NCBI RefSeq assembly: GCF_001514065.1
Contig: NZ_KQ948423.1
Coordinates: 248,001 to 312,000 of the forward strand
DNA length: 64,000 nt
Source of the DNA: Streptomyces antibioticus
GTDB taxonomy: Bacteria > Actinomycetota > Actinomycetes > Streptomycetales > Streptomycetaceae
Reading direction: 5' to 3'
The stretch's first letter is position 1; each line of letters starts with the position of its first letter. Under the pieces are notes generated by a model that worked only from the letters and a program-made list of their open reading frames with translations, had not been told where the DNA came from and made no database searches. A program made the translations under genes and the position numbers. Below are positions 1-64,000 of the stretch, piece after piece.

Positions 1-1
1 G

Positions 2-262
2 CTGTCGGCCCTGCTCAAAAGGCTGCCCTGGTCGGTCGAGCCGCTGGACGGGTTCAGTGACACCGCCGGCTGGCGCAAGGTGGAACGCCCCGCCTCCCCC
101 GGCTGGACGGCCGACGAACAGGCAGAGGTGGAGAAGCTCCGCCAACGCGAACACGAACTCGCCGTCTTCGTCAGCGGCCACCGCTTCTGGGCGGAGGTCG
201 CGGCGGGGGAACGCGTGGACGCGCGGATGAAACTGAAGCACGTACGGGACGAAACGGAGTGA
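2..262 (+). CDS. Hypothetical protein, C-terminal end only
   Basis: The open frame enters from the left edge of the window and stops at TGA 260-262, leaving 86 residues. It is charged and probably helical, rich in Glu, Lys and Arg, with no signal peptide or membrane segment in the visible part. Codon third positions are strongly GC, as expected for a real gene. A strong hairpin follows directly downstream, consistent with the end of a transcription unit. I do not recognise the family from this fragment, and the start lies outside the window. Confidence 0.6.
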   Translation: MSALLKRLPWSVEPLDGFSDTAGWRKVERPASPGWTADEQAEVEKLRQREHELAVFVSGHRFWAEVAAGERVDARMKLKHVRDETE

Positions 263-271
263 CGAAACGAA

Positions 272-303
272 GGGGACCCCGGCCGATGTCGGCCGGGGTC
301 CCC
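272..303. terminator. Strong bidirectional hairpin terminator
   Basis: A perfect 13-bp inverted repeat (272-284 with 291-303) encloses a 6-nt loop GATGTC. It sits between the stop of the upstream plus-strand gene and the 3' end of the minus-strand tRNA, so it could end transcription from both sides. There is no T-run, as is usual for Streptomyces hairpin terminators. Confidence 0.85.
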
Positions 304-310
304 TGCACGC

Positions 311-385
<75 letters not shown>

Positions 386-491
386 GCACCCCGAGCCGCG
401 CTCAGGACGAGTCGACAGCCTACATTGCCCGGGGCAGTGTCCTGCAAACCGGATGCGGTCAGGGTTCTTCCGGGGGTTTTCCCCACCCCGT

Positions 492-510
492 ATCCGGGAG
501 CGTCCCGGAT
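492..510. promoter_or_regulatory. Inverted repeat upstream of the lipoprotein gene
   Basis: A perfect dyad ATCCGGGA-GCG-TCCCGGAT lies about 75 bp upstream of the start codon at 586. With a 3-nt loop it could be a small hairpin, but the position also fits an operator. No regulator gene is adjacent, so the role is unassigned. Confidence 0.35.
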
Positions 511-585
511 CCCCCGGCCGCCCTGCGGTCCGTACGGTCGAAGAGGCTTGTCAGTGCCCGCAGGGGCCTTCAGGGGGAGACTCTC

Positions 586-1356
586 ATGACCCGTCGTTCC
601 GTCACCGCCCGCGTCGTCCTCGCCGTCGGGGCCGTCGCTCTCGTCGGAGCCGCCAGTGCCTGCGGGGCCTCCGCGGGCGACGACAAGCATCCCGACCAGC
701 GCGCCTTCACCCTGCACGGCGACACCCTCACCATCGACTCGGACGACTCCGCGCTGGAGATCGTCGCCGTCGACGACGCCAAGGCGAGGACGGTCGAGGT
801 CACGCGCTGGTTCCAAGGGTCCGTCGCGCTCGGCAAGGACCCCGAGGTGACCTGGTCCATGAAGGACGACCGGCTCAAGCTGCGGATGCACTGCACCGGC
901 GTCGTCGCCGACTGCGCGGCCAAGCACCGGATCGAGGTGCCGCGCGGGATGGCCGTGCAGGTCGAGGACGGGGACGGCAGCGTGCGGGCGAAGGGCTTCG
1001 AGGCCCCGCTGAGCATCAGCACCGGTGACGGGTCCGTCCATGTCACCGACTCCAGCGGCCCTCTCGACCTGAAGACCGGCGACGGCTCCGTGCGCGCGGA
1101 GGTCACCTCCCACAAGGTCCGCACCCGCACCGGCGACGGCTCCGTGCACCTCGAACTGGCCGCCGTACCGGACCTGGTGGAGTCCCGCAGCGGCGACGGC
1201 TCCGTCACCGTCGAACTGCCCAAGGCCACGTACCGCGTCTCGACCGAGACCGGCGACGGCGGGGTGGACGTCTCCGTCCCACGCGACGAGTCCAGCTCGC
1301 ACGTCATATCCGCGCACACCGGCGACGGCAAAGTCACAGTGCGGACCGCGAACTAA
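586..1356 (+). CDS. DUF4097-type lipoprotein with GDGSV repeats
   Basis: A 256-residue predicted lipoprotein. The N-terminus has MTRR, a hydrophobic stretch and a lipobox-like end (ASAC, Cys about 27), so export and lipid anchoring on the outer membrane face are expected. The rest is beta-rich, with the motif (T/E)GDG(S/G)V recurring about every 20 residues from about residue 125 to the C-terminus. This is the pattern of the DUF4097/putative-adhesin beta-helix fold. The start ATG 586 follows an AGGGGGA-like ribosome-binding site. A coiled-coil membrane protein gene follows within 80 bp on the same strand. The biochemical role is unknown; a cell-surface structural or sensing role is inference from the fold. 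Confidence 0.75.
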   Translation: MTRRSVTARVVLAVGAVALVGAASACGASAGDDKHPDQRAFTLHGDTLTIDSDDSALEIVAVDDAKARTVEVTRWFQGSVALGKDPEVTWSMKDDRLKLRMHCTGVVADCAAKHRIEVPRGMAVQVEDGDGSVRAKGFEAPLSISTGDGSVHVTDSSGPLDLKTGDGSVRAEVTSHKVRTRTGDGSVHLELAAVPDLVESRSGDGSVTVELPKATYRVSTETGDGGVDVSVPRDESSSHVISAHTGDGKVTVRTAN

Positions 1357-1431
1357 CGGGCCCGTGTGTTCGTCCTTAACCGGTGGGAGAATGACAACCG
1401 GGCCAGGACGGACACAGCACGGGAGAGGGAT

Positions 1432-2823
1432 GTGACGGCGACACCAGCACAGCCGTACTCGCCGGCACAACCGCACTCGCCGTCGGCGCCGCGCACCCGT
1501 TCCGCGCTGCGCGACACCCTCACCCTTCTCGCCCTGCCCCTGGTCGCCGCCCTCGCGCTGCCCGCGGCGTTCGCCGGCGGCGGCACCCGCCGCTGGTTCG
1601 GCGGCCGGGCCGAGAACCAGCGGGCCGAGGCGCAGGCCGCCAAGGACGCCGCCGCGGCCGCGTTCTACGAGCTGGACACCGCCCAGCGCGACCTGCGGAT
1701 CTCGATAGAGACCATCACGGCCGTCGACGACTCCCCCGCCGCCCGCCGGGCCGTCTCCGACTTCGACGCCCTGGGCCGCCGCATCGACGAGGCCAGCAGT
1801 CAGTACATCAACGCCGTCGACGCCCATGACCTCGACCGCGACGACCTGGAGGCGTCGGTCGCGGCCCGCGCCCGCACCGAGCTGACCGCCGCCAAGGACG
1901 AGCTCGGACGGGTCAAGCAGGATCTCGACCGGTTCGCGGACGGTCTCGGGCCGCTCCTCGGCAAGGCCGAGACCCAGCTGGCCCGGCTCGCCCCGGCGGT
2001 GGAGCGGGCCCGGCAGGGACTGCTGGCGGCGTCCAACGCCCTCGACGCGGTACGGCAGTCGGGCCTGAAGGCCGACGACCTCGCCGCCCGGCTCGCCGCC
2101 CTCGGCCCCGAGCTGACCAAGCTCAATCAGGGCGCCGGGGCGCATGGCGTCCCGCAGACCGTGGAGCGTGCCGAGCGGGTCGCCCGGGAGGCCGAGGCGA
2201 TCCGCGTGGAGGCCGAGCGGCTGCCGGAGAAGGCCGCCGAGATCGACCACCGGCTCGTCTCGCTCCGCACCCGCGCGCAGGCCCTCACCACCCGTGCCGG
2301 TCAGGTCGAGCCGGTCCTCAGCGAGCTGCGGCGGCGCTTCGCCGCGGCCTGCTGGCAGGACCTCCAGCAGGTCCCCGACCAGGCCACGGAGAACGTACGA
2401 CAGGCCGAACTGAAGCTCACCGAGGCGCGGGCCGCGCGGGACGCCCAGCGGTGGCCGGACGCGACGGCCCTGCTGTCCACGGTGCGGGCGCTGCTGAACT
2501 CGACGGACGAGTCCGTGTCGGCGGCCGGTGACCGGCTGCGCCGGCTGAACGCCGTGCAGAAGGACCCCCAGCAGGAGATCGACCGGACGCGGTTCGCCAT
2601 CCGGGACGCGCAGCGGCTTGCGATGACCGGACGCAACACGCCCGATCCCCGGCACGCGCGCCCGCTGGACGAGGCGGTGGCCCGGCTCGATCGGGCGATC
2701 GGCACGCTGGAGGGGCGGCACCCGGACTACTGGCACTTCCTCACGGAGACGGAGGCGGTGCGGCAGGCGGTGGCTCGGGTGGTCGCACAGATCCGGGACG
2801 AGCGAGGAGCTGCGCCGCACTGA
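1432..2823 (+). CDS. Membrane-anchored coiled-coil hypothetical protein
   Basis: The chosen start is GTG 1432, placed after GAGAGGGA, giving 463 residues; an upstream in-frame start at 1366 has no good ribosome-binding site and would put Arg-rich sequence ahead of the membrane helix. Residues 1-25 are Pro/Ser-rich, then one hydrophobic helix (about 28-48, LTLLALPLVAALALPAAF) acts as signal anchor. The remaining 400 residues are almost all charged alpha-helix with heptad-like spacing, so a long extracytoplasmic coiled coil is likely. I recognise no catalytic motif. It lies just downstream of the DUF4097 lipoprotein and may be cotranscribed. Function unknown. Confidence 0.75.
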   Translation: MTATPAQPYSPAQPHSPSAPRTRSALRDTLTLLALPLVAALALPAAFAGGGTRRWFGGRAENQRAEAQAAKDAAAAAFYELDTAQRDLRISIETITAVDDSPAARRAVSDFDALGRRIDEASSQYINAVDAHDLDRDDLEASVAARARTELTAAKDELGRVKQDLDRFADGLGPLLGKAETQLARLAPAVERARQGLLAASNALDAVRQSGLKADDLAARLAALGPELTKLNQGAGAHGVPQTVERAERVAREAEAIRVEAERLPEKAAEIDHRLVSLRTRAQALTTRAGQVEPVLSELRRRFAAACWQDLQQVPDQATENVRQAELKLTEARAARDAQRWPDATALLSTVRALLNSTDESVSAAGDRLRRLNAVQKDPQQEIDRTRFAIRDAQRLAMTGRNTPDPRHARPLDEAVARLDRAIGTLEGRHPDYWHFLTETEAVRQAVARVVAQIRDERGAAPH

Positions 2824-2839
2824 CGGTTAGCCTGATGGC

Positions 2840-3049
2840 ATGCCTCGTTATGAGTACCGCTGCCGGAGTTGCGGCGACACGTTTGAGTTGAGCCGGCCGA
2901 TGGCTGAGTCTTCGGCGCCGGCCGTGTGCCCTGAGGGGCATGAGGACACGGTGAAGTTGTTGTCGGCGGTGGCTGTGGGGGGTACGGCGAGTGCGGCGCC
3001 GGCGCCCAAGGCCGGCGGCGGTTGTTGTGGTGGAGGGTGTTGCGGCTAG
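2840..3049 (+). CDS. FmdB-family zinc-ribbon protein
   Basis: A 69-residue protein starting MPRYEYRCRSCGDTFE, the typical FmdB-family opening. The pairs CRSC (residues 8-11) and the downstream single Cys at VCPEGH suggest a zinc ribbon. The tail is an Ala/Gly linker ending CCGGGCCG, four Cys in eight residues, which is common in the actinobacterial form and could bind a second metal ion. The family is annotated as a putative regulatory or scaffold protein with no proven general function. The start is ATG 2840, 17 nt after the previous stop. Confidence 0.85.
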   Translation: MPRYEYRCRSCGDTFELSRPMAESSAPAVCPEGHEDTVKLLSAVAVGGTASAAPAPKAGGGCCGGGCCG

Positions 3050-3053
3050 GCCG

Positions 3054-3117
3054 AAGGGGCGCGTTGTCGTGTGCGGGTCCGATGTGGCCGGTCGCGCAGT
3101 TCCCCGCGCCCCTTAGC
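3054..3117. repeat. Dispersed palindromic repeat, copy A (terminator-like)
   Basis: The core GTCGCGCAGTTCCCCGCG (3091-3108) belongs to a repeat also found at 5623-5744, with related forms near 8711 and 39753. Here AAGGGGCGCG (3054-3063) pairs with CGCGCCCCTT (3105-3114), making a hairpin between two convergent genes that could stop transcription of both. Confidence 0.65.
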
Positions 3118-3122
3118 GGCAT

Positions 3123-3929
3123 CTACTGCCGCGTTGCTTTCAAGAACTCCCGCAGAATGCGCTCCCCGGCCAGTACGCCCCTCTCAGGCAGCGCCGTGAT
3201 CGTCGGCGCTGCCCACTCCGCCTCCGCCAGCTCTCCATGCCCCGGCCGCCAGCCCCGGTCCGCGGCCAGCAGCAGATCCGCGTCCAAGAGGGAGTCGCCG
3301 GCCGCCAGCGTCAGCTCCGCTCCCGTCCTGCGCGCCACCTCCCGCATCGCCGCGCTCTTCGTCAGCGGCTTCGGGACGGCGTAGATCTTGCGGCCCTGGA
3401 GGGAGACCGTCCAGCCGCGGTTCTCCGCCCACACCGCGAGCTCCTTCACCCATTCCTCGGGCAGCAGCTCGCGCTCGACGACGAGGTAGGCGAAGAGGTC
3501 CTCGGCGACCCGGTGCTTGCGCACCCACACGGGGTCGGCGGTGCGCAGCAGATGCTCGCGCACCTCGTCCAGCGGCGCACACTCGTCGGCCAGCCGCCCC
3601 TGGACGCGGGCGTGCCAGTCGGCGTCCGTGACGCCGTCCACCAGCAGATGGCCGCCGTTGGCGCAGATGGCGTATGTGGGCGCCGGGCCCGGCAGGTTGA
3701 TGCGCTGGTACTGCTTGCGGGTCCGGGTCGTCGTCGGCACGAACACCGCCGCGTCACCGAGGTCGCCCAGCAGTCCGGCCGCCGTCTCCGTCATGTACGA
3801 CAGCGGCTTGCTCTCGTGCACCTCGACGCAGAGCAGCCGCGGCGCCCGCGCGTCCGGCATGGTCAGCGCGAGGGCCGCCGAGGAGTAGATGAGCGTACGG
3901 TCGAGGTCGCTCGCCACCAGCACCGGCAT
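3123..3929 (-). CDS. HAD-superfamily hydrolase of the Ter-linked operon
   Basis: A 268-residue cytosolic HAD-fold enzyme. Motif I is DLDRTL at residues 8-13, with Asp8 and Asp10 as nucleophile and acid/base. A later AAGDSLLDADLL segment fits motif IV, the acidic Mg-binding residues. The start codon overlaps the stop of the upstream fusion gene by one base (TGATG), so the two are translationally coupled. HAD phosphatases of this kind are part of the biosynthetic module that accompanies Ter proteins (PRTase, TRSP, StiP, CitE-like lyase), where a dephosphorylation step of a nucleotide-like product has been predicted. The substrate is unknown. Confidence 0.8.
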   Translation of the reverse strand: MPVLVASDLDRTLIYSSAALALTMPDARAPRLLCVEVHESKPLSYMTETAAGLLGDLGDAAVFVPTTTRTRKQYQRINLPGPAPTYAICANGGHLLVDGVTDADWHARVQGRLADECAPLDEVREHLLRTADPVWVRKHRVAEDLFAYLVVERELLPEEWVKELAVWAENRGWTVSLQGRKIYAVPKPLTKSAAMREVARRTGAELTLAAGDSLLDADLLLAADRGWRPGHGELAEAEWAAPTITALPERGVLAGERILREFLKATRQ

Positions 3930-6511
3930 CAGACCGCCACCGCCTTGCCGTCGGCACCGGTCGCGCCCCGCGTGTACTTGGGGTGGATCAACCCCACGCA
4001 GGTGTACGGCAGTTCGGCCACCTCTTCCACCGGTACGCCTCTCTGCTCGGCCAACAGCCGTACATGGTCGAGGTCGGCGCCCGCACCGGCCTTCGCGAGG
4101 ATCTTCCAGGGCACGCGGCGCAGCAGCACCCGGGTGGTCTCGCCGACGCCGGGCTTGACGAGGTTCACGTCGTGGATGCCGTACTCCTCACTGATGCGTT
4201 CGACCGCCGCCCAGCCTTCCCAAGTGGGCTCGCGGTCACCGGACATCAGCTCCTTGACCTGCTGCTCCACCGCGTCCACGACCTCCGGGAAGGTGGCGGA
4301 CACCGCGTCCAGGAAGTCCACGGAGACATCGGCGCCGGCGAGTTCGCGGTAGAACTTCGCGCCGTGGAAGTCGTCCGGGCCGACCAGGTCCGCGCGCAGG
4401 ACGGTGCGGGAGATCAGCCCGGAGACGGTGGAGTTGAGGCAGGCGGAGGGGATGAGGAAGTCCTCGCGGGTGCCGTACGTCTTCACGCACGAGCCCGGGT
4501 CGGCGAGGACCGCGATCTCCGGGTCGAAGCCGGTGGCGCCGCCCGCCGCCTCGAACTCCTTGACAGCGTCCGCGAGTTCACGGGTGATGGCACCCTTGCC
4601 GGTCCAGCCGTCGACGAAGACGACATCGGCCGGGTCGTGGTGGGCGGCCAGCCAGCGCAGCGCGTTGGCGTCGATGCCGCGGCCGCGGACGATCGAGACG
4701 GCGTAGTGGGGCAGGTCGAGGCCGTGCCGGAACTGGGCCCAGCGGCGCATCAGGACGCCGACGGGAGTTCCGGCGCGGGCGAGCGAGACGAGGACGGGCC
4801 GGGGCGAGCGCTCTTCGAGCACGATCTCCGTGACGGCACCCACGGCCTGCGCGAGCCGCGCCGCGGACGCGTCCAGGGCGGTGTGGAAGAGCTGCTGGTA
4901 CTGCTCGCTGGGCTGGTACTCCACCGGCAGCGACTCCGCGTAGTGCGCGCCGCCGCTCTGGATGGCCTCCTCGCGCTCCTCGGTCGGCGCCTCCAGCGTC
5001 ACGTCCGACAGGTCCTGGAGCAGCCAGCCGACCTCGTCGGGGGCGTACGAGGAGAAGGCGGGGCCGCGGAGGGGCTCGGGGAGCATGGAGGGCCTTTCGG
5101 GGACGTACGACGGGACGACCGCGAGCAGTATGTGCGGGGCGGTGTCGGCCAGCTGCGCCAACAGGCCGTCGGGGGCGTGCAGTTCGGGGGTGTCGGCGGT
5201 GGAGTCGACGACGGCGACCACGACGTCGAATCCGGCGCCGGCGATGTTGTACGCGTAGCGGTCGCCGGGGCCGTCGGCCGGAGTGTCATGGGCCGGGAAG
5301 ACGATGCGGCTGCGTATCGCGTAGCCGGGGTCGTCGACGGCCAGGACGGGTGAGCGGGTGGTGGTGGAGTAGGTGACCTCGGCGCCTCCCGCGACCTGCT
5401 CCAGCTCGCGGGCGAGCCGCAAGGGCGCGTACATCAGCTCTTCGAAGCCGAGTATGTGGATGCGGGTGGCGTCCGCCGGGATGGCGTCTGCGAGCCGGGC
5501 GGTCATTTCAGGGAGGGCGGCTTCGAGGCGGGCCCGGTGGGCCGGGGTGAAGCCGTGACGTCCGCCGTCGGGGAGGCCGGGGGGCCAGTGGAGGTCGATG
5601 CGGTTGAGTGTCGACTGCGGGCCGGTGGGGGCTGGTCGCGCAGTTCCCCGCGCCCCCAGGGGACTGGTCCGACCGTCGGTTTCCAGGCTCGCGGCACCAG
5701 CATCGCCCTCAAGGGGCGCGGGGAACTGCGCGACCGGCCACGACGAACCCGCAGACGACCGACCATCTCCCGCGGCAGTCTCTCCCTCGTACCGCGCCAC
5801 CAACGCCTGCCCCTTCTCCAGCACCCCCTCCGGCAGCCGCACCGTCCCCGAAGCCGCCGCCACCAGGTCCACCCGCGCGCCTATCTCCCGCGCGAACTGC
5901 TCCAGTCGCCCCGCGTCCGCCTCCGACCTCATGTCGACCAGGGCCACGACCACGTACCGGCCCCGCGGATACCGCTCGTGCAGGTCCCTGATCGTGTTCA
6001 GGACCGTGTTGCCCGTCGAGAACTCGTCGTCGACCAGCACCAGGGGGCCGTCACCGGCCAGCAGCCCCGCGTCCTCCGGCAGCAGCAGATGGGACGTCGC
6101 GTGGGAGTGGGACTCCTCGAAGCCGCCCGCCGGGGCGACCCCGGCGACCGGGCGGCGCGTCGAGTGGAGGTAGGGGGCGAGGCCCAGGCCGTCGGCGACC
6201 GAGTGGCCGAGGCCGGTCGCGGTCTCCGCGTAGCCGAGGACGACCGCGGTGGCCGCCTCCTCGCCGAGGAGGTCGCGCACCCTGCGGCCGAGGACGAAGC
6301 CATGGCTGTACACCACCGTCGGCGACTGCGGTACGTGCTTGCCGAGCACGTGGGAGACGAGGAGGTGGGCCCGCTTGGGGTTGCGGCGCAGGGCCAGGCC
6401 GAGGAGGTCGGTCAGACCCTCGTCGCCGACGAGTTCGACCCCGAGGCGCTCGGCGACCCAGGTGCCGGACCAGATGGTGTCCGGCACCCTGCTGTTCACT
6501 GCGTTGTTCAT
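3929..6511 (-). CDS. PRTase-TRSP-StiP-PELOTA fusion protein of the Ter module
   Basis: An 860-residue multidomain cytosolic protein. Residues about 20-240 form a phosphoribosyltransferase-type domain with a PRPP loop at 157-169 (LVLVDDEFSTGNT). About 318-470 match the TRSP domain; about 485-775 match the StiP domain, which itself has a PRPP-loop-like stretch at 629-640 (DVVFVDGWTGKG). About 795-845 resemble the PELOTA RNA-binding domain. In many genomes the first two and last two domains are separate genes; here they are fused. Residues 256-297 are a low-complexity linker encoded by an inserted repeat. It lies 20 bp after the CitE-like gene and overlaps the HAD gene. The expected role is making or attaching a ribosyl or nucleoside-like metabolite in Ter stress responses. 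No member's exact reaction is known to me. Confidence 0.85.
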   Translation of the reverse strand: MNNAVNSRVPDTIWSGTWVAERLGVELVGDEGLTDLLGLALRRNPKRAHLLVSHVLGKHVPQSPTVVYSHGFVLGRRVRDLLGEEAATAVVLGYAETATGLGHSVADGLGLAPYLHSTRRPVAGVAPAGGFEESHSHATSHLLLPEDAGLLAGDGPLVLVDDEFSTGNTVLNTIRDLHERYPRGRYVVVALVDMRSEADAGRLEQFAREIGARVDLVAAASGTVRLPEGVLEKGQALVARYEGETAAGDGRSSAGSSWPVAQFPAPLEGDAGAASLETDGRTSPLGARGTARPAPTGPQSTLNRIDLHWPPGLPDGGRHGFTPAHRARLEAALPEMTARLADAIPADATRIHILGFEELMYAPLRLARELEQVAGGAEVTYSTTTRSPVLAVDDPGYAIRSRIVFPAHDTPADGPGDRYAYNIAGAGFDVVVAVVDSTADTPELHAPDGLLAQLADTAPHILLAVVPSYVPERPSMLPEPLRGPAFSSYAPDEVGWLLQDLSDVTLEAPTEEREEAIQSGGAHYAESLPVEYQPSEQYQQLFHTALDASAARLAQAVGAVTEIVLEERSPRPVLVSLARAGTPVGVLMRRWAQFRHGLDLPHYAVSIVRGRGIDANALRWLAAHHDPADVVFVDGWTGKGAITRELADAVKEFEAAGGATGFDPEIAVLADPGSCVKTYGTREDFLIPSACLNSTVSGLISRTVLRADLVGPDDFHGAKFYRELAGADVSVDFLDAVSATFPEVVDAVEQQVKELMSGDREPTWEGWAAVERISEEYGIHDVNLVKPGVGETTRVLLRRVPWKILAKAGAGADLDHVRLLAEQRGVPVEEVAELPYTCVGLIHPKYTRGATGADGKAVAV
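5623..5744. repeat. Palindromic repeat pair inserted in frame in the Ter fusion gene
   Basis: Two copies of the dispersed repeat face each other: copy B at 5623-5656 and inverted copy B' at about 5710-5744, sharing GTCGCGCAGTTCCCCGCG on opposite strands, with about 53 bp between. The whole unit keeps the reading frame of the minus-strand gene. It encodes residues 256-297, including the tell-tale peptides PVAQFPAPL and GARGTARPAP. It falls exactly at the linker between the phosphoribosyltransferase and TRSP domains. Confidence 0.8.
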
Positions 6512-6531
6512 GCGTCCCTTGAATCGGAGCT

Positions 6532-7698
6532 TCAGCCGGGTATACCGGCGGCGAGCAGGTCGACGAAGCTGACGTCCTCGTTGGCGACGCCGAAGACCTC
6601 CGCGCGCAGCATGGTCCGCTCGGCCCAGGCGCGGTGCGGCTTCACCTCGTTCATCTTGTTCGTGTACTGCGAGCGCAGGACGCCTCCGCCGCCTCGCTCG
6701 GGCCGCAGGATGTCGGCCGCGTCGCTGTACTCCTCGTGACTGACGACGGACAGCGCGTGCACCGCCGGCACGTGGGAGGGGTGGATGCAGGTCTTGCCCA
6801 GCAGGCCGTTGGCGTGGTCGAGGGAGATCTCCCGCAGCAGCCCGTCCATGGCGTGCTCTATCAGTTTCTCGCGCAGTTCCACGGCCTGCCCCTCCAGGAA
6901 GGGGCTGGTCCGCAGCAACGGCTTGAACATGCGCTCGGGGACGCGGAAGTACTCCCAGACGGGGCCGGTCACGGTGAACCCGGTGCCGTCGGCGCGGCCC
7001 AGCATGTTGACCACGTCGGCGATCACGGAGGCGACGATCTGGACGTCGTAGGCCGTCATGTCGGGGGCTCTGCGCAGGCCGTACGAGGAGCAGAAGTCGG
7101 TGACGCCGAGGCGCAGGGCGAGGACGCGGTCGCGGTACTTGTCGACGGCGCGGGCGATGCCCTCCAGGGCGTCGACGCGCGACTCGCGGTACATCAGCTC
7201 GGGCGTCTCCAGGACGGGCATGCCGAAGAGGCGGCGGCCGCTCGCGTGCTCGGCGGCGGCGAGGGCCTCCAGGAAGGGGATGCCGCGCTCCTCGGTGAAC
7301 TTGGGGAACACGAACCCGGACAGCAGCCGGACCGTCCCGCCGAGGCGCTGGACGAGGTCGGGAATCTGCTCGGGGGTGCGGACCCGGATGAAGAGCAGGG
7401 GCGGCTCGACGTCCTCGCGGGCGGCGAGGTCGGCGAACTGCCGGACCAGGTTCTCCTCACCCGCGGCGACGTCCTCGTCACCGATGGAGTCCTCCAGGCA
7501 CAGCACCATCGAGACCACGCCGCGACCGGTCTGTTTGACGATGTCGTCGGCCAGCCGGGACCGGGTGGCCGGGCTGTACAGCGTGGCGCCCAGGGCCGCG
7601 GAGAGCAGCCGGGCCGGCGAGTCCGCGTCGAACGCGCAGGGCTCGCGATGGAAGAGGCGCTGTCGCACCCCAGGGGCGATGTGCCCGAAATGACGCAT
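6532..7698 (-). CDS. HpcH/HpaI-CitE-like aldolase/lyase of the Ter module
   Basis: I chose ATG 7698 (MRHFGHIAPGV), which has a GGGGGAG ribosome-binding site, giving 388 residues; upstream in-frame starts lack one. The protein is a TIM-barrel of the HpcH/HpaI aldolase/citrate lyase beta-like superfamily. Acidic segments such as VLCLEDSIGDE and the late THPSHV-like stretch CIHPSHVP fit that family's metal and CoA/oxaloacetate site. It is the first gene of a three-gene operon with the PRTase-TRSP-StiP fusion (20 bp downstream) and the HAD gene. CitE-like lyases are a recognised member of the Ter-associated metabolite module. The likely chemistry is C-C bond formation or cleavage on a small acid; the substrate is unknown. 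Confidence 0.8.
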   Translation of the reverse strand: MRHFGHIAPGVRQRLFHREPCAFDADSPARLLSAALGATLYSPATRSRLADDIVKQTGRGVVSMVLCLEDSIGDEDVAAGEENLVRQFADLAAREDVEPPLLFIRVRTPEQIPDLVQRLGGTVRLLSGFVFPKFTEERGIPFLEALAAAEHASGRRLFGMPVLETPELMYRESRVDALEGIARAVDKYRDRVLALRLGVTDFCSSYGLRRAPDMTAYDVQIVASVIADVVNMLGRADGTGFTVTGPVWEYFRVPERMFKPLLRTSPFLEGQAVELREKLIEHAMDGLLREISLDHANGLLGKTCIHPSHVPAVHALSVVSHEEYSDAADILRPERGGGGVLRSQYTNKMNEVKPHRAWAERTMLRAEVFGVANEDVSFVDLLAAGIPG

Positions 7699-7895
7699 AA
7701 AACTCCCCCGTGGCGCAAGGTAAGCCTGTGGATTTTGAGAACAGGTGGCCGGTAATAGTACGTACCGAGCCATGTCAGAGGTTCCCACCGGGCATGAATT
7801 TCAGGTAACGCCCGCGGGGACATCCCTGTGGAGACCATTGTCGAGCACCCACCCCCGCGTTGTCGTGACCAGGACCGAGAAGGCAGGATGACCGC

Positions 7896-8696
7896 ATGAC
7901 GCACGCCATGCTGAAGGGGTCGAACGTCCCGCTGGATGTCACCACGGTGCGCGCCGTGGTGCGCTGGACGCCCGGGCAGGGGGTCCCGGATGTCGACGCC
8001 TCGGCGCTGCTCCTCGGCCCCGACGGCCGCGTACGTTCCGACGAGGACTTTGTCTTCTACAACCAGCCCCGGCACCCCTCCGGGAAGGTGTGGCGGCTCG
8101 GCAAGAAGCGGGTCGCCGAGGGCCTCACCGACACGATCCAGACAGATCTCTCCGGTGTCGAGCCCGGCGTCGGCCAGATTCTGCTGGTCGCATCGGCGGA
8201 CGGCGTCACGTTCGACACCGTACGCGCGCTGCGCATCCTGCTGTACGACGCCTCGGTCGCCGACGGTGAGCCGCTGGCCTACTTCGACATCAAGCCGGAG
8301 ACCGGCCGCGAGACGGCCCTGATCTGCGGGGAGCTGTACCGCCGCGGGGAGGGCTGGAAGTTCCGCGCCCTGGGCGAGGGCTACTCGGACGGTCTGAAGG
8401 GCCTGGCCAGCGATTTCGGCATCTCGGTGGACGACTCGGAGGCCGCGGAGGAGCCGGCGCCGGCCCCGGAGGCCTCCCAGCCCCTCCCCCCGGAACAGCC
8501 GACCGCGGTCCCCCAGCAGCCGTCCTACGGCTACCCGCAGACCCCTCCGGCGACCCAGCCGGCGTACGGCTACCCCCAGCCGACCAGCCAGCCGGCGTAC
8601 GGCTACCCGCAGCCGCCGGTCCCGGTACCGGCGGGCGCGACGCTGGACCCGGATTTCCGGCTGCCTCCCCAAGGCCCACAATTCATCGGGCGCTAG
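7896..8696 (+). CDS. TerD-family protein with proline-rich tail
   Basis: A 266-residue protein transcribed divergently from the Ter biosynthetic operon. Residues 1-185 are a TerD domain: DVDASALLL (calcium-binding acidic motif), DEDFVFYNQ, and the late [19 protein letters not shown] signature. The tail from about 186 is Pro/Gln/Ala-rich with three copies of a YGYPQ motif ([21 protein letters not shown]), a flexible surface-type linker. Canonical TerD proteins are about 190 residues, so the tail is an extension. TerD proteins bind Ca2+ and act in tellurite/stress phenotypes, development and membrane-linked complexes. The start ATG 7896 follows GGCAGGATG. Sharing a 197-bp divergent promoter region with the operon suggests joint control. 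Confidence 0.85.
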
Positions 8697-8710
8697 GGCG
8701 ACTCACCCAG

Positions 8711-8733
8711 GGGCGCGGGGCTGTAGTGAATCT
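8711..8733. repeat. Short partial copy of the dispersed repeat family
   Basis: CAGGGGCGCGGGGCTGTA (from about 8711) matches one end, in reverse complement, of the repeat at 39753-39814. It lies in the 42-bp gap between two convergent genes and may be a decayed copy. It is too short to call alone; the match is noted because the same words recur. Confidence 0.4.
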
Positions 8734-8738
8734 GCGCC

Positions 8739-9476
8739 TCACCGCTCCGCCTTGGTCTTGTAACCCCGCCCCCACTGAAGCCCCCACCCGTACAACCGAT
8801 CCAGCTCCGCCTGGAACCCGTACACGAACTTCACCTCGCGCCGGACGATGATCTCCCCCTTCACGTTCTCGATCATCACCACCGCACACGACCGCGCCTG
8901 AGGATGCCGCTCGTCGAGGCCTATCTCGATCCGCGGCCCGTTGCTCGGATACAGCGTGACGCTCGCGTGGGTCCGGTCGAAGGCCGGCGTCTGGTCGTAG
9001 ATGTAGACGAACACCAGGATCCGCTTGATGGAGTCCCGGTGGTCGAGGTTGACGTAGACCGTCTCGCCGGACGCCGACCCGAACCGGTCGTCGCCGCTGA
9101 GCTTGACGTACGGCGGTGAGTTGACGTCCCCGAAGAGGCCGCCGAGGGGTTGTACGACGCCCTTGGAGCCGTCCGTCAGCTCGTACAGGCACCCCAGGTC
9201 GAGGTCGACGTTGACCATGCTCTGGCTGTGGCCCATGACCTCCGGCGGCTTGAGCGCCCGGAAGGGGTGCCGCAGCAGCGACTCCCGCTGGTTGCCGCCG
9301 ATGTCGGACGTCCGCATCCGCCAGGCGAGGTTGATGCGCAGATGCCCGGTCTCCGCGCCCTGCTTGGTCAGGGACACCCGGTCGTGCCGTTTGGTCAGCT
9401 CGATCGCGTTGCTCGCCGCGCTGCCCGAGTCGAACTCGACCGCGCGTCCGGGCCAGAGTCCGTCCAAGAAACCCAT
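8739..9476 (-). CDS. TerD/TerA-like tellurium-resistance-type protein
   Basis: ATG 9476 (MGFLDGLWPG) is chosen because a GGTGGGGG ribosome-binding site precedes it, giving 245 residues. The first 50 residues form a separate small N-terminal segment. The rest reads as a divergent TerD-type beta-sandwich: VNVDLDLGCLYEL (acidic Ca-binding loop), then SGETVYVNLDHRDSIKRILVFVYIY and VMIENVKGEIIVRREVKFVYGF. These are typical of TerA/TerD-like proteins that differ from canonical TerD. It stands between a convergent TerD gene and DUF475, inside the Ter locus. A role in the same membrane-associated complex is inference. Confidence 0.75.
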   Translation of the reverse strand: MGFLDGLWPGRAVEFDSGSAASNAIELTKRHDRVSLTKQGAETGHLRINLAWRMRTSDIGGNQRESLLRHPFRALKPPEVMGHSQSMVNVDLDLGCLYELTDGSKGVVQPLGGLFGDVNSPPYVKLSGDDRFGSASGETVYVNLDHRDSIKRILVFVYIYDQTPAFDRTHASVTLYPSNGPRIEIGLDERHPQARSCAVVMIENVKGEIIVRREVKFVYGFQAELDRLYGWGLQWGRGYKTKAER

Positions 9477-9592
9477 TACCGCCCCCACCTCACCGGCCGC
9501 TTCACTGCCGGCCTCATTGTCAAACACCGACGGGGCGGCGTCGAGGAGTCACCTCGATGCCGCCCCGCTCAGAGCATTCCCGCAGAGCGGTG

Positions 9593-10738
9593 TCACACCC
9601 CTGACGAGACCTCAGTCTTCTCGTCCGAGCCCGCGTTTCCCTCGGCCGCCGCGAGTGCCTTGTTGCGGCGTACGGAGGACCAGAAGGACCAGGCGATGAG
9701 GACGACGCCGACGAGGCCGGTGATGACCTCGTTGATCTCGTACTGGATGGTGACCATGAGGATCACGGCCAGCGCGCCGATCGCGTAGTGCGCGCCGTGC
9801 TCCAGGTAGACGTAGTCGTCGAGGGTGCCCTGGCGGACCAGGTAGACCGTCAGCGACCGGACGTACATGGCGCCGATGCCGAGGCCGAGGGCCATCAGGA
9901 CGATGTCGTTGGTGATGGCGAAGGCGCCGATGACACCGTCGAAGGAGAAGGACGCGTCGAGGACCTCGAGGTAGAGGAACATGAAGAACGCGGCCTGGCC
10001 GGCGAGGACGACGGCGGGCTTCTTCTTGCCCGTGCGCGCGGCCTCTTCCTCCTCCTCGTGCTCCCGCTCCTCCTCTTCCTCGAGTTTGTCCTCGAAGTAG
10101 CCGGAGAGTCCGCCGACGACCATGTACGTGATCAGACCGGCGATGCCGGAGATCAGGACGGTCTGTGCCTTGTCGACATGGGCGCCGCCGTGCTGGTGGG
10201 CGTGGGTGGCGAAGGTGAAGGCGGTGATGAGCAGGACGATCAGCGCGATGCAGACCGACAGCATGTCGACCTTGCCGAGCTTGGCGAGCGGGCGCTCGAT
10301 CCAGCGCAGCCACTGAATGTCCCGGTCCTCGAAGATGAAGTCGAGGAAGATCATCAGCAGGAACATGCCACCGAACGCGGCGATCGCCGGGTGGGCGTCG
10401 GTGACGAGTTCCTGGTACCGGTCCTTGTTGTTGAGCGCGAGGTCGACGGCCTCGATCGGACCCATGCTCGCGCTGATCGCGACGATGACGACCGGGAACA
10501 CCAGCCGCATGCCGAAGACCGCGATGAGCACACCGACGGTGAGGAAGATCTTCTGCCAGAAGGCATTCATCTTCTTCAGGATCCCGGCGTTGACCACCGC
10601 GTTGTCGAAGGACAGCGAGATCTCCAGGATCGAGAGGATCGCCACGATGCCGAAGGCCTCCCACCCCCCGTAGAAGACCGCCGCGACGAGGCCGAGCACG
10701 GTGATCGCGAACGACCAACCGAAGGTTTTCAGAACCAC
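9593..10738 (-). CDS. DUF475/TerC-superfamily integral membrane protein
   Basis: A 381-residue polytopic membrane protein starting at GTG 10738, with about 9-10 hydrophobic helices. Two internally related motifs, SLSFDNAVVNA (about residue 42) and SFSFDGVIGAF (about residue 262), carry the buried Asp residues typical of the TerC/DUF475 family. A cytoplasmic loop near residue 220 is extremely acidic (EEEEEREHEEEEE), and a His-rich loop (HAHQHGG) precedes it; both could bind metal. TerC-type proteins work with TerD in metal-ion and stress phenotypes. It is flanked by TerD-like genes on the same strand. Confidence 0.85.
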   Translation of the reverse strand: MVLKTFGWSFAITVLGLVAAVFYGGWEAFGIVAILSILEISLSFDNAVVNAGILKKMNAFWQKIFLTVGVLIAVFGMRLVFPVVIVAISASMGPIEAVDLALNNKDRYQELVTDAHPAIAAFGGMFLLMIFLDFIFEDRDIQWLRWIERPLAKLGKVDMLSVCIALIVLLITAFTFATHAHQHGGAHVDKAQTVLISGIAGLITYMVVGGLSGYFEDKLEEEEEREHEEEEEAARTGKKKPAVVLAGQAAFFMFLYLEVLDASFSFDGVIGAFAITNDIVLMALGLGIGAMYVRSLTVYLVRQGTLDDYVYLEHGAHYAIGALAVILMVTIQYEINEVITGLVGVVLIAWSFWSSVRRNKALAAAEGNAGSDEKTEVSSGV

Positions 10739-10863
10739 TGGCTACCCAATCCTTGTGTACGGGTCTCCCCCGCGCCGTACTCGGCTTTACGAAGACTTTG
10801 AAGCCGAAGTCTAGTCCCGAGCCCTTCGCCGCCCACTGGGGACCGGCTTTTGCTCATAACGCG

Positions 10864-11439
10864 TTATGAGACGTTGACCCCGAAGTCCAGGGCGATACCG
10901 CGCAGACCGGACGCGTACCCCTGTCCGACGGCCCGGAACTTCCACTCGCCGCCGTAGCGGTAGACCTCGCCGAAGATCATCGCGGTCTCGGTGGAGGCGT
11001 CCTCGGAGAGGTCGTAGCGGGCGAGTTCCTGGCCGTCGGCCTGGTTCACGACGCGAATGAAGGCGTTGCTGACCTGGCCGAAGGTCTGGCCGCGCTCGTC
11101 GGCCATGTGGATCGAGACCGGGAAGACGATCTTGTCGCACTGGGCCGGCACCTTGGAGAGGTCGATCAGGATCGACTCGTCGTCGCCGTCGCCCTCACCG
11201 GTGAGGTTGTCGCCGGTGTGCTCCACAGAGCCGTCCGGGCTCTTGAGCTGGTTGTAGAAGATGAACCACTCGTCACCCATGACCCGCCCCCCGGCGCACA
11301 GCAGCGCGCTGGCGTCGAGGTCGAAGTCGGCTCCGGTGGTGGAGCGTGCGTCCCAGCCGAGACCGACCATCACCTGGGTGAGGTTGGGTGCGGCCTTGGA
11401 CAGGGAGACGTTGCCCCCCTTGGCGAGCGTGACGCCCAT
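10864..11439 (-). CDS. terD: TerD-family calcium-binding stress protein
   Basis: A canonical-length TerD (191 residues) starting [15 protein letters not shown]. The Ca2+-binding acidic loops are visible: [10 protein letters not shown] and GDGDDESI with the downstream ENR/DER segment. The C-terminal [20 protein letters not shown] is a TerD signature. A GGGGAGGA ribosome-binding site precedes ATG 11439. It is paralogous to the next gene downstream on the map (11570-12145), with long identical runs, so this is a tandem gene duplication common to streptomycetes. The protein is cytosolic or membrane-peripheral. TerD proteins have been linked to tellurite resistance and differentiation in Streptomyces. 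Confidence 0.93.
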
Positions 11440-11569
11440 GATGCTGGTCCTCCCCGTGTGCCTTTTTTGTTGTGGTGCGCGTCCGGCGCCGCACGCAAAC
11501 CGTACGGCGCCGGATCCGGCAATGTCGTGTCCCGGAAGGTCACGACTCAGCCGTGGAACATTGCCGACG

Positions 11570-12145
11570 TCAGACGTTGACTCCGAAGTCCTGCGCGATG
11601 CCGCGCAGGCCCGAGGCGTAGCCCTGGCCGATGGCGCGGAACTTCCACTCCGCGCCGTGCCGGTACAGCTCGCCGAAGACCATGGCGGTCTCGGTGGAGG
11701 CGTCCTCGGAGAGGTCGTAGCGGGCGATCTCCGCCTCGCCCGCCTGGTTCACGACGCGGATGAACGCGTTGCGGACCTGGCCGAAGGACTGCTGGCGGTT
11801 CTCGGCGTCGTAGATCGAGACCGGGAACACGATCTTCTCGATGTCGGCCGGGACGGCCGCGAGGTTGACCTTGATCTGCTCGTCGTCGCCCTCGCCCTCA
11901 CCGGTGATGTTGTCGCCGGTGTGCTCGACGGAGCCGTCGGGGCTCTTGAGGTTGTTGAAGAAGACGAAGTTGGCGTCGCTGCTGACCTTGCCCGAGCTGT
12001 TCAGCAGCAGCGCGCTGGCGTCGAGGTCGAAGTCCGTGCCGGTCGTGGTGCGGACGTCCCACCCCAGACCGACGATGACCGCGGTCAGGCCGGGGGCCTC
12101 CTTGGTCAGCGATACGTTGCCGCCCTTGCTGAGGCTGACTCCCAC
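11570..12145 (-). CDS. terD: TerD-family calcium-binding stress protein (paralogue)
   Basis: A second canonical TerD of 191 residues ([19 protein letters not shown]) starting at GTG 12145 behind GGAGGA. It shares the [10 protein letters not shown] and [10 protein letters not shown] calcium loops and the [20 protein letters not shown] end with its neighbour. The 130-bp gap between the two genes is enough for a separate promoter, so they need not be one transcript. Small differences in the acidic loop and mid-domain suggest they have diverged in metal affinity or partner rather than being redundant, but that is inference. Confidence 0.93.
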
Positions 12146-12258
12146 GAGTCCTCCATTGGTGTCCAGGGGCGGGGAGCCCCGCCATGCGTTTGGTACCGGA
12201 TCAACGACTCGATCCTAGTGACGGGTTCCCGCCCTACGCAGGGCTTGGAACCGAAGAA

Positions 12259-12717
12259 TCACAGGGTGTCGAGCGCCTTCACGTACTCGTTCAGGTCACG
12301 GGCGTCGGGCAGCGCGTTGACGACGGTCCAGCGGACCACGCCCTCCTTGTCGATGACGAAGGTGCCGCGCACCGCGCAGCCCTTGTCCTCGGCGAAGACG
12401 CCGTAGGCGCGGGAGACCTCGCCGTGCGGCCAGAAGTCGCTCAGCAGCGGGTACTCCAGACCCTCCTGCTCGGCGAAGACGCGCAGGGTGTGGATGGAGT
12501 CGTTGGAGACGGCGAGCAGCTGGGTGTCCCGGTCGGAGAACTGCGGCAGGTTGTCGCGCAGCTCGCAGAGCTCGCCGGTGCACACCCCGGTGAAGGCGAA
12601 GGGGTAGAAGAGCAGGACGACGTTCTTGCTGCCGCGGAAGTCCGACAGCCGCACGGTCGCACCGTGGTTGTCCTTGAGCTCGAAGTCGGGGGCCTTTTCG
12701 CCGACCTGGATCGCCAT
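12259..12717 (-). CDS. AhpE-like 1-Cys peroxiredoxin
   Basis: ATG 12717 ([12 protein letters not shown]) with an AAAGGGA site gives 152 residues, the usual length for actinobacterial AhpE. The peroxidatic Cys is in the motif FTGVCTGEL (about residue 45), and the surrounding PFAFTGVCT matches the PxxxT/SxxC active-site signature. A second Cys (ELCEL) follows five residues later, and a third is near the middle (KGCAV). It reduces peroxides in the cytosol using mycoredoxin or thioredoxin. It sits between the Ter genes and DUF3052, on the same strand as both. Confidence 0.88.
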
Positions 12718-12841
12718 CGTCGTGAATCCCTTTCGGTGGGACTGTTCGGGTGAGACCCACCCTACGCAGCGATCACGACAGGCCGAAGGACGGGCCGAGC
12801 ACACTGCGTGGCTCAGCCCGTCCGGTACTACCGGGCGGAGG

Positions 12842-13279
12842 TCACCGCTTCGACTTGGCGCCCTTCGGGGTCACCAGACGGCTGCCGCTCCAGTCCTTGC
12901 CGACGCTGACGCTCTTGGAGGCGGAGAGCCCCGCCGTCGTCGCGGCTTCGGAGATGTCGCTGGGCTCGACGTAGCCGTCGCGGCCGGTCTTCGGCGTCAG
13001 CAGCAGGATCGAGCCACCCTCCTCGATGTACGTGGTGGCGTCCACCAGTACGTCGGTGAGGTCGCCGTCCTCGTCGCGGAACCACAGCACCACGGCGTCG
13101 GCGACGTCGTCGTACTCCTCGTCCATCAGCTCGCCGCCGATGACTTCCTCAATGGCCTCGCGGAGCTCCTGGTCGACGTCGTCGTCGTAGCCGATCTCCT
13201 GGACCACCTGCTCGGGCTGGAACCCCAGCCTTGCGGCAGGGTTCGTCCGCTCCTCCGCGTGGTCCGCGGTCGCGCTCAC
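12842..13279 (-). CDS. DUF3052 family protein
   Basis: GTG 13279 is chosen because a perfect AGGAGG (13286-13291) stands six bases upstream, giving 145 residues. The protein is acidic and soluble with [18 protein letters not shown] near its start and [16 protein letters not shown] in the middle, both hallmarks of the actinobacterial DUF3052 family. No enzyme motif is known. The gene is next to, and divergent from, aceE, a conserved arrangement in Streptomyces. A role near central metabolism is a guess from position only. Confidence 0.85.
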
Positions 13280-13621
13280 GGGTTGCCTCCTGATCATGTC
13301 TTCGGGAATAACTCAGCCACGCGCGTGCGCGAAGCATTGGCCGTAGTCCACACGGGCGGGGCGGATCGCGCAAGTACCCGGCCGTTCAGACCGCCGAAAC
13401 GGTGACGTTCCGGAACGTGTCACCGCAACTCCACGCACATCATCATGGCTCCACGGTGACTCACGCCACACGTTTCTGCCCCCTATGTGCGTTTGAGAAC
13501 CATACCCGGAGACAGACCTCTGGTTACCCCACAGTAGAGATGACGTTTGGCGCCCCGAGGTACACGATGGGGAGCGGTGCAGACATACAGAAATACGGCC
13601 CTCTGACAGGTAAGGAACAGC
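13280..13621. other. Divergent intergenic region between DUF3052 and aceE
   Basis: This 342-bp gap must hold the promoters for both divergent genes. It is less GC-rich than the flanking genes, with several candidate words (TTGAGA at 13493, CAGTAGAGAT near 13532), but no pair with good -10/-35 spacing stands out. I see no RNA gene, riboswitch fold or repeat. Small open frames here look like chance. Confidence 0.6.
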
Positions 13622-16354
13622 GTGGCTTCCGGATCCGATCGCAACCCGATCATCATTGGCGGCCTTCCGAGTCAGGTTCCTGACTTCGATCCCGAGGAAA
13701 CCCAGGAGTGGCTCGACTCCCTCGACGCCGCCGTCGACGAGCGCGGCCGGGAGCGGGCCCGCTATCTGATGCTGCGGCTGATCGAGCGGGCCCGCGAGAA
13801 GCGCGTGGCCGTGCCCGAGATGCGCAGCACGGACTACGTCAACACGATCGCCACCAAGGACGAGCCGTTCTTCCCCGGCAACGAGGAGATCGAGCGCAAG
13901 ATCCTCAACGCGACCCGCTGGAACGCCGCGGTGATGGTGTCCAGGGCCCAGCGGCCCGGCATCGGCGTCGGCGGCCACATCGCCACGTTCGCCTCCTCGG
14001 CCTCGCTGTACGACGTGGGCTTCAACCACTTCTTCCGCGGCAAGGACGAGGGCGACGGCGGCGACCAGGTCTTCTTCCAGGGCCACGCCTCCCCGGGCAT
14101 CTACGCCCGCGCGTACCTGCTGGACCGCCTCAGCGAGCAGAACCTCGACGCGTTCCGCCAGGAGAAGTCCAAGGCTCCGTACGGTCTGTCGAGCTACCCT
14201 CACCCGCGCCTCATGCCGGACTTCTGGGAGTTCCCGACCGTGTCCATGGGCCTCGGCCCGATCGGCGCGATCTACCAGGCGCGGATGAACCGGTACATGC
14301 ACGCGCGCGGGATCGCCGACACGTCGAAGTCGCATGTGTGGGCGTTCCTCGGGGACGGCGAGATGGACGAGCCGGAGTCGCTCGGCCAGCTGACCATCGC
14401 CGCCCGTGAGGGCCTGGACAACCTGACCTTCGTCGTCAACTGCAACCTCCAGCGCCTGGACGGGCCGGTGCGCGGCAACGGCAAGGTCATCCAGGAGCTG
14501 GAGTCCGTCTTCCGCGGCGCCGGCTGGAACGTCATCAAGCTGGTCTGGGACCGCTCCTGGGACCCGCTGCTGGCCCGGGACCGCGACGGGGTGCTGGTCA
14601 ACCGGATGAACACCACTCCGGACGGCCAGTACCAGACGTACGCCACCGAGTCCGGCGCGTACATCCGCGAGCACTTCTTCGGGGACGACCACCGGCTGCG
14701 CGCGATGGTCGAGAACATGACCGACGACCAGATCCTGCACCTGGGCCGCGGCGGTCACGACCACAAGAAGATCTTCGCGGCGTTCGCGGCGGCCAAGGCG
14801 CACAAGGGCCAGCCGACGGTGATCCTCGCCAAGACGGTCAAGGGCTGGACGCTGGGCCCGAACTTCGAGGGCCGCAACGCGACGCACCAGATGAAGAAGC
14901 TGACGGTCGACGACCTCAAGGGCTTCCGCGACCGGCTGCACCTGCCGATCTCCGACAAGGAGCTGGAGTCCGGCGCGCCGCCGTACTTCCACCCGGGCCG
15001 GGACTCGGAGGAGATCCAGTACATGCACGACCGCCGCAAGGGACTCGGCGGTTACGTCCCCACGCGCGTGGTGCGCGCCAAGCCGCTCGCGCTGCCGGAC
15101 GACAAGACGTACGCGACGGTGAAGAAGGGTTCGGGTCATCAGTCCATCGCGACGACGATGGCCTTTGTCCGGCTCCTCAAGGACCTCATGCGGGACAAGG
15201 AGCTCGGCAAGCGGTTCGTGCTGATCGCGCCGGACGAGTACCGCACGTTCGGCATGGACTCGTTCTTCCCGAGTGCGAAGATCTACAACCCGCTGGGCCA
15301 GCAGTACGAGTCGGTGGACCGCGATCTGCTGCTCGCGTACAAGGAGTCGCCGACCGGCCAGATGCTGCACGACGGCATCTCGGAGGCGGGCTGCACGGCC
15401 TCGCTGATCGCGGCGGGCTCGGCGTACGCGACGCACGGCGAGCCCCTGATCCCGGTCTATGTCTTCTACTCGATGTTCGGTTTCCAGCGCACCGGCGACC
15501 AGTTCTGGCAGATGTCCGACCAGTTGGCGCGCGGTTTCGTGCTGGGTGCGACCGCGGGTCGTACGACGCTGACCGGTGAGGGTCTGCAGCACGCGGACGG
15601 CCACTCGCAGCTGCTGGCTTCCACCAACCCCGGCTGTGTGGCGTACGACCCGGCGTACGGGTTCGAGATCGCGCACATCGTGCAGGACGGTCTGCGCCGG
15701 ATGTACGGCCCCGAGGCCGAGGACGTCTTCTACTACCTCACCGTCTACAACGAGCCGATCCAGCACCCGGCCGAGCCGGAGAACGTGGACGTCGAGGGCA
15801 TCCTCAAGGGCATCCACCGCTACAGCGAGGGCACTTCGGGCTCCGTCCCGGCGCAGATCCTCGCGTCCGGTGTCGCGGTGCCGTGGGCTATCGAGGCGCA
15901 GAAGATCCTCGCCGAGGAGTGGAACGTCAAGGCGGACGTCTGGTCGGCGACCTCCTGGAACGAGCTGCGGCGCGAGGCGGTCGACGTCGAGCGGCACAAC
16001 CTGCTGCACCCCGAGGAGGAGCAGCGGGTGCCGTACGTGACGCGGAAGCTGTCGGGTGCGCAGGGGCCGTTCGTGGCCGTGTCCGACTGGATGCGGGCGG
16101 TGCCGGACCAGATCGCTCGGTGGGTGCCGGGCACGTACCAGTCGCTGGGCGCGGACGGGTTCGGCTTCGCGGACACCCGTGGCGCGGCCCGGCGCTTCTT
16201 CCACATCGACGCGCAGTCGATCGTGGTGGGCGTGCTGACGGAGCTGGCGAAGGAGGGCAAGGTCGACCGCTCGGCGCTGAAGCAGGCGATCGACCGCTAC
16301 CAGCTCCTGGACGTGGCGGCGGCCGATCCGGGCGCGGCGGGCGGCGACGCGTAG
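13622..16354 (+). CDS. aceE: Pyruvate dehydrogenase E1 component, homodimeric type
   Basis: A 910-residue thiamine diphosphate enzyme that decarboxylates pyruvate and acetylates the E2 lipoyl domain, feeding acetyl-CoA to the TCA cycle and fatty-acid synthesis. The TPP/Mg motif is GDGEMDE (about residue 245) through VVNCN about 30 residues later. The N-terminal [16 protein letters not shown] and the [20 protein letters not shown] stretch are typical of the homodimeric AceE family rather than the alpha/beta type. Length matches the family (about 890-915). The start is GTG 13622 with AAGGAA upstream. It is transcribed alone; E2 and E3 are not in the window. Confidence 0.96.
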
Positions 16355-16440
16355 CGCTGTTGCGCGCCTGTGCATCGGTGCGTTGAGGGCGGTGGGCCGT
16401 ACCGGCTCCACCGCCCTTACTGTTTCTTTACGATGCGGTC

Positions 16441-17178
16441 ATGAAGCAAGAATCGGCGCAGGTCCGTTGGGAACACCTGACCCAGCGGCCCCTGATGGCG
16501 CTCGCGGTGCTGTTCGCCGTCGCCTATGCCGTGCCGATCGTGGACGACACGGCCGGCCATGAGCTGACGGCCCTGTGCACGGGTGTCGAGTGGGTGGTGT
16601 GGGGGGCGTTCGCCGTCGACTACGTCGTACGGCTGTCGGTCTCGCGGGACCGTAGGGAGTTCGTACGACGACACTGGCTCGACCTCGGGGCGGTGGTCCT
16701 GCCCCTCCTCCAGCCGCTGCGGTTGCTGCGGCTCGTCGCCACGCTGCTGCTGGTGCAGCGCAGGGCGCGGATGGCCTCGCAGATCCGGCTGACGACGTAT
16801 GTCGCGGGGGCGGTGGTCGGCCTGCTGATGTTCGGTTCCCTGGCCGTCCTCTCGGTGGAGCGGGACTCACCGGACGGGAACATCCGCACGCTGGGTGACG
16901 CGGTGTGGTGGTCGTTCACAACGATGACGACGGTGGGGTACGGCGACCACGCCCCGACGACCGGCCTGGGCCGGGTGATCGCGGTCGGCCTGATGCTCTC
17001 CGGCATCGCCCTGCTCGGTGTGGTCACCGCGAACATCGCCGCGTGGTTCATCGCCCGCTTCGAGAAGGACGACGTGGAGGAACGCCGCCAGACGGAGGCG
17101 ATCATGGCTTTGACGGAGGAGGTACGGGCGCTGCGCGCGCAGGTCGCGGAGTTGCAGCAGCAGTCCGTCAGACCGTGA
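16441..17178 (+). CDS. Voltage-gated-type potassium channel
   Basis: A 245-residue polytopic membrane protein with the K+ selectivity filter TTVGYGD at residues 163-169. Six hydrophobic segments fit S1-S6: S1 near 18-34, and a basic S4-like segment at 92-110 (LRLLRLVATLLLVQRRAR) with Arg every three to four residues. The pore helix reads AVWWSFTTMT just before the filter. A C-terminal coiled coil (about 205-240) likely assembles the tetramer. This is the architecture of prokaryotic Kv-type channels such as KvAP. A terminator-like hairpin follows the stop. Confidence 0.93.
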   Translation: MKQESAQVRWEHLTQRPLMALAVLFAVAYAVPIVDDTAGHELTALCTGVEWVVWGAFAVDYVVRLSVSRDRREFVRRHWLDLGAVVLPLLQPLRLLRLVATLLLVQRRARMASQIRLTTYVAGAVVGLLMFGSLAVLSVERDSPDGNIRTLGDAVWWSFTTMTTVGYGDHAPTTGLGRVIAVGLMLSGIALLGVVTANIAAWFIARFEKDDVEERRQTEAIMALTEEVRALRAQVAELQQQSVRP

Positions 17179-17181
17179 GGC

Positions 17182-17210
17182 GGGCCCCCGGCTCATCGTG
17201 CCAGGGGCCC
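17182..17210. terminator. Bidirectional terminator after the channel gene
   Basis: GGGCCCC (17182-17188) pairs with GGGGCCC (17204-17210), with an inner GGC/GCC pair, making a compact hairpin between convergent genes. A near-identical copy is at 17561-17589, because the hairpin was carried along in the tandem duplication. Confidence 0.75.
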
Positions 17211-17230
17211 TTCCCTCACTCCCCCCGGCG

Positions 17231-17523
17231 CTAGAACATGCCGTTCCCCGGGGAAGCCGCTCCTGCCAGCCAGATGACTGCCAAGAGCGTGTCAATGGCG
17301 CCCAATACGAAGGCGACCAGAGCCGTCACCGGACGCGAACGCGACCACGTGCGGCCCATTGCCAGCCACCCGCACACGATCGCGACCGGGCCGAGGATGA
17401 TCCCCAGCACAAAGAAGCCCGCGACCGCGCAGATACTGCCTCTCTGGGGGACACCCCCAGACCCCCGGCGATGATTCCGAGCGTCGCGCGATCCGGCCCG
17501 GTCCATGACCACCAGCCCGGCAT
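17231..17523 (-). pseudogene. Frameshifted duplicate of a small two-TM membrane protein gene
   Basis: This is the disrupted copy of the duplicated gene. The intact copy reads PDRATLGIIGVICAVAGF; here the frame reads PDRATLGII and then runs into a replaced segment that adds a net 29 nt. That puts the first part out of frame with the downstream CAVAGFFVLGIILGP, which continues intact to the stop at 17231. A fallback ATG at 17512 could still express a 93-residue protein with an unrelated N-terminus. So it is either a pseudogene or a newly started gene. The C-terminal two-helix part is unchanged. Confidence 0.75.
17433..17470. repeat. Short palindromic repeat insertion
   Basis: This 38-nt segment contains the perfect palindrome CTGGGGGACACCCCCAG (17444-17460) followed by ACCCCCGG. 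The duplicate copy has only 9 nt at the same place. From memory, words of the type GGGGGTGTCCCCC flanked by CCAGACCCCC are abundant between genes in Streptomyces genomes, so this looks like insertion or replacement by a member of that dispersed family. Confidence 0.7.
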
Positions 17524-17608
17524 GGGCCAGGAGGACTCACGAACGCGTGCGGAGACGGGCGGGCCCCCGGCTCATCGCGCCAGGGGCCCTTCCCTCACTC
17601 CCCCCGGC

Positions 17609-17917
17609 CTAGAACATGCCGTTCCCCGGGGAAGCCGCTCCTGCCAGCCAGATGACCGCCAAGAGCGTGTCAATGGCGCCCAATACGAAGGCGACCAGAG
17701 CCGTCACCGGACGCGAACGCGACCACGTACGGCCCATTGCCAGCCACCCGCACACGATCGCGACCGGGCCGAGGACGATCCCCAGCACAAAGAAGCCCGC
17801 GACCGCGCAGATGACTCCGATGATTCCGAGCGTCGCGCGATCCGGCCCGCTCCGTGAACCCATTCGGCCACGTGAGCGGGGGTACCTGCGCGTTCCCTGT
17901 CCGAAGCCCGCCATCAT
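17609..17917 (-). CDS. Small two-TM DUF4190-like membrane protein
   Basis: ATG 17917 has GGGAG seven bases upstream and gives 102 residues. An Arg/Gly/Ser-rich cytoplasmic N-terminus (GSRSGPDRATLG) leads into two membrane helices: IIGVICAVAGFFVLGIVLGPVAIVCG style, then VTALVAFVLGAIDTLLAVIW. This layout fits DUF4190-like small membrane proteins. It is the intact member of the tandem pair and ends in the same terminator hairpin copy. Function unknown. Confidence 0.75.
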   Translation of the reverse strand: MMAGFGQGTRRYPRSRGRMGSRSGPDRATLGIIGVICAVAGFFVLGIVLGPVAIVCGWLAMGRTWSRSRPVTALVAFVLGAIDTLLAVIWLAGAASPGNGMF

Positions 17918-18170
17918 CAACAACTCCCGGAACCCCTAGGCAAGTTGGGTTCGATGGCTGGCGAGTACCCCCCGTGGTCCTTCTAATCCTCCGGTCTTGC
18001 GGCGCGCCGCCCCCCTCCGGCAGCGCGCCGCAACGCCGGTCACCCGTCCCGCACTTGCCTGAGGAACATGCCGTACCGGAGGGCTTCACCTACTGTGACG
18101 TGCGGTGCGTGCCGGGAGCGAGGAATCTTTAGCGTCTTCACTCTGATGAGGGAAGTCGCCTGGAAATGCC

Positions 18171-19790
18171 TCAGATGTGGCCCACGCCCGCGCCCGCCTC
18201 CGCGTTCGCGCCCCGCTTCGTCAGCAGTGCCACGAAGATCGCGACGGCGGCCACGCCCGCGGCGACCAGCGACGCCAGGCTCATGCCCGAGATGAACGTG
18301 TCGTGCGCGACGTCGGTGATCTTCGCGGCGATCGCCTCCGGCGTGCCCTTGGCGATCGGCGGCACGCCCACCTGGACGGCCTCGGAGGCCTGCGCCTGCT
18401 GGGCGGGCGTGAGGGCCGGCAGGCCCGCGGCCTTCCAGTTGCCCGCCAGGTCGCTGTCGACCTTGGACGCCATCACGGCACCGAGCACCGCCGTACCGAG
18501 GCTGCCGCCGATCTGCATCGCGGCCTGCTGGAGACCACCGGCGACACCGGACAGCTCCAGCGGCGCGTTGCCGACGATGACCTCGGTCGCGCCGACCATG
18601 ACCGGGGCGAGGCCCAGACCGAGCAGGGCGAACCAGAGGGACATCACCGCGCTGCCGGTGTCCGTCTCCAGCGTCGACATGCCGTACATCGCGATCGCGG
18701 TGGCGGCCATACCGCCGGCCAGCGGGATGCGCGGGCCGAGCTTGGTGATCAGCACGCCCGCCAGCGGCGAGCCGACGATCATCATGCCGGTGAGCGGCAG
18801 GAGGTGCAGGCCCGCGTCGATCGGCTTCATGCCGTGCACGTTCTGGAGGTAGAACGTCACGAAGAACAGGCCGCCCATGAAGGCGATGGCCATCAGGACC
18901 ATCAGGACCACACCCGCCGAGAGGGCCACGGACCGGAAGAGGCCCAGCGGGATCAGCGGCTCCTTCACCTTCGTCTCCCAGAAGGCGAAGAGCGCGAAGA
19001 GCAGGACCGACCCGGCTATGAACGCCCACGTCTTGCCGTCGCCCCAGCCCCACGTCGGGGCCTTGATCAGGGCCCAGACCAGGCAGAACATCGCGCCCGA
19101 CAGCAGGGCGATGCCGAGCAGGTCGAAGGAGCGCGGGGCGTTCTCGGCGCGGTGGTCGAGGAGGATCAGCCCGCCGAGGACGAGGGCGATGATGCCCACC
19201 GGCACGTTGATGAAGAACACCGACTGCCAGTTGACGTGCTCGACCAGGACGCCGCCGAGGATCGGGCCGCCCGCGGTGGAGGCGCCGATGACCATGCCCC
19301 AGATGCCGATGGCCATGTTGAGCTTCTCGGCCGGGAACGTCGCCCGCAGCAGTCCGAGCGCGGCCGGCATCAGCAGCGCGCCGAACAGGCCCTGGAGGAC
19401 GCGGAAGGTGACGACCGCGCCGATGCTGCTGGACAGCCCGATGGCCCCGGACGCGGCGGCGAAGCCGACCACGCCGATGAGGAAGGTCTGGCGGTGGCCG
19501 AAGCGGTCACCGAGCTTGCCCGCGGTGATCAGGGAGACCGCGAGGGCCAGGAAGTACCCGTTGGTGATCCACTGCACCTGGGCGAAGGTGGCGCCGAGGT
19601 CCTTCTGGATGGCCGGGTTGGCGATGGCCACGATGGTGCCGTCGAGGGCGACCATCATGACGCCGACGGCCACGGTGATGAGCGTGAACCAGGGGTGGCC
19701 GCGCAGCCCGGCGGCCGGGGCCGGGCCCGACGGGGAGGCCGACGCCTCGTCCCCCGGCCCCGTCTTGTCGAGCGTGGTCTGACTAGTCAT
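18171..19790 (-). CDS. MFS drug exporter, DHA2 (14-TM, EmrB/QacA) family
   Basis: A 539-residue inner-membrane H+ antiporter. Motif A (GKLGDRFGHRQTF) is at about residue 91. Motif D1-like sequence is in TM1 (MMVALDGTIVAIANPAIQ) and motif C (GIWGMVIGASTAGGPILGG) is in TM5. Fourteen hydrophobic helices can be counted. The start ATG 19790 follows CGGAG. It is divergent from a TetR gene with a 66-bp shared control region, the usual arrangement of a repressor controlling an exporter. Likely substrates are hydrophobic drugs or a self-made metabolite; the exact one cannot be read. Confidence 0.92.
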   Translation of the reverse strand: MTSQTTLDKTGPGDEASASPSGPAPAAGLRGHPWFTLITVAVGVMMVALDGTIVAIANPAIQKDLGATFAQVQWITNGYFLALAVSLITAGKLGDRFGHRQTFLIGVVGFAAASGAIGLSSSIGAVVTFRVLQGLFGALLMPAALGLLRATFPAEKLNMAIGIWGMVIGASTAGGPILGGVLVEHVNWQSVFFINVPVGIIALVLGGLILLDHRAENAPRSFDLLGIALLSGAMFCLVWALIKAPTWGWGDGKTWAFIAGSVLLFALFAFWETKVKEPLIPLGLFRSVALSAGVVLMVLMAIAFMGGLFFVTFYLQNVHGMKPIDAGLHLLPLTGMMIVGSPLAGVLITKLGPRIPLAGGMAATAIAMYGMSTLETDTGSAVMSLWFALLGLGLAPVMVGATEVIVGNAPLELSGVAGGLQQAAMQIGGSLGTAVLGAVMASKVDSDLAGNWKAAGLPALTPAQQAQASEAVQVGVPPIAKGTPEAIAAKITDVAHDTFISGMSLASLVAAGVAAVAIFVALLTKRGANAEAGAGVGHI

Positions 19791-19810
19791 GCTCCGAGGC
19801 TAGTGACAGC

Positions 19811-19850
19811 CTCTGACAATTGACAAAGCAATTCACAAGTCGGTAACTGA
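19811..19850. promoter_or_regulatory. Candidate TetR operator/promoter between MFS and TetR genes
   Basis: The 66-bp divergent region is AT-rich. On the minus strand it has two similar 12-mers side by side, TTGTGAATTGCT and TTGTCAATTGTC. On the plus strand TTGACA (19820-19825) could be a -35 box, with TAACTG (19844-19849) only 7 nt before the TetR start, which would make that gene leaderless. Both promoters would overlap the repeats, as expected for autoregulation. Confidence 0.5.
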
Positions 19851-19856
19851 CACAGC

Positions 19857-20483
19857 ATGGAGAACCTGCGCCAACGCAAGAAGCAGCGCACCCGTGAGGC
19901 CCTGCTGCGCGCCGCCCTCGAACTGTTCACCACGCGCGGCTACGAGCGGACGACCGTCGACGACGTCGTCGCCGCCGTCGACGTCTCACAGCGCACCTTC
20001 TTCCGCTACTTCGCCAACAAGGAGGAGGCCGCCCTCGCCGCGGTGGAGCTGGCGGCGGCCCACTTCGTCGACGCGGTGCGCGCCCGGCCGCCGCACGAGG
20101 CGCCGATGGAGGCCCTGCGGCAGGCGGTCGTGGAGGGCTGGGACTCGCTCAACGACGTCATCGAGTCCGTCGTACCGGTCGAGCTGTACCTGCGGATGTA
20201 CCAGGTCATCGAGTCCACTCCAGTACTGCTCGCGGCCCATCTGCGGCGCTCCATGGAGATCGAGGAGACGCTCGCGCGGATCATCGCCGAGCGCGAGGGG
20301 CTCGACGTGGCGACGGACCCGCGGCCACAGCTCGTGGTGGCCGTCTTCAGCGGCGTGATGCGGATGACCGAGCGGCAGTGGAGCACCGGCGTGGACTACG
20401 GTCTGGACGCGATGCGGTCGCTTACCGTCTCGTATCTCGAACAGGTGGGCCCGGCACTGGCGGGCGACTGGCGAACAGACTGA
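19857..20483 (+). CDS. TetR/AcrR-family transcriptional repressor
   Basis: A 208-residue regulator with an N-terminal helix-turn-helix at about 10-56: RTREALLRAALELFTTRGYERTT, VDDVVAAVDVSQRTFFRYF. The C-terminal ligand domain has the MftR-like layout seen in Streptomyces (MRSLTVSYLEQVGPAL at the end). It is divergent from the DHA2 exporter and probably represses it and itself until a ligand is bound. The start is ATG 19857. Confidence 0.92.
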   Translation: MENLRQRKKQRTREALLRAALELFTTRGYERTTVDDVVAAVDVSQRTFFRYFANKEEAALAAVELAAAHFVDAVRARPPHEAPMEALRQAVVEGWDSLNDVIESVVPVELYLRMYQVIESTPVLLAAHLRRSMEIEETLARIIAEREGLDVATDPRPQLVVAVFSGVMRMTERQWSTGVDYGLDAMRSLTVSYLEQVGPALAGDWRTD

Positions 20484-20550
20484 GGTCATCGTCACGACGG
20501 TCGAAACGTGATCCCTGTCACTCGGTTAACGCGAGACCGTCTCGTTCTCC

Positions 20551-20556
20551 TAGTGT
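20551..20556 (+). promoter_or_regulatory. Candidate -10 box for a leaderless gene
   Basis: TAGTGT lies 9 nt before the GTG start at 20566, and no Shine-Dalgarno sequence is present between them. This is the arrangement of leaderless streptomycete genes. The -35 region is not convincing. Confidence 0.4.
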
Positions 20557-20565
20557 GTCCTCCCA

Positions 20566-21783
20566 GTGACTTCCTTCGACACCTCTCCCCAACTGAACGT
20601 CTGGCGCGCACTGCTCGCGCTGGCCGTGGTGTTCGTGATGCTGGCGACCACCGGGTGGACCGCGCTCAAGGGCGACCGGCCCACCACCCCGCTCCAGGCG
20701 TCGCTCAGCGCCTGGGAGCACGGTCGCATCGCAGGACACGACCTCCCCGACCCGGACGCCTCCCCCGCCCGGCTCGCCGTCTTCTTCGCCTCGCTCACCG
20801 CTCAGCAGCGCGGCAGGCTCGCCCACCGCTATCCGCTCGCGGTCGGCAACATGAACGGCGCCCCCGTCGAGCTGCGCTACCGCGCCAACCGCATCGCGCT
20901 CGGCCAGGCCCGCAAGACCGAGCTGAAACGCATGCACGACAGCCGCCTGTCCCCGGACGGGCAACGCGACGCGGGCCGTCGTATGCACCGCTACGAGGCG
21001 CTGATGGCCGACCCGCGGCACATCCTCGCCTTCGACCCGGAGGGCTCGGGCCGGGTCGCCGAGGTCTTCGGGAACCTGACCAAGGCGGAGCGGATCTCGG
21101 TCGTCGTCCCCGGCGTCGACACCGACCTGCTCACCTTCCAGCGCACGTACCGCAAGTACTCGGCCCCGGTCGGCATGGCCAAGTCCCTGTACGCGGCCGA
21201 GAAGGCGGCGAGCCCCTCGGTCCGTACGGCCGTGATCGCCTGGGCCGACTACACCGCGCCCGGCGGGATCGGCCTCGACTCGGCGACCGGCGTGCGGGCC
21301 GCCGAGGGGGCGATCCGGCTGAACAGGCTGGTGCGCGCGCTGCCCGGCCGTGCTCCCGTCTCGCTGTTCTGCCACAGCTACGGCTCCGTGGTCTGCGGGG
21401 TCGCCGCGCGCGAACTCCCGGAGCGGGTGGCCGACATCGCGGTGGCCGGCAGTCCGGGGATGCGGGTCGAGAAGGCCTCCCATCTGCACACCTCGGCGCA
21501 GGTGTGGGCGATGCGCGACGCGGACGACTGGATCCAGGACGTGCCGTACCTGGAGCTCGGTGGTCTGGGTCATGGTGCCGATCCGGTGTCCTCCGCGTTC
21601 GGGGCCCGGGTGCTGTCGGCGGCGGACGCGAAGGGGCACAGCGGCTATTTCGAGCCGGGTACCGAGAGCCTGCTGAACTTCGCCGAGATCGGCGTCGGCG
21701 CATACCGCTCGGTGCACTGCTCCGACCACGACAAGGCGTGCCGGGCCGGTTTGTCCGGCGCGACGACGGACGGACGCGCGTAG
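20566..21783 (+). CDS. DUF1023-type alpha/beta hydrolase, membrane anchored
   Basis: A 405-residue protein with one N-terminal membrane anchor (WRALLALAVVFVMLATTGWTAL, about 13-34) and an extracytoplasmic alpha/beta hydrolase domain. The nucleophile elbow is CHSYGS at about residue 268; DUF1023 hydrolases carry H-S-Y-G here. Late Asp (MRDADDWI) and His (GHSGYF) complete a possible triad. Starts GTG 20566 without a ribosome-binding site, so it is probably leaderless. The substrate, perhaps a lipid or ester, is unknown. A Thr/Pro-rich approach segment follows the anchor. Confidence 0.8.
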   Translation: MTSFDTSPQLNVWRALLALAVVFVMLATTGWTALKGDRPTTPLQASLSAWEHGRIAGHDLPDPDASPARLAVFFASLTAQQRGRLAHRYPLAVGNMNGAPVELRYRANRIALGQARKTELKRMHDSRLSPDGQRDAGRRMHRYEALMADPRHILAFDPEGSGRVAEVFGNLTKAERISVVVPGVDTDLLTFQRTYRKYSAPVGMAKSLYAAEKAASPSVRTAVIAWADYTAPGGIGLDSATGVRAAEGAIRLNRLVRALPGRAPVSLFCHSYGSVVCGVAARELPERVADIAVAGSPGMRVEKASHLHTSAQVWAMRDADDWIQDVPYLELGGLGHGADPVSSAFGARVLSAADAKGHSGYFEPGTESLLNFAEIGVGAYRSVHCSDHDKACRAGLSGATTDGRA

Positions 21784-21828
21784 AGGCGCAGGAATTGCGG
21801 TCTGCGCAGGGAGGCGACGGAGGAGCTC

Positions 21829-22698
21829 GTGCCGCATACGATGAGCCGCATGGGTGACGTACTGGCCGGATTTCATGCCGCCTGGGAGTTCGAGTCCGAC
21901 TCTGTGCTCATCCGTTACGAACGAGGCATTCGAACACCCAAGCTCTTCCAGGCCCTGGGCGAGCGCCGGATTCCGCTGCGGGCCCTGTCCGGGGTGACCC
22001 TCACCCCCGGCAAGCGCGGCACGGTCGTCCTGCGCGCCGAGCCCAGGCCGGGCGCGGACCCTCTCATGGAGGCGGCGGCCGGGCAGTTGAAGGAAGGGTG
22101 CGATCCGTACCGGCTGGTGCTGCCGGCCGAGCGGGAGACGCTCGCCGAGTACTACGCCGACGAGCTGCGGGCGCAACTGACGCCGGGCGACGAGCCGGTG
22201 GACCGCTTCCTCGTGCCGGCGCCCGAAGTGCCGTTGTCCTTCAAGGCGTACGACGGGAAGGCGTCCTTCGACGGGAAGACCGTGTTCTTCCGGTGGTTCT
22301 GGACGGGGGCGTCGTCGGCGAAGTGGAAGGCGGGCGACCAGAGTTTCGCCGTGTCCCAGCTGAGCGGGGTGGAGTGGCGGTCGCCGGAGGTGTTCGAGGG
22401 GCATCTACGGCTGCTGCGCAGTGACGTGGCGTCGCCTGCGCAGGCCGATCAGGACCCGGCGGCGGTGGTGTTCGGGCTGGGGTACGGGCCGGTTCATGAG
22501 TCGTTGCCGTTCGCCGCGGCCGTACTTGCCGCCGTACGGGAGCGGGGGTCGGTCGCGGCGGTGCCGGCCAGCGCGCCGAGGCGCGATCCGGCCGACATCG
22601 CCGAGCGCATCCGTCATCTGGGAGAGCTGCATCAGGCCGGGCTGGTCACCGACGAGGAGTTCTCCATGAAGAAAGCGGAGTTGCTGGCCGAGTTGTGA
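21829..22698 (+). CDS. DUF4429 protein with C-terminal SHOCT domain
   Basis: A 289-residue protein. The DUF4429 domain is repeated: a first copy around 10-110 (WEFESDSVLIRYERGIRTPKLFQ, then LSGVTLTPGKRGTVVLRAEP) and a second around 140-235 (GKASFDGKTVFFRWFW). The C-terminal 30 residues form a SHOCT motif (DIAERIRHLGELHQAGLVTDEEFSMKK type), a short oligomerisation domain found in many unrelated proteins. GTG 21829 follows GGAGGAG at 5 nt; ATG 21850 (MGDVLAGF) is an alternative start. No catalytic residues are seen; a membrane- or nucleotide-sensor adaptor role is a guess. Confidence 0.78.
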   Translation: MPHTMSRMGDVLAGFHAAWEFESDSVLIRYERGIRTPKLFQALGERRIPLRALSGVTLTPGKRGTVVLRAEPRPGADPLMEAAAGQLKEGCDPYRLVLPAERETLAEYYADELRAQLTPGDEPVDRFLVPAPEVPLSFKAYDGKASFDGKTVFFRWFWTGASSAKWKAGDQSFAVSQLSGVEWRSPEVFEGHLRLLRSDVASPAQADQDPAAVVFGLGYGPVHESLPFAAAVLAAVRERGSVAAVPASAPRRDPADIAERIRHLGELHQAGLVTDEEFSMKKAELLAEL

Positions 22699-22703
22699 GG
22701 TGG

Positions 22704-23720
22704 TTACTCACGTCCCGCAGAAGTGAACGCCATGTCGGCGTAGCGGTCGCCCGCCACCTTCTGCGCGATCGGCTCCAGCAACTCCAGGTCCGCCTGCGTC
22801 AGTTCGACGCTCGCCGCCGCCACGTTCTCCTCCACCCGGCTCGCCTTGCGCGTGCCCGGGATCGGGATCACCGGCAGGTCGTGCACCCGGGCCTGCTGGT
22901 GGACCCAGGCCAGTGCGACCTGGCCCAGTGAGACCCCGTGTGCCTCGGCCACCGTGCGGACGGGTTCCAGGAGGGCCACGTTGGACGCCGCGTTCTCGCC
23001 CGTGAAGCGGGGCTGCTGGCGGCGGAAGTCGTCGGCGGTGAGGTCCTTGTCGGCGTTGGCGAAAGAGCCGGTGAGGAAGCCGCGGCCGAGCGGGGAGTAG
23101 GGGACCAGCGTGACGCCGAGGTCGCGGGCGGTCGGGACCACGCCGGACTCGATGTCGCGGCTGAACAGGGACCACTCCGACTGGACGGCGGCGATGGGGT
23201 GGACGCCCTGGGCCGCCCGCAGCTCGCTGCCGGTGACCTCGCTCAGGCCCAGCTGCTTGACCTTGCCCTCGCGGACCAGCTCGGCCATGACGCCGACGGT
23301 CTCCTCGATCGGCACGTTCACATCGCGGCGGTGCATGTAGTAGAGGTCGATGACGTCGACGTCGAGGCGCTTGAGGCTGGCCTCGACGGCCTGGCGGATG
23401 TAGGGCGCGTCGTTGCGGATGATGCGCCGGGTCGGGTCGTCCGGCGGGACCGTCAGGGCGAACTTGGTGGCGATCACCAGCTCGTCGCGGTGGGCCTTGA
23501 AGAACGGGGAGAGGAACTTCTCGTTCTCCCCGGCGCCGTAGGCGTCCGCCGTGTCGTAGAGCGTGACGCCCAGTTCCAGGGCACGTTCCAGGGTGGCGCG
23601 CGACTCGCCCGCGTCGGTGGGGCCGTAGGCGAAGCTCATGCCCATGCAGCCGAGGCCCTGTGCTCCCACCTCGGGGCCGTCCGCGCCCAGTCGTGCGGTG
23701 GGGATCGTGCGGTCGGTCAT
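22704..23720 (-). CDS. Aldo/keto reductase
   Basis: A 338-residue NADPH-dependent oxidoreductase of the AKR (beta/alpha)8 family. The catalytic tetrad is visible: Asp in LYDTADAYG, Tyr in the same segment, Lys in VIATKF and His in YYMHRRD. The sequence EKFLSPFFK and the late IPIPGTRKASRVEENV are typical of the YakC/AKR13-like group. It overlaps the upstream MerR gene by 4 bp (ATGA), so the pair is translationally coupled and the regulator likely controls it. The likely role is reduction of reactive aldehydes. Confidence 0.92.
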   Translation of the reverse strand: MTDRTIPTARLGADGPEVGAQGLGCMGMSFAYGPTDAGESRATLERALELGVTLYDTADAYGAGENEKFLSPFFKAHRDELVIATKFALTVPPDDPTRRIIRNDAPYIRQAVEASLKRLDVDVIDLYYMHRRDVNVPIEETVGVMAELVREGKVKQLGLSEVTGSELRAAQGVHPIAAVQSEWSLFSRDIESGVVPTARDLGVTLVPYSPLGRGFLTGSFANADKDLTADDFRRQQPRFTGENAASNVALLEPVRTVAEAHGVSLGQVALAWVHQQARVHDLPVIPIPGTRKASRVEENVAAASVELTQADLELLEPIAQKVAGDRYADMAFTSAGRE

Positions 23721-24178
23721 CCGGCTTTCTCCGTTTCGTAGGCACGACCGGCATCGGCGTAGAAGCTGATCTTCCGGTCGAGGACGGCGAGCGTGTCCTG
23801 GAGTTCCGCGATCCGGGACAGGACGTCCCGCCGGGTCGTCTCCAGGAGCTCGTACCGTTCGGTGAATGTGTGGTCGCCCTCGCGGACCAGTTCCGCGTAC
23901 CGCACCATGTCGGCGACCGGCATGCCGGTGAGCCGGAGCTTGCCGACGAGGTCGAGCCAGTCCAGGTCGCGGTTGCTGTACCGGCGCTGGCCGGTGTGCG
24001 AGCGGTCGATGTGCGGCATGAGGCCGATGCGCTCGTACCAGCGCAGGGTGTGCGCGGACAGTCCGGTAAAGGCGACGACTTCGCTGATCGTGTAGCTGTC
24101 CTGGCCCTCGGGGCGCCGATGCGGGTGCGGCGGGGCGGCACAGCTGTCGGTCCTGGTACCCGTGGTCGTGGTCTCCAT
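23717..24178 (-). CDS. MerR-family transcriptional regulator
   Basis: ATG 24178 (METTTTG) gives 153 residues. The winged helix-turn-helix reads YTISEVVAFTGLSAHTLRWYERIGLM (about 28-53), followed by the MerR wing and a dimerising coiled coil (about 85-135). The effector domain is short and has no conserved metal-binding Cys, so it is nearer to the stress- or drug-responsive members (NmlR/AdhR-like) than to MerR itself. It is coupled to the aldo/keto reductase by ATGA overlap. The classical response would be to an aldehyde or electrophile. The upstream ATG 24187 is an alternative start. Confidence 0.88.
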   Translation of the reverse strand: METTTTGTRTDSCAAPPHPHRRPEGQDSYTISEVVAFTGLSAHTLRWYERIGLMPHIDRSHTGQRRYSNRDLDWLDLVGKLRLTGMPVADMVRYAELVREGDHTFTERYELLETTRRDVLSRIAELQDTLAVLDRKISFYADAGRAYETEKAG

Positions 24179-24283
24179 CACCGTCATGACCCCCACGCTA
24201 AAACCTTGGAGTGCACTCGAAGCAAGCGGAACAGGTAAGAAATCCGCAGGACGGGACGGGGCCCGCTGACTAGCGTGCGGGAC

Positions 24284-24754
24284 ATGAGTCTCGTACGACG
24301 TGCTGTGCCCGAGGATGCCGCCGAAGTGCTGCGGCTGCGCCAGGTGATGATCGACTCGATGGCCGGCGCCGACCCGTCCACAGCGTGGCACACGGAATCG
24401 CTCCCGGTCCTCACGTCCCGGCTGGCGCAGCCGGACGGGGACTTCGCGGCCTTCGTCGTCGACCACCCCGAGCGGCCCGGAGCCCTGGCGGCGCTGGTGT
24501 GCGGGACGGTCGACTACCGGATCGGCAAGGCGGGCAACCCGCACGGTGTCGTCGGTTTCGTCTTCAGCGTCGCCACCGACCCGGACGCCCGGCGGCGCGG
24601 ATACGCGCGTGCCGGCATGACCGCCCTGCTGGAGTGGTTCCGTGGGCGCGGCGTCCGCCGCGTCCAGCTCACCGCGTCCACCGAGGCCAGGACGCTGTAC
24701 GACTCCCTCGGCTTCCTGCCCAAGCCCGACCCTCTGCTGGAGCTGAGCCTCTGA
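24284..24754 (+). CDS. GNAT-family N-acetyltransferase
   Basis: A 156-residue GNAT-fold protein from ATG 24284 (MSLVRRAVPED); an in-frame start 9 bp upstream is possible. Motif A, the acetyl-CoA pyrophosphate loop, reads RRRGYARAGM at about residue 103, preceded by strand VVGFVFSVATDP. The late TLYDSLGF is the usual motif B end. The acceptor substrate cannot be inferred. The gene sits alone between a MerR gene and a beta-lactamase-fold gene. Confidence 0.85.
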   Translation: MSLVRRAVPEDAAEVLRLRQVMIDSMAGADPSTAWHTESLPVLTSRLAQPDGDFAAFVVDHPERPGALAALVCGTVDYRIGKAGNPHGVVGFVFSVATDPDARRRGYARAGMTALLEWFRGRGVRRVQLTASTEARTLYDSLGFLPKPDPLLELSL

Positions 24755-24772
24755 GCCCTTAGTCTCGACGGC

Positions 24773-25591
24773 ATGTCGCTGAAGAGCCTCGCGCTGATCG
24801 AGAACTGGCCGGTTCCCACCGCCGCGGCGGGTGTCGTACGGGCCGACGGTACGGTCCTCGGCACCCACGGGCCCGTCGACCGGCGTTTCCCGCTGGCCTC
24901 CGTCACCAAGCCGCTCGCGGCGTACGCGGCGCTCGTCGCGTACGAGGAGGGCGCGATCGAGCTCGACGAGCCGGCGGGGCCCGCCGGGGCGACGGTCCGG
25001 CATCTGCTCGCCCACACCTCGGGGCTGGCCTTCGACGAGCACAGGGTGACCGCGCCCCCCGGTGAGCGCCGGCTGTACTCCAACGCCGGGTTCGAGCAGC
25101 TCGGCGACCACATCGCGAAGGCGACGGACATCCCCTTCGCCGAGTATCTGCGCCAGGCGGTCCTGGAGCCGCTGGGCATGGCGGGGACGAATCTGGAAGG
25201 CTCTCCCGCCAAGGACGGCGTCTCGACGGTCGAGGACCTCCTTCGTTTCGCGGCCGAGGTGCAGGCGCCCCGGCTGCTCGACCCCCGCACGGTCGCCGAC
25301 GCGATGACCGTCCAGTACCCGGGCACCAAGGGTGTCCTGCCGGGCTACGGCCACCAGAACCCCAACGACTGGGGCCTCGGCTTCGAGATCCGCGACTCCA
25401 AGTCCCCGCACTGGACGGGGAGTTCCTCCTCCCCGCGCACCTTCGGGCACTTCGGCCAGTCCGGTACGTTCCTGTGGATCGACCCGGACGCGGGCGCGGC
25501 CTGCGTGGCGCTGACGGACCGGGCGTTCGGGCCGTGGGCGGTGGAGATCTGGCCGCCGTTCACCGACGCGGTGCTCGCCGAACTCCGCTAG
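24773..25591 (+). CDS. Serine beta-lactamase-fold hydrolase
   Basis: A 272-residue cytosolic member of the class C beta-lactamase/penicillin-binding-protein family. The SxxK nucleophile motif is SVTK (about residue 43), the second motif YSN (about residue 102) is present, and HFGQSG replaces the KTG box. There is no signal peptide, so an esterase or peptidase role in the cytosol is more likely than antibiotic hydrolysis. It ends convergently on the pirin gene; the CTAG at 25588-25591 gives both genes their TAG stops. Confidence 0.88.
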   Translation: MSLKSLALIENWPVPTAAAGVVRADGTVLGTHGPVDRRFPLASVTKPLAAYAALVAYEEGAIELDEPAGPAGATVRHLLAHTSGLAFDEHRVTAPPGERRLYSNAGFEQLGDHIAKATDIPFAEYLRQAVLEPLGMAGTNLEGSPAKDGVSTVEDLLRFAAEVQAPRLLDPRTVADAMTVQYPGTKGVLPGYGHQNPNDWGLGFEIRDSKSPHWTGSSSSPRTFGHFGQSGTFLWIDPDAGAACVALTDRAFGPWAVEIWPPFTDAVLAELR

Positions 25592-26238
25592 GCCATCTCC
25601 CACACGAGCAGCTCGGCGCGCGTCAGCGCCACCGCCTCCACGTCCTCGGCGTCGGTGATCCGGGCCGCATCGCCGACGCTCAACTCCGCTCCGCCCAGCC
25701 GGACTTCACCGCGCACGACATGGACGTACACGTGCGCCCCGTCCGGCACCGCCGTCCGCTCCCCCGCCGCGAGGCGCCGTACGTGAAGCAGCGCGGCCGC
25801 CTCCGGGACGGCGTACGGGGTGGAGTCGGCGATGCCGCGGACGATCTCGTAGGCGGGGTCGCCGCCCGGCTCCCGCGGGGCCAGCCACATCTGGAGGAAC
25901 GTGAGCGGCCGGTCGCCGTCGTTGCGCTCCACGTGCCGGACGCCACCGGCGGAGCTCAGCCGCTGCACGTCCCCGGCGCGGACCTTCGTCTCGTGCCCCG
26001 CCGAGTCGCGGTGCGTGAGCTCGCCCTCCACCACCCAGGTCACGATCTCGGTGTGGCTGTGCGGATGCTCGTCGAACCCGGCACCGGGGGCGAGCCGCTC
26101 CTCGTTGCAGGCGATCATCGCGCCGAAGCGGAGGTTGTCGGGGTCGTAGTGCGCCCCGAAGGAGAAGGCGTGGAACGACTCGATCCCGCCCGCCGGATCG
26201 CCCCCCGGAGAACGCTCACCGGCACGCCGCACATCCAT
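25588..26238 (-). CDS. Pirin-family protein
   Basis: ATG 26238 (MDVRRAGERSP) gives 216 residues, a bicupin of the pirin family. The metal site is HPHSHTE (about residue 56), with a further Glu/His nearby (VVEGELTHRDS), as in quercetinase-active pirins. The second cupin half is short and has lost the metal ligands, as usual. It overlaps the convergent hydrolase stop by 4 bp. Its start is 62 bp from the divergent fasR gene. Pirins act as quercetin dioxygenase-like enzymes or as cofactors; the role here is unassigned. Confidence 0.88.
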   Translation of the reverse strand: MDVRRAGERSPGGDPAGGIESFHAFSFGAHYDPDNLRFGAMIACNEERLAPGAGFDEHPHSHTEIVTWVVEGELTHRDSAGHETKVRAGDVQRLSSAGGVRHVERNDGDRPLTFLQMWLAPREPGGDPAYEIVRGIADSTPYAVPEAAALLHVRRLAAGERTAVPDGAHVYVHVVRGEVRLGGAELSVGDAARITDAEDVEAVALTRAELLVWEMA

Positions 26239-26300
26239 CACGTGCCCCACCGTAGACCCCGCCAGCGCATGCTCCCGTCCGGATAAGGCAGTCTTGTCCC

Positions 26301-27506
26301 GTGCCCGAACCCGAAACCGGCAACACCGCAGCCGCCGCATCCGCCGTCCATCCGCATACCGCGACCCTGAAGAGGCTGGAGAAGTCGTCCGGGTCTCTTG
26401 CCGCGCAGGCCATCGCGCGCATGGACGAGACACTGCCGTGGTACCGGGCCATGCCCCCGGAGAACCGTTCCTGGATCGGGCTGGTCGCGCAGGCCGGTAT
26501 CGCCGCGTTCACCGAGTGGTTCCGGCATCCCGACGCACCGCAGGCCATCTCCACCGACGTCTTCGGCACCGCTCCCCGCGAGCTGACCCGGGCCATCACC
26601 CTGCGGCAGACCGTCGAGATGGTGCGCACCACCATCGAGGTCATGGAGAGCGCCATCGACGAGGTGGCCGCTCCGGGTGACGAGTCCATCCTGCGCGAGG
26701 CCCTGCTCGTGTACGCCCGCGAGATCGCCTTCGCCACCGCCCAGGTGTACGCCCAGGCCGCGGAGGCACGGGGTGCCTGGGACGCCCGTCTCGAGTCGCT
26801 GGTCGTCAACGCCGTGCTGAGCGGCGAGGCCGACGAGGGGGCGGTCAGCCGGGCCGCCGCCCTCGGGTGGAACGCTCCCGAACATGTGTGTGTCGTCCTC
26901 GGCACCGCCCCCGACGGGGACTCCGAGCTGACCGTCGAGGCCATCCGGCGGGCCGCCCGGCACGCCAAGCTCCAGGTGCTCACCGGGGTGCTCGGCGACC
27001 GGCTCGTCGTCATCGCGGGCGGCAGTGACAATCCGATCGGGGTCGCCAAGTCGCTGATCGGGCCTTATGCGGCGGGACCGGTGGTCGCCGGGCCCGTGGT
27101 GCCCGATCTGCTGGCCGCGACCCGGTCCGCGCAGGCCGCCGCGGCGGGGCTGAAGGCGTGTTCCGCCTGGCAGGACGCCCCGCGCCCGGTGCTGGCGGAC
27201 GATCTGCTTCCGGAGCGCGCGATCGCCGGTGATCCCAGCGCCCGCGAGCAACTGGTGGAGGAGATCTACAGACCGCTGGAGGAGGCCGGTTCGGCGCTGC
27301 TGGAGACGCTCTCCGTCTATCTCGAACAGGCGAGCAGCCTCGAAGGCGCGGCCCGGATGCTCTTCGTCCATCCGAACACCGTGCGCTACCGGCTTCGACG
27401 TGTGACTGACGTCACCGGGTGGTCGCCTTCGGATGTACGCTCGGCGTTCACGTTGCGAATCGCGCTGATCCTGGGGCGTCTGGTCGACGGGGATCTCCAG
27501 CTCTAG
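26301..27506 (+). CDS. fasR: FasR, PucR-type activator of fatty-acid synthesis
   Basis: A 401-residue regulator immediately upstream of fabD. The N-terminal part is a helical sensor; about 150-330 is the PucR/GGDEF-like middle (ILGDRLVVIAGG, LAATRSAQAAA). The C-terminal helix-turn-helix reads GAARMLFVHPNTVRYRLRRV with the following IALILGRL, the CdaR/PucR HTH_30 signature. In S. coelicolor FasR activates the fabD-fabH-acpP-fabF operon, and the same synteny is present here. Start GTG 26301; no clear ribosome-binding site. A TTTTGT-N9-ACAAAA dyad lies just after its stop. Confidence 0.93.
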   Translation: MPEPETGNTAAAASAVHPHTATLKRLEKSSGSLAAQAIARMDETLPWYRAMPPENRSWIGLVAQAGIAAFTEWFRHPDAPQAISTDVFGTAPRELTRAITLRQTVEMVRTTIEVMESAIDEVAAPGDESILREALLVYAREIAFATAQVYAQAAEARGAWDARLESLVVNAVLSGEADEGAVSRAAALGWNAPEHVCVVLGTAPDGDSELTVEAIRRAARHAKLQVLTGVLGDRLVVIAGGSDNPIGVAKSLIGPYAAGPVVAGPVVPDLLAATRSAQAAAAGLKACSAWQDAPRPVLADDLLPERAIAGDPSAREQLVEEIYRPLEEAGSALLETLSVYLEQASSLEGAARMLFVHPNTVRYRLRRVTDVTGWSPSDVRSAFTLRIALILGRLVDGDLQL

Positions 27507-27508
27507 GC

Positions 27509-27529
27509 TTTTGTCGAGGGCCCACAAAA
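27509..27529. promoter_or_regulatory. Candidate FasR operator upstream of fabD
   Basis: A perfect dyad TTTTGT-N9-ACAAAA (27509-27514, 27524-27529) begins two bases after the fasR stop and about 67 bp before fabD. It is the only AT-rich palindrome in the fasR-fabD gap, the region where FasR is reported to bind in S. coelicolor. Confidence 0.5.
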
Positions 27530-27595
27530 CCCCCTCGTGTTCTTCGTCCCTGTCCCCACGGGCGGTCGTGGCCGTCCACAAGAGAGAGTGTGAGA

Positions 27596-28510
27596 GTGCT
27601 CGTACTCGTCGCTCCCGGCCAGGGCGCCCAGACGCCCGGCTTCCTGACTCCTTGGCTCGAACTCCCCGGTGCCGCCGACCGCGTCGCCGCGTGGTCGGAC
27701 GCCATCGGCCTGGACCTTGCCCACTACGGCACGCAGGCCGACGCGGACGCCATCCGTGACACCGCGGTGGCCCAGCCGCTGCTGGTCGCCGCCGGGATCC
27801 TGTCGGCCTCGGCACTCGGTGCCATCGCGCCCGGCGCGGTCGCGGGCCACTCCGTCGGTGAGTTCACCGCCGCCGCCCTCGCCGGTGTCCTCGACGACAC
27901 CGCCGCCCTCACCCTCGTACGCCGGCGCGGTCTGGCGATGGCCGAGGCCGCCGCGATCACCGAGACCGGGATGTCGGCGCTGCTCGGAGGCGACCCGGAG
28001 ACTTCCGTGGCGCACCTGGAGAAGCTCGGTCTGACCCCGGCGAACGTGAACGGCGCGGGCCAGATCGTGGCCGCCGGCACGCTGGAGCAGCTCGCCGCGC
28101 TGAACGAGGACAAGCCCGAGGGTGTCCGCAAGGTCATCGCGCTGAAGGTGGCCGGCGCCTTCCACACGCACCACATGGCGCCCGCGGTCGACGCGCTGGC
28201 GAAGGCCGCCGAGGCCGTCACGCCCGCCGACCCGACGCTCCCCTACGTCTCCAACAAGGACGGGCGGACCGTCGCCACCGGCGCCGAGGTGCTGGAGCGG
28301 CTGGTCGGCCAGGTCGCCAACCCGGTCCGCTGGGACCTGTGCATGGAGACGTTCAAGGAGCTCGGCGCGACCGCGATCGTCGAGGTCTCCCCCGGCGGCA
28401 CGCTGGTCGGCCTCGCCAAGCGTGCCCTGCCGGGTGTGAAGACCCTGGCGCTCAAGACCCCCGACGACCTCGACGCCGCTCGCGAGCTCATCGCCGAGCT
28501 GAGCGCCTGA
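27596..28510 (+). CDS. fabD: Malonyl-CoA:ACP transacylase
   Basis: GTG 27596 (VLVLVAPGQGAQTPG) gives 304 residues and the standard FabD N-terminus; an upstream in-frame GTG is less likely. The nucleophile serine is in GHSVGEF (about residue 85) and the catalytic His in AGAFHTHHM (about residue 190). The oxyanion-loop GQGAQ is at the N-terminus. It transfers malonyl from CoA to AcpP, committing acetyl-CoA-derived carbon to fatty acids. First gene of the fab operon, followed 17 nt later by fabH. Confidence 0.97.
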   Translation: MLVLVAPGQGAQTPGFLTPWLELPGAADRVAAWSDAIGLDLAHYGTQADADAIRDTAVAQPLLVAAGILSASALGAIAPGAVAGHSVGEFTAAALAGVLDDTAALTLVRRRGLAMAEAAAITETGMSALLGGDPETSVAHLEKLGLTPANVNGAGQIVAAGTLEQLAALNEDKPEGVRKVIALKVAGAFHTHHMAPAVDALAKAAEAVTPADPTLPYVSNKDGRTVATGAEVLERLVGQVANPVRWDLCMETFKELGATAIVEVSPGGTLVGLAKRALPGVKTLALKTPDDLDAARELIAELSA

Positions 28511-28527
28511 AAAGGAGCCAACGAGCA

Positions 28528-29529
28528 ATGTCGAAGATCAAGCCCAGCAAGGGCTCCCCGTACGCGCGGATCATGGGCGTGGGCGGCTACCGCCCGACCC
28601 GGGTCGTGCCCAACGAGGTGATCCTCGAGACGATCGACTCGTCCGACGAGTGGATCCGTTCGCGCTCCGGCATCGAGACCCGGCACTGGGCGAACGACGA
28701 GGAGACCGTCGCCGCGATGTCGATCGAGGCGTCCGGCAAGGCCATCGCGGACGCCGGGATCTCCGTCGAGCAGATCGGCGGCGTGATCGTCTCGACCGTC
28801 TCGCACTTCAAGCAGACCCCGGCCGTGGCGACGGAGATCGCCGACAAGCTGGGCACGAACAAGGCCGCCGCGTTCGACATCTCCGCCGGCTGCGCGGGCT
28901 TCGGCTACGGCCTGACCCTCGCCAAGGGCATGATCGTCGAGGGCAGCGCCGAGTACGTCCTCGTCATCGGCGTCGAGCGGCTCTCGGACCTGACCGACCT
29001 GGAGGACCGTGCGACGGCCTTCCTGTTCGGTGACGGTGCCGGCGCGGTCGTCGTGGGCCCCGCCAAGGAGCCGGGCATCGGCCCGACCGTGTGGGGCTCC
29101 GAGGGCGACAAGTCCGAGACGATCAAGCAGACCGTGCCGTGGACGGACTACCGTTCCGGCGAGGTCGCCAAGTTCCCCGCCATCACGCAGGAGGGCCAGG
29201 CGGTGTTCCGCTGGGCCGTCTTCGAGATGGCGAAGGTCGCCAAGGAGGCGCTGGACGTCGCCGGCATCACCGCGGACGACCTGGATGTCTTCATTCCCCA
29301 CCAGGCCAACGAGCGGATCATCGACTCGATGGTGAAGACACTGAAGCTGCCGGAGTCCGTCACGGTCGCCCGTGACGTTCGCACCACCGGCAACACCTCG
29401 GCCGCCTCGATCCCGCTCGCGATGGAGCGGCTCCTGGCGACCGGCGAGGCCAAGAGCGGCGACACCGCGCTCGTCATCGGCTTCGGGGCGGGTCTCGTCT
29501 ACGCCGCCACTGTCGTTACCCTCCCCTAG
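28528..29529 (+). CDS. fabH: 3-oxoacyl-ACP synthase III (initiating condensation)
   Basis: A 333-residue KAS III. The triad is Cys in SAGCAGF (about residue 121), His in IPHQAN and Asn in GNTSAAS. ATG 28528 has AAAGGAG upstream. FabH condenses malonyl-ACP with a short acyl-CoA primer; in Streptomyces it prefers branched starters such as isobutyryl-CoA and so sets the iso/anteiso profile. Its N-terminal arginine-rich GGYRPTR and the full length fit the family. Confidence 0.97.
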   Translation: MSKIKPSKGSPYARIMGVGGYRPTRVVPNEVILETIDSSDEWIRSRSGIETRHWANDEETVAAMSIEASGKAIADAGISVEQIGGVIVSTVSHFKQTPAVATEIADKLGTNKAAAFDISAGCAGFGYGLTLAKGMIVEGSAEYVLVIGVERLSDLTDLEDRATAFLFGDGAGAVVVGPAKEPGIGPTVWGSEGDKSETIKQTVPWTDYRSGEVAKFPAITQEGQAVFRWAVFEMAKVAKEALDVAGITADDLDVFIPHQANERIIDSMVKTLKLPESVTVARDVRTTGNTSAASIPLAMERLLATGEAKSGDTALVIGFGAGLVYAATVVTLP

Positions 29530-29611
29530 GCACTCCGTGCCGGATCAACCGGTCCGGTGCGGGAAGCACCACCTGCCACACCCTCTGGATCAAGAAGAAG
29601 GAGCGCCTCAC

Positions 29612-29860
29612 ATGGCCGCCACTCAGGAAGAGATCGTCGCCGGTCTCGCCGACATCGTGAACGAGATCGCCGGCATCCCGGTCGAGGACGTCCAGCTGGA
29701 CAAGTCCTTCACCGACGACCTGGACGTCGACTCGCTGTCCATGGTCGAGGTCGTCGTCGCCGCCGAAGAGCGCTTCGACGTCAAGATCCCGGACGAGGAC
29801 GTCAAGAACCTCAAGACGGTCGGCGACGCGACCGACTACATCCTCAAGCACCAGGCCTGA
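29612..29860 (+). CDS. acpP: Acyl carrier protein of the fatty-acid synthase
   Basis: An 82-residue acidic four-helix protein. The phosphopantetheine site is Ser41 in DVDSLSMVE. Charge pattern (Asp/Glu-rich helices II and III) matches AcpP rather than a polyketide ACP. AAGGAG precedes ATG 29612. The 82-bp gap from fabH may allow extra transcription of this very abundant protein. It carries all intermediates between FabD, FabH, FabF and the reductases encoded elsewhere. Confidence 0.97.
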   Translation: MAATQEEIVAGLADIVNEIAGIPVEDVQLDKSFTDDLDVDSLSMVEVVVAAEERFDVKIPDEDVKNLKTVGDATDYILKHQA

Positions 29861-29945
29861 GCCACCCCTTAGGTCCGGCTGCCAAAGCCCCGCCACCCGG
29901 CGGTGGCGCCGCTGAATCCTCGTGATACTTGGAGAAAGATTTCCC

Positions 29946-31217
29946 GTGAGCCCGACCAATCGCACCGTGGTCGTCACCGGTATCGGCGCAACCACACCGC
30001 TGGGTGGCGACGCAGCCTCTACCTGGGAGGGCCTGATCGCCGGCAAGTCCGGCGTCAAGCCCCTCGAGCAGGAGTGGGCGGCCGACCAGGCCGTCCGTAT
30101 CGCGGCGCCCGTCGCCGTGGAGCCGACCGAGGTCATCCCCCGGCCGCAGGCCCGCCGCCTGGACCGCTCGGCGCAGTTCGCGCTGATCGCGGCCAAGGAG
30201 GCGTGGGCGGACGCCGGGTTCGAGGCCAGGGCCGGTGAGGACCCCGCCGTCGACCCCGACCGTCTGGGTGCCGTCATCGCCTCCGGCATCGGTGGCGTCA
30301 CGACGCTGCTCGACCAGTACGACGTGCTGAAGGAGAAGGGCGTCCGCCGCGTCTCCCCGCACACCGTCCCCATGCTCATGCCGAACGGCCCCTCGGCCAA
30401 CGTCGGTCTGCTCGTCGGCGCCCGCGCCGGTGTGCACACCCCGGTGTCCGCCTGCGCCTCGGGCGCGGAGGCCATCGGCTACGCCATCGAGATGATCCGC
30501 ACCGGCCGCGCCGACGTCGTCATCGCGGGCGGCACGGAGGCGGCGATCCACCCGCTGCCGATCGCCGCGTTCGGCAACATGATGGCGATGTCCAAGAACA
30601 ACGAGAACCCGCAGGGCGCCTCGCGTCCCTACGACACCGCGCGCGACGGCTTCGTGCTCGGCGAGGGTGCCGGTGTCATCGTCCTGGAGTCCGCGGAGCA
30701 CGCCGCCAAGCGCGGTGCCCGCGTGTACGCCGAGGCCGTGGGCCAGGGCATCTCCGCCGACGGCCACGACATCGTGCAGCCGGAGCCGGAGGGCCGGGGC
30801 ATCGCCCACGCCCTGCAGAACCTGCTGGACAACAGCGACCTGAACCCGGCGGAGATCGTGCACGTCAACGCGCACGCCACCTCGACGCCGGCCGGTGACG
30901 TGGCCGAGCTGAAGGCGCTGCGCAAGGTGTTCGGCGACGACGCCGACCACTTCGCGGTGTCCGCGACGAAGTCCATGACGGGCCACCTGCTGGGTGGCGC
31001 CGGTGGTGTGGAGTCCGTCGCCGCGATCCTCGCCCTGTACCACCGGGTGGCGCCGCCGACCATCAACGTCGAGAACCTCGACCCGGAGGCGGAGGCCAAC
31101 GCCGACATCGTCCGCGGTGAGGCCCGCAAGCTGCCCGTGGAGGGCCGTATCGCCGCGCTGAACGACTCGTTCGGCTTCGGCGGCCACAACGTGGTGCTGG
31201 CCTTCCGTACGGTCTGA
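29946..31217 (+). CDS. fabF: 3-oxoacyl-ACP synthase II (elongating condensation)
   Basis: GTG 29946 (VSPTNRTVVVTGIGATTPL) with GGAGAAAG upstream gives 423 residues. The catalytic residues are Cys in VSACASGAEA (about 169), His in NAHATSTPAGD and His in MTGHLLGG, the Cys-His-His triad that separates KAS I/II from KAS III. It elongates acyl-ACP with malonyl-ACP. It is the last gene of the fab operon, which ends in a 14-bp hairpin. Confidence 0.97.
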   Translation: MSPTNRTVVVTGIGATTPLGGDAASTWEGLIAGKSGVKPLEQEWAADQAVRIAAPVAVEPTEVIPRPQARRLDRSAQFALIAAKEAWADAGFEARAGEDPAVDPDRLGAVIASGIGGVTTLLDQYDVLKEKGVRRVSPHTVPMLMPNGPSANVGLLVGARAGVHTPVSACASGAEAIGYAIEMIRTGRADVVIAGGTEAAIHPLPIAAFGNMMAMSKNNENPQGASRPYDTARDGFVLGEGAGVIVLESAEHAAKRGARVYAEAVGQGISADGHDIVQPEPEGRGIAHALQNLLDNSDLNPAEIVHVNAHATSTPAGDVAELKALRKVFGDDADHFAVSATKSMTGHLLGGAGGVESVAAILALYHRVAPPTINVENLDPEAEANADIVRGEARKLPVEGRIAALNDSFGFGGHNVVLAFRTV

Positions 31218-31248
31218 GAAACGTTCTGAGAAGCACGCGTACGTAACT

Positions 31249-31280
31249 GAAGGGCCCCCACCGGTCGGTGGGGGCCCTTC
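31249..31280. terminator. Terminator of the fab operon
   Basis: GAAGGGCCCCCACC (31249-31262) pairs perfectly with GGTGGGGGCCCTTC (31267-31280) around a 4-nt loop. It lies between fabF and the convergent DUF3145 gene and can serve both. Confidence 0.9.
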
Positions 31281-31302
31281 GGCGTGTCCGCGACTCCCGG
31301 TC

Positions 31303-31797
31303 CTAGACCACCTGGTGCAGCCAGCGCACCGGCGCGCCCTCGCCCGCGTACCGGAACGGCTCCAGTTCGTCGTCCCACGGCTTGCCGAGAAGTTTGGCGA
31401 TCTCGGCCTCCAGGTCCGTCTCGCCCTGCTGGGAGCGGGTCAGGGCGGCGCGCAGCCGGTCCTCGGGGATCAGGATGTCGCCGTGGATGCCGGTGACGGC
31501 GTGGAAGATGCCGAGGTCGGGGGTGCAGCTGTAGCGCTCGCCCTCGGCCGTGGGGCAGGGTTCGGCGGTCACCTCGAAGCGCAGCAGGTGCCAGCCTCTG
31601 AGGGCCGACGCGAGCTTGGACGCGGTGCCCGGCTGGCCCTGCCAGGAGAACTCCGAGCGCCAGGTGCCGGGTGCCGCGGGCTGCCGGATCCAGTCGAGGT
31701 TGACGCGCGTGCCGAGCACTCCGGCGACGGCCCACTCGACGTGCGGGCACAGCGCGCGCGGAGCGGAGTGCACGTACAGAACTCCACGTGTCGTCAC
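31303..31797 (-). CDS. DUF3145 family protein
   Basis: GTG 31797 follows GGAGG and gives 164 residues (VTTRGVLYVHSAPRALCPHVEWA). The HSAPRALCPHVEW opening and LDWIRQPAAPG are typical of actinobacterial DUF3145, found next to the fab operon in streptomycetes. The family is soluble, with a conserved Cys/His pair near the start (CPHVEW) that could bind metal. Function unknown; conserved synteny hints at a link to lipid or cell-envelope physiology, which is inference only. Confidence 0.88.
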   Translation of the reverse strand: MTTRGVLYVHSAPRALCPHVEWAVAGVLGTRVNLDWIRQPAAPGTWRSEFSWQGQPGTASKLASALRGWHLLRFEVTAEPCPTAEGERYSCTPDLGIFHAVTGIHGDILIPEDRLRAALTRSQQGETDLEAEIAKLLGKPWDDELEPFRYAGEGAPVRWLHQVV

Positions 31798-32065
31798 CGG
31801 GACCTCCGGGCAGAGCGGGACCATTGTGCGGACGAGATGAGTGGCGGTGGCGGCAGCCACGTTGATGGCGAGGCTACCGTGCGGCGGCGCAAGGAGTGTG
31901 ACGTACCGTCGGTCCCGGTGCCGGGAAACGCCCGCCATTCACCCGGCAGGACGCTAGTACGGGGGGTTCGGGGTTCCCGGGCGTGGCCGGGAACTCCCGT
32001 GCGTTGTCATGGAGGGGGACGAATTCCGTAACGGACTGCAAGTCGACCGAGGGGGTCACCAGGGG

Positions 32066-32959
32066 ATGCGTAGCCGTCGGGCGCGTGCCGTTCTCGCCGT
32101 CGTGACGGCGGGTGTTCTGGGCGTCGCGGGGTGCGATGCCGTCGGTGGCAACGCGTCGGAGCCGTCCGGCTCCGCGGCCCACAGAATCAAGCCGTCCCCG
32201 TCGCCGACGCCACTGTGGGACCGCAGTCCGGCGTCCCTCGCCGCGGTCGGTGACTCCATCACCCGGGGTTTCGACGCCTGTTCGCTGCTCAAGGACTGCA
32301 CGGAGGCGTCGTGGGCCACCGGCAGCGACACCGAGGTCGACAGTCTCGCCGTACGCCTGCTGGGGAGGGCGAAGGCGGCGTCGTCCAGCTGGAACTACGC
32401 GGTGACCGGGGCGCGGATGGCCGATCTCGCCGGGCAGATGGCCCAGGCGGCGACGCGGAAGCCCGAGTTGGTGACGGTGATGGCGGGGGCCAATGACGCG
32501 TGCCGGGACTCGGCCGCGGCGATGACGTCGGTGGCCGACTTCCGGGCGCAGTTCGAGGAGGCGATGGACACGCTGCGGGCGGCGGCGCCGAAGGCGCAGG
32601 TGTATGTGGCGAGCGTGCCTGATCTCAAGCGGCTGTGGTCGCAGGGGCGGACCAATCCGCTGGGCAAGCAGGTGTGGAAGCTGGGGATCTGCCCGTCCAT
32701 GCTGGGCGACCCCGACGATCTGGCCGCGGCGGCGACCGAGCGGCGCGACTCCGTGCAGGATCGGGTGGAGGCGTACAACGAGGTGCTGGAGTCGGTGTGC
32801 GCGAAGGACAAGCGGTGCCGTTTCGACGGCGGCGCGGTCTACGCGTACCGGTTCGGGACCGACCAGTTGAGCCACTGGGACTGGTTCCACCCCAGTGTGA
32901 ACGGCCAGGCGAGGCTCGCCGAGATCGCCTACCGGAACATCACCGCCACAAGCACGTGA
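32066..32959 (+). CDS. SGNH-hydrolase lipoprotein
   Basis: ATG 32066 gives 297 residues with a signal peptide and lipobox GVAGC (Cys 23), so it is an outer-membrane-leaflet-free, cytoplasmic-membrane lipoprotein. A Ser/Pro linker follows, then the SGNH/GDSL hydrolase fold: GDSIT (Ser 64), the oxyanion Gly in NYAVTGARM, GAND (141-144), and DWFHPS near the end giving Asp and His. Such enzymes deacylate or de-esterify lipids, cell-wall acyl groups or plant esters. The AGGGGG-like site sits just upstream of the start. Confidence 0.88.
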   Translation: MRSRRARAVLAVVTAGVLGVAGCDAVGGNASEPSGSAAHRIKPSPSPTPLWDRSPASLAAVGDSITRGFDACSLLKDCTEASWATGSDTEVDSLAVRLLGRAKAASSSWNYAVTGARMADLAGQMAQAATRKPELVTVMAGANDACRDSAAAMTSVADFRAQFEEAMDTLRAAAPKAQVYVASVPDLKRLWSQGRTNPLGKQVWKLGICPSMLGDPDDLAAAATERRDSVQDRVEAYNEVLESVCAKDKRCRFDGGAVYAYRFGTDQLSHWDWFHPSVNGQARLAEIAYRNITATST

Positions 32960-32974
32960 CCTAAAGTTCCGTAC

Positions 32975-33949
32975 ATGAACGAACTCTTCGGCGCACTTCC
33001 CGACGGCACCCCGGTTCACCGCTGGACGCTGGAGCGGGCCGGTGTGCGGGTGCGGGTGTTGTCGTACGGCGGGATCGTGCAGTCGGTCGAGGTGCCGGAC
33101 CGGGACGGGCGCGTCCACAACGTGGTGCTGGGGTTCGCGGGGCTGGACGGCTATCTCACGCACACCGGGCCCTACTTCGGCGCCCTGATCGGCCGGTTCG
33201 CGAACCGGATCGCCGGCGGCCGCTTCCCGCTGGGCGGGGTGACGTACGCCCTCGCGCCCAACGGCGCGCCGAACTCGCTGCACGGCGGTGAGCGCGGCTT
33301 CGACAAGCGGGTGTGGGACGTGACGCCGGCCGGCGAGCACGGGCTGCGGCTGTCGCGGGTCAGCCCGCACGGCGAGGAGGGGTTCCCGGGGCGGCTCGAC
33401 GTCTCGGCGACCTACACGCTGGACGCCGACGGGGCGCTGCGGATCGCCTACGAGGCGACGACGGACGCGCCGACCGTCGTCAACTTCACCAACCACAGCT
33501 ACTTCAACCTGGCCGGGTCCGGCAACGCCGGCGGTCATGAGCTGCGGCTGGCCGCCTCCCGGTACACGCCGGTGGACGCGGACCTGATCCCGACCGGGGT
33601 GCTGGAGGACGTGACGGGCGGGCGGTTCGACTTCCGGGAGGGGCGCAAGACCGGGTCGGGCTACGACCACAACTTCGTGCTCGACAAGGGCGTGACCGAC
33701 ACCCCCGTCGAGGTCGCCGAACTGCACGACCCCACCTCCGGCCGCCTGCTGACGATCTCGACCACCGAGCCGGGTCTCCAGCTGTACACCGCCGACCATC
33801 TGCCCGAGCCCTTCGCCCCCTGCGACGGCGTGGCGCTGGAGACCCAGCACTTCCCCGACTCCCCCAACCGGCCGGAGTTCCCGAGCACGGTGCTGCGGCC
33901 CGGCGAGGTGTTCCGCTCGGAGACGGTGTACGCGTTCGGCGCGCGCTGA
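32975..33949 (+). CDS. Aldose 1-epimerase (mutarotase)
   Basis: A 324-residue cytosolic GalM-type beta-sandwich enzyme that interconverts alpha and beta anomers of aldoses. Catalytic His is in NFTNHSYFNLAG (about residue 174) and the active-site Glu in LETQHFPDSPN near the end; GYDHNF carries the substrate-binding Asp/His. It begins 15 bp after the lipoprotein gene, so the two are probably cotranscribed, and it lies next to a convergent beta-glucosidase gene that produces free glucose. Confidence 0.93.
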   Translation: MNELFGALPDGTPVHRWTLERAGVRVRVLSYGGIVQSVEVPDRDGRVHNVVLGFAGLDGYLTHTGPYFGALIGRFANRIAGGRFPLGGVTYALAPNGAPNSLHGGERGFDKRVWDVTPAGEHGLRLSRVSPHGEEGFPGRLDVSATYTLDADGALRIAYEATTDAPTVVNFTNHSYFNLAGSGNAGGHELRLAASRYTPVDADLIPTGVLEDVTGGRFDFREGRKTGSGYDHNFVLDKGVTDTPVEVAELHDPTSGRLLTISTTEPGLQLYTADHLPEPFAPCDGVALETQHFPDSPNRPEFPSTVLRPGEVFRSETVYAFGAR

Positions 33950-33969
33950 GCCGCCCGGGAAAGCATTTG

Positions 33970-34001
33970 CCCCGGCCCGGGTGTCAGGTCCCGGGCCGGG
34001 G
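33970..34001. terminator. Terminator between convergent epimerase and glucosidase genes
   Basis: CCCCGGCCCGGG (33970-33981) and CCCGGGCCGGGG (33990-34001) form a 12-bp perfect stem with an 8-nt loop, between two convergent stop codons. Confidence 0.85.
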
Positions 34002-34027
34002 CTGCTCATGGGGAGACTTGTCCCGGA

Positions 34028-36460
34028 TCAGACGTTAATCGTCTCGGTGAGACGGCGGTCCGTGATCGAGCGCCCGATCTGGATCTCGTACGAACCCTTC
34101 ACAAACGACCACGCACCCTCCTCCTCATTCCAGGTCTCGAAGGCCCGGCGGGGGATGTCCACCGTGACCTCGACGGTCTCACCGGGGGCCGCCTCGATCC
34201 CGGCGAAGCCGGCGAGGGCGCGCTCCGGGCGGTCGCCCGGCTCGGCGGGCGCGAGATAGACCTGGACCACCTCACGGCCCGGGCGCTCGCCGGTGTTGCG
34301 GACGCGGACCTTCACCGTCGTACCGGTGACCTCGGCGGATTCGTAGGCCCAGTCGGTGTAGCCGAGGCCGTGGCCGAAGGGGTACGAGGGGGTCCGGCCC
34401 TCCTTCGCCCAGGCGCGGTAGCCGATGAAGACGTCCTCGGTGTAGGGGAGCCGGCCGTCCTGCGGGGTGACCTGGGTGACCGGGGCGTCGGTCAGGGCGC
34501 CCCAAGTGGTGGGGAGGCGGCCGCCGGGCTCGTGGGCGCCGGTGAGGACGTCGGCGAGGGCCGCGCCGCCCTCCTGTCCGGGGAACCAGCTGAGCAGGAC
34601 GGCGGCGACCTCGTCGCGCCACGGGAGTTCCACCGGGGAGCCGGAGTTGACGACCACGACCGTGTTCGGGTTGGCGGCGGCGACGGCGCGGACCAGGTCG
34701 TCCTGGCGGCCGGGGAGGTTCATGTCCTTGCGGTCGAAGCCCTCGGACTCGACGCGGTCGGTGGTGGCGACCACGACGACGGCCGTGTCGGCGTTCCGGG
34801 CGGCGTCGACGGCCTCGGCGATCAGCTCGTCGGGGTCGCGCTGCGGCTCCTGGTGGGCGAGGGCGAAGGCGACGACCTTGAAGGGGAAGCCCTCGGGCAG
34901 CTGGAAGACATGGGTGAGGGAGACCTCGACCGGCTCTCCGGCGGTCAGTTCGACCTCGGCACGGGGCACCGGGGAGCCGAAGAAGGCCTCGAAGGGGTCG
35001 GTGGTGTCGGCGGGGAGCTGGAGGTCGTCGAAGTACGGGGTGCCGTCGACGGTGAGGGTGAAGGCGCCGACGCCCTTGACGCCGAAGGTGTGCGGGCCGG
35101 TGTCGCGCGGGGTGAAGGTGCCGGTGAGCTCGATGGTGTGGAGGGTGTCGTGGGTGACGCCTTCGGGGAGGTCGTTGCCCATCCACTGGATCTGGCCGTT
35201 GGGCGCGGAGCCGGTGCCGAGGACGTTTCCGTCGGCGTCCCGGCAGACGGCCCTCAGTGTGAAGCCCTTGTCGGCGACGGCGAGTTCGGTGTTCGGGTCG
35301 GCGCCGACGGCGTACGTCAGGTCGGGGAGGGCCGCGGTGAGGCCGTCGAGCGGGGAGACGATCCGGGACGGGAAGACGGTGGCGGAGCCGCCGCCGAGGA
35401 CACGGGCGTCGCGGGCGGCGGCGCCGATGAGGGCGACGCTCCCCGACCTCAGCGGAAGGGCGCCTTGATTGCGGACGAGCACGAAGGCGCGGCGGGCGAT
35501 CTCGCGGGCGAGCGCCTGGCCGTCGACGAGGTCGGGGAGTTCGGTGACGACGGGTTCGGCGTCCGCCAGGGCGCCGACGCGGGCGGCGAGCCGCAGGACG
35601 TTGCGGACGGCGGCGTCGACCTTGGCCTCGTCGACCTCGCCGTCCCGTACGGCCTGGGCGAGCGCGGGGCCGTAGACGGTCTGCGGGCCGGGCATGGCGA
35701 CGTCGAGGCCGCCCTCGATGGCGCCCTTGGTGGAGCGGGCGGCCATCCAGTCGGAGACGTTGTAGCCGTCGAAGCCCCACTCGCCGCGCGCGATCTCGTT
35801 CACCAGGTGGTGGTGCTCGGTCATGGTGACGCCGTTTACCTGGTTGTAGGCGGTCATGATGCCCCAGGGGTGGGCGTTCTCGACGATCAGCTCGAAGGGC
35901 CGCAGGTACAGCTCGCGCAGGGCCCGTTCGGAGACGAGGTTGTCGACGGTGAAGCGGTCGGTCTCGGCGTCGTTGGCGACGAAGTGCTTGACGGTGGTGC
36001 CGACGCCGCCGGACTGGACGCCGGTCACGTATCCCGCGCCGATCAGACCGGTGAGGTACGGGTCCTCGCTGTAGGCCTCGAAGTGGCGGCCGCCGAGCGG
36101 GGAGCGGTGCAGGTTGACGGTGGGGGCGAGCAGCACGTGGACACCCTTGCGGCGGGCCTCCTGGGCGAGCAGGACGCCTGCGCGGCGGGCGAGTTCGGGG
36201 TCCCAGGTGGCGCCGAGGGCGGTCGGGGAGGGCAGGGCGATCGACGGGTCGTCGGCGGTCCAGCGCACCCCTCGGACGCCGATCGGGCCGTCGGACATGA
36301 CGAGCGACTTCAGGCCGATCTCGGGCAGGGCGGGCAGCGTCCACATGTCCTGGCCGGACAGCAGCCGGGCCTTGGCGTCCAGGTCGAGCTTGCCGAGGGC
36401 GGCCTCGACGGCGGCGTCTCGGGCGTGGTCGGCCGGGGTCGTGGAGTGGGCACCCGCCAT
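34028..36460 (-). CDS. Glycoside hydrolase family 3 beta-glucosidase
   Basis: ATG 36460 follows AGGAGG and gives 810 residues. The GH3 (beta/alpha)8 domain occupies about 20-300 with the nucleophile Asp237 in GYNVSDWMA and the KHFVANDAETDR substrate motif at about 158. The alpha/beta sandwich follows (VLGGGSATVFP, then SPVELPW). A PA14-like insert at about 390-520 (TGTFTPRDTGPHTFGVKG) and a C-terminal fibronectin-III-like domain complete the cytosolic enzyme. No signal peptide, so it acts on imported disaccharides or glycosides. It is divergent from a TetR gene that likely controls it. Confidence 0.93.
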   Translation of the reverse strand: MAGAHSTTPADHARDAAVEAALGKLDLDAKARLLSGQDMWTLPALPEIGLKSLVMSDGPIGVRGVRWTADDPSIALPSPTALGATWDPELARRAGVLLAQEARRKGVHVLLAPTVNLHRSPLGGRHFEAYSEDPYLTGLIGAGYVTGVQSGGVGTTVKHFVANDAETDRFTVDNLVSERALRELYLRPFELIVENAHPWGIMTAYNQVNGVTMTEHHHLVNEIARGEWGFDGYNVSDWMAARSTKGAIEGGLDVAMPGPQTVYGPALAQAVRDGEVDEAKVDAAVRNVLRLAARVGALADAEPVVTELPDLVDGQALAREIARRAFVLVRNQGALPLRSGSVALIGAAARDARVLGGGSATVFPSRIVSPLDGLTAALPDLTYAVGADPNTELAVADKGFTLRAVCRDADGNVLGTGSAPNGQIQWMGNDLPEGVTHDTLHTIELTGTFTPRDTGPHTFGVKGVGAFTLTVDGTPYFDDLQLPADTTDPFEAFFGSPVPRAEVELTAGEPVEVSLTHVFQLPEGFPFKVVAFALAHQEPQRDPDELIAEAVDAARNADTAVVVVATTDRVESEGFDRKDMNLPGRQDDLVRAVAAANPNTVVVVNSGSPVELPWRDEVAAVLLSWFPGQEGGAALADVLTGAHEPGGRLPTTWGALTDAPVTQVTPQDGRLPYTEDVFIGYRAWAKEGRTPSYPFGHGLGYTDWAYESAEVTGTTVKVRVRNTGERPGREVVQVYLAPAEPGDRPERALAGFAGIEAAPGETVEVTVDIPRRAFETWNEEEGAWSFVKGSYEIQIGRSITDRRLTETINV

Positions 36461-36576
36461 TGGGTCCTCCTGGGTTCGGGGCTGCGCGGACCGCGGGGCC
36501 GTGCGTCCCGCGGTCCTCCCATCGTGCACCCGTCACCTGTAGGCCGGTAGGTTTCGTTACCTCTACGTTATTTTTG

Positions 36577-36597
36577 CCGTACGGTCATGCCGTACGG
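36577..36597. promoter_or_regulatory. Paired CCGTACGG boxes between GH3 and TetR genes
   Basis: GCCGTACGGT occurs twice (palindromic cores 36577-36584 and 36590-36597), 13 bp centre to centre, just upstream of the TetR start at 36605 and within the divergent promoter region. Two adjacent sites fit cooperative binding of two TetR dimers, repressing both genes. Confidence 0.55.
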
Positions 36598-36604
36598 TGA
36601 GCTC

Positions 36605-37165
36605 ATGAACGCCAGGGTCAGGAGCGACGCGCGGCGCGCGGAGATCGTGCGGGCGGCGCTGGAGGTGATCGCCGAGCGCGGTTACCGAGGGGCGAGCCTG
36701 GCCGCGGTCGCCGAGCGGGTGGGACTGACCCAGCAGGGCCTGCTGCACTACTTCCCGACCAAGGACGCCCTGCTCGTCGCCGTCCTCACCGAGCGGGACC
36801 AGTGGGACGCGGTGCCGGACACCCAGTGGCGGGTCGATCTCCTCGTCTCACTGGTCGAGTACAACGCGATGCGGCCCGGCATCATCCAGACCTTCTCGGC
36901 GCTGCTCGGCGAGAGCGTCACCGAGGGGCACCCGGCGCGCGGCTACTTCACCGAGCGCTACGCGAAAGTGCGCGAGAACATGGCGGCGGTGCTGCGCGCC
37001 GAGTACGGGGACCGGCTGCCGACCGGGCTCACCCCCGAGCGCACGGCACCGCTGCTGGTGGCGGTGATGGACGGACTTCAGTACCAGTGGCTGCTGGACC
37101 CGGAGTCGGTGGACATGCCGGGCGCCTTCCGGGACTTCCTCACGCTGCTGGGCGAGGAGAGCTGA
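36605..37165 (+). CDS. TetR-family regulator, probably of the GH3 glucosidase
   Basis: ATG 36605 (MNARVRSDARRAEIVRAA) is preferred over the in-frame ATG at 36587, which would lie inside the twin operator; length 186 residues. The helix-turn-helix reads IVRAALEVIAERGYRGASLAAVAERVGLTQQGLLHYFPTKDALL. The C-terminal part resembles the TetR_C_6/BetI-like group with MDGLQYQWLLDPESVD. It is divergent from the glucosidase gene with paired CCGTACGG boxes between. A sugar or glycoside ligand is plausible inference. Confidence 0.9.
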   Translation: MNARVRSDARRAEIVRAALEVIAERGYRGASLAAVAERVGLTQQGLLHYFPTKDALLVAVLTERDQWDAVPDTQWRVDLLVSLVEYNAMRPGIIQTFSALLGESVTEGHPARGYFTERYAKVRENMAAVLRAEYGDRLPTGLTPERTAPLLVAVMDGLQYQWLLDPESVDMPGAFRDFLTLLGEES

Positions 37166-37174
37166 ACCACCCGG

Positions 37175-37504
37175 CTACTGGCGCCAGATGACGGCGAGGG
37201 CCTTGCTCACCACGCATACGGCAGCGAAGGCCACGGCCCAGCCCAGGGCCCCGGCGGCGAACAGCGCGGCAACTCCCGCCCCGAACCAGAGCAGTTCGAA
37301 GCCGACGCGGACCGCACCGCGGGTCTTGTACGGTGCCTTCGGCGACCCGAAGCACGACCACAGCACGATGAGCACGACCGGGGCGCCGAGGCCGAGCAGC
37401 CAGGTGAGGGGGGTCGCCACGGGACGGGTGAAGCCCCAGTGGCCGACGGCCGCCAGCGCGCCCAGTTCGATGAGGAAGAGCACGCCGAGGTTGGTCGCCT
37501 TCAT
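37175..37504 (-). CDS. YrdB/DUF2568 family small membrane protein
   Basis: ATG 37504 (MKATNLGVLFLIELGAL) gives 109 residues with four hydrophobic helices. The sequence NLGVLFLIELGALAAVGHWGF, then LGAPVVLIVLWSCFGSPKAP, is typical of the DUF2568/YrdB family. No Shine-Dalgarno sequence is obvious, and a GTG 15 bp upstream is an alternative. Function unknown. It lies 9 bp from the convergent TetR stop. Confidence 0.75.
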   Translation of the reverse strand: MKATNLGVLFLIELGALAAVGHWGFTRPVATPLTWLLGLGAPVVLIVLWSCFGSPKAPYKTRGAVRVGFELLWFGAGVAALFAAGALGWAVAFAAVCVVSKALAVIWRQ

Positions 37505-37529
37505 GGAAGGCAGTATCACCCGGAAGGGA

Positions 37530-37919
37530 TCACTCCGGCGCGGGCACCGCGGCGACGACCTCCACCTCCACCTGGGCCTCCTCCCGGAACAGCCGCGGTA
37601 CCTCGAAGGTCATGCTGGTGGGCGGGGTGCCGGTGAGGAACTCCCGTCGCACGGCGCCGTATTCGGCGAGGCGACCGATGTCCGTCAGATAGGTCCGGAT
37701 GTTGATGACGTCGGCGAGCATCGCGCCGTGCGCCTTGAGCAGCGCCTCGATGGTCTCGAAGACGCCCCGGGTCTGCTCGGCGAGGGTGTCGCCCTCGGCG
37801 ATCTGGCCGGAGAGGAACAACAGGGCGCTGCCATCCGCCTGTTCGACGCGGGCGACCTGGGAGTAGTAGGGGCTCAGGGGCTGGGGTGCGGAGGCCGGGT
37901 TGCCGAGGGTGATCTTCAC
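37530..37919 (-). CDS. RidA/YjgF-family protein
   Basis: A 129-residue RidA-fold protein (MKITLGNPASAPQPLSPYYSQVARV). The core NIRTYLTDIG and late PTSMTFEVPRLFREEAQVEVEVVA fit the family, where a conserved Arg binds the carboxylate of the reactive enamine/imine. The motif Arg near RTYLTD is kept. RidA hydrolyses 2-aminoacrylate and related damage products, or acts in a pathway-specific way. It is 10 bp downstream of the dehydrogenase gene at 37929 and likely in the same operon. Confidence 0.9.
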   Translation of the reverse strand: MKITLGNPASAPQPLSPYYSQVARVEQADGSALLFLSGQIAEGDTLAEQTRGVFETIEALLKAHGAMLADVINIRTYLTDIGRLAEYGAVRREFLTGTPPTSMTFEVPRLFREEAQVEVEVVAAVPAPE

Positions 37920-37928
37920 GGGGTTCCT

Positions 37929-38726
37929 TCAGTGTGCGGCGGTACGGATGCGGGCGGCGGCCACGGAGATGTCGGTGCCGGGTTCGGCGACCCGCCGGTA
38001 GTGCGCCAACGCGGCCTCCGCCACGGGCAGTTCGGCGGCCTTCGTCGCCAGGTCGAGGTCCTTCACCGCGAGCGCCGTGTCGAAATGGACGCCCTCCGCG
38101 AAGGCACGGGCGACGGCTCCGCCGAGCGGACTGTTCGCGAGGGCTGCGCGGGCCGTCTCCCCGTCCAGACCGAGGGCGTCGGCGAGCCGCAGCGCCTCGG
38201 CGACGACCGCGATCCCGCCGATGACGGCCGAGTTGACGACGAGTTTGAGCGCGGCGCCGGAGCCGAGCGGCCCGGTGCGGGTGACGGTGCCGAGGTGCGC
38301 GAGGACATGCTCGACGCGGGCCGTGTCACCGCCCGCGAGAATGCCGAGCGTGCCCGCGGCGGCCTTGTCGGTGCTGCCCATGACGGGCGCGTCGACGACC
38401 GACACCCCGGTGAACCGGTCGAGTCGGCGTACGGCGTCGGGCCCGACGGTGGACATGTCGATCCAGCAGGTGCCGGGCCGCACGGCGTCCGTCACGGCCT
38501 CGGCGACCGCGTCCAGCGCCTCCGGCCCGGCGAGCATCGTGATCACGACGTCGGCGTCCCGTACGGCGTCGGCGGGCGACGCGGCCGCGACGGCTCCCTC
38601 GGCGACGAGGGGCACGGTCTTCTCGGCGGTGCGGTTCCAGACGGTCAACGGGTGGCCGGCGGCGAGGAGTCGGCGGGCCATGGGGGCGCCCATGTGCCCG
38701 AGGCCCAGGAATGCGATGTGCTCCAT
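37929..38726 (-). CDS. 3-hydroxyisobutyrate-dehydrogenase-family oxidoreductase
   Basis: ATG 38726 (MEHIAFLGLGHMGAPMA) gives 265 residues of the beta-hydroxyacid dehydrogenase family. The Rossmann loop GLGHMGAPMA is at residues 8-17; the substrate-binding segment DAPVMGSTDKAAAG and the catalytic Lys region (KLVVNSAVIGG) match. NAD(P)-dependent oxidation of a 3-hydroxyacid or reduction of an imine/semialdehyde is expected. It is divergent from a LysR gene and followed by RidA, suggesting an amine- or imine-related pathway. Confidence 0.9.
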   Translation of the reverse strand: MEHIAFLGLGHMGAPMARRLLAAGHPLTVWNRTAEKTVPLVAEGAVAAASPADAVRDADVVITMLAGPEALDAVAEAVTDAVRPGTCWIDMSTVGPDAVRRLDRFTGVSVVDAPVMGSTDKAAAGTLGILAGGDTARVEHVLAHLGTVTRTGPLGSGAALKLVVNSAVIGGIAVVAEALRLADALGLDGETARAALANSPLGGAVARAFAEGVHFDTALAVKDLDLATKAAELPVAEAALAHYRRVAEPGTDISVAAARIRTAAH

Positions 38727-38754
38727 GGCCACGACGCTATGCGGCGGCCGACAG

Positions 38755-38769
38755 ATGCGACAAGCGAAT
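38755..38769. promoter_or_regulatory. LysR-type box (AT-N11-AT)
   Basis: AT-GCGACAAGCGA-AT with imperfect dyad ATGCG/CGAAT lies between the divergent dehydrogenase (38726) and LysR (38786) genes. This T-N11-A pattern is the consensus site of LysR-type regulators and supports control of both genes by the adjacent regulator. Confidence 0.55.
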
Positions 38770-38785
38770 GTCTAGCATGGCTGCC

Positions 38786-39739
38786 ATGCCGACCTCGCAT
38801 GACTCGCGTGAATTCGAGACGCTCGACCTCTCGACCGTCTGGCTCCGGGCGTTCCTGGAGGTCGCCCGGCAGGGGTCCTTCACGGTCGCCGCGCGGAGCC
38901 TCGGCTGGACCCAGTCCGCGGTGTCCCGGCAGATCTCCTCGCTGGAGACGGCACTCGGCGGCGCCCCGCTCTTCGACCGGCTGCCGAGGGGCGTACGGCT
39001 CACCGAGGCCGGTCGCGTCCTCGTGCCGTACGCCGAGACCGTCGCCGAGGCGCTGCGCGGCGCCGGGCGGGAGCTCAGCGCCCTGCGGGAACTCGCGGGC
39101 GGGCGGCTGCGGTTCGGGGCGTTCGCGACGGCCGACGCGGCGCTGGTGCCGCAGGCGCTGGCCGCGTTCCGGGCACGGCATCCGAAGGTGCGGGTCGCCC
39201 GCGAGGAGGGCCTCACGCCGAGGCTCCTGGATCGGCTGACCGCCGGCCATCTGGACCTGGCGGTCGTCTCGACGACGGGCCGCCCGCCTCTGGAGTCGTA
39301 CGACCTTCACCATCTCCTCGACGAGTCCCTGTACGTCGCCGTGCCCGCCGGACATCCGCTGGCGGGCGGCGGCCCGGTGCGGCTCGGTCGGTTCGCCGAC
39401 GCGGACTGGATCTCGGGGAGTGCGCGGCCGGAGGGGACGCTGTTGGACGCGGCCCTTCGGGAGGGGTTCCGGCCGCGGGTGGCTCATGTCGTCGCCGAGT
39501 GGACGGCTAAGCAGGGGTATGTGGCGGCGGGGCTGGGGGTGACGTTGGTGCCGGCGCTGGCGGCGGGGTCGGTGCGGTCGGACGTCGTCCTGGTGCCGGT
39601 GCGGGATGAAGGGGGGCCGGCGCGGGCGGTGTACGCGGCGACGGTTCGGGGGCGGGTGGTGGCGCCGGTGGTGGAGGCGTTCGTGTCGGCGTTGCGGGAG
39701 GGGGCGGGGCGGGTTGCTGTGGGGGGCGGAGGGCTGTGA
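38786..39739 (+). CDS. LysR-family transcriptional regulator
   Basis: ATG 38786 is chosen because the earlier in-frame ATG at 38768 would fall inside the presumed LysR box; length 317 residues. The N-terminal HTH reads LRAFLEVARQGSFTVAARSLGWTQSAVSRQISSLETALGG. The effector domain (about 95-290) is periplasmic-binding-protein-like with RLRFGAFATADAALVPQALAAF. The partner gene encodes a 3-hydroxyisobutyrate-dehydrogenase-like enzyme, so a related metabolite is a plausible inducer. Confidence 0.9.
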   Translation: MPTSHDSREFETLDLSTVWLRAFLEVARQGSFTVAARSLGWTQSAVSRQISSLETALGGAPLFDRLPRGVRLTEAGRVLVPYAETVAEALRGAGRELSALRELAGGRLRFGAFATADAALVPQALAAFRARHPKVRVAREEGLTPRLLDRLTAGHLDLAVVSTTGRPPLESYDLHHLLDESLYVAVPAGHPLAGGGPVRLGRFADADWISGSARPEGTLLDAALREGFRPRVAHVVAEWTAKQGYVAAGLGVTLVPALAAGSVRSDVVLVPVRDEGGPARAVYAATVRGRVVAPVVEAFVSALREGAGRVAVGGGGL

Positions 39740-39752
39740 ACTACCTGCGGGC

Positions 39753-39814
39753 GGGTGGGGGCTGGTCGCGCCCACGCGGCGGAGCCGCACATCGATACAG
39801 CCCCGCGCCCCCAG
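39753..39814. repeat. Dispersed GTCGCGC-type palindromic repeat, long form
   Basis: GGGTGGGGGCTGGTCGCG at 39753-39770 and CAGCCCCGCGCCCCC at about 39798-39812 form the two arms of the repeat, with a GC-rich middle (ACGCGGCGGAGCCGCAC) that itself folds. It lies in the 181-bp gap before the secreted PCP-like gene. It is a longer variant of the element found at 3091 and in the Ter fusion gene. Confidence 0.65.
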
Positions 39815-39920
39815 CTGGGACACGGTGCCGCCCCTTCCCAGTCACGCACCATGGCGTAGACCACTTCCGTCACGCCATACTCAGCGCACTCCCCCCACAC
39901 CATACGGAGGCTGAACTCCC

Positions 39921-41156
39921 GTGACTTCCCTACGTGTTCGCATCGGCGTTCTCGGATTCACCCTGATGGCCGGCCTCACGGTCACCCCGCACCCGGCCCA
40001 GGCTGCCGCCGCCACCGTCGAGGAGCAGCGGCTGGGCAACGCGGTTCCTCAGGAGATCCTCCGGCGGTCCGGCTTCGACTCCGTGGCACCGGAGTTCGCC
40101 GAGGCGCTCGGCGCGGCGCACTCCTACGCGCAGGCCCGCCGGATCGTCGTACGCGAAGGGTCGGCCCTGTGGGAGCGGGCCGTCGACCGGGCGCAGGGGC
40201 GTGGGCCCGCGGGTGGGGATCTGAGCCGGGACGATGACCGGCCGCTGTACTGGGCGCGGTTGGGGATGACCAGGGAGGTGCGGGGCTGGGAGCCGGGGTT
40301 CGGGCTCAGTGAGGCCCAACGGGCTTCCCTGCTGGACCAGTTGGAGCGGACCTCGCGTGGGCAGACCGACATCCACTACCCCAAGGGCCCCTACAAGCGG
40401 GTCCTCGTCACCGGGTTCGATCCGTTCACGCTCGACCGGGACATCCGGATCTCCAACCCGTCCGGGGCGACCGCGCTCGCGCTCGACGGGACGGTGATCG
40501 AGACGGCGGACGGGCCCGCGCGGGTGGAGACGGCCATGTTCCCGGTGCGTTGGCAGGACTTCGCGGACGGCACGGTGGAGCGGACGCTGCGGCCGTATCT
40601 GAGGAAGGTCGATCTGTTCACGACCGTCAGCCAGGGGCGGGTCGGGCGGTTCGACGTCGAGCGGACCAACGGGGCCTGGCGGGGCGGGTTCGGGGACAAC
40701 GAGAACGTGAGCCGGACGGAGACCGTGCCGGTCGCCGATCCGGCCTCGCAGCCGCAGTGGACGACGACGACCTTGCCGTACCAGGCGATCGTGGCCGCGA
40801 CCACCGGCCGGTTCCCGGTCTACGACAACACGAGCGTGACCGAGATACCGGTCGGTGGGACGGATCCCGTCGTCCGTCCGGACGGGCCCACGGAGGGGTC
40901 GACGGCCCGGGCCGGGGGCGGCGGGAACTACCTCTCCAACGAGATCGCGTACCGTGCCACGCTGTTGCGGGACCGGCTCGGACTGCATGACCGGCTGCCG
41001 GGCGGCCATGTGCACACGCCCGTGCTGCAGTTCGGGGCCGGGAACACGACCGAGGTGACCGACCCGGAGTTCGTGGCGAACCGGCTGGACATCATCGCGC
41101 AGGTACGGGCGATCCTGACGGTCGCCGTCAGTGCGACGGAGCGAACGCGAGGCTGA
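39921..41156 (+). CDS. Secreted pyroglutamyl-peptidase-like protein lacking catalytic Cys
   Basis: GTG 39921 with GGAGG upstream; 411 residues, signal peptide about 1-30 (ending AQAAAA). The C-terminal 250 residues resemble pyroglutamyl peptidase I (family C15): VLVTGFDPF at 161-169, the NPSG motif at 179-182 and GHVHTP carrying the expected catalytic His (about 365). But the nucleophile Cys position in the motif (G)NYLSNEIAY is Ser339, and the Glu of GEA is replaced near QG at 238. The 130-residue N-terminal helical part is extra. So this is a secreted relative with a changed or missing active site. Confidence 0.72.
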   Translation: MTSLRVRIGVLGFTLMAGLTVTPHPAQAAAATVEEQRLGNAVPQEILRRSGFDSVAPEFAEALGAAHSYAQARRIVVREGSALWERAVDRAQGRGPAGGDLSRDDDRPLYWARLGMTREVRGWEPGFGLSEAQRASLLDQLERTSRGQTDIHYPKGPYKRVLVTGFDPFTLDRDIRISNPSGATALALDGTVIETADGPARVETAMFPVRWQDFADGTVERTLRPYLRKVDLFTTVSQGRVGRFDVERTNGAWRGGFGDNENVSRTETVPVADPASQPQWTTTTLPYQAIVAATTGRFPVYDNTSVTEIPVGGTDPVVRPDGPTEGSTARAGGGGNYLSNEIAYRATLLRDRLGLHDRLPGGHVHTPVLQFGAGNTTEVTDPEFVANRLDIIAQVRAILTVAVSATERTRG

Positions 41157-41388
41157 TGCCGAGGCCGGCCAGGACCGAACCGATCACCTTGTTGAGGACC
41201 TTCTGGCCGCGCAGCATCAGGGTGCGCATCCGGTCGTGCGAGAAGAAGACTGCGACGACGCCGGTCGCGGCGAGGAGGCCGGTGCTGCGGCCGTGGAGGT
41301 AGTTGTTGCGGACGACCATGGCGAAGTCGGCGCCGGGGGCGATGACGGCCAGGACGGTGATGACGGCGACAGCGAATACCTCGGTCAC
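41128..41388 (-). pseudogene. Internally deleted LysE-family exporter remnant
   Basis: GTG 41388 gives an 86-residue frame. The first 43 residues (VTEVFAVAVITVLAVIAPGADFAMVV...) match the start of LysE/RhtB transporters. The rest (VVAVFFSHDRMRTLMLRGQ and onward to AFAPSH) matches the C-terminal end of the same family. About 120 central residues are missing, since full-length members have about 205. The fusion stays in frame. The product would have too few helices for transport. It overlaps the EI24 stop by 4 bp (GTGA) and the convergent PCP-like gene end by 29 bp. Confidence 0.7.
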
Positions 41389-42170
41389 GAGGTGACTTCC
41401 TCTATGTCGTCGGAGTCGTCGAGCGTCTCCTCGCCCAGCAGTTCGCGGGCCATGAGGGTGGCGCCGGCGACCGCGCCCGGCATCAGGAACACCGCGACGA
41501 ACGGGACCAGGAAGGCCAGGCCCAGGGGCGTGCCGAAGCCCCAGACCAGGGTCTTGCGGGAGCGGAGCAGGGCGAGCCGGTCGCGGAGTTCGACGCCTCG
41601 GCGCTGCATCGCGACGGCGACGAGTTCCTCGGTGAGGAAGAAGCCGGTGACGAAGAAGCCGATGACGGGGACGACCGTCTGTCCGACGAACGGGATGAAG
41701 CCCAGGCCGAAGAGCAGGACGCCCCACAGCAGTGCGCGGAAGAGGATCCTGAGGCTGTCCCGCGCCGAGATCCACAGCTCCCGCCAGAGCGGCAGGTTCG
41801 ACTCGGGGGCGGTGCCGTCCGGGGAGACGTCACGGTCCACCTTCTCCGACAGGCTCTCGTAGAACGGCTGGCCTATCAGCAGGGTGACCGCGGTGAAGGT
41901 GAGGACCGCGAGGGCCAGGGCGAGCGCCCACAGCACGACGGTGAGAAAGCCGCGGAAGAGCGCCGGCCAGGGGCTCGACCAGTCGTCGGCGAACGGTGTC
42001 GCCCAGGCGACGAAGTCGTCCCCCCAGATCGCGAGCGACACCAGGGCCGCCCCGTAGAGAACGAGGGTGATGAGCCCCGGGATCAGCCCGAACTCGTACT
42101 GCTTGCCGTGCCGGGCCACCCACCGCTGGCCCTTCAGGAGATATGTGAACCCCGCCCCAAGATCGCGCAT
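41385..42170 (-). CDS. EI24-domain integral membrane protein
   Basis: A 261-residue polytopic protein (MRDLGAGFTYLLKGQRWV). The EI24/CysZ-like domain is seen in the paired helices and in IGQPFYESLSEKV and FGTPLGLAFLVPFVAVFLMPGAVAGATLMARE. Six to eight helices are likely. TAGAGT six bases before the ATG (42177-42182, minus strand) suggests a leaderless transcript. Some EI24/CysZ proteins take part in sulfate uptake; no adjacent cysteine gene supports that here. It is coupled by GTGA overlap to the LysE remnant downstream. Confidence 0.8.
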   Translation of the reverse strand: MRDLGAGFTYLLKGQRWVARHGKQYEFGLIPGLITLVLYGAALVSLAIWGDDFVAWATPFADDWSSPWPALFRGFLTVVLWALALALAVLTFTAVTLLIGQPFYESLSEKVDRDVSPDGTAPESNLPLWRELWISARDSLRILFRALLWGVLLFGLGFIPFVGQTVVPVIGFFVTGFFLTEELVAVAMQRRGVELRDRLALLRSRKTLVWGFGTPLGLAFLVPFVAVFLMPGAVAGATLMARELLGEETLDDSDDIEEVTS

Positions 42171-42256
42171 GGCCGAACTCTATCGGGCGGCCGGGTCGGG
42201 GTCCGTGGTCGTGGCCACCCCCCTGCTGCTCACCCGGCCGCCACCTCCACCACCGC

Positions 42257-43120
42257 TCACACGGCCGCCACCGACACCACCACCCCCGGCTCCGCCGCCG
42301 GGCTCACCGCCGCCGACACCCGGACCGCCGCGGCCCGGGCCACCCGGCCCGCGCGGGAGGCGCCGGCCAGCAGGAGCGGCTGGAGGTGTTCGAGGCCGGC
42401 CACGAACAGTTCCTCGCCCGCGACCAGCACCGGCCCGGCCGCCTTGGCCGTCGCGGCCGCCGCCTCCGTGAGGTCGGCGAGGGGTTGGAGGGAGGCTCGG
42501 ACGACGCCCGCGCCCGCCCCGGCCGCGCGTTCCGCGAGGGCCACCTGGAGCGGCATCAGCGGGGCCAGGGCGGCCGTCAGCGCGTCGGCGATGCGGCGGA
42601 GTTCGGGGGACGAGTCGCGCAGGACCTCCGCCGCCGAGCGGATCAGCGGGGTGAGGGCGAGCAGCGTGCCGGCCGCGAGGCCCGCCGCGGCGGGGAGCAG
42701 CGGGGAACTGGCCTCCACCAGGTCGCCGAGTGCCGTGGCGAACTCCTCCACCGCCGGCTCCACCGCGTCCAGCACCGGCAGCAGGCTGTCGCCCAGCGCC
42801 GTGAGGAGCGCCTGGGCCGGCTGGCTGACCGGGTGCACGGCCAGGGGCGCGCCGCTCGTGCCGAGACGGGTCAGGGTGTCGACGATGCGGTAGAACGCCT
42901 CCTGCGCCTGGGGCGAGGCGCTGGCCTCGGCCAGTTCGGCGGTGGTCTGCCGCAGGACCCGGAGCACCTCCTGGCCCGAACCGTCTCTGGGGTCGAAGGT
43001 GTTGATCGCGATCCGGGTGATGTTGCCCGCAGTGTCCAGGAGTTGGCCGGTGATGTCCGTCGTGCTGCGGGCCATGCGCAGCACGTCGTCCCTGCTGGGG
43101 AGCGAAGGGATGGTTGCCAT
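42257..43120 (-). CDS. Ala-rich helical hypothetical protein
   Basis: A 287-residue protein from ATG 43120 behind GAGGAGAG. It is almost entirely alanine-rich alpha-helix with amphipathic periodicity (TGQLLDTAGNITRIAINTF, then long AAALAPLMPLQVALAERAA-type stretches). There is no signal peptide, membrane segment or catalytic motif. An alternative frame across the same bases (42180-43265) lacks a ribosome-binding site and has worse codon usage, so this frame is preferred. It may be a small coiled-coil or membrane-surface protein. Family not recognised. Confidence 0.6.
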   Translation of the reverse strand: MATIPSLPSRDDVLRMARSTTDITGQLLDTAGNITRIAINTFDPRDGSGQEVLRVLRQTTAELAEASASPQAQEAFYRIVDTLTRLGTSGAPLAVHPVSQPAQALLTALGDSLLPVLDAVEPAVEEFATALGDLVEASSPLLPAAAGLAAGTLLALTPLIRSAAEVLRDSSPELRRIADALTAALAPLMPLQVALAERAAGAGAGVVRASLQPLADLTEAAAATAKAAGPVLVAGEELFVAGLEHLQPLLLAGASRAGRVARAAAVRVSAAVSPAAEPGVVVSVAAV

Positions 43121-43291
43121 GGGTGGCTCTCCTCGTCCTCGGCTCGTTCGCCTTCAGCATGCCCCGTCCTGAGTCGGCGGGATGCGCCATCCGGGGCATC
43201 CGTGACACGAACTCCCTCTTGTTCCGGTTGAGTCGAACAGGTACATGTCGCCGTACCGATCTCATGGAAGCTCCCGGAGGAGGTACGACCC

Positions 43292-45844
43292 GTGCGCACC
43301 ACGAGCCCCACCCCTGCGAGACCCGTACTGATCGCCACCCTCGCCCTGACCACGGCGGGGTCCCTGCTCCTCACCCCCCACTCGGCGGGCGCCGACCCCA
43401 AGCCCGCCCCCACCCGTCACGAGCCCGCCCTCGACCGGCGTGCCGCACAGGCCCCCGCGAGCGCCGCGGCCCGCGCCCTCGGCACCGAGGCTCCCACCGG
43501 CCGCCCGATCACCGGCTATCCGCGCGAGCAGGTCCTGTCCCCCGACCCTGAGAACCCGGCCGACAAGTCCCTCAAGCTCGGCCTCACCCCGTACCACGCG
43601 ATCGCCCCGAAGCTGAACGCGCTCCAGGCGCTCGGCGACCGGGTGAGCGTCGAGGTGACCGGCAAGTCGGCGGGCGGGCACCGCCTCTACCTGGTCACCG
43701 TCACCGCCCCGGAGACCACCCGCCAGGCCCGCGCCCAGGAACGGATGCGCGACCTCATCGAGAACGCACCCGCCGCGGCCGCCAAGTCAGCCGAGATCAA
43801 GGCGAGTTACAAGGCCCCCGTCTTCTTCAACAACAACATCCACGGCAACGAGTGGGAGGGCACCGACGCCTCCCTCAAGCTCATCGAGCAGCTCGCCACC
43901 GCCAAGGACAAGCGCACGGCGGACCTCCTCGCCCACTCCCGTCTGTACTTCAACATCACGGCCAACCCCGACGGCCGTATCGCCGGCACCCGAGCGAACG
44001 CCAACGGCTTCGACCTGAACCGGGACTTCGTCACCGCCTCCCAGCCCGAGACACGGGCCATGCGGCAGATCGAGATCGACAAGCAGCCGGCCGTGATGCT
44101 CGACCTGCACGGGTACGTCAACGGCACCCTGATCGAGCCCACCACTCCCCCGCACGGCGAGAACTACGAGTACGACCTCTTCCTGAAGAACACCTACGCC
44201 AACGCCCTCGGCATGGAGGCCGCCGTCAACGGCCTCGGCTACACGCCCGCGAAGGACGGCGTGGAGCCGGTCCAGATCCCCTTCCGGGACCAGCAGGAGG
44301 GCTGGGACGACTGGCCGCCGATCTTCACGCCGCAGTACGCGGCCTTCCACGGCACGGTCGCCGCGCACACGGTGGAGATCCCGCTCCAAGTGAACAACGC
44401 GGCCTACACGAACCTCCCCATCGAGGAACTCCGCCGCCGCTCGGCCGTCAACACGGCCGTGGCGGGCGCCGCGATCCGCGCCACGCTGGACTTCGTACAG
44501 ACGCGCCGCACCTCGCTCGTCGCCGACCAGATCGAGGTCTTCCGGCGCGGGGCGGCCGGTGCCGCGCAGGTGCCGGTGTCCGAGAAGACGGTGCCGGGAG
44601 TACCCGGAATCGGCCCGGAGGACGTCTACACGACCACCTTCCCCAGGGCATACGTGATCCCGTCCGGCACGCCGGCCGCCGCCCGCCTCGTGAACCACCT
44701 CCTCGCCAACGACGTCCGGGTCACCCGCGCCACCAAGGCCTTCCGCCTGTCCGGCCGCACGTACCCGAAGGGTTCGTACGTCGTCGACCTGCACCAGCCC
44801 AAACGCGGCCTCGCGAACGTCCTGCTGGCGGACGGCCGGGACATCAGCGACAAGGTGTCGGTGATGTACGACATCTCGGGCTGGAGCCTCGGCCGACTGT
44901 GGGGCGCCGAGGTGACGCCGGTGACGAAGGGACGGCTCAGCGGCCTCCCACTGCGCCCCGTACGGGAAGCGACATCCGTCGGCCGGGTCGCCCCGCACGG
45001 CGATCTGAGCCTGCGTCTTGACGACCCGGCGGCGATCGCGGCCCTCAACTCCCTCCTCCAGCAGGGTGTTCCGGTACGCGCCACGGCGGACGGCGGCACC
45101 GCGATCGTCCCGGCGTCGGCCCGCGCGAAGGCCACGGCGCTCGCCCGCACCCACGACGTCACCTTCGACGCCACCCGCCTCACGGGCAGCACCCCGCTCC
45201 ACCGCACCCGCGTGGCCGCCGCGGTCACCCCGGGTGAGCTCTTCGCCCTGCGCGAGATGAACTTCGAGGTCACGCCGGTGTCGACGGCCGTGCTCAACGC
45301 GGGCTACGACTGGTCGACGACGGATGTGCTGATGGTGTCGACGGGTTTGGTGTACGGCGACTTGACCCCACCCGCCCGCACGGCCCTCGACGCGTTCCTC
45401 TCACCCGCCTCCGGCCATGGCCTGGTCGGACGCGGCATCGGCGGAGCCGAACTGAGCAGCGCCACCGGCCTCCTGGCGGCAAAGCCCGTCGAGGGCAACG
45501 GGGACGCGAACGGTGTGGTCCGCATGGTGAACACGGGGCCGATCACCACCGGCACCCCGGGTTACGGTTTCGTGTACGCGCCCGTCTGGTTCACCGACCT
45601 AGGACCACAGATCCACATCGAACAGTCGTACGCGACCGGCAACCCCCTGCTCTCCGGACACTGGCGCCCCTTGGCGGACGGCACCGGAGGCCCCTCGGCC
45701 GCGGCCGGGCAACCCGCAGTGATCAGCGGTCCGCACGCGGTCCTCTTCGGCACCGAGCCTCTCTTCCGGGACCACCCGAAGGGAGAATTCCCGCAGGTGG
45801 CAAGGGCATTGTTCAGCATGGCAGCAGTCAAGGAGAGCGGATGA
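43292..45844 (+). CDS. Secreted M14-family zinc carboxypeptidase
   Basis: GTG 43292 follows GGAGG and gives 850 residues. A signal peptide (about 1-33, ending ADPKP region) exports it. The M14 catalytic domain is at about 110-400. Zinc ligands are His and Glu of NNIHGNEWEGTD (about 186), the later His is in LDLHGYVNGT (about 272), and the general-base Glu is in HTVEIPLQV (about 357). About 400 further residues form C-terminal domains with DUF-type beta structure. Its stop overlaps the next start (ATGA), so it is coupled to a beta-lactamase-fold hydrolase. Likely role: extracellular peptide trimming. Confidence 0.88.
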   Translation: MRTTSPTPARPVLIATLALTTAGSLLLTPHSAGADPKPAPTRHEPALDRRAAQAPASAAARALGTEAPTGRPITGYPREQVLSPDPENPADKSLKLGLTPYHAIAPKLNALQALGDRVSVEVTGKSAGGHRLYLVTVTAPETTRQARAQERMRDLIENAPAAAAKSAEIKASYKAPVFFNNNIHGNEWEGTDASLKLIEQLATAKDKRTADLLAHSRLYFNITANPDGRIAGTRANANGFDLNRDFVTASQPETRAMRQIEIDKQPAVMLDLHGYVNGTLIEPTTPPHGENYEYDLFLKNTYANALGMEAAVNGLGYTPAKDGVEPVQIPFRDQQEGWDDWPPIFTPQYAAFHGTVAAHTVEIPLQVNNAAYTNLPIEELRRRSAVNTAVAGAAIRATLDFVQTRRTSLVADQIEVFRRGAAGAAQVPVSEKTVPGVPGIGPEDVYTTTFPRAYVIPSGTPAAARLVNHLLANDVRVTRATKAFRLSGRTYPKGSYVVDLHQPKRGLANVLLADGRDISDKVSVMYDISGWSLGRLWGAEVTPVTKGRLSGLPLRPVREATSVGRVAPHGDLSLRLDDPAAIAALNSLLQQGVPVRATADGGTAIVPASARAKATALARTHDVTFDATRLTGSTPLHRTRVAAAVTPGELFALREMNFEVTPVSTAVLNAGYDWSTTDVLMVSTGLVYGDLTPPARTALDAFLSPASGHGLVGRGIGGAELSSATGLLAAKPVEGNGDANGVVRMVNTGPITTGTPGYGFVYAPVWFTDLGPQIHIEQSYATGNPLLSGHWRPLADGTGGPSAAAGQPAVISGPHAVLFGTEPLFRDHPKGEFPQVARALFSMAAVKESG

Positions 45845-46992
45845 CGCAGGAGATCCACGGCACCGTCGCCGACGGCTTCGAGGCGGTGCGTGAGGAGTTC
45901 GCCGCCTTCGTGGCCGGTGAACGCCCCGATTACGAGGGCCAGTTGTGTGCCTATGTGCACGGCCGCAGGGTCGTCGACCTGTGGACCGGCGACGGCAACG
46001 AGGCGGACTCCCTCCACGCCGTCTTCTCCTCGACGAAGGGCGCCGCGCACCTCGTGGTGGCGCTCCTGGTCCAGGACGGCACGCTCGAACTCGACCGCAA
46101 GGTGACCTACTACTGGCCGGAGTTCGCCGCGGAGGGCAAGGGCGGCCTCACGCTCCGCGACCTGCTCGCGCACCGCGCGGGTCTGGTCGGCCTGGACGCG
46201 GGCTTCTCGCGCGCCGAGATGGCCGACGACCGCCTGATCGCCGAACGCCTCGCCGACCAGCGCCCGTTCTGGCGCCCCGGCACCGCCTTCGGCTACCACG
46301 CGCTGGTCATAGGCGCCCTGACCGGCGAGGTGGTCCGCCGCGCCACGGGCCGCACGATCCAGGACCTGTGGGAGGAACGGGTCCGCGCCCCCTACTCCCT
46401 CGACTTCCACCTGGGCCTGCCCGCCTCCCAGGAACCCCGCTACCGCCCGGTCCAGCCGATGCTCCCCACCCCCGAGCAGCAGGCCCTGATCGACGCGTCC
46501 CCCCAGGGCCCGCACACCCTGACCTCGATCGCGTTCAACGCCCACGTCCCGGACACGGGCGACCTCACCGACTACGCCAACTCCCGCGAGGTACGAGCCA
46601 AGGGCCCGGCGTCCGCAGGCGGAGTGGCCGCGGCAAGAGGCATCGCCGGCATGTACGCGGCGGCGATCAGCGAACTGAACAGCCGCCCGCCCCTCCTCAA
46701 GCCGGACACGATCGCCGAGGTCGGCCAGATCCACTCCATCGGCTACGACCTGATCGCCCGCGCCCACCGCTCCTACGGCCTCGGCTTCCAGGCCACGGCC
46801 GACACCTGGCACCCCTTCCTGGGCGCCGGCGCCTTCGGCCACAGCGGCGCGGCAGGCTCCCAGGGCTTCGCCGACCCCCGCAGCGGCCTGGCCTACGGCT
46901 ACACCCGCCGCCGCCTCGCGTTCCCAGGCGGAGCAGCCCCGGAAAACAACGCCCTGGTCAGAGCGATCCACACAGCAGCGCTGGCCACGTAA
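45841..46992 (+). CDS. Beta-lactamase-fold serine hydrolase (family VIII esterase-like)
   Basis: A 383-residue class C-type protein coupled by ATGA to the carboxypeptidase gene. The nucleophile motif is SSTK (about residue 62). The second motif is YHA, not YxN, at about 150, and GHSG stands in the third-motif region, both as in EstB-type family VIII carboxylesterases. It has no signal peptide, so it is cytosolic and unlikely to be a resistance enzyme. Ester or D-peptide substrates are possible. Confidence 0.88.
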   Translation: MTQEIHGTVADGFEAVREEFAAFVAGERPDYEGQLCAYVHGRRVVDLWTGDGNEADSLHAVFSSTKGAAHLVVALLVQDGTLELDRKVTYYWPEFAAEGKGGLTLRDLLAHRAGLVGLDAGFSRAEMADDRLIAERLADQRPFWRPGTAFGYHALVIGALTGEVVRRATGRTIQDLWEERVRAPYSLDFHLGLPASQEPRYRPVQPMLPTPEQQALIDASPQGPHTLTSIAFNAHVPDTGDLTDYANSREVRAKGPASAGGVAAARGIAGMYAAAISELNSRPPLLKPDTIAEVGQIHSIGYDLIARAHRSYGLGFQATADTWHPFLGAGAFGHSGAAGSQGFADPRSGLAYGYTRRRLAFPGGAAPENNALVRAIHTAALAT

Positions 46993-47070
46993 AAGCCCAC
47001 AACCCACAGCACAGGCCCACCAACGTCAACTGTCTGCGGGCCACCGGCCGGGAGGGAGCCGTAGGGGCGC

Positions 47071-47138
47071 GCCGGTGTCGAGAGCGCGAACGCGCGGAGG
47101 CCCGAAGGGCTGAGCACGATCGCCCTCTCGACACCGGC
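47071..47138. repeat. 68-nt multi-hairpin palindromic element
   Basis: Perfect 14-bp outer arms GCCGGTGTCGAGAG (47071-47084) and CTCTCGACACCGGC (47125-47138) close over two small hairpins (CGC-GAAC-GCG and GCCC-GAA-GGGC). The fold is like a three-way junction. The same words, read as protein on the minus strand (GVERAIVLSPSGLRAFALSTP type), are, from memory, seen repeatedly in other streptomycete sequences, so this is probably a dispersed element or an RNA. Confidence 0.65.
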
Positions 47139-47248
47139 TGAGAGCGCCCCGAAGGCGACCGACCCAGACATTCGGCACGCCAGCTGCAGGAGGCACCTAC
47201 TCAGCGCACCGAACTACAGAAGGCACCTTCTCAGCCCACCTCACGCAA

Positions 47249-47283
47249 GAGGGCCGTACCCGACGTCCACGGGTACGGCCCTC
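47249..47283. terminator. Terminator for the ohr gene
   Basis: GAGGGCCGTACCCG (47249-47262) and CGGGTACGGCCCTC (47270-47283) form a 14-bp perfect stem with a 7-nt loop, 20 bp past the stop of the minus-strand gene. Confidence 0.88.
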
Positions 47284-47303
47284 TCACGTACGAAACGAGC
47301 GCC

Positions 47304-47723
<420 letters not shown>

Positions 47724-47832
47724 GCGGTACTTCCTCCTAGGTCCGCCGCGACTCGCGCCCACGATCGACGACGGTTTCGGAAAGAAGTTACCGCATGCCG
47801 AAAACAACCCGGAAGCCCTGCGACCCGAAGCC

Positions 47833-48831
47833 CTAGAGCTTGACGACCATCTTCCCGACGTTGTCGCCCCGCAGAACCCCGAGGAACGCCTCCAGGTTGT
47901 TCTCGATGCCCTCGACGACCGTCTCGCGGTACTTGAGCGCGCCGGACGCCACCCACGGGCCGACCTCGGAGACGAACTGCGGCTGGAGGTCGTAGTGGTC
48001 GCCGACCAGCAGGCCCTCGATACGGCCGCGGGTCTGGATCAGACGGGCGAGGTTCCTCGGACCAGGAGCCGGCTCGGTGTTGTTGTAGACGGAGATCATG
48101 CCGCAGATCGCGATCCGGCCACCCTGGTTCAGCGAGCCGATGGCCGCCTCCAGGTGGTCGCCGCCCACGTTGTCGAAGTAGACGTCGACCCCGTCCGGCG
48201 CCGCGGCCCGCAGCTGCTCGCTCACCGGCCCGTTCTTGTAGTTGAACGCGGCGTCGAAGCCGTACTCCTCCACCAGCAGCTTGACCTTCTCGTCGGAGCC
48301 GGCCGAGCCGATGACCCGCGAGGCGCCCTTGAGCTTGGCGATCTGGCCGACCTGGCTGCCGACCGCACCGGCCGCGCCGGACACGAAGACGCTGTCGCCC
48401 TCCTTGAAGGAGGCGGTACGCAGCAGGCCCGCGTAGGCGGTGAGGCCGGTCATGCCGAGGACGCCGAGGTAGGTGGAGAGCGGCGCGGCGTCGGCGTCGA
48501 CCTTGACGGCCTGCGTGGCGTCGAAGGTGGCGTACTCGCGCCAGCCGCCGAAATGCAGGACGTGGTCACCGACCGCGATGTTCTCGGCGCCGGAGGCGAT
48601 GACCTCGCCGACCGCGCCGCCCTGCATGACCTTGCCGAGCTCGAAGGGGGCGACGTACGACTTGGCGGCCGACATCCGGCCCCGCATGTACGGGTCCACC
48701 GACAGGTACTTGTTCCGCACCAGCACCTGACCCTCACCCGGCTGCTTCACCTCGGCCTCGACCAGGGCGAAGTCCTCGGGCTTCGGCCAGCCGACGGGAC
48801 GGCTGAGCAGGTGCCACTCGCGGTTGATCAT
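47833..48831 (-). CDS. NADP-dependent medium-chain oxidoreductase
   Basis: ATG 48831 (MINREWHLLSRPVGWPKPED) with AAAGGCT upstream gives 332 residues. The protein is of the zinc-free MDR group that includes CurA and leukotriene B4 12-hydroxydehydrogenase-like double-bond reductases: VDPYMRGRMSAAKSYV, then the Rossmann motif FVSGAAGAVGSQVGQIAKLKG. It reduces conjugated enones or quinone-like compounds. The gene is divergent from a MarR gene with a palindromic intergenic region, a stress-inducible arrangement. Confidence 0.9.
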   Translation of the reverse strand: MINREWHLLSRPVGWPKPEDFALVEAEVKQPGEGQVLVRNKYLSVDPYMRGRMSAAKSYVAPFELGKVMQGGAVGEVIASGAENIAVGDHVLHFGGWREYATFDATQAVKVDADAAPLSTYLGVLGMTGLTAYAGLLRTASFKEGDSVFVSGAAGAVGSQVGQIAKLKGASRVIGSAGSDEKVKLLVEEYGFDAAFNYKNGPVSEQLRAAAPDGVDVYFDNVGGDHLEAAIGSLNQGGRIAICGMISVYNNTEPAPGPRNLARLIQTRGRIEGLLVGDHYDLQPQFVSEVGPWVASGALKYRETVVEGIENNLEAFLGVLRGDNVGKMVVKL

Positions 48832-48852
48832 GACAGAGCCTTTCCGATTTAC

Positions 48853-48914
48853 TTCAGTACCTGAAACAACCATGCTCCTGAATATTTCATGTTGTCAAGT
48901 AATGGGGGTAGGCT
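48853..48914. promoter_or_regulatory. Divergent promoter/operator of the MDR and MarR genes
   Basis: The dyad TTCAG-TAC-CTGAA (48853-48865) and a second CTGAA-type half site in TGAATATTTCA (48879-48889) fit MarR binding. On the plus strand TTTCAT and TAGGCT (48909-48914), 18 nt apart, make a promoter whose start would fall at the ATG 48921, so the MarR transcript looks leaderless. On the minus strand TTGACA stands upstream of the MDR gene. Confidence 0.55.
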
Positions 48915-48920
48915 TGGACC

Positions 48921-49358
48921 ATGGCCACTCCACCCAAGACCCGTCGCCCCGACGCGCTGACCATGGAGGTCGTCGAGCTGATCGGTGACGTCGTGGCGCG
49001 CTTCTACGAGGACTACGAGGAGGCCGCCGGCGACCACGCGCTCACCGGCGCCCAGGCACGGCTGCTGAGCCTGCTGTCACTGGAGCCGCTGCCCATGCGG
49101 AAGCTGGCCCAGAAGCTGAAGTGCGAGCCGTCGAACGTCACCGGGATCGTGGACCGGCTGGAGACGCGAGGGCTCGTGGAGCGGCGGCCGGACCCCGCGG
49201 ACCGGCGGGTGAAGGTGGCGGCGGTGACGGAGGAGGGCCGGGAGGTGGCCCGGAGCCTGCGCGAGGAACTGCGGTTCGCCCGCGCGCCGCTGGCCGGACT
49301 GTCGGACGAGGAGCGGGAGTCGCTGCGGGACCTGCTGCGCCGGATGCTGAACTCCTAG
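48921..49358 (+). CDS. MarR-family transcriptional regulator
   Basis: A 145-residue winged-helix dimer. The HTH reads LPMRKLAQKLKCEPSNVTGIVDRLETRGLVERRP, followed by the wing DPADRRVKVAAVTEEG with the DxRxxxV motif of the family. The N-terminal and C-terminal helices form the dimer interface. It has one Cys in the HTH (KCEPSN), which might sense oxidants, but this is not the OhrR N-terminal Cys. It likely represses itself and the divergent oxidoreductase. Confidence 0.92.
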   Translation: MATPPKTRRPDALTMEVVELIGDVVARFYEDYEEAAGDHALTGAQARLLSLLSLEPLPMRKLAQKLKCEPSNVTGIVDRLETRGLVERRPDPADRRVKVAAVTEEGREVARSLREELRFARAPLAGLSDEERESLRDLLRRMLNS

Positions 49359-49395
49359 ACTGCGTGCTGCAGTTGCCCCCGCCAGGGCAGGCCCC

Positions 49396-50406
49396 TCAGG
49401 TGCACCACCACAGGAACCGCTCGCACTCCGTCTCCGTCGGGGACGGCTGGGCGGTCGGCCGGCTCGTCGTCGGGTCGGCGGTCGGGGTCGCGGAACCGAC
49501 CGGCGTCGCCGACACGTTCGGGGGCGGGACGACCGGGGCCGTGGCGGTCGCGGACTGGGCGTCCTTGTCCTTGCCGTCCTTGTCCTTGTCGTCCTTCGAC
49601 GCCGAGGCGGACGGTGACGCGGAGGCGTCCGCGGAGGCCGAGGCCGAGGGGCCGGTTCCGTTCGTGTCGTCCAGCGGCTCGGCCGGCGTGCTCGCGTCCG
49701 CCGACGCCGCGCCGTCCGCCGACGCGTCGCCCGCCGCGGCCGGGGTGGGGTTCGAGCCCGGTGCGTCCATGCCGAGTTCGGCGAGGCTCAGTCCACCGGC
49801 GGCCAGCACGAAGCCCGCGGCGACCAGGAGGACCCGGCGGCGCCTGCGGCGGTGCGCCGCGGCCTTGCGGTCACGTCGGCTGCCGCCGCCCTCGGGATCG
49901 TCGGCATCCTCGTCGTCGTACTCGAGCTCCTCGGAGTCGTCGTACTCCTCCGGCCCCTCAGGCCCTTCCCACTCCTCCTGCGGTACGGCCCGTCCGCGGC
50001 GTCCCTGGGCGCGGCGCCGTGCGGCCCGGCCGCCGGTCACGGCCTCGGGCGTCTCCTCTGGCGTCCCCTCGGGCTCTTCGTACGACCGCTCGTGGCTCTC
50101 CGCGGTCTCGGCGGCCGGAGCGCCGTCGCCGTACGCGACGGCCTCGGGAGCGCTCCCGTACGAGGAGACCTCAGGGCCGCTTCCGTACGACGAGGCCTCC
50201 GGGGCGCCCCCGTAGCCACCGTCGTACGGCTGGTACGCCCCGCCGGCCGCCTGCTGCGGCACGTACGACTGGGCCTGGGCCTGCATCTGCTGGGGCTGCG
50301 GTTGCTGCTGGGCGGCGTACGCGCGCAGCTCTTCGACTGGGGTACCGCACCCCGGGCAGGCGAGGGCGCCGTTGAGGTGCCGTCGGCACGGGAGGCAGTA
50401 GTCCAT
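49396..50406 (-). CDS. Zinc-ribbon, single-TM hypothetical protein
   Basis: A 336-residue protein starting MDYCLPCRRHLNGALACPGCG: two CxxC pairs make a small zinc ribbon. A Gln/Ala/Tyr-rich disordered stretch (about 33-95), a Glu/Asp-rich stretch and a basic cluster (HRRRRRR) lead into one membrane helix (VLLVAAGFVLAAGGLSL, about 195). The outer part is Ser/Thr/Ala-rich with KDDKDKDGKDKD and ends ECERFLWWCT. The topology puts the zinc ribbon inside and the tail outside. Similar proteins recur in Streptomyces, but I know no function. The -10-like TAATCT near the ATG suggests a leaderless start. Confidence 0.75.
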   Translation of the reverse strand: MDYCLPCRRHLNGALACPGCGTPVEELRAYAAQQQPQPQQMQAQAQSYVPQQAAGGAYQPYDGGYGGAPEASSYGSGPEVSSYGSAPEAVAYGDGAPAAETAESHERSYEEPEGTPEETPEAVTGGRAARRRAQGRRGRAVPQEEWEGPEGPEEYDDSEELEYDDEDADDPEGGGSRRDRKAAAHRRRRRRVLLVAAGFVLAAGGLSLAELGMDAPGSNPTPAAAGDASADGAASADASTPAEPLDDTNGTGPSASASADASASPSASASKDDKDKDGKDKDAQSATATAPVVPPPNVSATPVGSATPTADPTTSRPTAQPSPTETECERFLWWCT

Positions 50407-50552
50407 GACGCGGGAAGATTAAGTTCCTTGTGGGGAGGGTTCCTAGAGGCGGCTGTGAAGATTGTGTGGAACTGGTCTTTCCGATGCGGCGAGTTGAGGA
50501 GGATCCGCCCATCCGCCCCCAACTCGCCGAAACCGGTTTCCTTCCGGGCCGT

Positions 50553-51584
50553 TCAGGCTTTCTTGCGGGTCGTCATCACACGCTGGATCAGGATGAACGC
50601 GCAGAGCAGCACACCGGTGGCGATCTTCGTCCACCAGGAGCTGAGCGTGCCCTCGAACTGGATGATGCTCTTGATGAGGCCGAGGACGAGGACGCCGAAC
50701 AGGGTGCCGAGGACATAGCCGGAGCCGCCCGTGAGCAGCGTGCCGCCGATGACCACCGCGGCGATCGCGTCGAGTTCCATGCCGACCGCGTGCAGCGGGT
50801 CGCCGGACTGGATGTAGAGCATGAAGAGGAGGCCGGCGAGCGCGGAGCAGAAGCCGCTCATCGTGTAGACCGCGATCTTCGTGCCGCCCAGCGGGAGGCC
50901 CATGAGGAGGGCCGACTGCTCGTTGCCGCCGATGGCGTAGATCCGGCGGCCGAAGCGGGTGTAGTGGAGGAGGTAGAAGGCGGCCGCGAGGACGACGAGG
51001 GCCACCAGGGCGCCGATCGACAGGTCGCCCAGGCCCAGGGAGACCCGGGTCTCGGCGAGGCTGCTCACCGCGGAGTCGTTGATCGCGATCGACTCCTTGC
51101 TGATCACCAGGCACAGGCCGCGGAACAGGAACAACCCCGCCAGCGTCACGATGAACGGCTGGATCTCGAAGTTGTGGATCACATAGCCCATGAGGAAGCC
51201 GCCGAACGCGCCCACGCCGAGGGATATGGGGATCACGACCAGCAGGGGCAGGCCCACGTCCTGGACCAGCCACGCCGTGAGCATGGTGGTGAAGCCGATC
51301 ACCGAGCCCACGGACAGGTCGATGCCGCCGGAGAGGATGACGAAGGTGGCGCCGACGGCGGCGACCAGGAGGTAGCCGTTGTCGATGAACAGGTTGAGGA
51401 AGACCTGCGAGTCGCCGAAGCCGTAGTTCTGGTAGCGGCTGAGTCCGGCGATGTACATCGCGAGGAACAGGGCGGCCGTCACGAGGACCGGCATGCGGCG
51501 GTCGCTCAGCAGTCGCGCCGCCCGTGACGGAGTGCGGCCTTCGATCTTGTCGGGTGTCGTGGGGGTCTGGGTGGTCGCACTCAT
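50553..51584 (-). CDS. CUT2 sugar ABC permease (YjfF-like)
   Basis: A 343-residue permease of the ribose/galactofuranose group (MSATTQTPTTPDKIEGRTP). Ten or so helices are predicted, and the EAA-like loop family motif [20 protein letters not shown] is present (about residue 81). Its start overlaps the previous permease stop by one base (TGATG). Order in this operon: binding protein, ATPase, permease, permease, as in ytfQ-ytfR-ytfT-yjfF. The two permeases form the heterodimer that passes sugar into the cytosol. Confidence 0.9.
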   Translation of the reverse strand: MSATTQTPTTPDKIEGRTPSRAARLLSDRRMPVLVTAALFLAMYIAGLSRYQNYGFGDSQVFLNLFIDNGYLLVAAVGATFVILSGGIDLSVGSVIGFTTMLTAWLVQDVGLPLLVVIPISLGVGAFGGFLMGYVIHNFEIQPFIVTLAGLFLFRGLCLVISKESIAINDSAVSSLAETRVSLGLGDLSIGALVALVVLAAAFYLLHYTRFGRRIYAIGGNEQSALLMGLPLGGTKIAVYTMSGFCSALAGLLFMLYIQSGDPLHAVGMELDAIAAVVIGGTLLTGGSGYVLGTLFGVLVLGLIKSIIQFEGTLSSWWTKIATGVLLCAFILIQRVMTTRKKA

Positions 51585-52663
51585 CACGACACCTCCATCT
51601 TGGCGGCGGGCTCGGCGGGTGCCGCGGGGGGCGTCGCCGGGGCCGGGGTCTTCGCGCGGGCGCCGAAGACCTTGGCGCGGAACTTCGGGGACTGGAGCAG
51701 GCAGACGACGATGACGACGGCGGCCTTGAAGACCAGGTTGGTCTGGGTGGGGACACCGATCGTGTAGATGGTGGTCGTCAGGGTCTGGATGACGAGGGCG
51801 CCGACCACGGTGCCGCCGATGGAGAAGCGGCCGCCGAGCAGCGACGTGCCGCCGATGACGACCGCGAGGATGGCGTCGAGCTCGATCCACAGGCCGGCGT
51901 TGTTGCCGTCGGCGGCCGAGGTGTTGGAGCTGATCATCAGGCCCGCGATGCCGGCGCACAGGGCGCAGAAGACGTACACCATGATCTTGATGCGCATCGA
52001 CCGGATGCCCACCAGGCGGCTGGCCTCGGCGTTGCCGCCGACCGACTCGACGAGCAGGCCGAGGGCGGTGCGGCGGGTCAGGGCGACGGTGACGGCGACG
52101 ACCGCGGCGACCACGAAGATGGAGAACGGCAGGGTCAGCCAGTAGCCGCCGCCGATCAGCTTGTAGGGCTCGCTGTTGATGGTGATGATCTGGCCGTCGG
52201 TGATCAGCTGGGCGACGCCGCGGCCGGCGACCATGATGATGAGGGTCGCGATGATCGGCTGGATGCCCATCCGGGCCACCAGGAAGCCGTTCCACAGACC
52301 GCAGACGACGGCCGCCAGCAGACCGAGGCCCATCGCGAGGAGGACTCCGGCCAGCGCGTCCTGGTCCTTGCGGTCGCTGATGTACGAGCAGGTCAGCGCG
52401 CCGGTGATGGCGACGACCGCGCCGACGGAGAGGTCGATGCCGCCGGTGGCGATGACCAGGGTCATGCCGACCGCCACCAGGATCAGGGGCGAGCCGAACA
52501 GGACGATGGAGACGAGGCTGCCGTAGAGGTGGCCGTCCGTCATGTGGATGGCGAAGAAGTCGGGCGTGAAGGGGATGTTGACGAGCAGCAGAGCCACCAG
52601 GACCGCGACCGGCCAGAAGAGGTTGTGGCGTGTCAGTGCTCGCCAGCGGTTGGTGGTGGTCAC
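51584..52663 (-). CDS. CUT2 sugar ABC permease (YtfT-like)
   Basis: GTG 52663 (VTTTNRWRAL) overlaps the ATPase stop by 4 bp (GTGA), giving 359 residues. Hydrophobic helices and the family motif VIATGGIDLSVGAVVAITG (about residue 75) mark it as a CUT2 permease. A Pro/Ala-rich cytoplasmic tail ends AKMEVS. It pairs with the next gene as the second subunit of the membrane channel. Translation of the ATPase, this gene and the next is tightly coupled. Confidence 0.9.
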   Translation of the reverse strand: MTTTNRWRALTRHNLFWPVAVLVALLLVNIPFTPDFFAIHMTDGHLYGSLVSIVLFGSPLILVAVGMTLVIATGGIDLSVGAVVAITGALTCSYISDRKDQDALAGVLLAMGLGLLAAVVCGLWNGFLVARMGIQPIIATLIIMVAGRGVAQLITDGQIITINSEPYKLIGGGYWLTLPFSIFVVAAVVAVTVALTRRTALGLLVESVGGNAEASRLVGIRSMRIKIMVYVFCALCAGIAGLMISSNTSAADGNNAGLWIELDAILAVVIGGTSLLGGRFSIGGTVVGALVIQTLTTTIYTIGVPTQTNLVFKAAVVIVVCLLQSPKFRAKVFGARAKTPAPATPPAAPAEPAAKMEVS

Positions 52664-54210
52664 TGCTGTTCTCCGCTCTGCTCGCCACTGGCGATGGTTT
52701 CGAGGATCTTGCTGGGGGTGATCTCCGGGCCGTTGGTGAGCCGGGCGACCAGCTTGCGGTCGCGCAGGACACCGATGGTGTGGCTGAGGCGGAGGACCTC
52801 CTCCAGCTCGGCCGCGATGTAGAGGACGGACATGCCGTCCTCGGAGAGGGAGACCACCAGTTTCTGGATCTCGGTCTTGGCGCCGATGTCGATGCCGCGG
52901 GTGGGCTCGTCGAGGATCAGCAGCTTGGGCTGGGTGATGAGCCAGCGGGCGAGGAGCACCTTCTGCTGGTTGCCGCCGCTCAACTGGCCGACGCGGGCTT
53001 CGGGGTTGGCGGGGCGGATGTCGAGGGCCTTGATGTACTTGGCGACGAGTTCGTCGCGCTGGGCCGTCGGGATGGGGCGGGTCCAGCCGCGGGCCGCCTG
53101 GAGCGCGAGGATGATGTTCTCGCGGACGGTGAGGTCGGGGACCAGGCCCTCGGTCTTGCGGTTCTCGGAGCAGAACGCGACGCCGGCGCCGATGGCGTCG
53201 TTGGGGGCGCTCATCGAGACCTGCTTGCCGCCGATGGTGACCTTGCCGGCGTCGGGCTGGTCGGCGCCGAAGAGGAGCCTGGCCAGTTCGGTGCGGCCGG
53301 AGCCCAACAGGCCCGCGAGGCCGACGACTTCGCCCTTCTTGATGTCGAGGTCGAAGGGCTCGATGCCGCCGGTGCGGCCGAGGCCCTCCGCGGTGAGGAG
53401 CGATTCGCCGACGTCCGCGTGGAGTTGGTGGTCGTGCAGCTCCTCCAGCTGGTCCAGGGCCTTGCCGATCATCAGCTCGATGAGCCGGACCTGGTCGAGG
53501 TCGCGGACCAGGTGCTCGCCGACGAGGGTGCCGTTGCGCAGGACCGTCATGCGGTCGCAGATCTCGTAGATCTGGTCGAGGAAGTGCGAGACGAAGAGGA
53601 TCGCCACGCCCTCGTCGCGCAACCGCCGCATCAGCCGGAAGAGTTCGAGGACCTCGTCGCGGTCGAGGCTGGAGGTCGGCTCGTCCAGGACGAGGACCTT
53701 GGTGCCGGAGCCCGAGCCGTCGCTGTCGCCGTGGCCCACCGACCGTACGATCGCGACCAGTTGCTGCACCGCGAGCGGGTACGAGGCGAGCGGCGCGGTG
53801 ACGTCGATGTCGAGGCCGAGGCGGTCGACCATCTCGGCGGCTTCCTTGCGCATCCGCTTCCACTGGATGCGGCCGGCGCGGGTGGGTTCACGGCCGATGA
53901 AGATGTTCTCCGCCACCGACAGGTTGGGGCAGAGGTTGACCTCCTGGTAGACGGTGCTGATGCCGGCCTGCTGCGCCTGCAGCGGGCTGCCGATCCGCAC
54001 GGCCCTGCCGTCGAGGGCGATGGTGCCGCCGTCCAGGGTGTAGACCCCGGTCAGCACCTTGATCAGGGTGGATTTCCCGGCCCCGTTCTCGCCCATCAGG
54101 GCGTGGATCTCGCCGGGGAAGAGCCGGAAGTCGACGCCCGACAGAGCCCTTACCCCCGGAAATTCCTTGACTATGCCCGTCATCTCCAGGACGGGCTGCG
54201 GCTCTGCCAT
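52660..54210 (-). CDS. CUT2 sugar ABC ATPase, two-domain (YtfR-like)
   Basis: ATG 54210 follows GGAGGAG and gives 516 residues. It has two fused nucleotide-binding domains. In the first, Walker A is GENGAGKST (about 40) and Walker B LVLDEPTSSLD; in the second the A-loop is degenerate (GLLGSGRTE), the signature is LSGGNQQK and Walker [11 protein letters not shown]. The first half has an unusual Gly/Ser/Asp insert (GHGDSDGSGSGTK) just before Walker B, longer than usual. It drives import by the adjacent permeases. Confidence 0.92.
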   Translation of the reverse strand: MAEPQPVLEMTGIVKEFPGVRALSGVDFRLFPGEIHALMGENGAGKSTLIKVLTGVYTLDGGTIALDGRAVRIGSPLQAQQAGISTVYQEVNLCPNLSVAENIFIGREPTRAGRIQWKRMRKEAAEMVDRLGLDIDVTAPLASYPLAVQQLVAIVRSVGHGDSDGSGSGTKVLVLDEPTSSLDRDEVLELFRLMRRLRDEGVAILFVSHFLDQIYEICDRMTVLRNGTLVGEHLVRDLDQVRLIELMIGKALDQLEELHDHQLHADVGESLLTAEGLGRTGGIEPFDLDIKKGEVVGLAGLLGSGRTELARLLFGADQPDAGKVTIGGKQVSMSAPNDAIGAGVAFCSENRKTEGLVPDLTVRENIILALQAARGWTRPIPTAQRDELVAKYIKALDIRPANPEARVGQLSGGNQQKVLLARWLITQPKLLILDEPTRGIDIGAKTEIQKLVVSLSEDGMSVLYIAAELEEVLRLSHTIGVLRDRKLVARLTNGPEITPSKILETIASGEQSGEQQ

Positions 54211-54279
54211 GGCAGCGCTCCTCCATGAAATCGGTTCAGGCCCAGGGCAGTTCGGGACTGCGAGGGGCCGGCCCCCCGC

Positions 54280-54328
54280 GGGGAGCCCCGCCGGGGCCGG
54301 GGCGTGCCCGGCCCGCCTGGGGCTCCCC
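54280..54328. other. Intercistronic hairpin between binding protein and ATPase genes
   Basis: GGGGAGCCCC (54280-54289) pairs with GGGGCTCCCC (54319-54328), with a second GGGGCCGGG/CCCGGCCC stem inside. Such hairpins between a binding-protein gene and its permease genes commonly stabilise the upstream message or attenuate downstream expression, so the binding protein is made in excess. Confidence 0.6.
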
Positions 54329-54346
54329 ACCGGTGCGTGCGGTCGG

Positions 54347-55354
54347 TCAGTACTTGCGGGTCGGGAGCGCGGCCTTGGCCTGGTCCTGCATGAAGTCGCC
54401 CTCCTTGGTCTTGATCCAGCGCTCGACCGAGCCGCCCTCGTGGACCGTCTTGACGACCTCCATCAGCTGGGGGCCGAGCAGCGGGTTGCACTCGACGATG
54501 GCGTTGATCTTGCCCTCGGACATGGCGACGAAGCCGTCCTTCACACCGTCGATCGAGACGATGAGGATGTCCTTGCCGGGCTTCTTGCCGGCCGCCTCGA
54601 TGGACTGGATGGCGCCGATGGCCATGTCGTCGTTGTGCGCGAAGAGCACGTTGATGTCCGGGTTGGACTGCAGGAAGGCCGCCATGACCTGCTTGCCGCC
54701 GGCGCGGGTGAAGTCGCCGGTCTGGCTGACGACGATCTTCCAGTCGTCCTTGTGCTCGGCGTCCATGACCTCCTTGAAGCCCTTGGCGCGCTCGATGGCG
54801 GGGGCGGCACCGGTGGTGCCCTCCAGTTGGGCGATCTTGACGTTGCCCTTGAGGCCGGCCTTCTCGATGACCTTCTCGAGGATCTTGGCGGCGCGGCGGC
54901 CCTCGTCGGTGAAGTCGGAGCCGACCAGGGTGACGTACAGGGAGTCGTCGGAGGTCTCGACGGAGCGGTCGGTGAGGACCACCGGGATCTTCGCGGACTT
55001 GGCCTCCTTCAGCACGGCGTCCCAGCCCGTGACGACGACCGGCGAGAAGGCGATGACGTCGACCTTCTGCGCGATGTAGCTGCGGATCGCGGAGATCTGG
55101 TTCTCCTGCTTCTGCTGGGCGTCGGAGAACTTCAGGGTGTAGCCCGCGTCCTTGGCCGCGGACTTCACCGACTCACTGTTGGCGGTGCGCCAGCCGCTCT
55201 CGGAACCGACCTGCGAGAAGCCGAGGACGATCTTCTTGCTGCCGCCGCTTCCCGCGGAGTCGCCGGCGCTGTCGTCCTCCTTGGCGCAGGCCGCCAGGGT
55301 GCCGGCCGCCGCCACGCCGATCGCCGCAGTGAGGAAGTTCCTTCTGTTGAGCAT
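54347..55354 (-). CDS. Sugar-binding lipoprotein (YtfQ-like) of the first importer
   Basis: A 335-residue periplasmic-binding-protein family 1 (ribose/galactofuranose type) lipoprotein. The twin-arginine-like MLNRRNFLTAA and lipobox TLAAC (Cys 22) mark export and lipidation. The mature part KKIVLGFSQVGSESGWRTANSESVK and FAHNDDMAIGAIQSIEAAG are typical of YtfQ-like proteins. It captures sugar for the two permeases and ATPase encoded next. Its control region includes the palindrome-like CGAAATATCG at 55441. Confidence 0.9.
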   Translation of the reverse strand: MLNRRNFLTAAIGVAAAGTLAACAKEDDSAGDSAGSGGSKKIVLGFSQVGSESGWRTANSESVKSAAKDAGYTLKFSDAQQKQENQISAIRSYIAQKVDVIAFSPVVVTGWDAVLKEAKSAKIPVVLTDRSVETSDDSLYVTLVGSDFTDEGRRAAKILEKVIEKAGLKGNVKIAQLEGTTGAAPAIERAKGFKEVMDAEHKDDWKIVVSQTGDFTRAGGKQVMAAFLQSNPDINVLFAHNDDMAIGAIQSIEAAGKKPGKDILIVSIDGVKDGFVAMSEGKINAIVECNPLLGPQLMEVVKTVHEGGSVERWIKTKEGDFMQDQAKAALPTRKY

Positions 55355-55440
55355 GTTCTTCTCCTTTGAAGAGCCGGTCCGGGGAGGACCGCTGTACTCG
55401 TGAGACCGACTGCCCTGCGTCCAGCCTGTCGATCATTATT

Positions 55441-55450
55441 CGAAATATCG
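55441..55450. promoter_or_regulatory. CGAAATATCG palindrome upstream of the first binding-protein gene
   Basis: The sequence lies 87 bp upstream of the binding-protein start at 55354. It is one base off the perfect palindrome CGAAATTTCG found before the dehydratase gene (56751-56760), and shares the half site with the site before 59098. It is probably an operator shared across the sugar locus. Confidence 0.55.
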
Positions 55451-55486
55451 GTCACACTGGTGTACGAATTGGCTGGTCGGTGCTTG

Positions 55487-56506
55487 TCAGTCGGGAGCGG
55501 TGCTGGCCCGGACCACGAGATGCGGCTCGATGGCGACTCCGGGCGTCCCGGACGGGGCCCGGCCCTCGATGAGGTCCAGCAGCAGGGCGATGCTGTGCTT
55601 GCCCACCGTCGCGAAGTCCTGCCGGACGGTGGTGAGTGGTGGAGCGAAGAACTCGGACTCCGGGATGTCGTCGAAGCCGACGATCGCGACGTCCTGGGGC
55701 GTGCGCACCCCCGCTTCCCGCAGGGCCCGCAACACCCCCAGTGCCATCTGGTCGTTGGCGACGAAGACGGCGGTGAGTCCGCGGCCCACCCAGCCGGCCA
55801 GTTGCTGGCCGGCGCGGTAGCCCGACAGCGGACTCCAGTCCCCCCGCAGCAGCTTCGGCGGCTCGACGCCCGCCGCTTCGAGGGTGTCCCGCCAGCCGGT
55901 GACCCGGTCGGCCGCCTCCTGCCAGTCCTCGGGTCCGGCGAGATGCCAGACCGTGCGGTGGCCCGCGGCCAGCAGATGACCGGTGGCAAGCCGGGCACCG
56001 AGCTGCTGGTCCACGTTGACGCTGGGGATCTCGGCACCGGAGCCGGTGCCGACCACCACCACCGGGAAGGGGTGGCGGAGTTCGGCGAGGGCCTCGACCG
56101 CCGAGCGCTGCGGGGCGAGGGCGATCACCCCCTCCACGCCGCCCTCGCTGAGGTGGTCGAGCGCCTCGGAGAGGGTTTCCTTCGCCAGCTTGTGCAGGCT
56201 GACCGTCGAGACGGTGTACCCCGCCGCCCGCGCCGCGTCCTCCAGCGCGAACAGCGTGCTGGCCGGGCCGTAGAGCGTGGTGTTGGCGGCGACCACACCC
56301 AGGGTGCGGGTGCGGCGGGTGGCCAGGGCCCGTGCCGAGGAGTTGCGGCGGTAACCCATCTCCTCGATGGCGCGGAGCACCTTGGCCCGGGTCTCCTCCC
56401 GCACGTTGGGGTGATCACCCAGGACGCGGGAGACCGTCTGGTGCGACACCCCGGCGAGGCGTGCCACATCCGCCATGGTGGGCGGCCGGAGCTCTAAGTG
56501 GTTCAC
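55487..56506 (-). CDS. LacI-family transcriptional regulator of the sugar locus
   Basis: A 339-residue LacI/GalR regulator. The HTH is TMADVARLAGVSHQTVSRVLGDHPNVREETRAKVLRAIEEMGYRRNSSARALA. The sugar-binding domain shows FVANDQMALGVLRAL and VGFDDIPESEFFAPPLTTVRQ. It lies upstream of the first importer operon, on the same strand, and divergent from the dehydratase gene. The lac-operator-like site at 56551 sits 45 bp upstream of its own start, so it is probably autoregulated. The effector would be a sugar or sugar acid imported by one of the adjacent systems. Confidence 0.92.
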   Translation of the reverse strand: MNHLELRPPTMADVARLAGVSHQTVSRVLGDHPNVREETRAKVLRAIEEMGYRRNSSARALATRRTRTLGVVAANTTLYGPASTLFALEDAARAAGYTVSTVSLHKLAKETLSEALDHLSEGGVEGVIALAPQRSAVEALAELRHPFPVVVVGTGSGAEIPSVNVDQQLGARLATGHLLAAGHRTVWHLAGPEDWQEAADRVTGWRDTLEAAGVEPPKLLRGDWSPLSGYRAGQQLAGWVGRGLTAVFVANDQMALGVLRALREAGVRTPQDVAIVGFDDIPESEFFAPPLTTVRQDFATVGKHSIALLLDLIEGRAPSGTPGVAIEPHLVVRASTAPD

Positions 56507-56550
56507 GGCCGCACCTCCTGGTGGTCAGCGATCGGTGAATGCGAGGCACA

Positions 56551-56566
56551 TTGTGAGCGCTAACAA
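56551..56566. promoter_or_regulatory. LacI-type operator upstream of the regulator gene
   Basis: TTGTGAGCGCTAACAA is a near-perfect 16-bp palindrome with one mismatch. It closely resembles the E. coli lac operator core TTGTGAGCGCTCACAA. It stands 45 bp from the LacI-family gene start at 56506. Confidence 0.7.
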
Positions 56567-56651
56567 TTCATGCCGGTCAAGAGGGCTGCATCAGGGAAGT
56601 CGTCACGGTTGAATAACGCCGCAGGCTGCGGGAGTTGAGATCCCGGTCGGT

Positions 56652-56667
56652 TGTGAGCGTCATCAAG
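56652..56667. promoter_or_regulatory. Second LacI-type operator half site
   Basis: TTGTGAGCGTCATCAA has the same left half TTGTGAGCG and a weaker right half. It is 101 bp from the first site, nearly ten DNA turns, and lies closer to the dehydratase promoter, so a loop between the two sites is possible. Confidence 0.45.
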
Positions 56668-56734
56668 ACCGTTACGCCGTTCGACCCTCCGACCCATTGA
56701 CACCCCGACCGAGACGTCCTTACCGTCAGGCCAG

Positions 56735-56763
56735 CATTTCGAACGTGAGCCGAAATTTCGAAC
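56735..56763. promoter_or_regulatory. Tandem TTTCGAAC boxes before the dehydratase gene
   Basis: CATTTCGAAC at 56735-56744 and AAATTTCGAAC at 56753-56763 are direct repeats 19 bp apart. The second overlaps the perfect palindrome CGAAATTTCG (56751-56760). They lie 30-60 bp before the GTG start at 56795, so a regulator bound here would block or recruit RNA polymerase. Confidence 0.6.
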
Positions 56764-56794
56764 AACAAGCTTCAGAGCCTAGGGAGTAGCTGAC

Positions 56795-57955
56795 GTGCGC
56801 ATCACGGGAATCAGCACGCACGTGGTCGGGACGCCATGGCGCAACCTGACCTACGTCCAGGTGCACACCGACGAGGGACTCACCGGAGTCGGCGAGACCC
56901 GCATGCTGGGCCACACCGACGCCCTGCTCGGCTATCTGCACGAGGCGAAGACCAACCACATTCTCGGGTCGGACCCGTTCGCTGTCGAGGATCTGGTCAA
57001 GCGGATGAAGTACGGCGACTACGGCCGTGCGGGCGAGATCGTGATGTCCGGCATCGCCGTGATCGAGATGGCCTGCTGGGACATCAAGGGCAAGGCCCTC
57101 GGCGTCCCTGTCTGGCAGCTGCTCGGCGGCAAGGTCACCGACAAGGTCAAGGCCTACGCCAACGGCTGGTACACCACCGAGCGCACCCCGGAGGCTTACC
57201 ACAAGGCCGCTCAGGGCGTCATGGAGCGCGGCTACAAGGCCCTCAAGATCGACCCCTTCGGCACCGGCCACTTCGAGCTCGACCACGAGCAGAGCCTGTA
57301 CGCCGTCTCGCTCATCGAGGCCGTCCGGGACGCCATCGGTCCGGACGCCGAGCTGATGCTGGAGATGCACGGCCGCTTCTCCCCCGCCACCGCCGTCCGC
57401 CTCGCCAAGGACCTCGCGCCCTTCAAGCCCGCGTGGCTGGAGGAGCCGGTGCCGCCGGAGAACCTGAAGGCGCTGGAGAAGGTCGCCGCCAAGGTGGACA
57501 TGCCGGTCGCCACCGGTGAGCGCATCCACGACCGGATCGAGTTCCGCGAGCTCTTCGAGAGCCAGGCCGTGGACATCATCCAGCCCGACGTCGGCCACAT
57601 CGGCGGCATCTGGGAGACCCGCAAGCTGGCCGCGACCGCCGAGACCCACTACATGCTGGTCGCCCCGCACAACGTGGGCGGTCCGGTGCTCACCGCCGCC
57701 TCCCTCCAGGTCGGCTTCACCGCCCCGAACTTCAAGATCCTTGAGCACTTCAACGACTTCGCCGACGCGGAGATCAAGAAGGTCGTCAAGGGCGCCCCGC
57801 AGGTCGTGGACGGCTACTTCGAGCTGTCGCACGAGCCGGGCCTCGGTGTCGAGCTGGACGTGGACGCCGCCGCCGAGTTCCCGCAGCAGCAGGCCCGCTT
57901 CGACCTGTGGGCCGAGGGCTGGGAGCAGCGCAAGCCGAAGGGCACCGAGCAGTGA
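56795..57955 (+). CDS. Enolase-superfamily acid-sugar dehydratase
   Basis: GTG 56795 follows AGGGAG and gives 386 residues of the mandelate racemase/muconate lactonising group. The metal ligands appear as Glu190 (LEMH, with His192), Glu216/217 (EEP) and Glu242 (GER); catalytic His is 292 in APHNVGG and the Lys151/Asp153 pair occupies the KxK position (KID). This matches the galactonate/mannonate/altronate-type dehydratases that turn an aldonic acid into a 2-keto-3-deoxy sugar acid. The exact sugar cannot be read from sequence. GTGA overlap couples it to the following alcohol dehydrogenase. Confidence 0.88.
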   Translation: MRITGISTHVVGTPWRNLTYVQVHTDEGLTGVGETRMLGHTDALLGYLHEAKTNHILGSDPFAVEDLVKRMKYGDYGRAGEIVMSGIAVIEMACWDIKGKALGVPVWQLLGGKVTDKVKAYANGWYTTERTPEAYHKAAQGVMERGYKALKIDPFGTGHFELDHEQSLYAVSLIEAVRDAIGPDAELMLEMHGRFSPATAVRLAKDLAPFKPAWLEEPVPPENLKALEKVAAKVDMPVATGERIHDRIEFRELFESQAVDIIQPDVGHIGGIWETRKLAATAETHYMLVAPHNVGGPVLTAASLQVGFTAPNFKILEHFNDFADAEIKKVVKGAPQVVDGYFELSHEPGLGVELDVDAAAEFPQQQARFDLWAEGWEQRKPKGTEQ

Positions 57956-58956
57956 GCAGCGCGGTCGTCATCGGGGCGCCCGGCGAGCACGAGCTCGTCG
58001 CGCACACCCCGCGTGCGCCCGGTGCCGGCGAGGCCCTGGTCCGCGTCCACGCGGTCGGCATCTGTGGCAGCGACCGCGAGGTGTACCAGGGCAACCGGCC
58101 CGAGGGGTACGTCCGTTACCCGCTCACCCCGGGCCACGAGTGGTCCGGCACGGTCGAGGCCGTGGGCCCGGCCGTGCCTCAGTCGCTGGTCGGCCGCAAG
58201 GTGGTCGGCGAGGGCTTCCGCAACTGCCAGGTCTGCGACCGCTGCCACGCGGGCGAGACGACGCTGTGCACGGACGGCTACGAGGAGACGGGCTTCACCC
58301 AGCCCGGCGCCATGGCCGCCACCCTCACCCTGCCGGCCCGGCTGCTGCACGCCCTGCCGGACGACGCCGACCTCACGGCGGCGGCGCTGCTGGAGCCGGC
58401 CGCGTGCATCGCGGCGGCCGCGCTGAAGGCGAACGCCCGGCCCGGTGAGCGGGTCGCGGTCGTGGGCACGGGGACGCTCGGGATGTTCGCGGTGCAGTTC
58501 CTGCGGGCGGGCTCGCCCTCGGAGCTGCTGGTGGTGGGCACCCGCCCGGACCGCGCGGAACTCTCGAAGACCTTCGGCGCCACCGACTTCCGCACCCGCG
58601 ACCAGGAGCTCCCCGGCGACTTCGACGTCGTCATCGAGACCGCCGGGTCCGCCTCCGCCGCGAACACCGCGGCCTCGCTGCTCAGACGCGGCGGCCGGCT
58701 CGTCCTGACGGGCATCCCGGCGCCGGGCGCGGACGGACTGGACCCCACCGATCTCGTCGTACGGCAGCTGGAGGTGCACACCGTGTTCGGGGCGCCGCCG
58801 GACGCCTGGGCGCACACGGTGCGGGTCTTCGGGGCCGGGCTGCTCGACCCGCTGCCGCTCGTCACCCACGAGCTGCCGCTGGAGGAGTTCCCGCGCGCCA
58901 TCGAGCTGGTCGGGTCCGGCGACCCGGCCGTCGGCAAGGTCCTCCTCAAGCCATGA
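57952..58956 (+). CDS. Zinc-dependent medium-chain alcohol/sugar dehydrogenase
   Basis: GTG 57952 overlaps the dehydratase stop by 4 bp; 334 residues. Catalytic zinc ligands are Cys in GICGSD and His in GHEWSG; structural zinc Cys residues are in NCQVCDRCHAGETTLC. The NAD(P) loop reads VVGTGTLGMFAVQ. It likely oxidises a sugar or polyol before or after the dehydratase step. A terminator-like hairpin follows, so these two genes form a small operon. Confidence 0.9.
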   Translation: MSSAVVIGAPGEHELVAHTPRAPGAGEALVRVHAVGICGSDREVYQGNRPEGYVRYPLTPGHEWSGTVEAVGPAVPQSLVGRKVVGEGFRNCQVCDRCHAGETTLCTDGYEETGFTQPGAMAATLTLPARLLHALPDDADLTAAALLEPAACIAAAALKANARPGERVAVVGTGTLGMFAVQFLRAGSPSELLVVGTRPDRAELSKTFGATDFRTRDQELPGDFDVVIETAGSASAANTAASLLRRGGRLVLTGIPAPGADGLDPTDLVVRQLEVHTVFGAPPDAWAHTVRVFGAGLLDPLPLVTHELPLEEFPRAIELVGSGDPAVGKVLLKP

Positions 58957-58970
58957 CCCCCCTTTGAGCC

Positions 58971-59012
58971 GTACGCCGGTACGGAGTACCTGACGACTTC
59001 GTACCGGCGTAC
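58971..59012. terminator. Hairpin after the dehydratase-dehydrogenase operon
   Basis: GTACGCCGGTACG (58971-58983) pairs with CGTACCGGCGTAC (59000-59012) in a 13-bp perfect stem around a 16-nt loop, 15 bp past the stop codon. Confidence 0.75.
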
Positions 59013-59073
59013 ATCCAAGGCAGTTGGCCTTATTTTAAGCCTTGTTGCATACAGAGCCGCGATCCACGTCCGA

Positions 59074-59084
59074 CATATCGAACA
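59074..59084. promoter_or_regulatory. CATATCGAACA box upstream of the unknown sugar-locus gene
   Basis: ATATCGAAC matches one side of the boxes at 56735-56763 (ATTTCGAAC) and of the CGAAATATCG site at 55441. It lies 14-24 bp before the GTG at 59098, close to the expected ribosome-binding site GAAGGA. Confidence 0.45.
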
Positions 59085-59097
59085 CGAAGGACAGCTT

Positions 59098-60066
59098 GTG
59101 ACCGAGACCACCGCCAGCGCGGCCCGACGACCCGGTGAGCAGGCGCTCGCCGCGCTCGGCCTGGGTGCTCCCGCTCTCGACCCGGCCGACGCCTCCCCGC
59201 ACACCTTCCCCGGTGGCGGCCGCTGGCGCACCGAAGTGCCCTCCGTGGAGGGCCCCGAGGCCCTCTCGGTGGTCCTCAAGGAGTCCTCGCGGCTCGACGT
59301 TCCGATCCACCGGATCAGCCAGGGCAGCGGCGTGTGGATGCTCACCGACGCCGAGATCACCGAGATGGTCGAGGCGACCGCCGAACGGGACATCGAGCTC
59401 TGCCTGTTCACCGGCCCGCGCGGCACCTGGGACATCGGCGGCTCCACCCGCACCGACTCCAAGGGCGGCGGACTGCGCGCCCGCGGCCACGACGCGGTCG
59501 CCGGATGTGTCGAAGACGCCGTACGGGCAACGGAGTTGGGCGTGAAGTGCCTCCTCGTCGCCGACGAGGGCGTGCTGTGGACGCTGCACCGGGCGCGCAC
59601 GGCCGGGATCATCCCGGCCGACACCACGCTGAAGGTGTCGGCACTGATCGGGCCGGTCAACCCGGCCGCGTACGCCGTCTACGAGAACCTCGGCGGCGAC
59701 TCGATCAACGTGCCCAGCGATCTGACGCTCGATCAACTCACCGAGATCCGGCGGGTGTCGGGCGCTCCCATGGACATGTACATCGAGGCTCCCGACGATC
59801 TCGGCGGCTATGTCCGGATGTACGAGGTCGCCGAGCTGATCCGGCGCGGCGCCCCGCTCTATCTGAAGTTCGGCCTGTCGAAGGCCCCGGGGATCTACCC
59901 CTACGGCCATCACATGCGCGAGCTCACGCTGTCCACCGCCAAGGAAAGAGTGCGGCGCGGACGGCTCGCCCTGGACCTGCTCGCACGGCACGGAGCGGAC
60001 GGCGACATGGCGCCGCTCGGCTCGCGACTGCCGGGCGCGCTGAAGCGATTCGAAACGCCTGCATAA
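59098..60066 (+). CDS. Unrecognised TIM-barrel-like protein of the sugar locus
   Basis: GTG 59098 behind GAAGGA gives 322 residues. After a flexible N-terminus, the sequence alternates short strands and helices ([57 protein letters not shown]) in a way that suggests a (beta/alpha)8 barrel. Possible active-site residues include GPRGTWD, EAPDD and the final PYGHH cluster. I recall no named family. It stands between the dehydratase operon and the second importer, with its own operator box, so it may act on the same sugar. Possibly an aldolase- or U32-peptidase-like enzyme; not assigned. Confidence 0.65.
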
Positions 60067-60098
60067 CGTTCCGGACAACGCCCCTTCACAGAAGCCGA

Positions 60099-60117
60099 CG
60101 GAGTCGAACAGACTCCG
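60099..60117. other. Small hairpin upstream of the second binding-protein gene
   Basis: CGGAGTC-GAACA-GACTCCG forms a 7-bp stem with a 5-nt loop in the 143-bp gap between the unknown gene and the second binding protein. It might stabilise or attenuate the message; the embedded CGAACA also resembles the operator half site. Confidence 0.4.
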
Positions 60118-60209
60118 ACACAACTTCTCGGTTCCACCCGCACCACCAGTCAGGCGCTCGTTCCGCAGACCGCCCTGGCCACTCCCCTAGACCATCAAGG
60201 ATGATGATC

Positions 60210-61316
60210 ATGCTTAACCGCAGAGCTGCACTCTCCGCCATAGCCACCTCGGCCGTCCTCGCCCTCTCCCTGACCGCCTGTGGCCAGGACAGCGAAGGCG
60301 GCAGCGCGGAAAGCAAGGGCGACGCCAAGGGCGGCACCATCGGTATCGCGATGCCGACCAAGTCCTCCGAGCGCTGGATCGCCGACGGCAAGAACGTCGA
60401 GAGCAACCTGCAGAAGCTGGGCTACAAGACCAAGCTGGTCTACGGCGAGGACGAGCCCGACCAGCAGGTCTCGCAGATCGAGAACCTGATCACGCAGGGC
60501 GTCAAGGCGCTGATCGTCGCCGCGATCGACAACAAGTCGCTCAACAACGTCCTCCAGGAGGCCAAGGACGCGGGCATCCCGGTCATCGCCTACGACCGCC
60601 TGATCCTCGGCACGCCGAACGTCGACTACTACGCCTCCTTCGACAACAGCAAGGTCGGCGAGCTCCAGGCCAACTACATCGTCGAGAAGCTGGGCCTGGC
60701 GAGCGGCAAGGGCCCCTTCAACATCGAGCTGTTCGCCGGCTCCAACGACGACAACAACACCAAGTACTTCTTCAACGGCGCGATGAGCGTCCTGAAGCCG
60801 TACATCGACTCCAAGAAGCTCGTCGTCAAGTCCGGCCAGGTCGACCTCAACAAGGTCACCACCCTGCGCTGGGACGGCGCCACCGCCCAGCGCCGCATGG
60901 ACGACATCCTGACCGGCTCCTACAAGTCCGGCCGGGTCGACGCGGTGCTCTCGCCGTACGACGGCATCTCCATCGGCATCCTGTCGGCGCTGAAGTCCGA
61001 CGGCTACGGCAGCAAGTCCAAGCCGCTGCCGGTCCTCACCGGTCAGGACGCCGAGCTGGCCTCCGTGAAGTCGATCATCGCGGGCGAGCAGACGCAGACC
61101 GTCTACAAGGACACCCGTGAGCTCGCCAAGGTCGCGGCGAACATGGTGGACGCGGTCCTCAACGACAAGAAGCCCGAGACCAACGACACCAAGACCTACG
61201 ACAACGGTTCCAAGGTCGTCCCCGCCTACCTGCTCAAGCCGGTGAGCGTCGACAAGACCAACTACAAGCAGGTCCTGGTCGACGGTGGCTACTACACCGA
61301 GGGTGAGCTCAAGTAA
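60210..61316 (+). CDS. Sugar-binding lipoprotein (ChvE/xylose-type)
   Basis: The start is taken as ATG 60210 ([18 protein letters not shown]), because AAGG at 60197-60200 is too close to the first of the ATG codons at 60201; length 368 residues. The lipobox is LTAC (about Cys 24). The mature protein has the family-1 binding-protein pattern of ChvE/XylF ([59 protein letters not shown]). ChvE-type proteins bind galactose, arabinose, xylose or fucose. It feeds the ATPase and permease genes that follow. Confidence 0.9.
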
Positions 61317-61368
61317 TCAGCCCCCGGCTGTAGTCGTCTGCACCAGACAGAGATTGGAAGGCACGACC

Positions 61369-62915
<1,547 letters not shown>

Positions 62916-62919
<4 letters not shown>

Positions 62920-64000
62920 GCACGGATGTGACCGCCAAGACGCCGGCCCCGGCGCCGCCGGGCAAGAGCGGATCGGCCTCCGGCGAGAACCTGCTTCAGT
63001 TGATGCTGGACGGCCTGCGCCGCAACATGCGCCAGTACGGCATGCTGATCGCCCTCGGCCTGATCGTCGCGCTCTTCGCGGTGTGGACCGACGGCGACCT
63101 GCTGCTGCCGCGCAACGTCTCCAACCTGGTCCTGCAGAACAGCTACGTCCTGATCCTCGCGATCGGCATGATGCTGGTCATCATCGCCGGCCACATCGAC
63201 CTGTCGGTCGGCTCGGTCACGGCGTTCGTCGGCGCGTTCGCCGCCGTACTGACGGTCCAGCACGACGTGGCGTGGCCGCTCGCGGTGGTGCTGTGCCTGG
63301 TGGTCGGCGCCGGTGCGGGCGCGGCGCAGGGCTTCCTCATCGCGTATCTCGGCATACCCTCGTTCATCGTCACCCTCGCGGGCATGCTGGTCTTCCGCGG
63401 CTTCACCGAGATCCTGCTGGAGGGTCAGACCCTCGGCCCGTTCCCGAGCGGCCTGCAGAAGATCGGCAACGGCTTCCTGCCGGAGACCGGCCCGGAGACC
63501 AACTACCACAACATCACGCTGCTGCTGGGCCTCGCCCTGATCGTCTTCGTGGTCGTCCAGGAGGTCCGCGACCGCAAGCGCCAGCAGGAGTTCTCCCTCG
63601 ACGTGCTGCCCAGGAACATCTTCCTGCTGAAGCTCGTCTCGATCGTCGCCGCGATCCTCGTCGTCACCATGCTGCTCGCCAGCTACAAGGGTGCGCCGAT
63701 CGTCCTGCTCATCCTGGGCGGCCTGGTCGTCGGCTACGGCTACCTGATGCGCAACTCGATCTTCGGCCGGCACATCTACGCGATCGGCGGCAACCTGCCG
63801 GCCGCGAAGCTGTCCGGTGTGAAGGACAAGAAGGTCACCTTCCTGGTCTTCCTGAACATGGGCGCCCTCGCGGCCCTCGCGGGTCTGGCCATCGCCGCGC
63901 GCCTGAACGCGGCGTCCCCGAAGGCGGGTCTGAACTACGAACTCGAGGCCATCGCCTCGGCGTTCATCGGCGGCGCGTCGATGAGCGGCGGTGTCGGCAC
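62916..64000 (+). CDS. CUT2 sugar ABC permease (GguB-like), partial at window end
   Basis: ATG 62916 ([16 protein letters not shown]) overlaps the ATPase stop by 4 bp and the frame is open to the end of the window (361 codons). Helices and the family motif [18 protein letters not shown] (about residue 88) identify a CUT2 permease. It has the longer loop ([21 protein letters not shown]) of GguB/MmsB-like proteins, and no second permease is visible before the edge, in agreement with ChvE-GguA-GguB having only one. Confidence 0.9.

Follow-up and report, generated by a model that had tools for sequence, protein, structure and literature searches.

Does the Ter-linked operon of Streptomyces antibioticus that carries an 860 aa fusion protein represent an undescribed system, and what might its enzymes make? 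Both questions arise from an initial annotation of the window analysed here, a 64,000 nt stretch of contig NZ_KQ948423.1, made from the sequence alone. We find a commonplace stress operon, conserved widely in Streptomyces, that unites in one protein enzymes found apart elsewhere; its chemistry has already been guessed at in print, as a prediction only. To this the present analysis adds a survey of fusion and fission, the absence of an ATP-grasp gene, doubt over the name of the StiP domain, a structural link for the HAD protein and a repeat lying in frame within the fusion gene.

Organisation of the operon

Three genes on the reverse strand were proposed to be coupled: a CitE-like C-C lyase of 388 aa (6532..7698; C-C_Bond_Lyase PF15617, E 4.4e-123), the 860 aa fusion (3929..6511), composed of PRTase_2, a linker, TRSP, StiP and PELOTA_1 as delimited by Pfam, and a HAD-type phosphatase of 268 aa (3123..3929). 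The fusion starts 20 bases past the lyase stop, and its own stop codon has one base in common with the HAD start (TGATG, 3931 down to 3927), a pattern expected of co-transcribed genes and in keeping with the proposed coupling.

Divergent from the lyase gene is a TerD-domain protein with a Pro/Gln-rich tail (7896..8696, forward strand; TerD E 1.4e-42). Inspection by eye showed this tail, which lies outside the TerD domain, to be long, Pro/Gln/Tyr-rich and repeat-bearing. There follow, all on the reverse strand, a diverged TerD-like protein (8739..9527), a DUF475/TerC-like membrane protein (9593..10738; DUF475 E 2.9e-140, TerC E 4.3e-20) and two TerD proteins (10864..11439 and 11570..12145; E 8.2e-84 and 7.5e-89). 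The adjoining DUF475 gene is therefore as originally described; of the four TerD-type genes counted alongside it, three stand, but the match of the 8739..9527 protein is weak (E 0.0035, 17.3 bits) and falls under the cut-off of 25.3. Defence-system models had no match among five of the proteins, and NCBIfam models matched just one of eight, the DUF475 protein. The locus combines PRTase_2 with TRSP, StiP with PELOTA_1, a PF15617 lyase, a HAD protein of the ter family and linkage to TerD and TerC genes, the features by which a Ter module is recognised, and it holds the one PRTase_2 match in the S. antibioticus genome.

A predicted route to a nucleoside-like compound

We consider there to be about an even chance that this is a chromosomal Ter stress module of Streptomyces, in which the lyase, the fusion and the HAD protein make a nucleoside-like compound that is bound by TerD proteins. 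In this explanation, what has been observed is which genes are present, how widely the genus conserves them, and that two halves are fused. When the cell meets metal or envelope stress, the CitE-like lyase would supply or trim a small acid building block, and the PRTase_2-TRSP half of the fusion would join a base-like group to ribose-5-phosphate taken from PRPP. The StiP-PELOTA half, which may be a uracil-PRTase-like enzyme, would then act on the resulting intermediate in a second step, PELOTA helping to keep an RNA or a nucleotide in place, before the HAD protein takes off the phosphate. The nucleoside-like product would be bound by the TerD proteins, which adjoin the DUF475/TerC-like membrane protein, a putative handler of metal. 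Fusion would fix the two halves at a 1:1 ratio, and may allow the intermediate to pass between them.

The domains and their neighbours, the genus-wide presence of TRSP, the detection of PF00156 in five of six PRTase_2 relatives and the invariant residues of the lyase and HAD proteins are all consistent with such a route. Counting against it, the literature examined yielded no product, substrate or assay for the pathway, and the solved relative of the HAD protein is named a trehalose phosphatase, hence a nucleoside is not required. TRSP was also missing from eight of 101 family genomes, none of six StiP sequences matched a PRTase family, and the operon lacks an ATP-grasp gene. If the prediction holds, an operon found in nearly all the sampled Streptomyces makes a compound that has no name in the literature examined, and a Streptomyces laboratory strain probably offers a single-copy chromosomal module in which to search for it.

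The lyase and HAD enzymes

A profile of the lyase matched the citrate lyase beta structure PDB 1sgj (E 1.9e-10), and residues E164 and D201, which we take to be metal ligands, are invariant in six lyase relatives. The HAD gene had no match in Pfam at E 0.001. Nevertheless its identification as a HAD phosphatase proved sound: the single sequence matches PDB 6d3v/6cj0 (phmmer E 6.9e-11), a profile of six relatives, S. antibioticus included, does so at E 6.9e-99, and the motif residues D8, D10, T12, T67, K191, D212 and D216 are invariant in the six sequences.

These structures, from Pseudomonas, are named trehalose phosphatase, which raises the alternative that the HAD protein and its partners act on trehalose-6-phosphate or a similar sugar phosphate, making this a sugar-phosphate stress operon rather than a nucleoside pathway. 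The family membership just described is one point in its favour. Another is that the HAD protein of a P. aeruginosa plasmid ter locus is near-identical to the 6cj0/6d3v protein (E 2.6e-160), such that a solved structure already exists for one step of the module. TPP activity was assayed for an extrachromosomal enzyme of P. aeruginosa (PMC6838324); if, as we infer, this enzyme is the 6cj0/6d3v protein, an assayed relative for the HAD step probably exists as well. The literature examined contained no statement linking a ter-locus HAD protein to the solved trehalose phosphatase. However, the annotation of the five plasmid or phage stretches compared includes no trehalose-phosphate synthase, and the module has two parts of PRTase or PRTase-like character. 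Furthermore, promiscuity in vitro is common among HAD sugar phosphatases. We regard a sugar-phosphate role as unlikely. The Streptomyces protein shares the family and the motifs of the P. aeruginosa trehalose phosphatase (PDB 6cj0, 6d3v and 6d3w), but is only about 29% identical to the plasmid HAD protein that nearly matches those structures.

Domains of the fusion protein and their putative functions

An HMM search placed all four Pfam domains in the order first proposed, each far over its cut-off: PRTase_2 at residues 36-222 (5846..6406, reverse strand, as for all four; E 5.5e-67), TRSP at 315-453 (5153..5569; E 9.6e-38), StiP at 487-737 (4301..5053; E 7.5e-107) and the L7Ae-like PELOTA_1 at 764-843 (3983..4222; E 8.2e-35). 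Two PRPP-loop-like motifs lie in this chain, at residues 157-169 (LVLVDDEFSTGNT) and 629-640 (DVVFVDGWTGKG). The first is a canonical PRPP loop within PRTase_2, the loop itself spanning D161-T169. Five of six PRTase_2 relatives matched Pribosyltran PF00156 in searches at E up to 10 (best 3.5e-06), although the S. antibioticus protein alone reached only E 0.027 and 14.2 bits, under the 26.3 cut-off. As the positive control in profile comparison, PRTase_2 against the PF00156 set scored 30.6, the highest of 14 comparisons. PRTase_2, with its type I features, is thus the sole part of the fusion that sequence comparison supports as a phosphoribosyltransferase.

In the case of TRSP, the best of seven profile matches was to the N-terminal half of PRTase_2, a weak one with a probability of 15%, and comparison with the general PRTase sets gave no match; there is a hint only that TRSP may be a decayed duplicate of PRTase_2.

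The PELOTA_1 profile bears a weak likeness to the RNA-binding protein L7Ae of archaea (best E 0.0073), with 35 distinct PDB sequences, mostly L7Ae/eL8, matched at E up to 1. StiP and PELOTA_1 occurred together in all six diverse members scanned. These two observations lend something to the idea that the StiP-PELOTA half acts on RNA, PELOTA bringing a tRNA or rRNA on which StiP exchanges or adds a ribosyl-linked base. Yet the likeness to L7Ae is weak, and Rfam models gave a single sub-threshold match between positions 2800 and 13000, inside the lyase gene; such a role is improbable, about as much so as action on a sugar phosphate. The initial annotation had gone further in suggesting an RNA-guided module, which overreaches, as the PELOTA_1 likeness would at most mean RNA binding; no guide was found, and this candidate was rejected.

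As to StiP itself, the second motif differs from the first loop in being two residues shorter and having one acidic residue (DGWTGKG). None of six StiP sequences matched a PRTase family in Pfam at E up to 10. The StiP profile does align co-linearly with UPRTase, the invariant RAG at 579-581 and D634-G640 falling on the UPRTase RAG and loop, but the score of 23.1 is not above those of the unrelated pairs StiP-HAD (23.5) and StiP-TRSP (23.7); further unrelated controls (HAD, lyase, TerD and PELOTA) scored from 10.8 to 21.1, and comparison of StiP with PRTase_2 was weak. Hence, of the two PRPP loops read in one chain, the first stands and the second is a candidate only, and the sequential ribosyl transfers suggested from it are unproven, given the deviant loop and the lack of a match between StiP and any PRTase family. 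Searches of a viral collection contributed three StiP and two PRTase_2 loci, used as divergent rows. Across 27 sequences, StiP has 39 invariant residues, including RAG 579-581, D634, W636 and G638-G640, a set with a nucleotide- or PRPP-handling look. That StiP is instead a protease, with the second half of the fusion cutting a protein under stress, is very unlikely: only the family name, in Pfam and in plasmid annotations, suggests it, none of the 39 invariant positions is a cysteine (the best such column has 23 of 27), the residues just named look suited to nucleotides or PRPP, and no title or abstract among the full-text literature matches listed concerns the function of StiP. The name 'cysteine protease' is therefore not supported by conservation.

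Distribution of the module and of the fusion

TRSP was detected in 193 of 199 genus genomes, the six exceptions being assemblies of 550-1420 contigs, and in 93 of 101 family genomes, where the eight exceptions include several assemblies with few contigs. StiP was found in 69 of 296 genomes of the class (68 over the cut-off) and PELOTA_1 in 16 of 296 genomes of the phylum (12 over the cut-off). Gene neighbourhoods were compared in the best 80 of 589 confirmed relatives, all of them Streptomyces, the closest having StiP-PELOTA parts up to 98% identical to that of S. antibioticus. Within this set, the fusion forms one open frame at 72 loci; five others are cut by contig ends, and in three PRTase_2 and StiP lie in different frames. 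The HAD gene is a neighbour in all 80, the lyase in 74 and DUF475 in 68, each locus without the lyase or DUF475 being cut upstream by a contig end, and gene order was constant across the named loci examined. Neither misplaced domains nor a fusion in unrelated contexts was encountered: the fusion keeps its setting throughout these 80 loci. Given this constancy and the spread of TRSP across the genus, the fusion appears to be a near-universal Streptomyces gene.

Beyond this set, 32 loci drawn from the family and the class, some from genomes already counted above, comprised 21 with fused halves, ten with the halves in different frames and one with a stop between them. All nine loci from the genus of the window were fused; other genera vary, and one has both states. 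At the five plasmid or phage loci compared, the halves are split. The unfused enzyme set adjoins TerD and TerC/DUF475 genes on the Tsukamurella, Klebsiella and Pseudomonas plasmids; in Acinetobacter phage ME3, a TerD-like gene is accompanied by the two PRTase-type genes and one for a HAD protein, and a stretch of a Rhizobium plasmid has these three enzyme genes with no annotated Ter genes. Since relatives keep the halves separate, the fusion would seem to be an optional convenience rather than a new activity. Relatives of the module enzymes were found on 2567 plasmid records, mostly enterobacterial.

In the viral collection, one contig (L168) has lyase, PRTase_2, TRSP and StiP-PELOTA matches together and unfused, its StiP being 46% identical to that of S. 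antibioticus; TerD and DUF475 queries had no match at this locus.

The notion of an undescribed system was accordingly rejected, with TRSP at this frequency in the genus and the same enzymes, unfused, at plasmid and phage loci; the enzyme set has moreover been discussed in print (PMC7824862, PMC8115787).

A dispersed repeat within the fusion gene

Overlooked in the earlier reading was a repeat inside the fusion gene. Two inverted copies of a dispersed repeat (5610..5759, by alignment of the arms) code for most of the linker between PRTase_2 and TRSP, being read in frame as residues 251-301 or thereabouts. Its 18-base cores, at 5638-5655 on the forward strand and 5714-5731 on the reverse, are exact copies, and a third exact core lies 11 bases past the HAD stop (3094..3111, forward strand). 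The genome contains 110 exact copies, 55 per strand, and none of the reversed control sequence. In the window there are four matches at up to three mismatches, one of them at 15851, a number reached by none of 100 shuffles. The RNA of 5605-5765 is predicted to fold with -111.9 kcal/mol (z -6.9). The core was present in 53 of 101 genus genomes, in up to 754 copies, and inspection of sampled copies by eye shows a common unit of ~45 bases, found singly or as inverted pairs (pairs in L063-L066). With many copies, some in inverted pairs, this is a REP-like dispersed palindrome.

Of the 80 loci, 13 were set aside because they were cut or broken or no start was detected, which left 68 named fusion genes with S. 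antibioticus included; 15 of these, again including S. antibioticus, contain the core at two or fewer mismatches. All 25 cores in these genes lie in the linker, 13 forward in phase 0 and 12 reverse in phase 1, with none for the reversed control. Stop codons do not force this constancy, as 24 or 25 of 25 sampled repeat units are open in each frame and sense; the S. antibioticus pair itself is open in two of three frames. At the 67 relatives' loci, 23 cores fall within 170 kb of fusion gene, as against 20 in the 921 kb elsewhere, ten of the latter within 150 bases after the HAD stop. Labelling the tree by the core gave nine changes, at least four forced by well-supported branches, and the 15 core-bearing genes all lie in one 49-row part of the midpoint-rooted tree. 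The repeat may hence have entered once, long ago, and since been lost from some genes, or it may have entered several times; in the case of one early entry, no function would be needed to account for the constant frame. A further 74 fusion frames, a set not independent of the 68 genes (the S. antibioticus genome and one other recur), had the core in 14 cases; a single case with a different frame points to more than one entry or to a frame shift.

Among the plasmid matches listed for the repeat, 15 in all, 12 were recorded outside annotated genes (though one of these records also proved to be unannotated), one lacked annotation and two were at a gene edge.

Six of the 67 named relatives (L098, L094, L096, L100, L154 and L129) carry in the linker another sequence that is repeat-like and related (GARGCVESAATAAWARPAP in translation); a search of the 67 loci, allowing up to 12 mismatches in 57 bases, detected it nowhere but in the fusion gene.

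We tentatively propose, at somewhat less than even likelihood, that a palindromic Streptomyces repeat entered this stress gene and was kept as a protein linker, leaving a strong hairpin in the coding region of the mRNA. Dispersed palindromic repeats are known as REP elements and as Rickettsia palindromic elements, the latter occurring in frame within protein genes; the Streptomyces repeat is like both in being dispersed and palindromic and like the Rickettsia elements in its position, but sequence and host differ in each case. If the proposal is correct, Streptomyces would have its own equivalent of protein-coding palindromic elements, for which the Ter fusion gene would repeatedly serve as a landing site, and the hairpin would perhaps slow the ribosome between two folded halves. 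The repeat in this gene in any event offers a modest, testable instance of repeat DNA turned protein. The literature text searched contained neither a 15-letter piece of the core nor the reverse complement of that piece, nor was any paper on the Streptomyces repeat apparent by title or abstract among the matches listed. In the part of one related paper seen, stable palindromes in 3' regions and E. coli REPs are discussed, and not the linker repeat (PMC4681348).

Comparison with known Ter systems

A Ter biosynthetic module of the plasmid ter loci of Klebsiella and Pseudomonas was reportedly described by Anantharaman, Iyer and Aravind in 2012, and the fusion may already appear in that paper or in the 2018 P. 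aeruginosa TPP paper. The link made at the outset to a nucleoside-like Ter metabolite does have a precedent, itself a prediction: the PRTases and HAD protein of Ter systems are predicted to make a nucleoside- or nucleotide-derived signal that TerB/TerD might sense (PMC7824862), and a nucleoside-like metabolite is attributed to these systems (PMC8115787).

As in Streptomyces, the Klebsiella and Pseudomonas plasmid loci have the C-C lyase, PRTase_2-TRSP, StiP-PELOTA and HAD proteins beside TerD and TerC. However, at those loci the PRTase-type proteins come from two unfused genes that flank the one for the HAD protein, and the gene set includes an ATP-grasp that the Streptomyces operon lacks. A search for ATP-grasp PF15632 had no match on the contig of the window; the domain is annotated in two of the five plasmid or phage loci compared, hence it is not universal in the Ter module. 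The one strong ATPgrasp_Ter match in the genome (L226:5988-7118) has as neighbours the genes of a fucosidase, a mannosidase and a carbohydrate-binding protein that weakly matches GH18. It is accessory: at E 1e-60 it was detected in 19 of 61 genus genomes, and one of these copies is just 37% identical. Without an ATP-grasp, the Streptomyces pathway cannot be identical to that of Klebsiella and Pseudomonas; the module would be shorter, or would borrow another enzyme.

At a P. aeruginosa plasmid ter locus (L086:8699-9835), a TerD-like segment was seen to be fused to a trypsin-like protease domain.

The plasmid of Tsukamurella tyrosinosolvens (NZ_LR134456) has a similar gene order to the Streptomyces operon, with DUF475 present and no ATP-grasp annotated, although the protein after DUF475 has no similarity to that at 8739-9527 in the window. 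Here, unlike in Streptomyces, PRTase_2-TRSP and StiP-PELOTA are the products of two genes, which overlap by four bases, such that the loss of this one boundary would yield the fused form.
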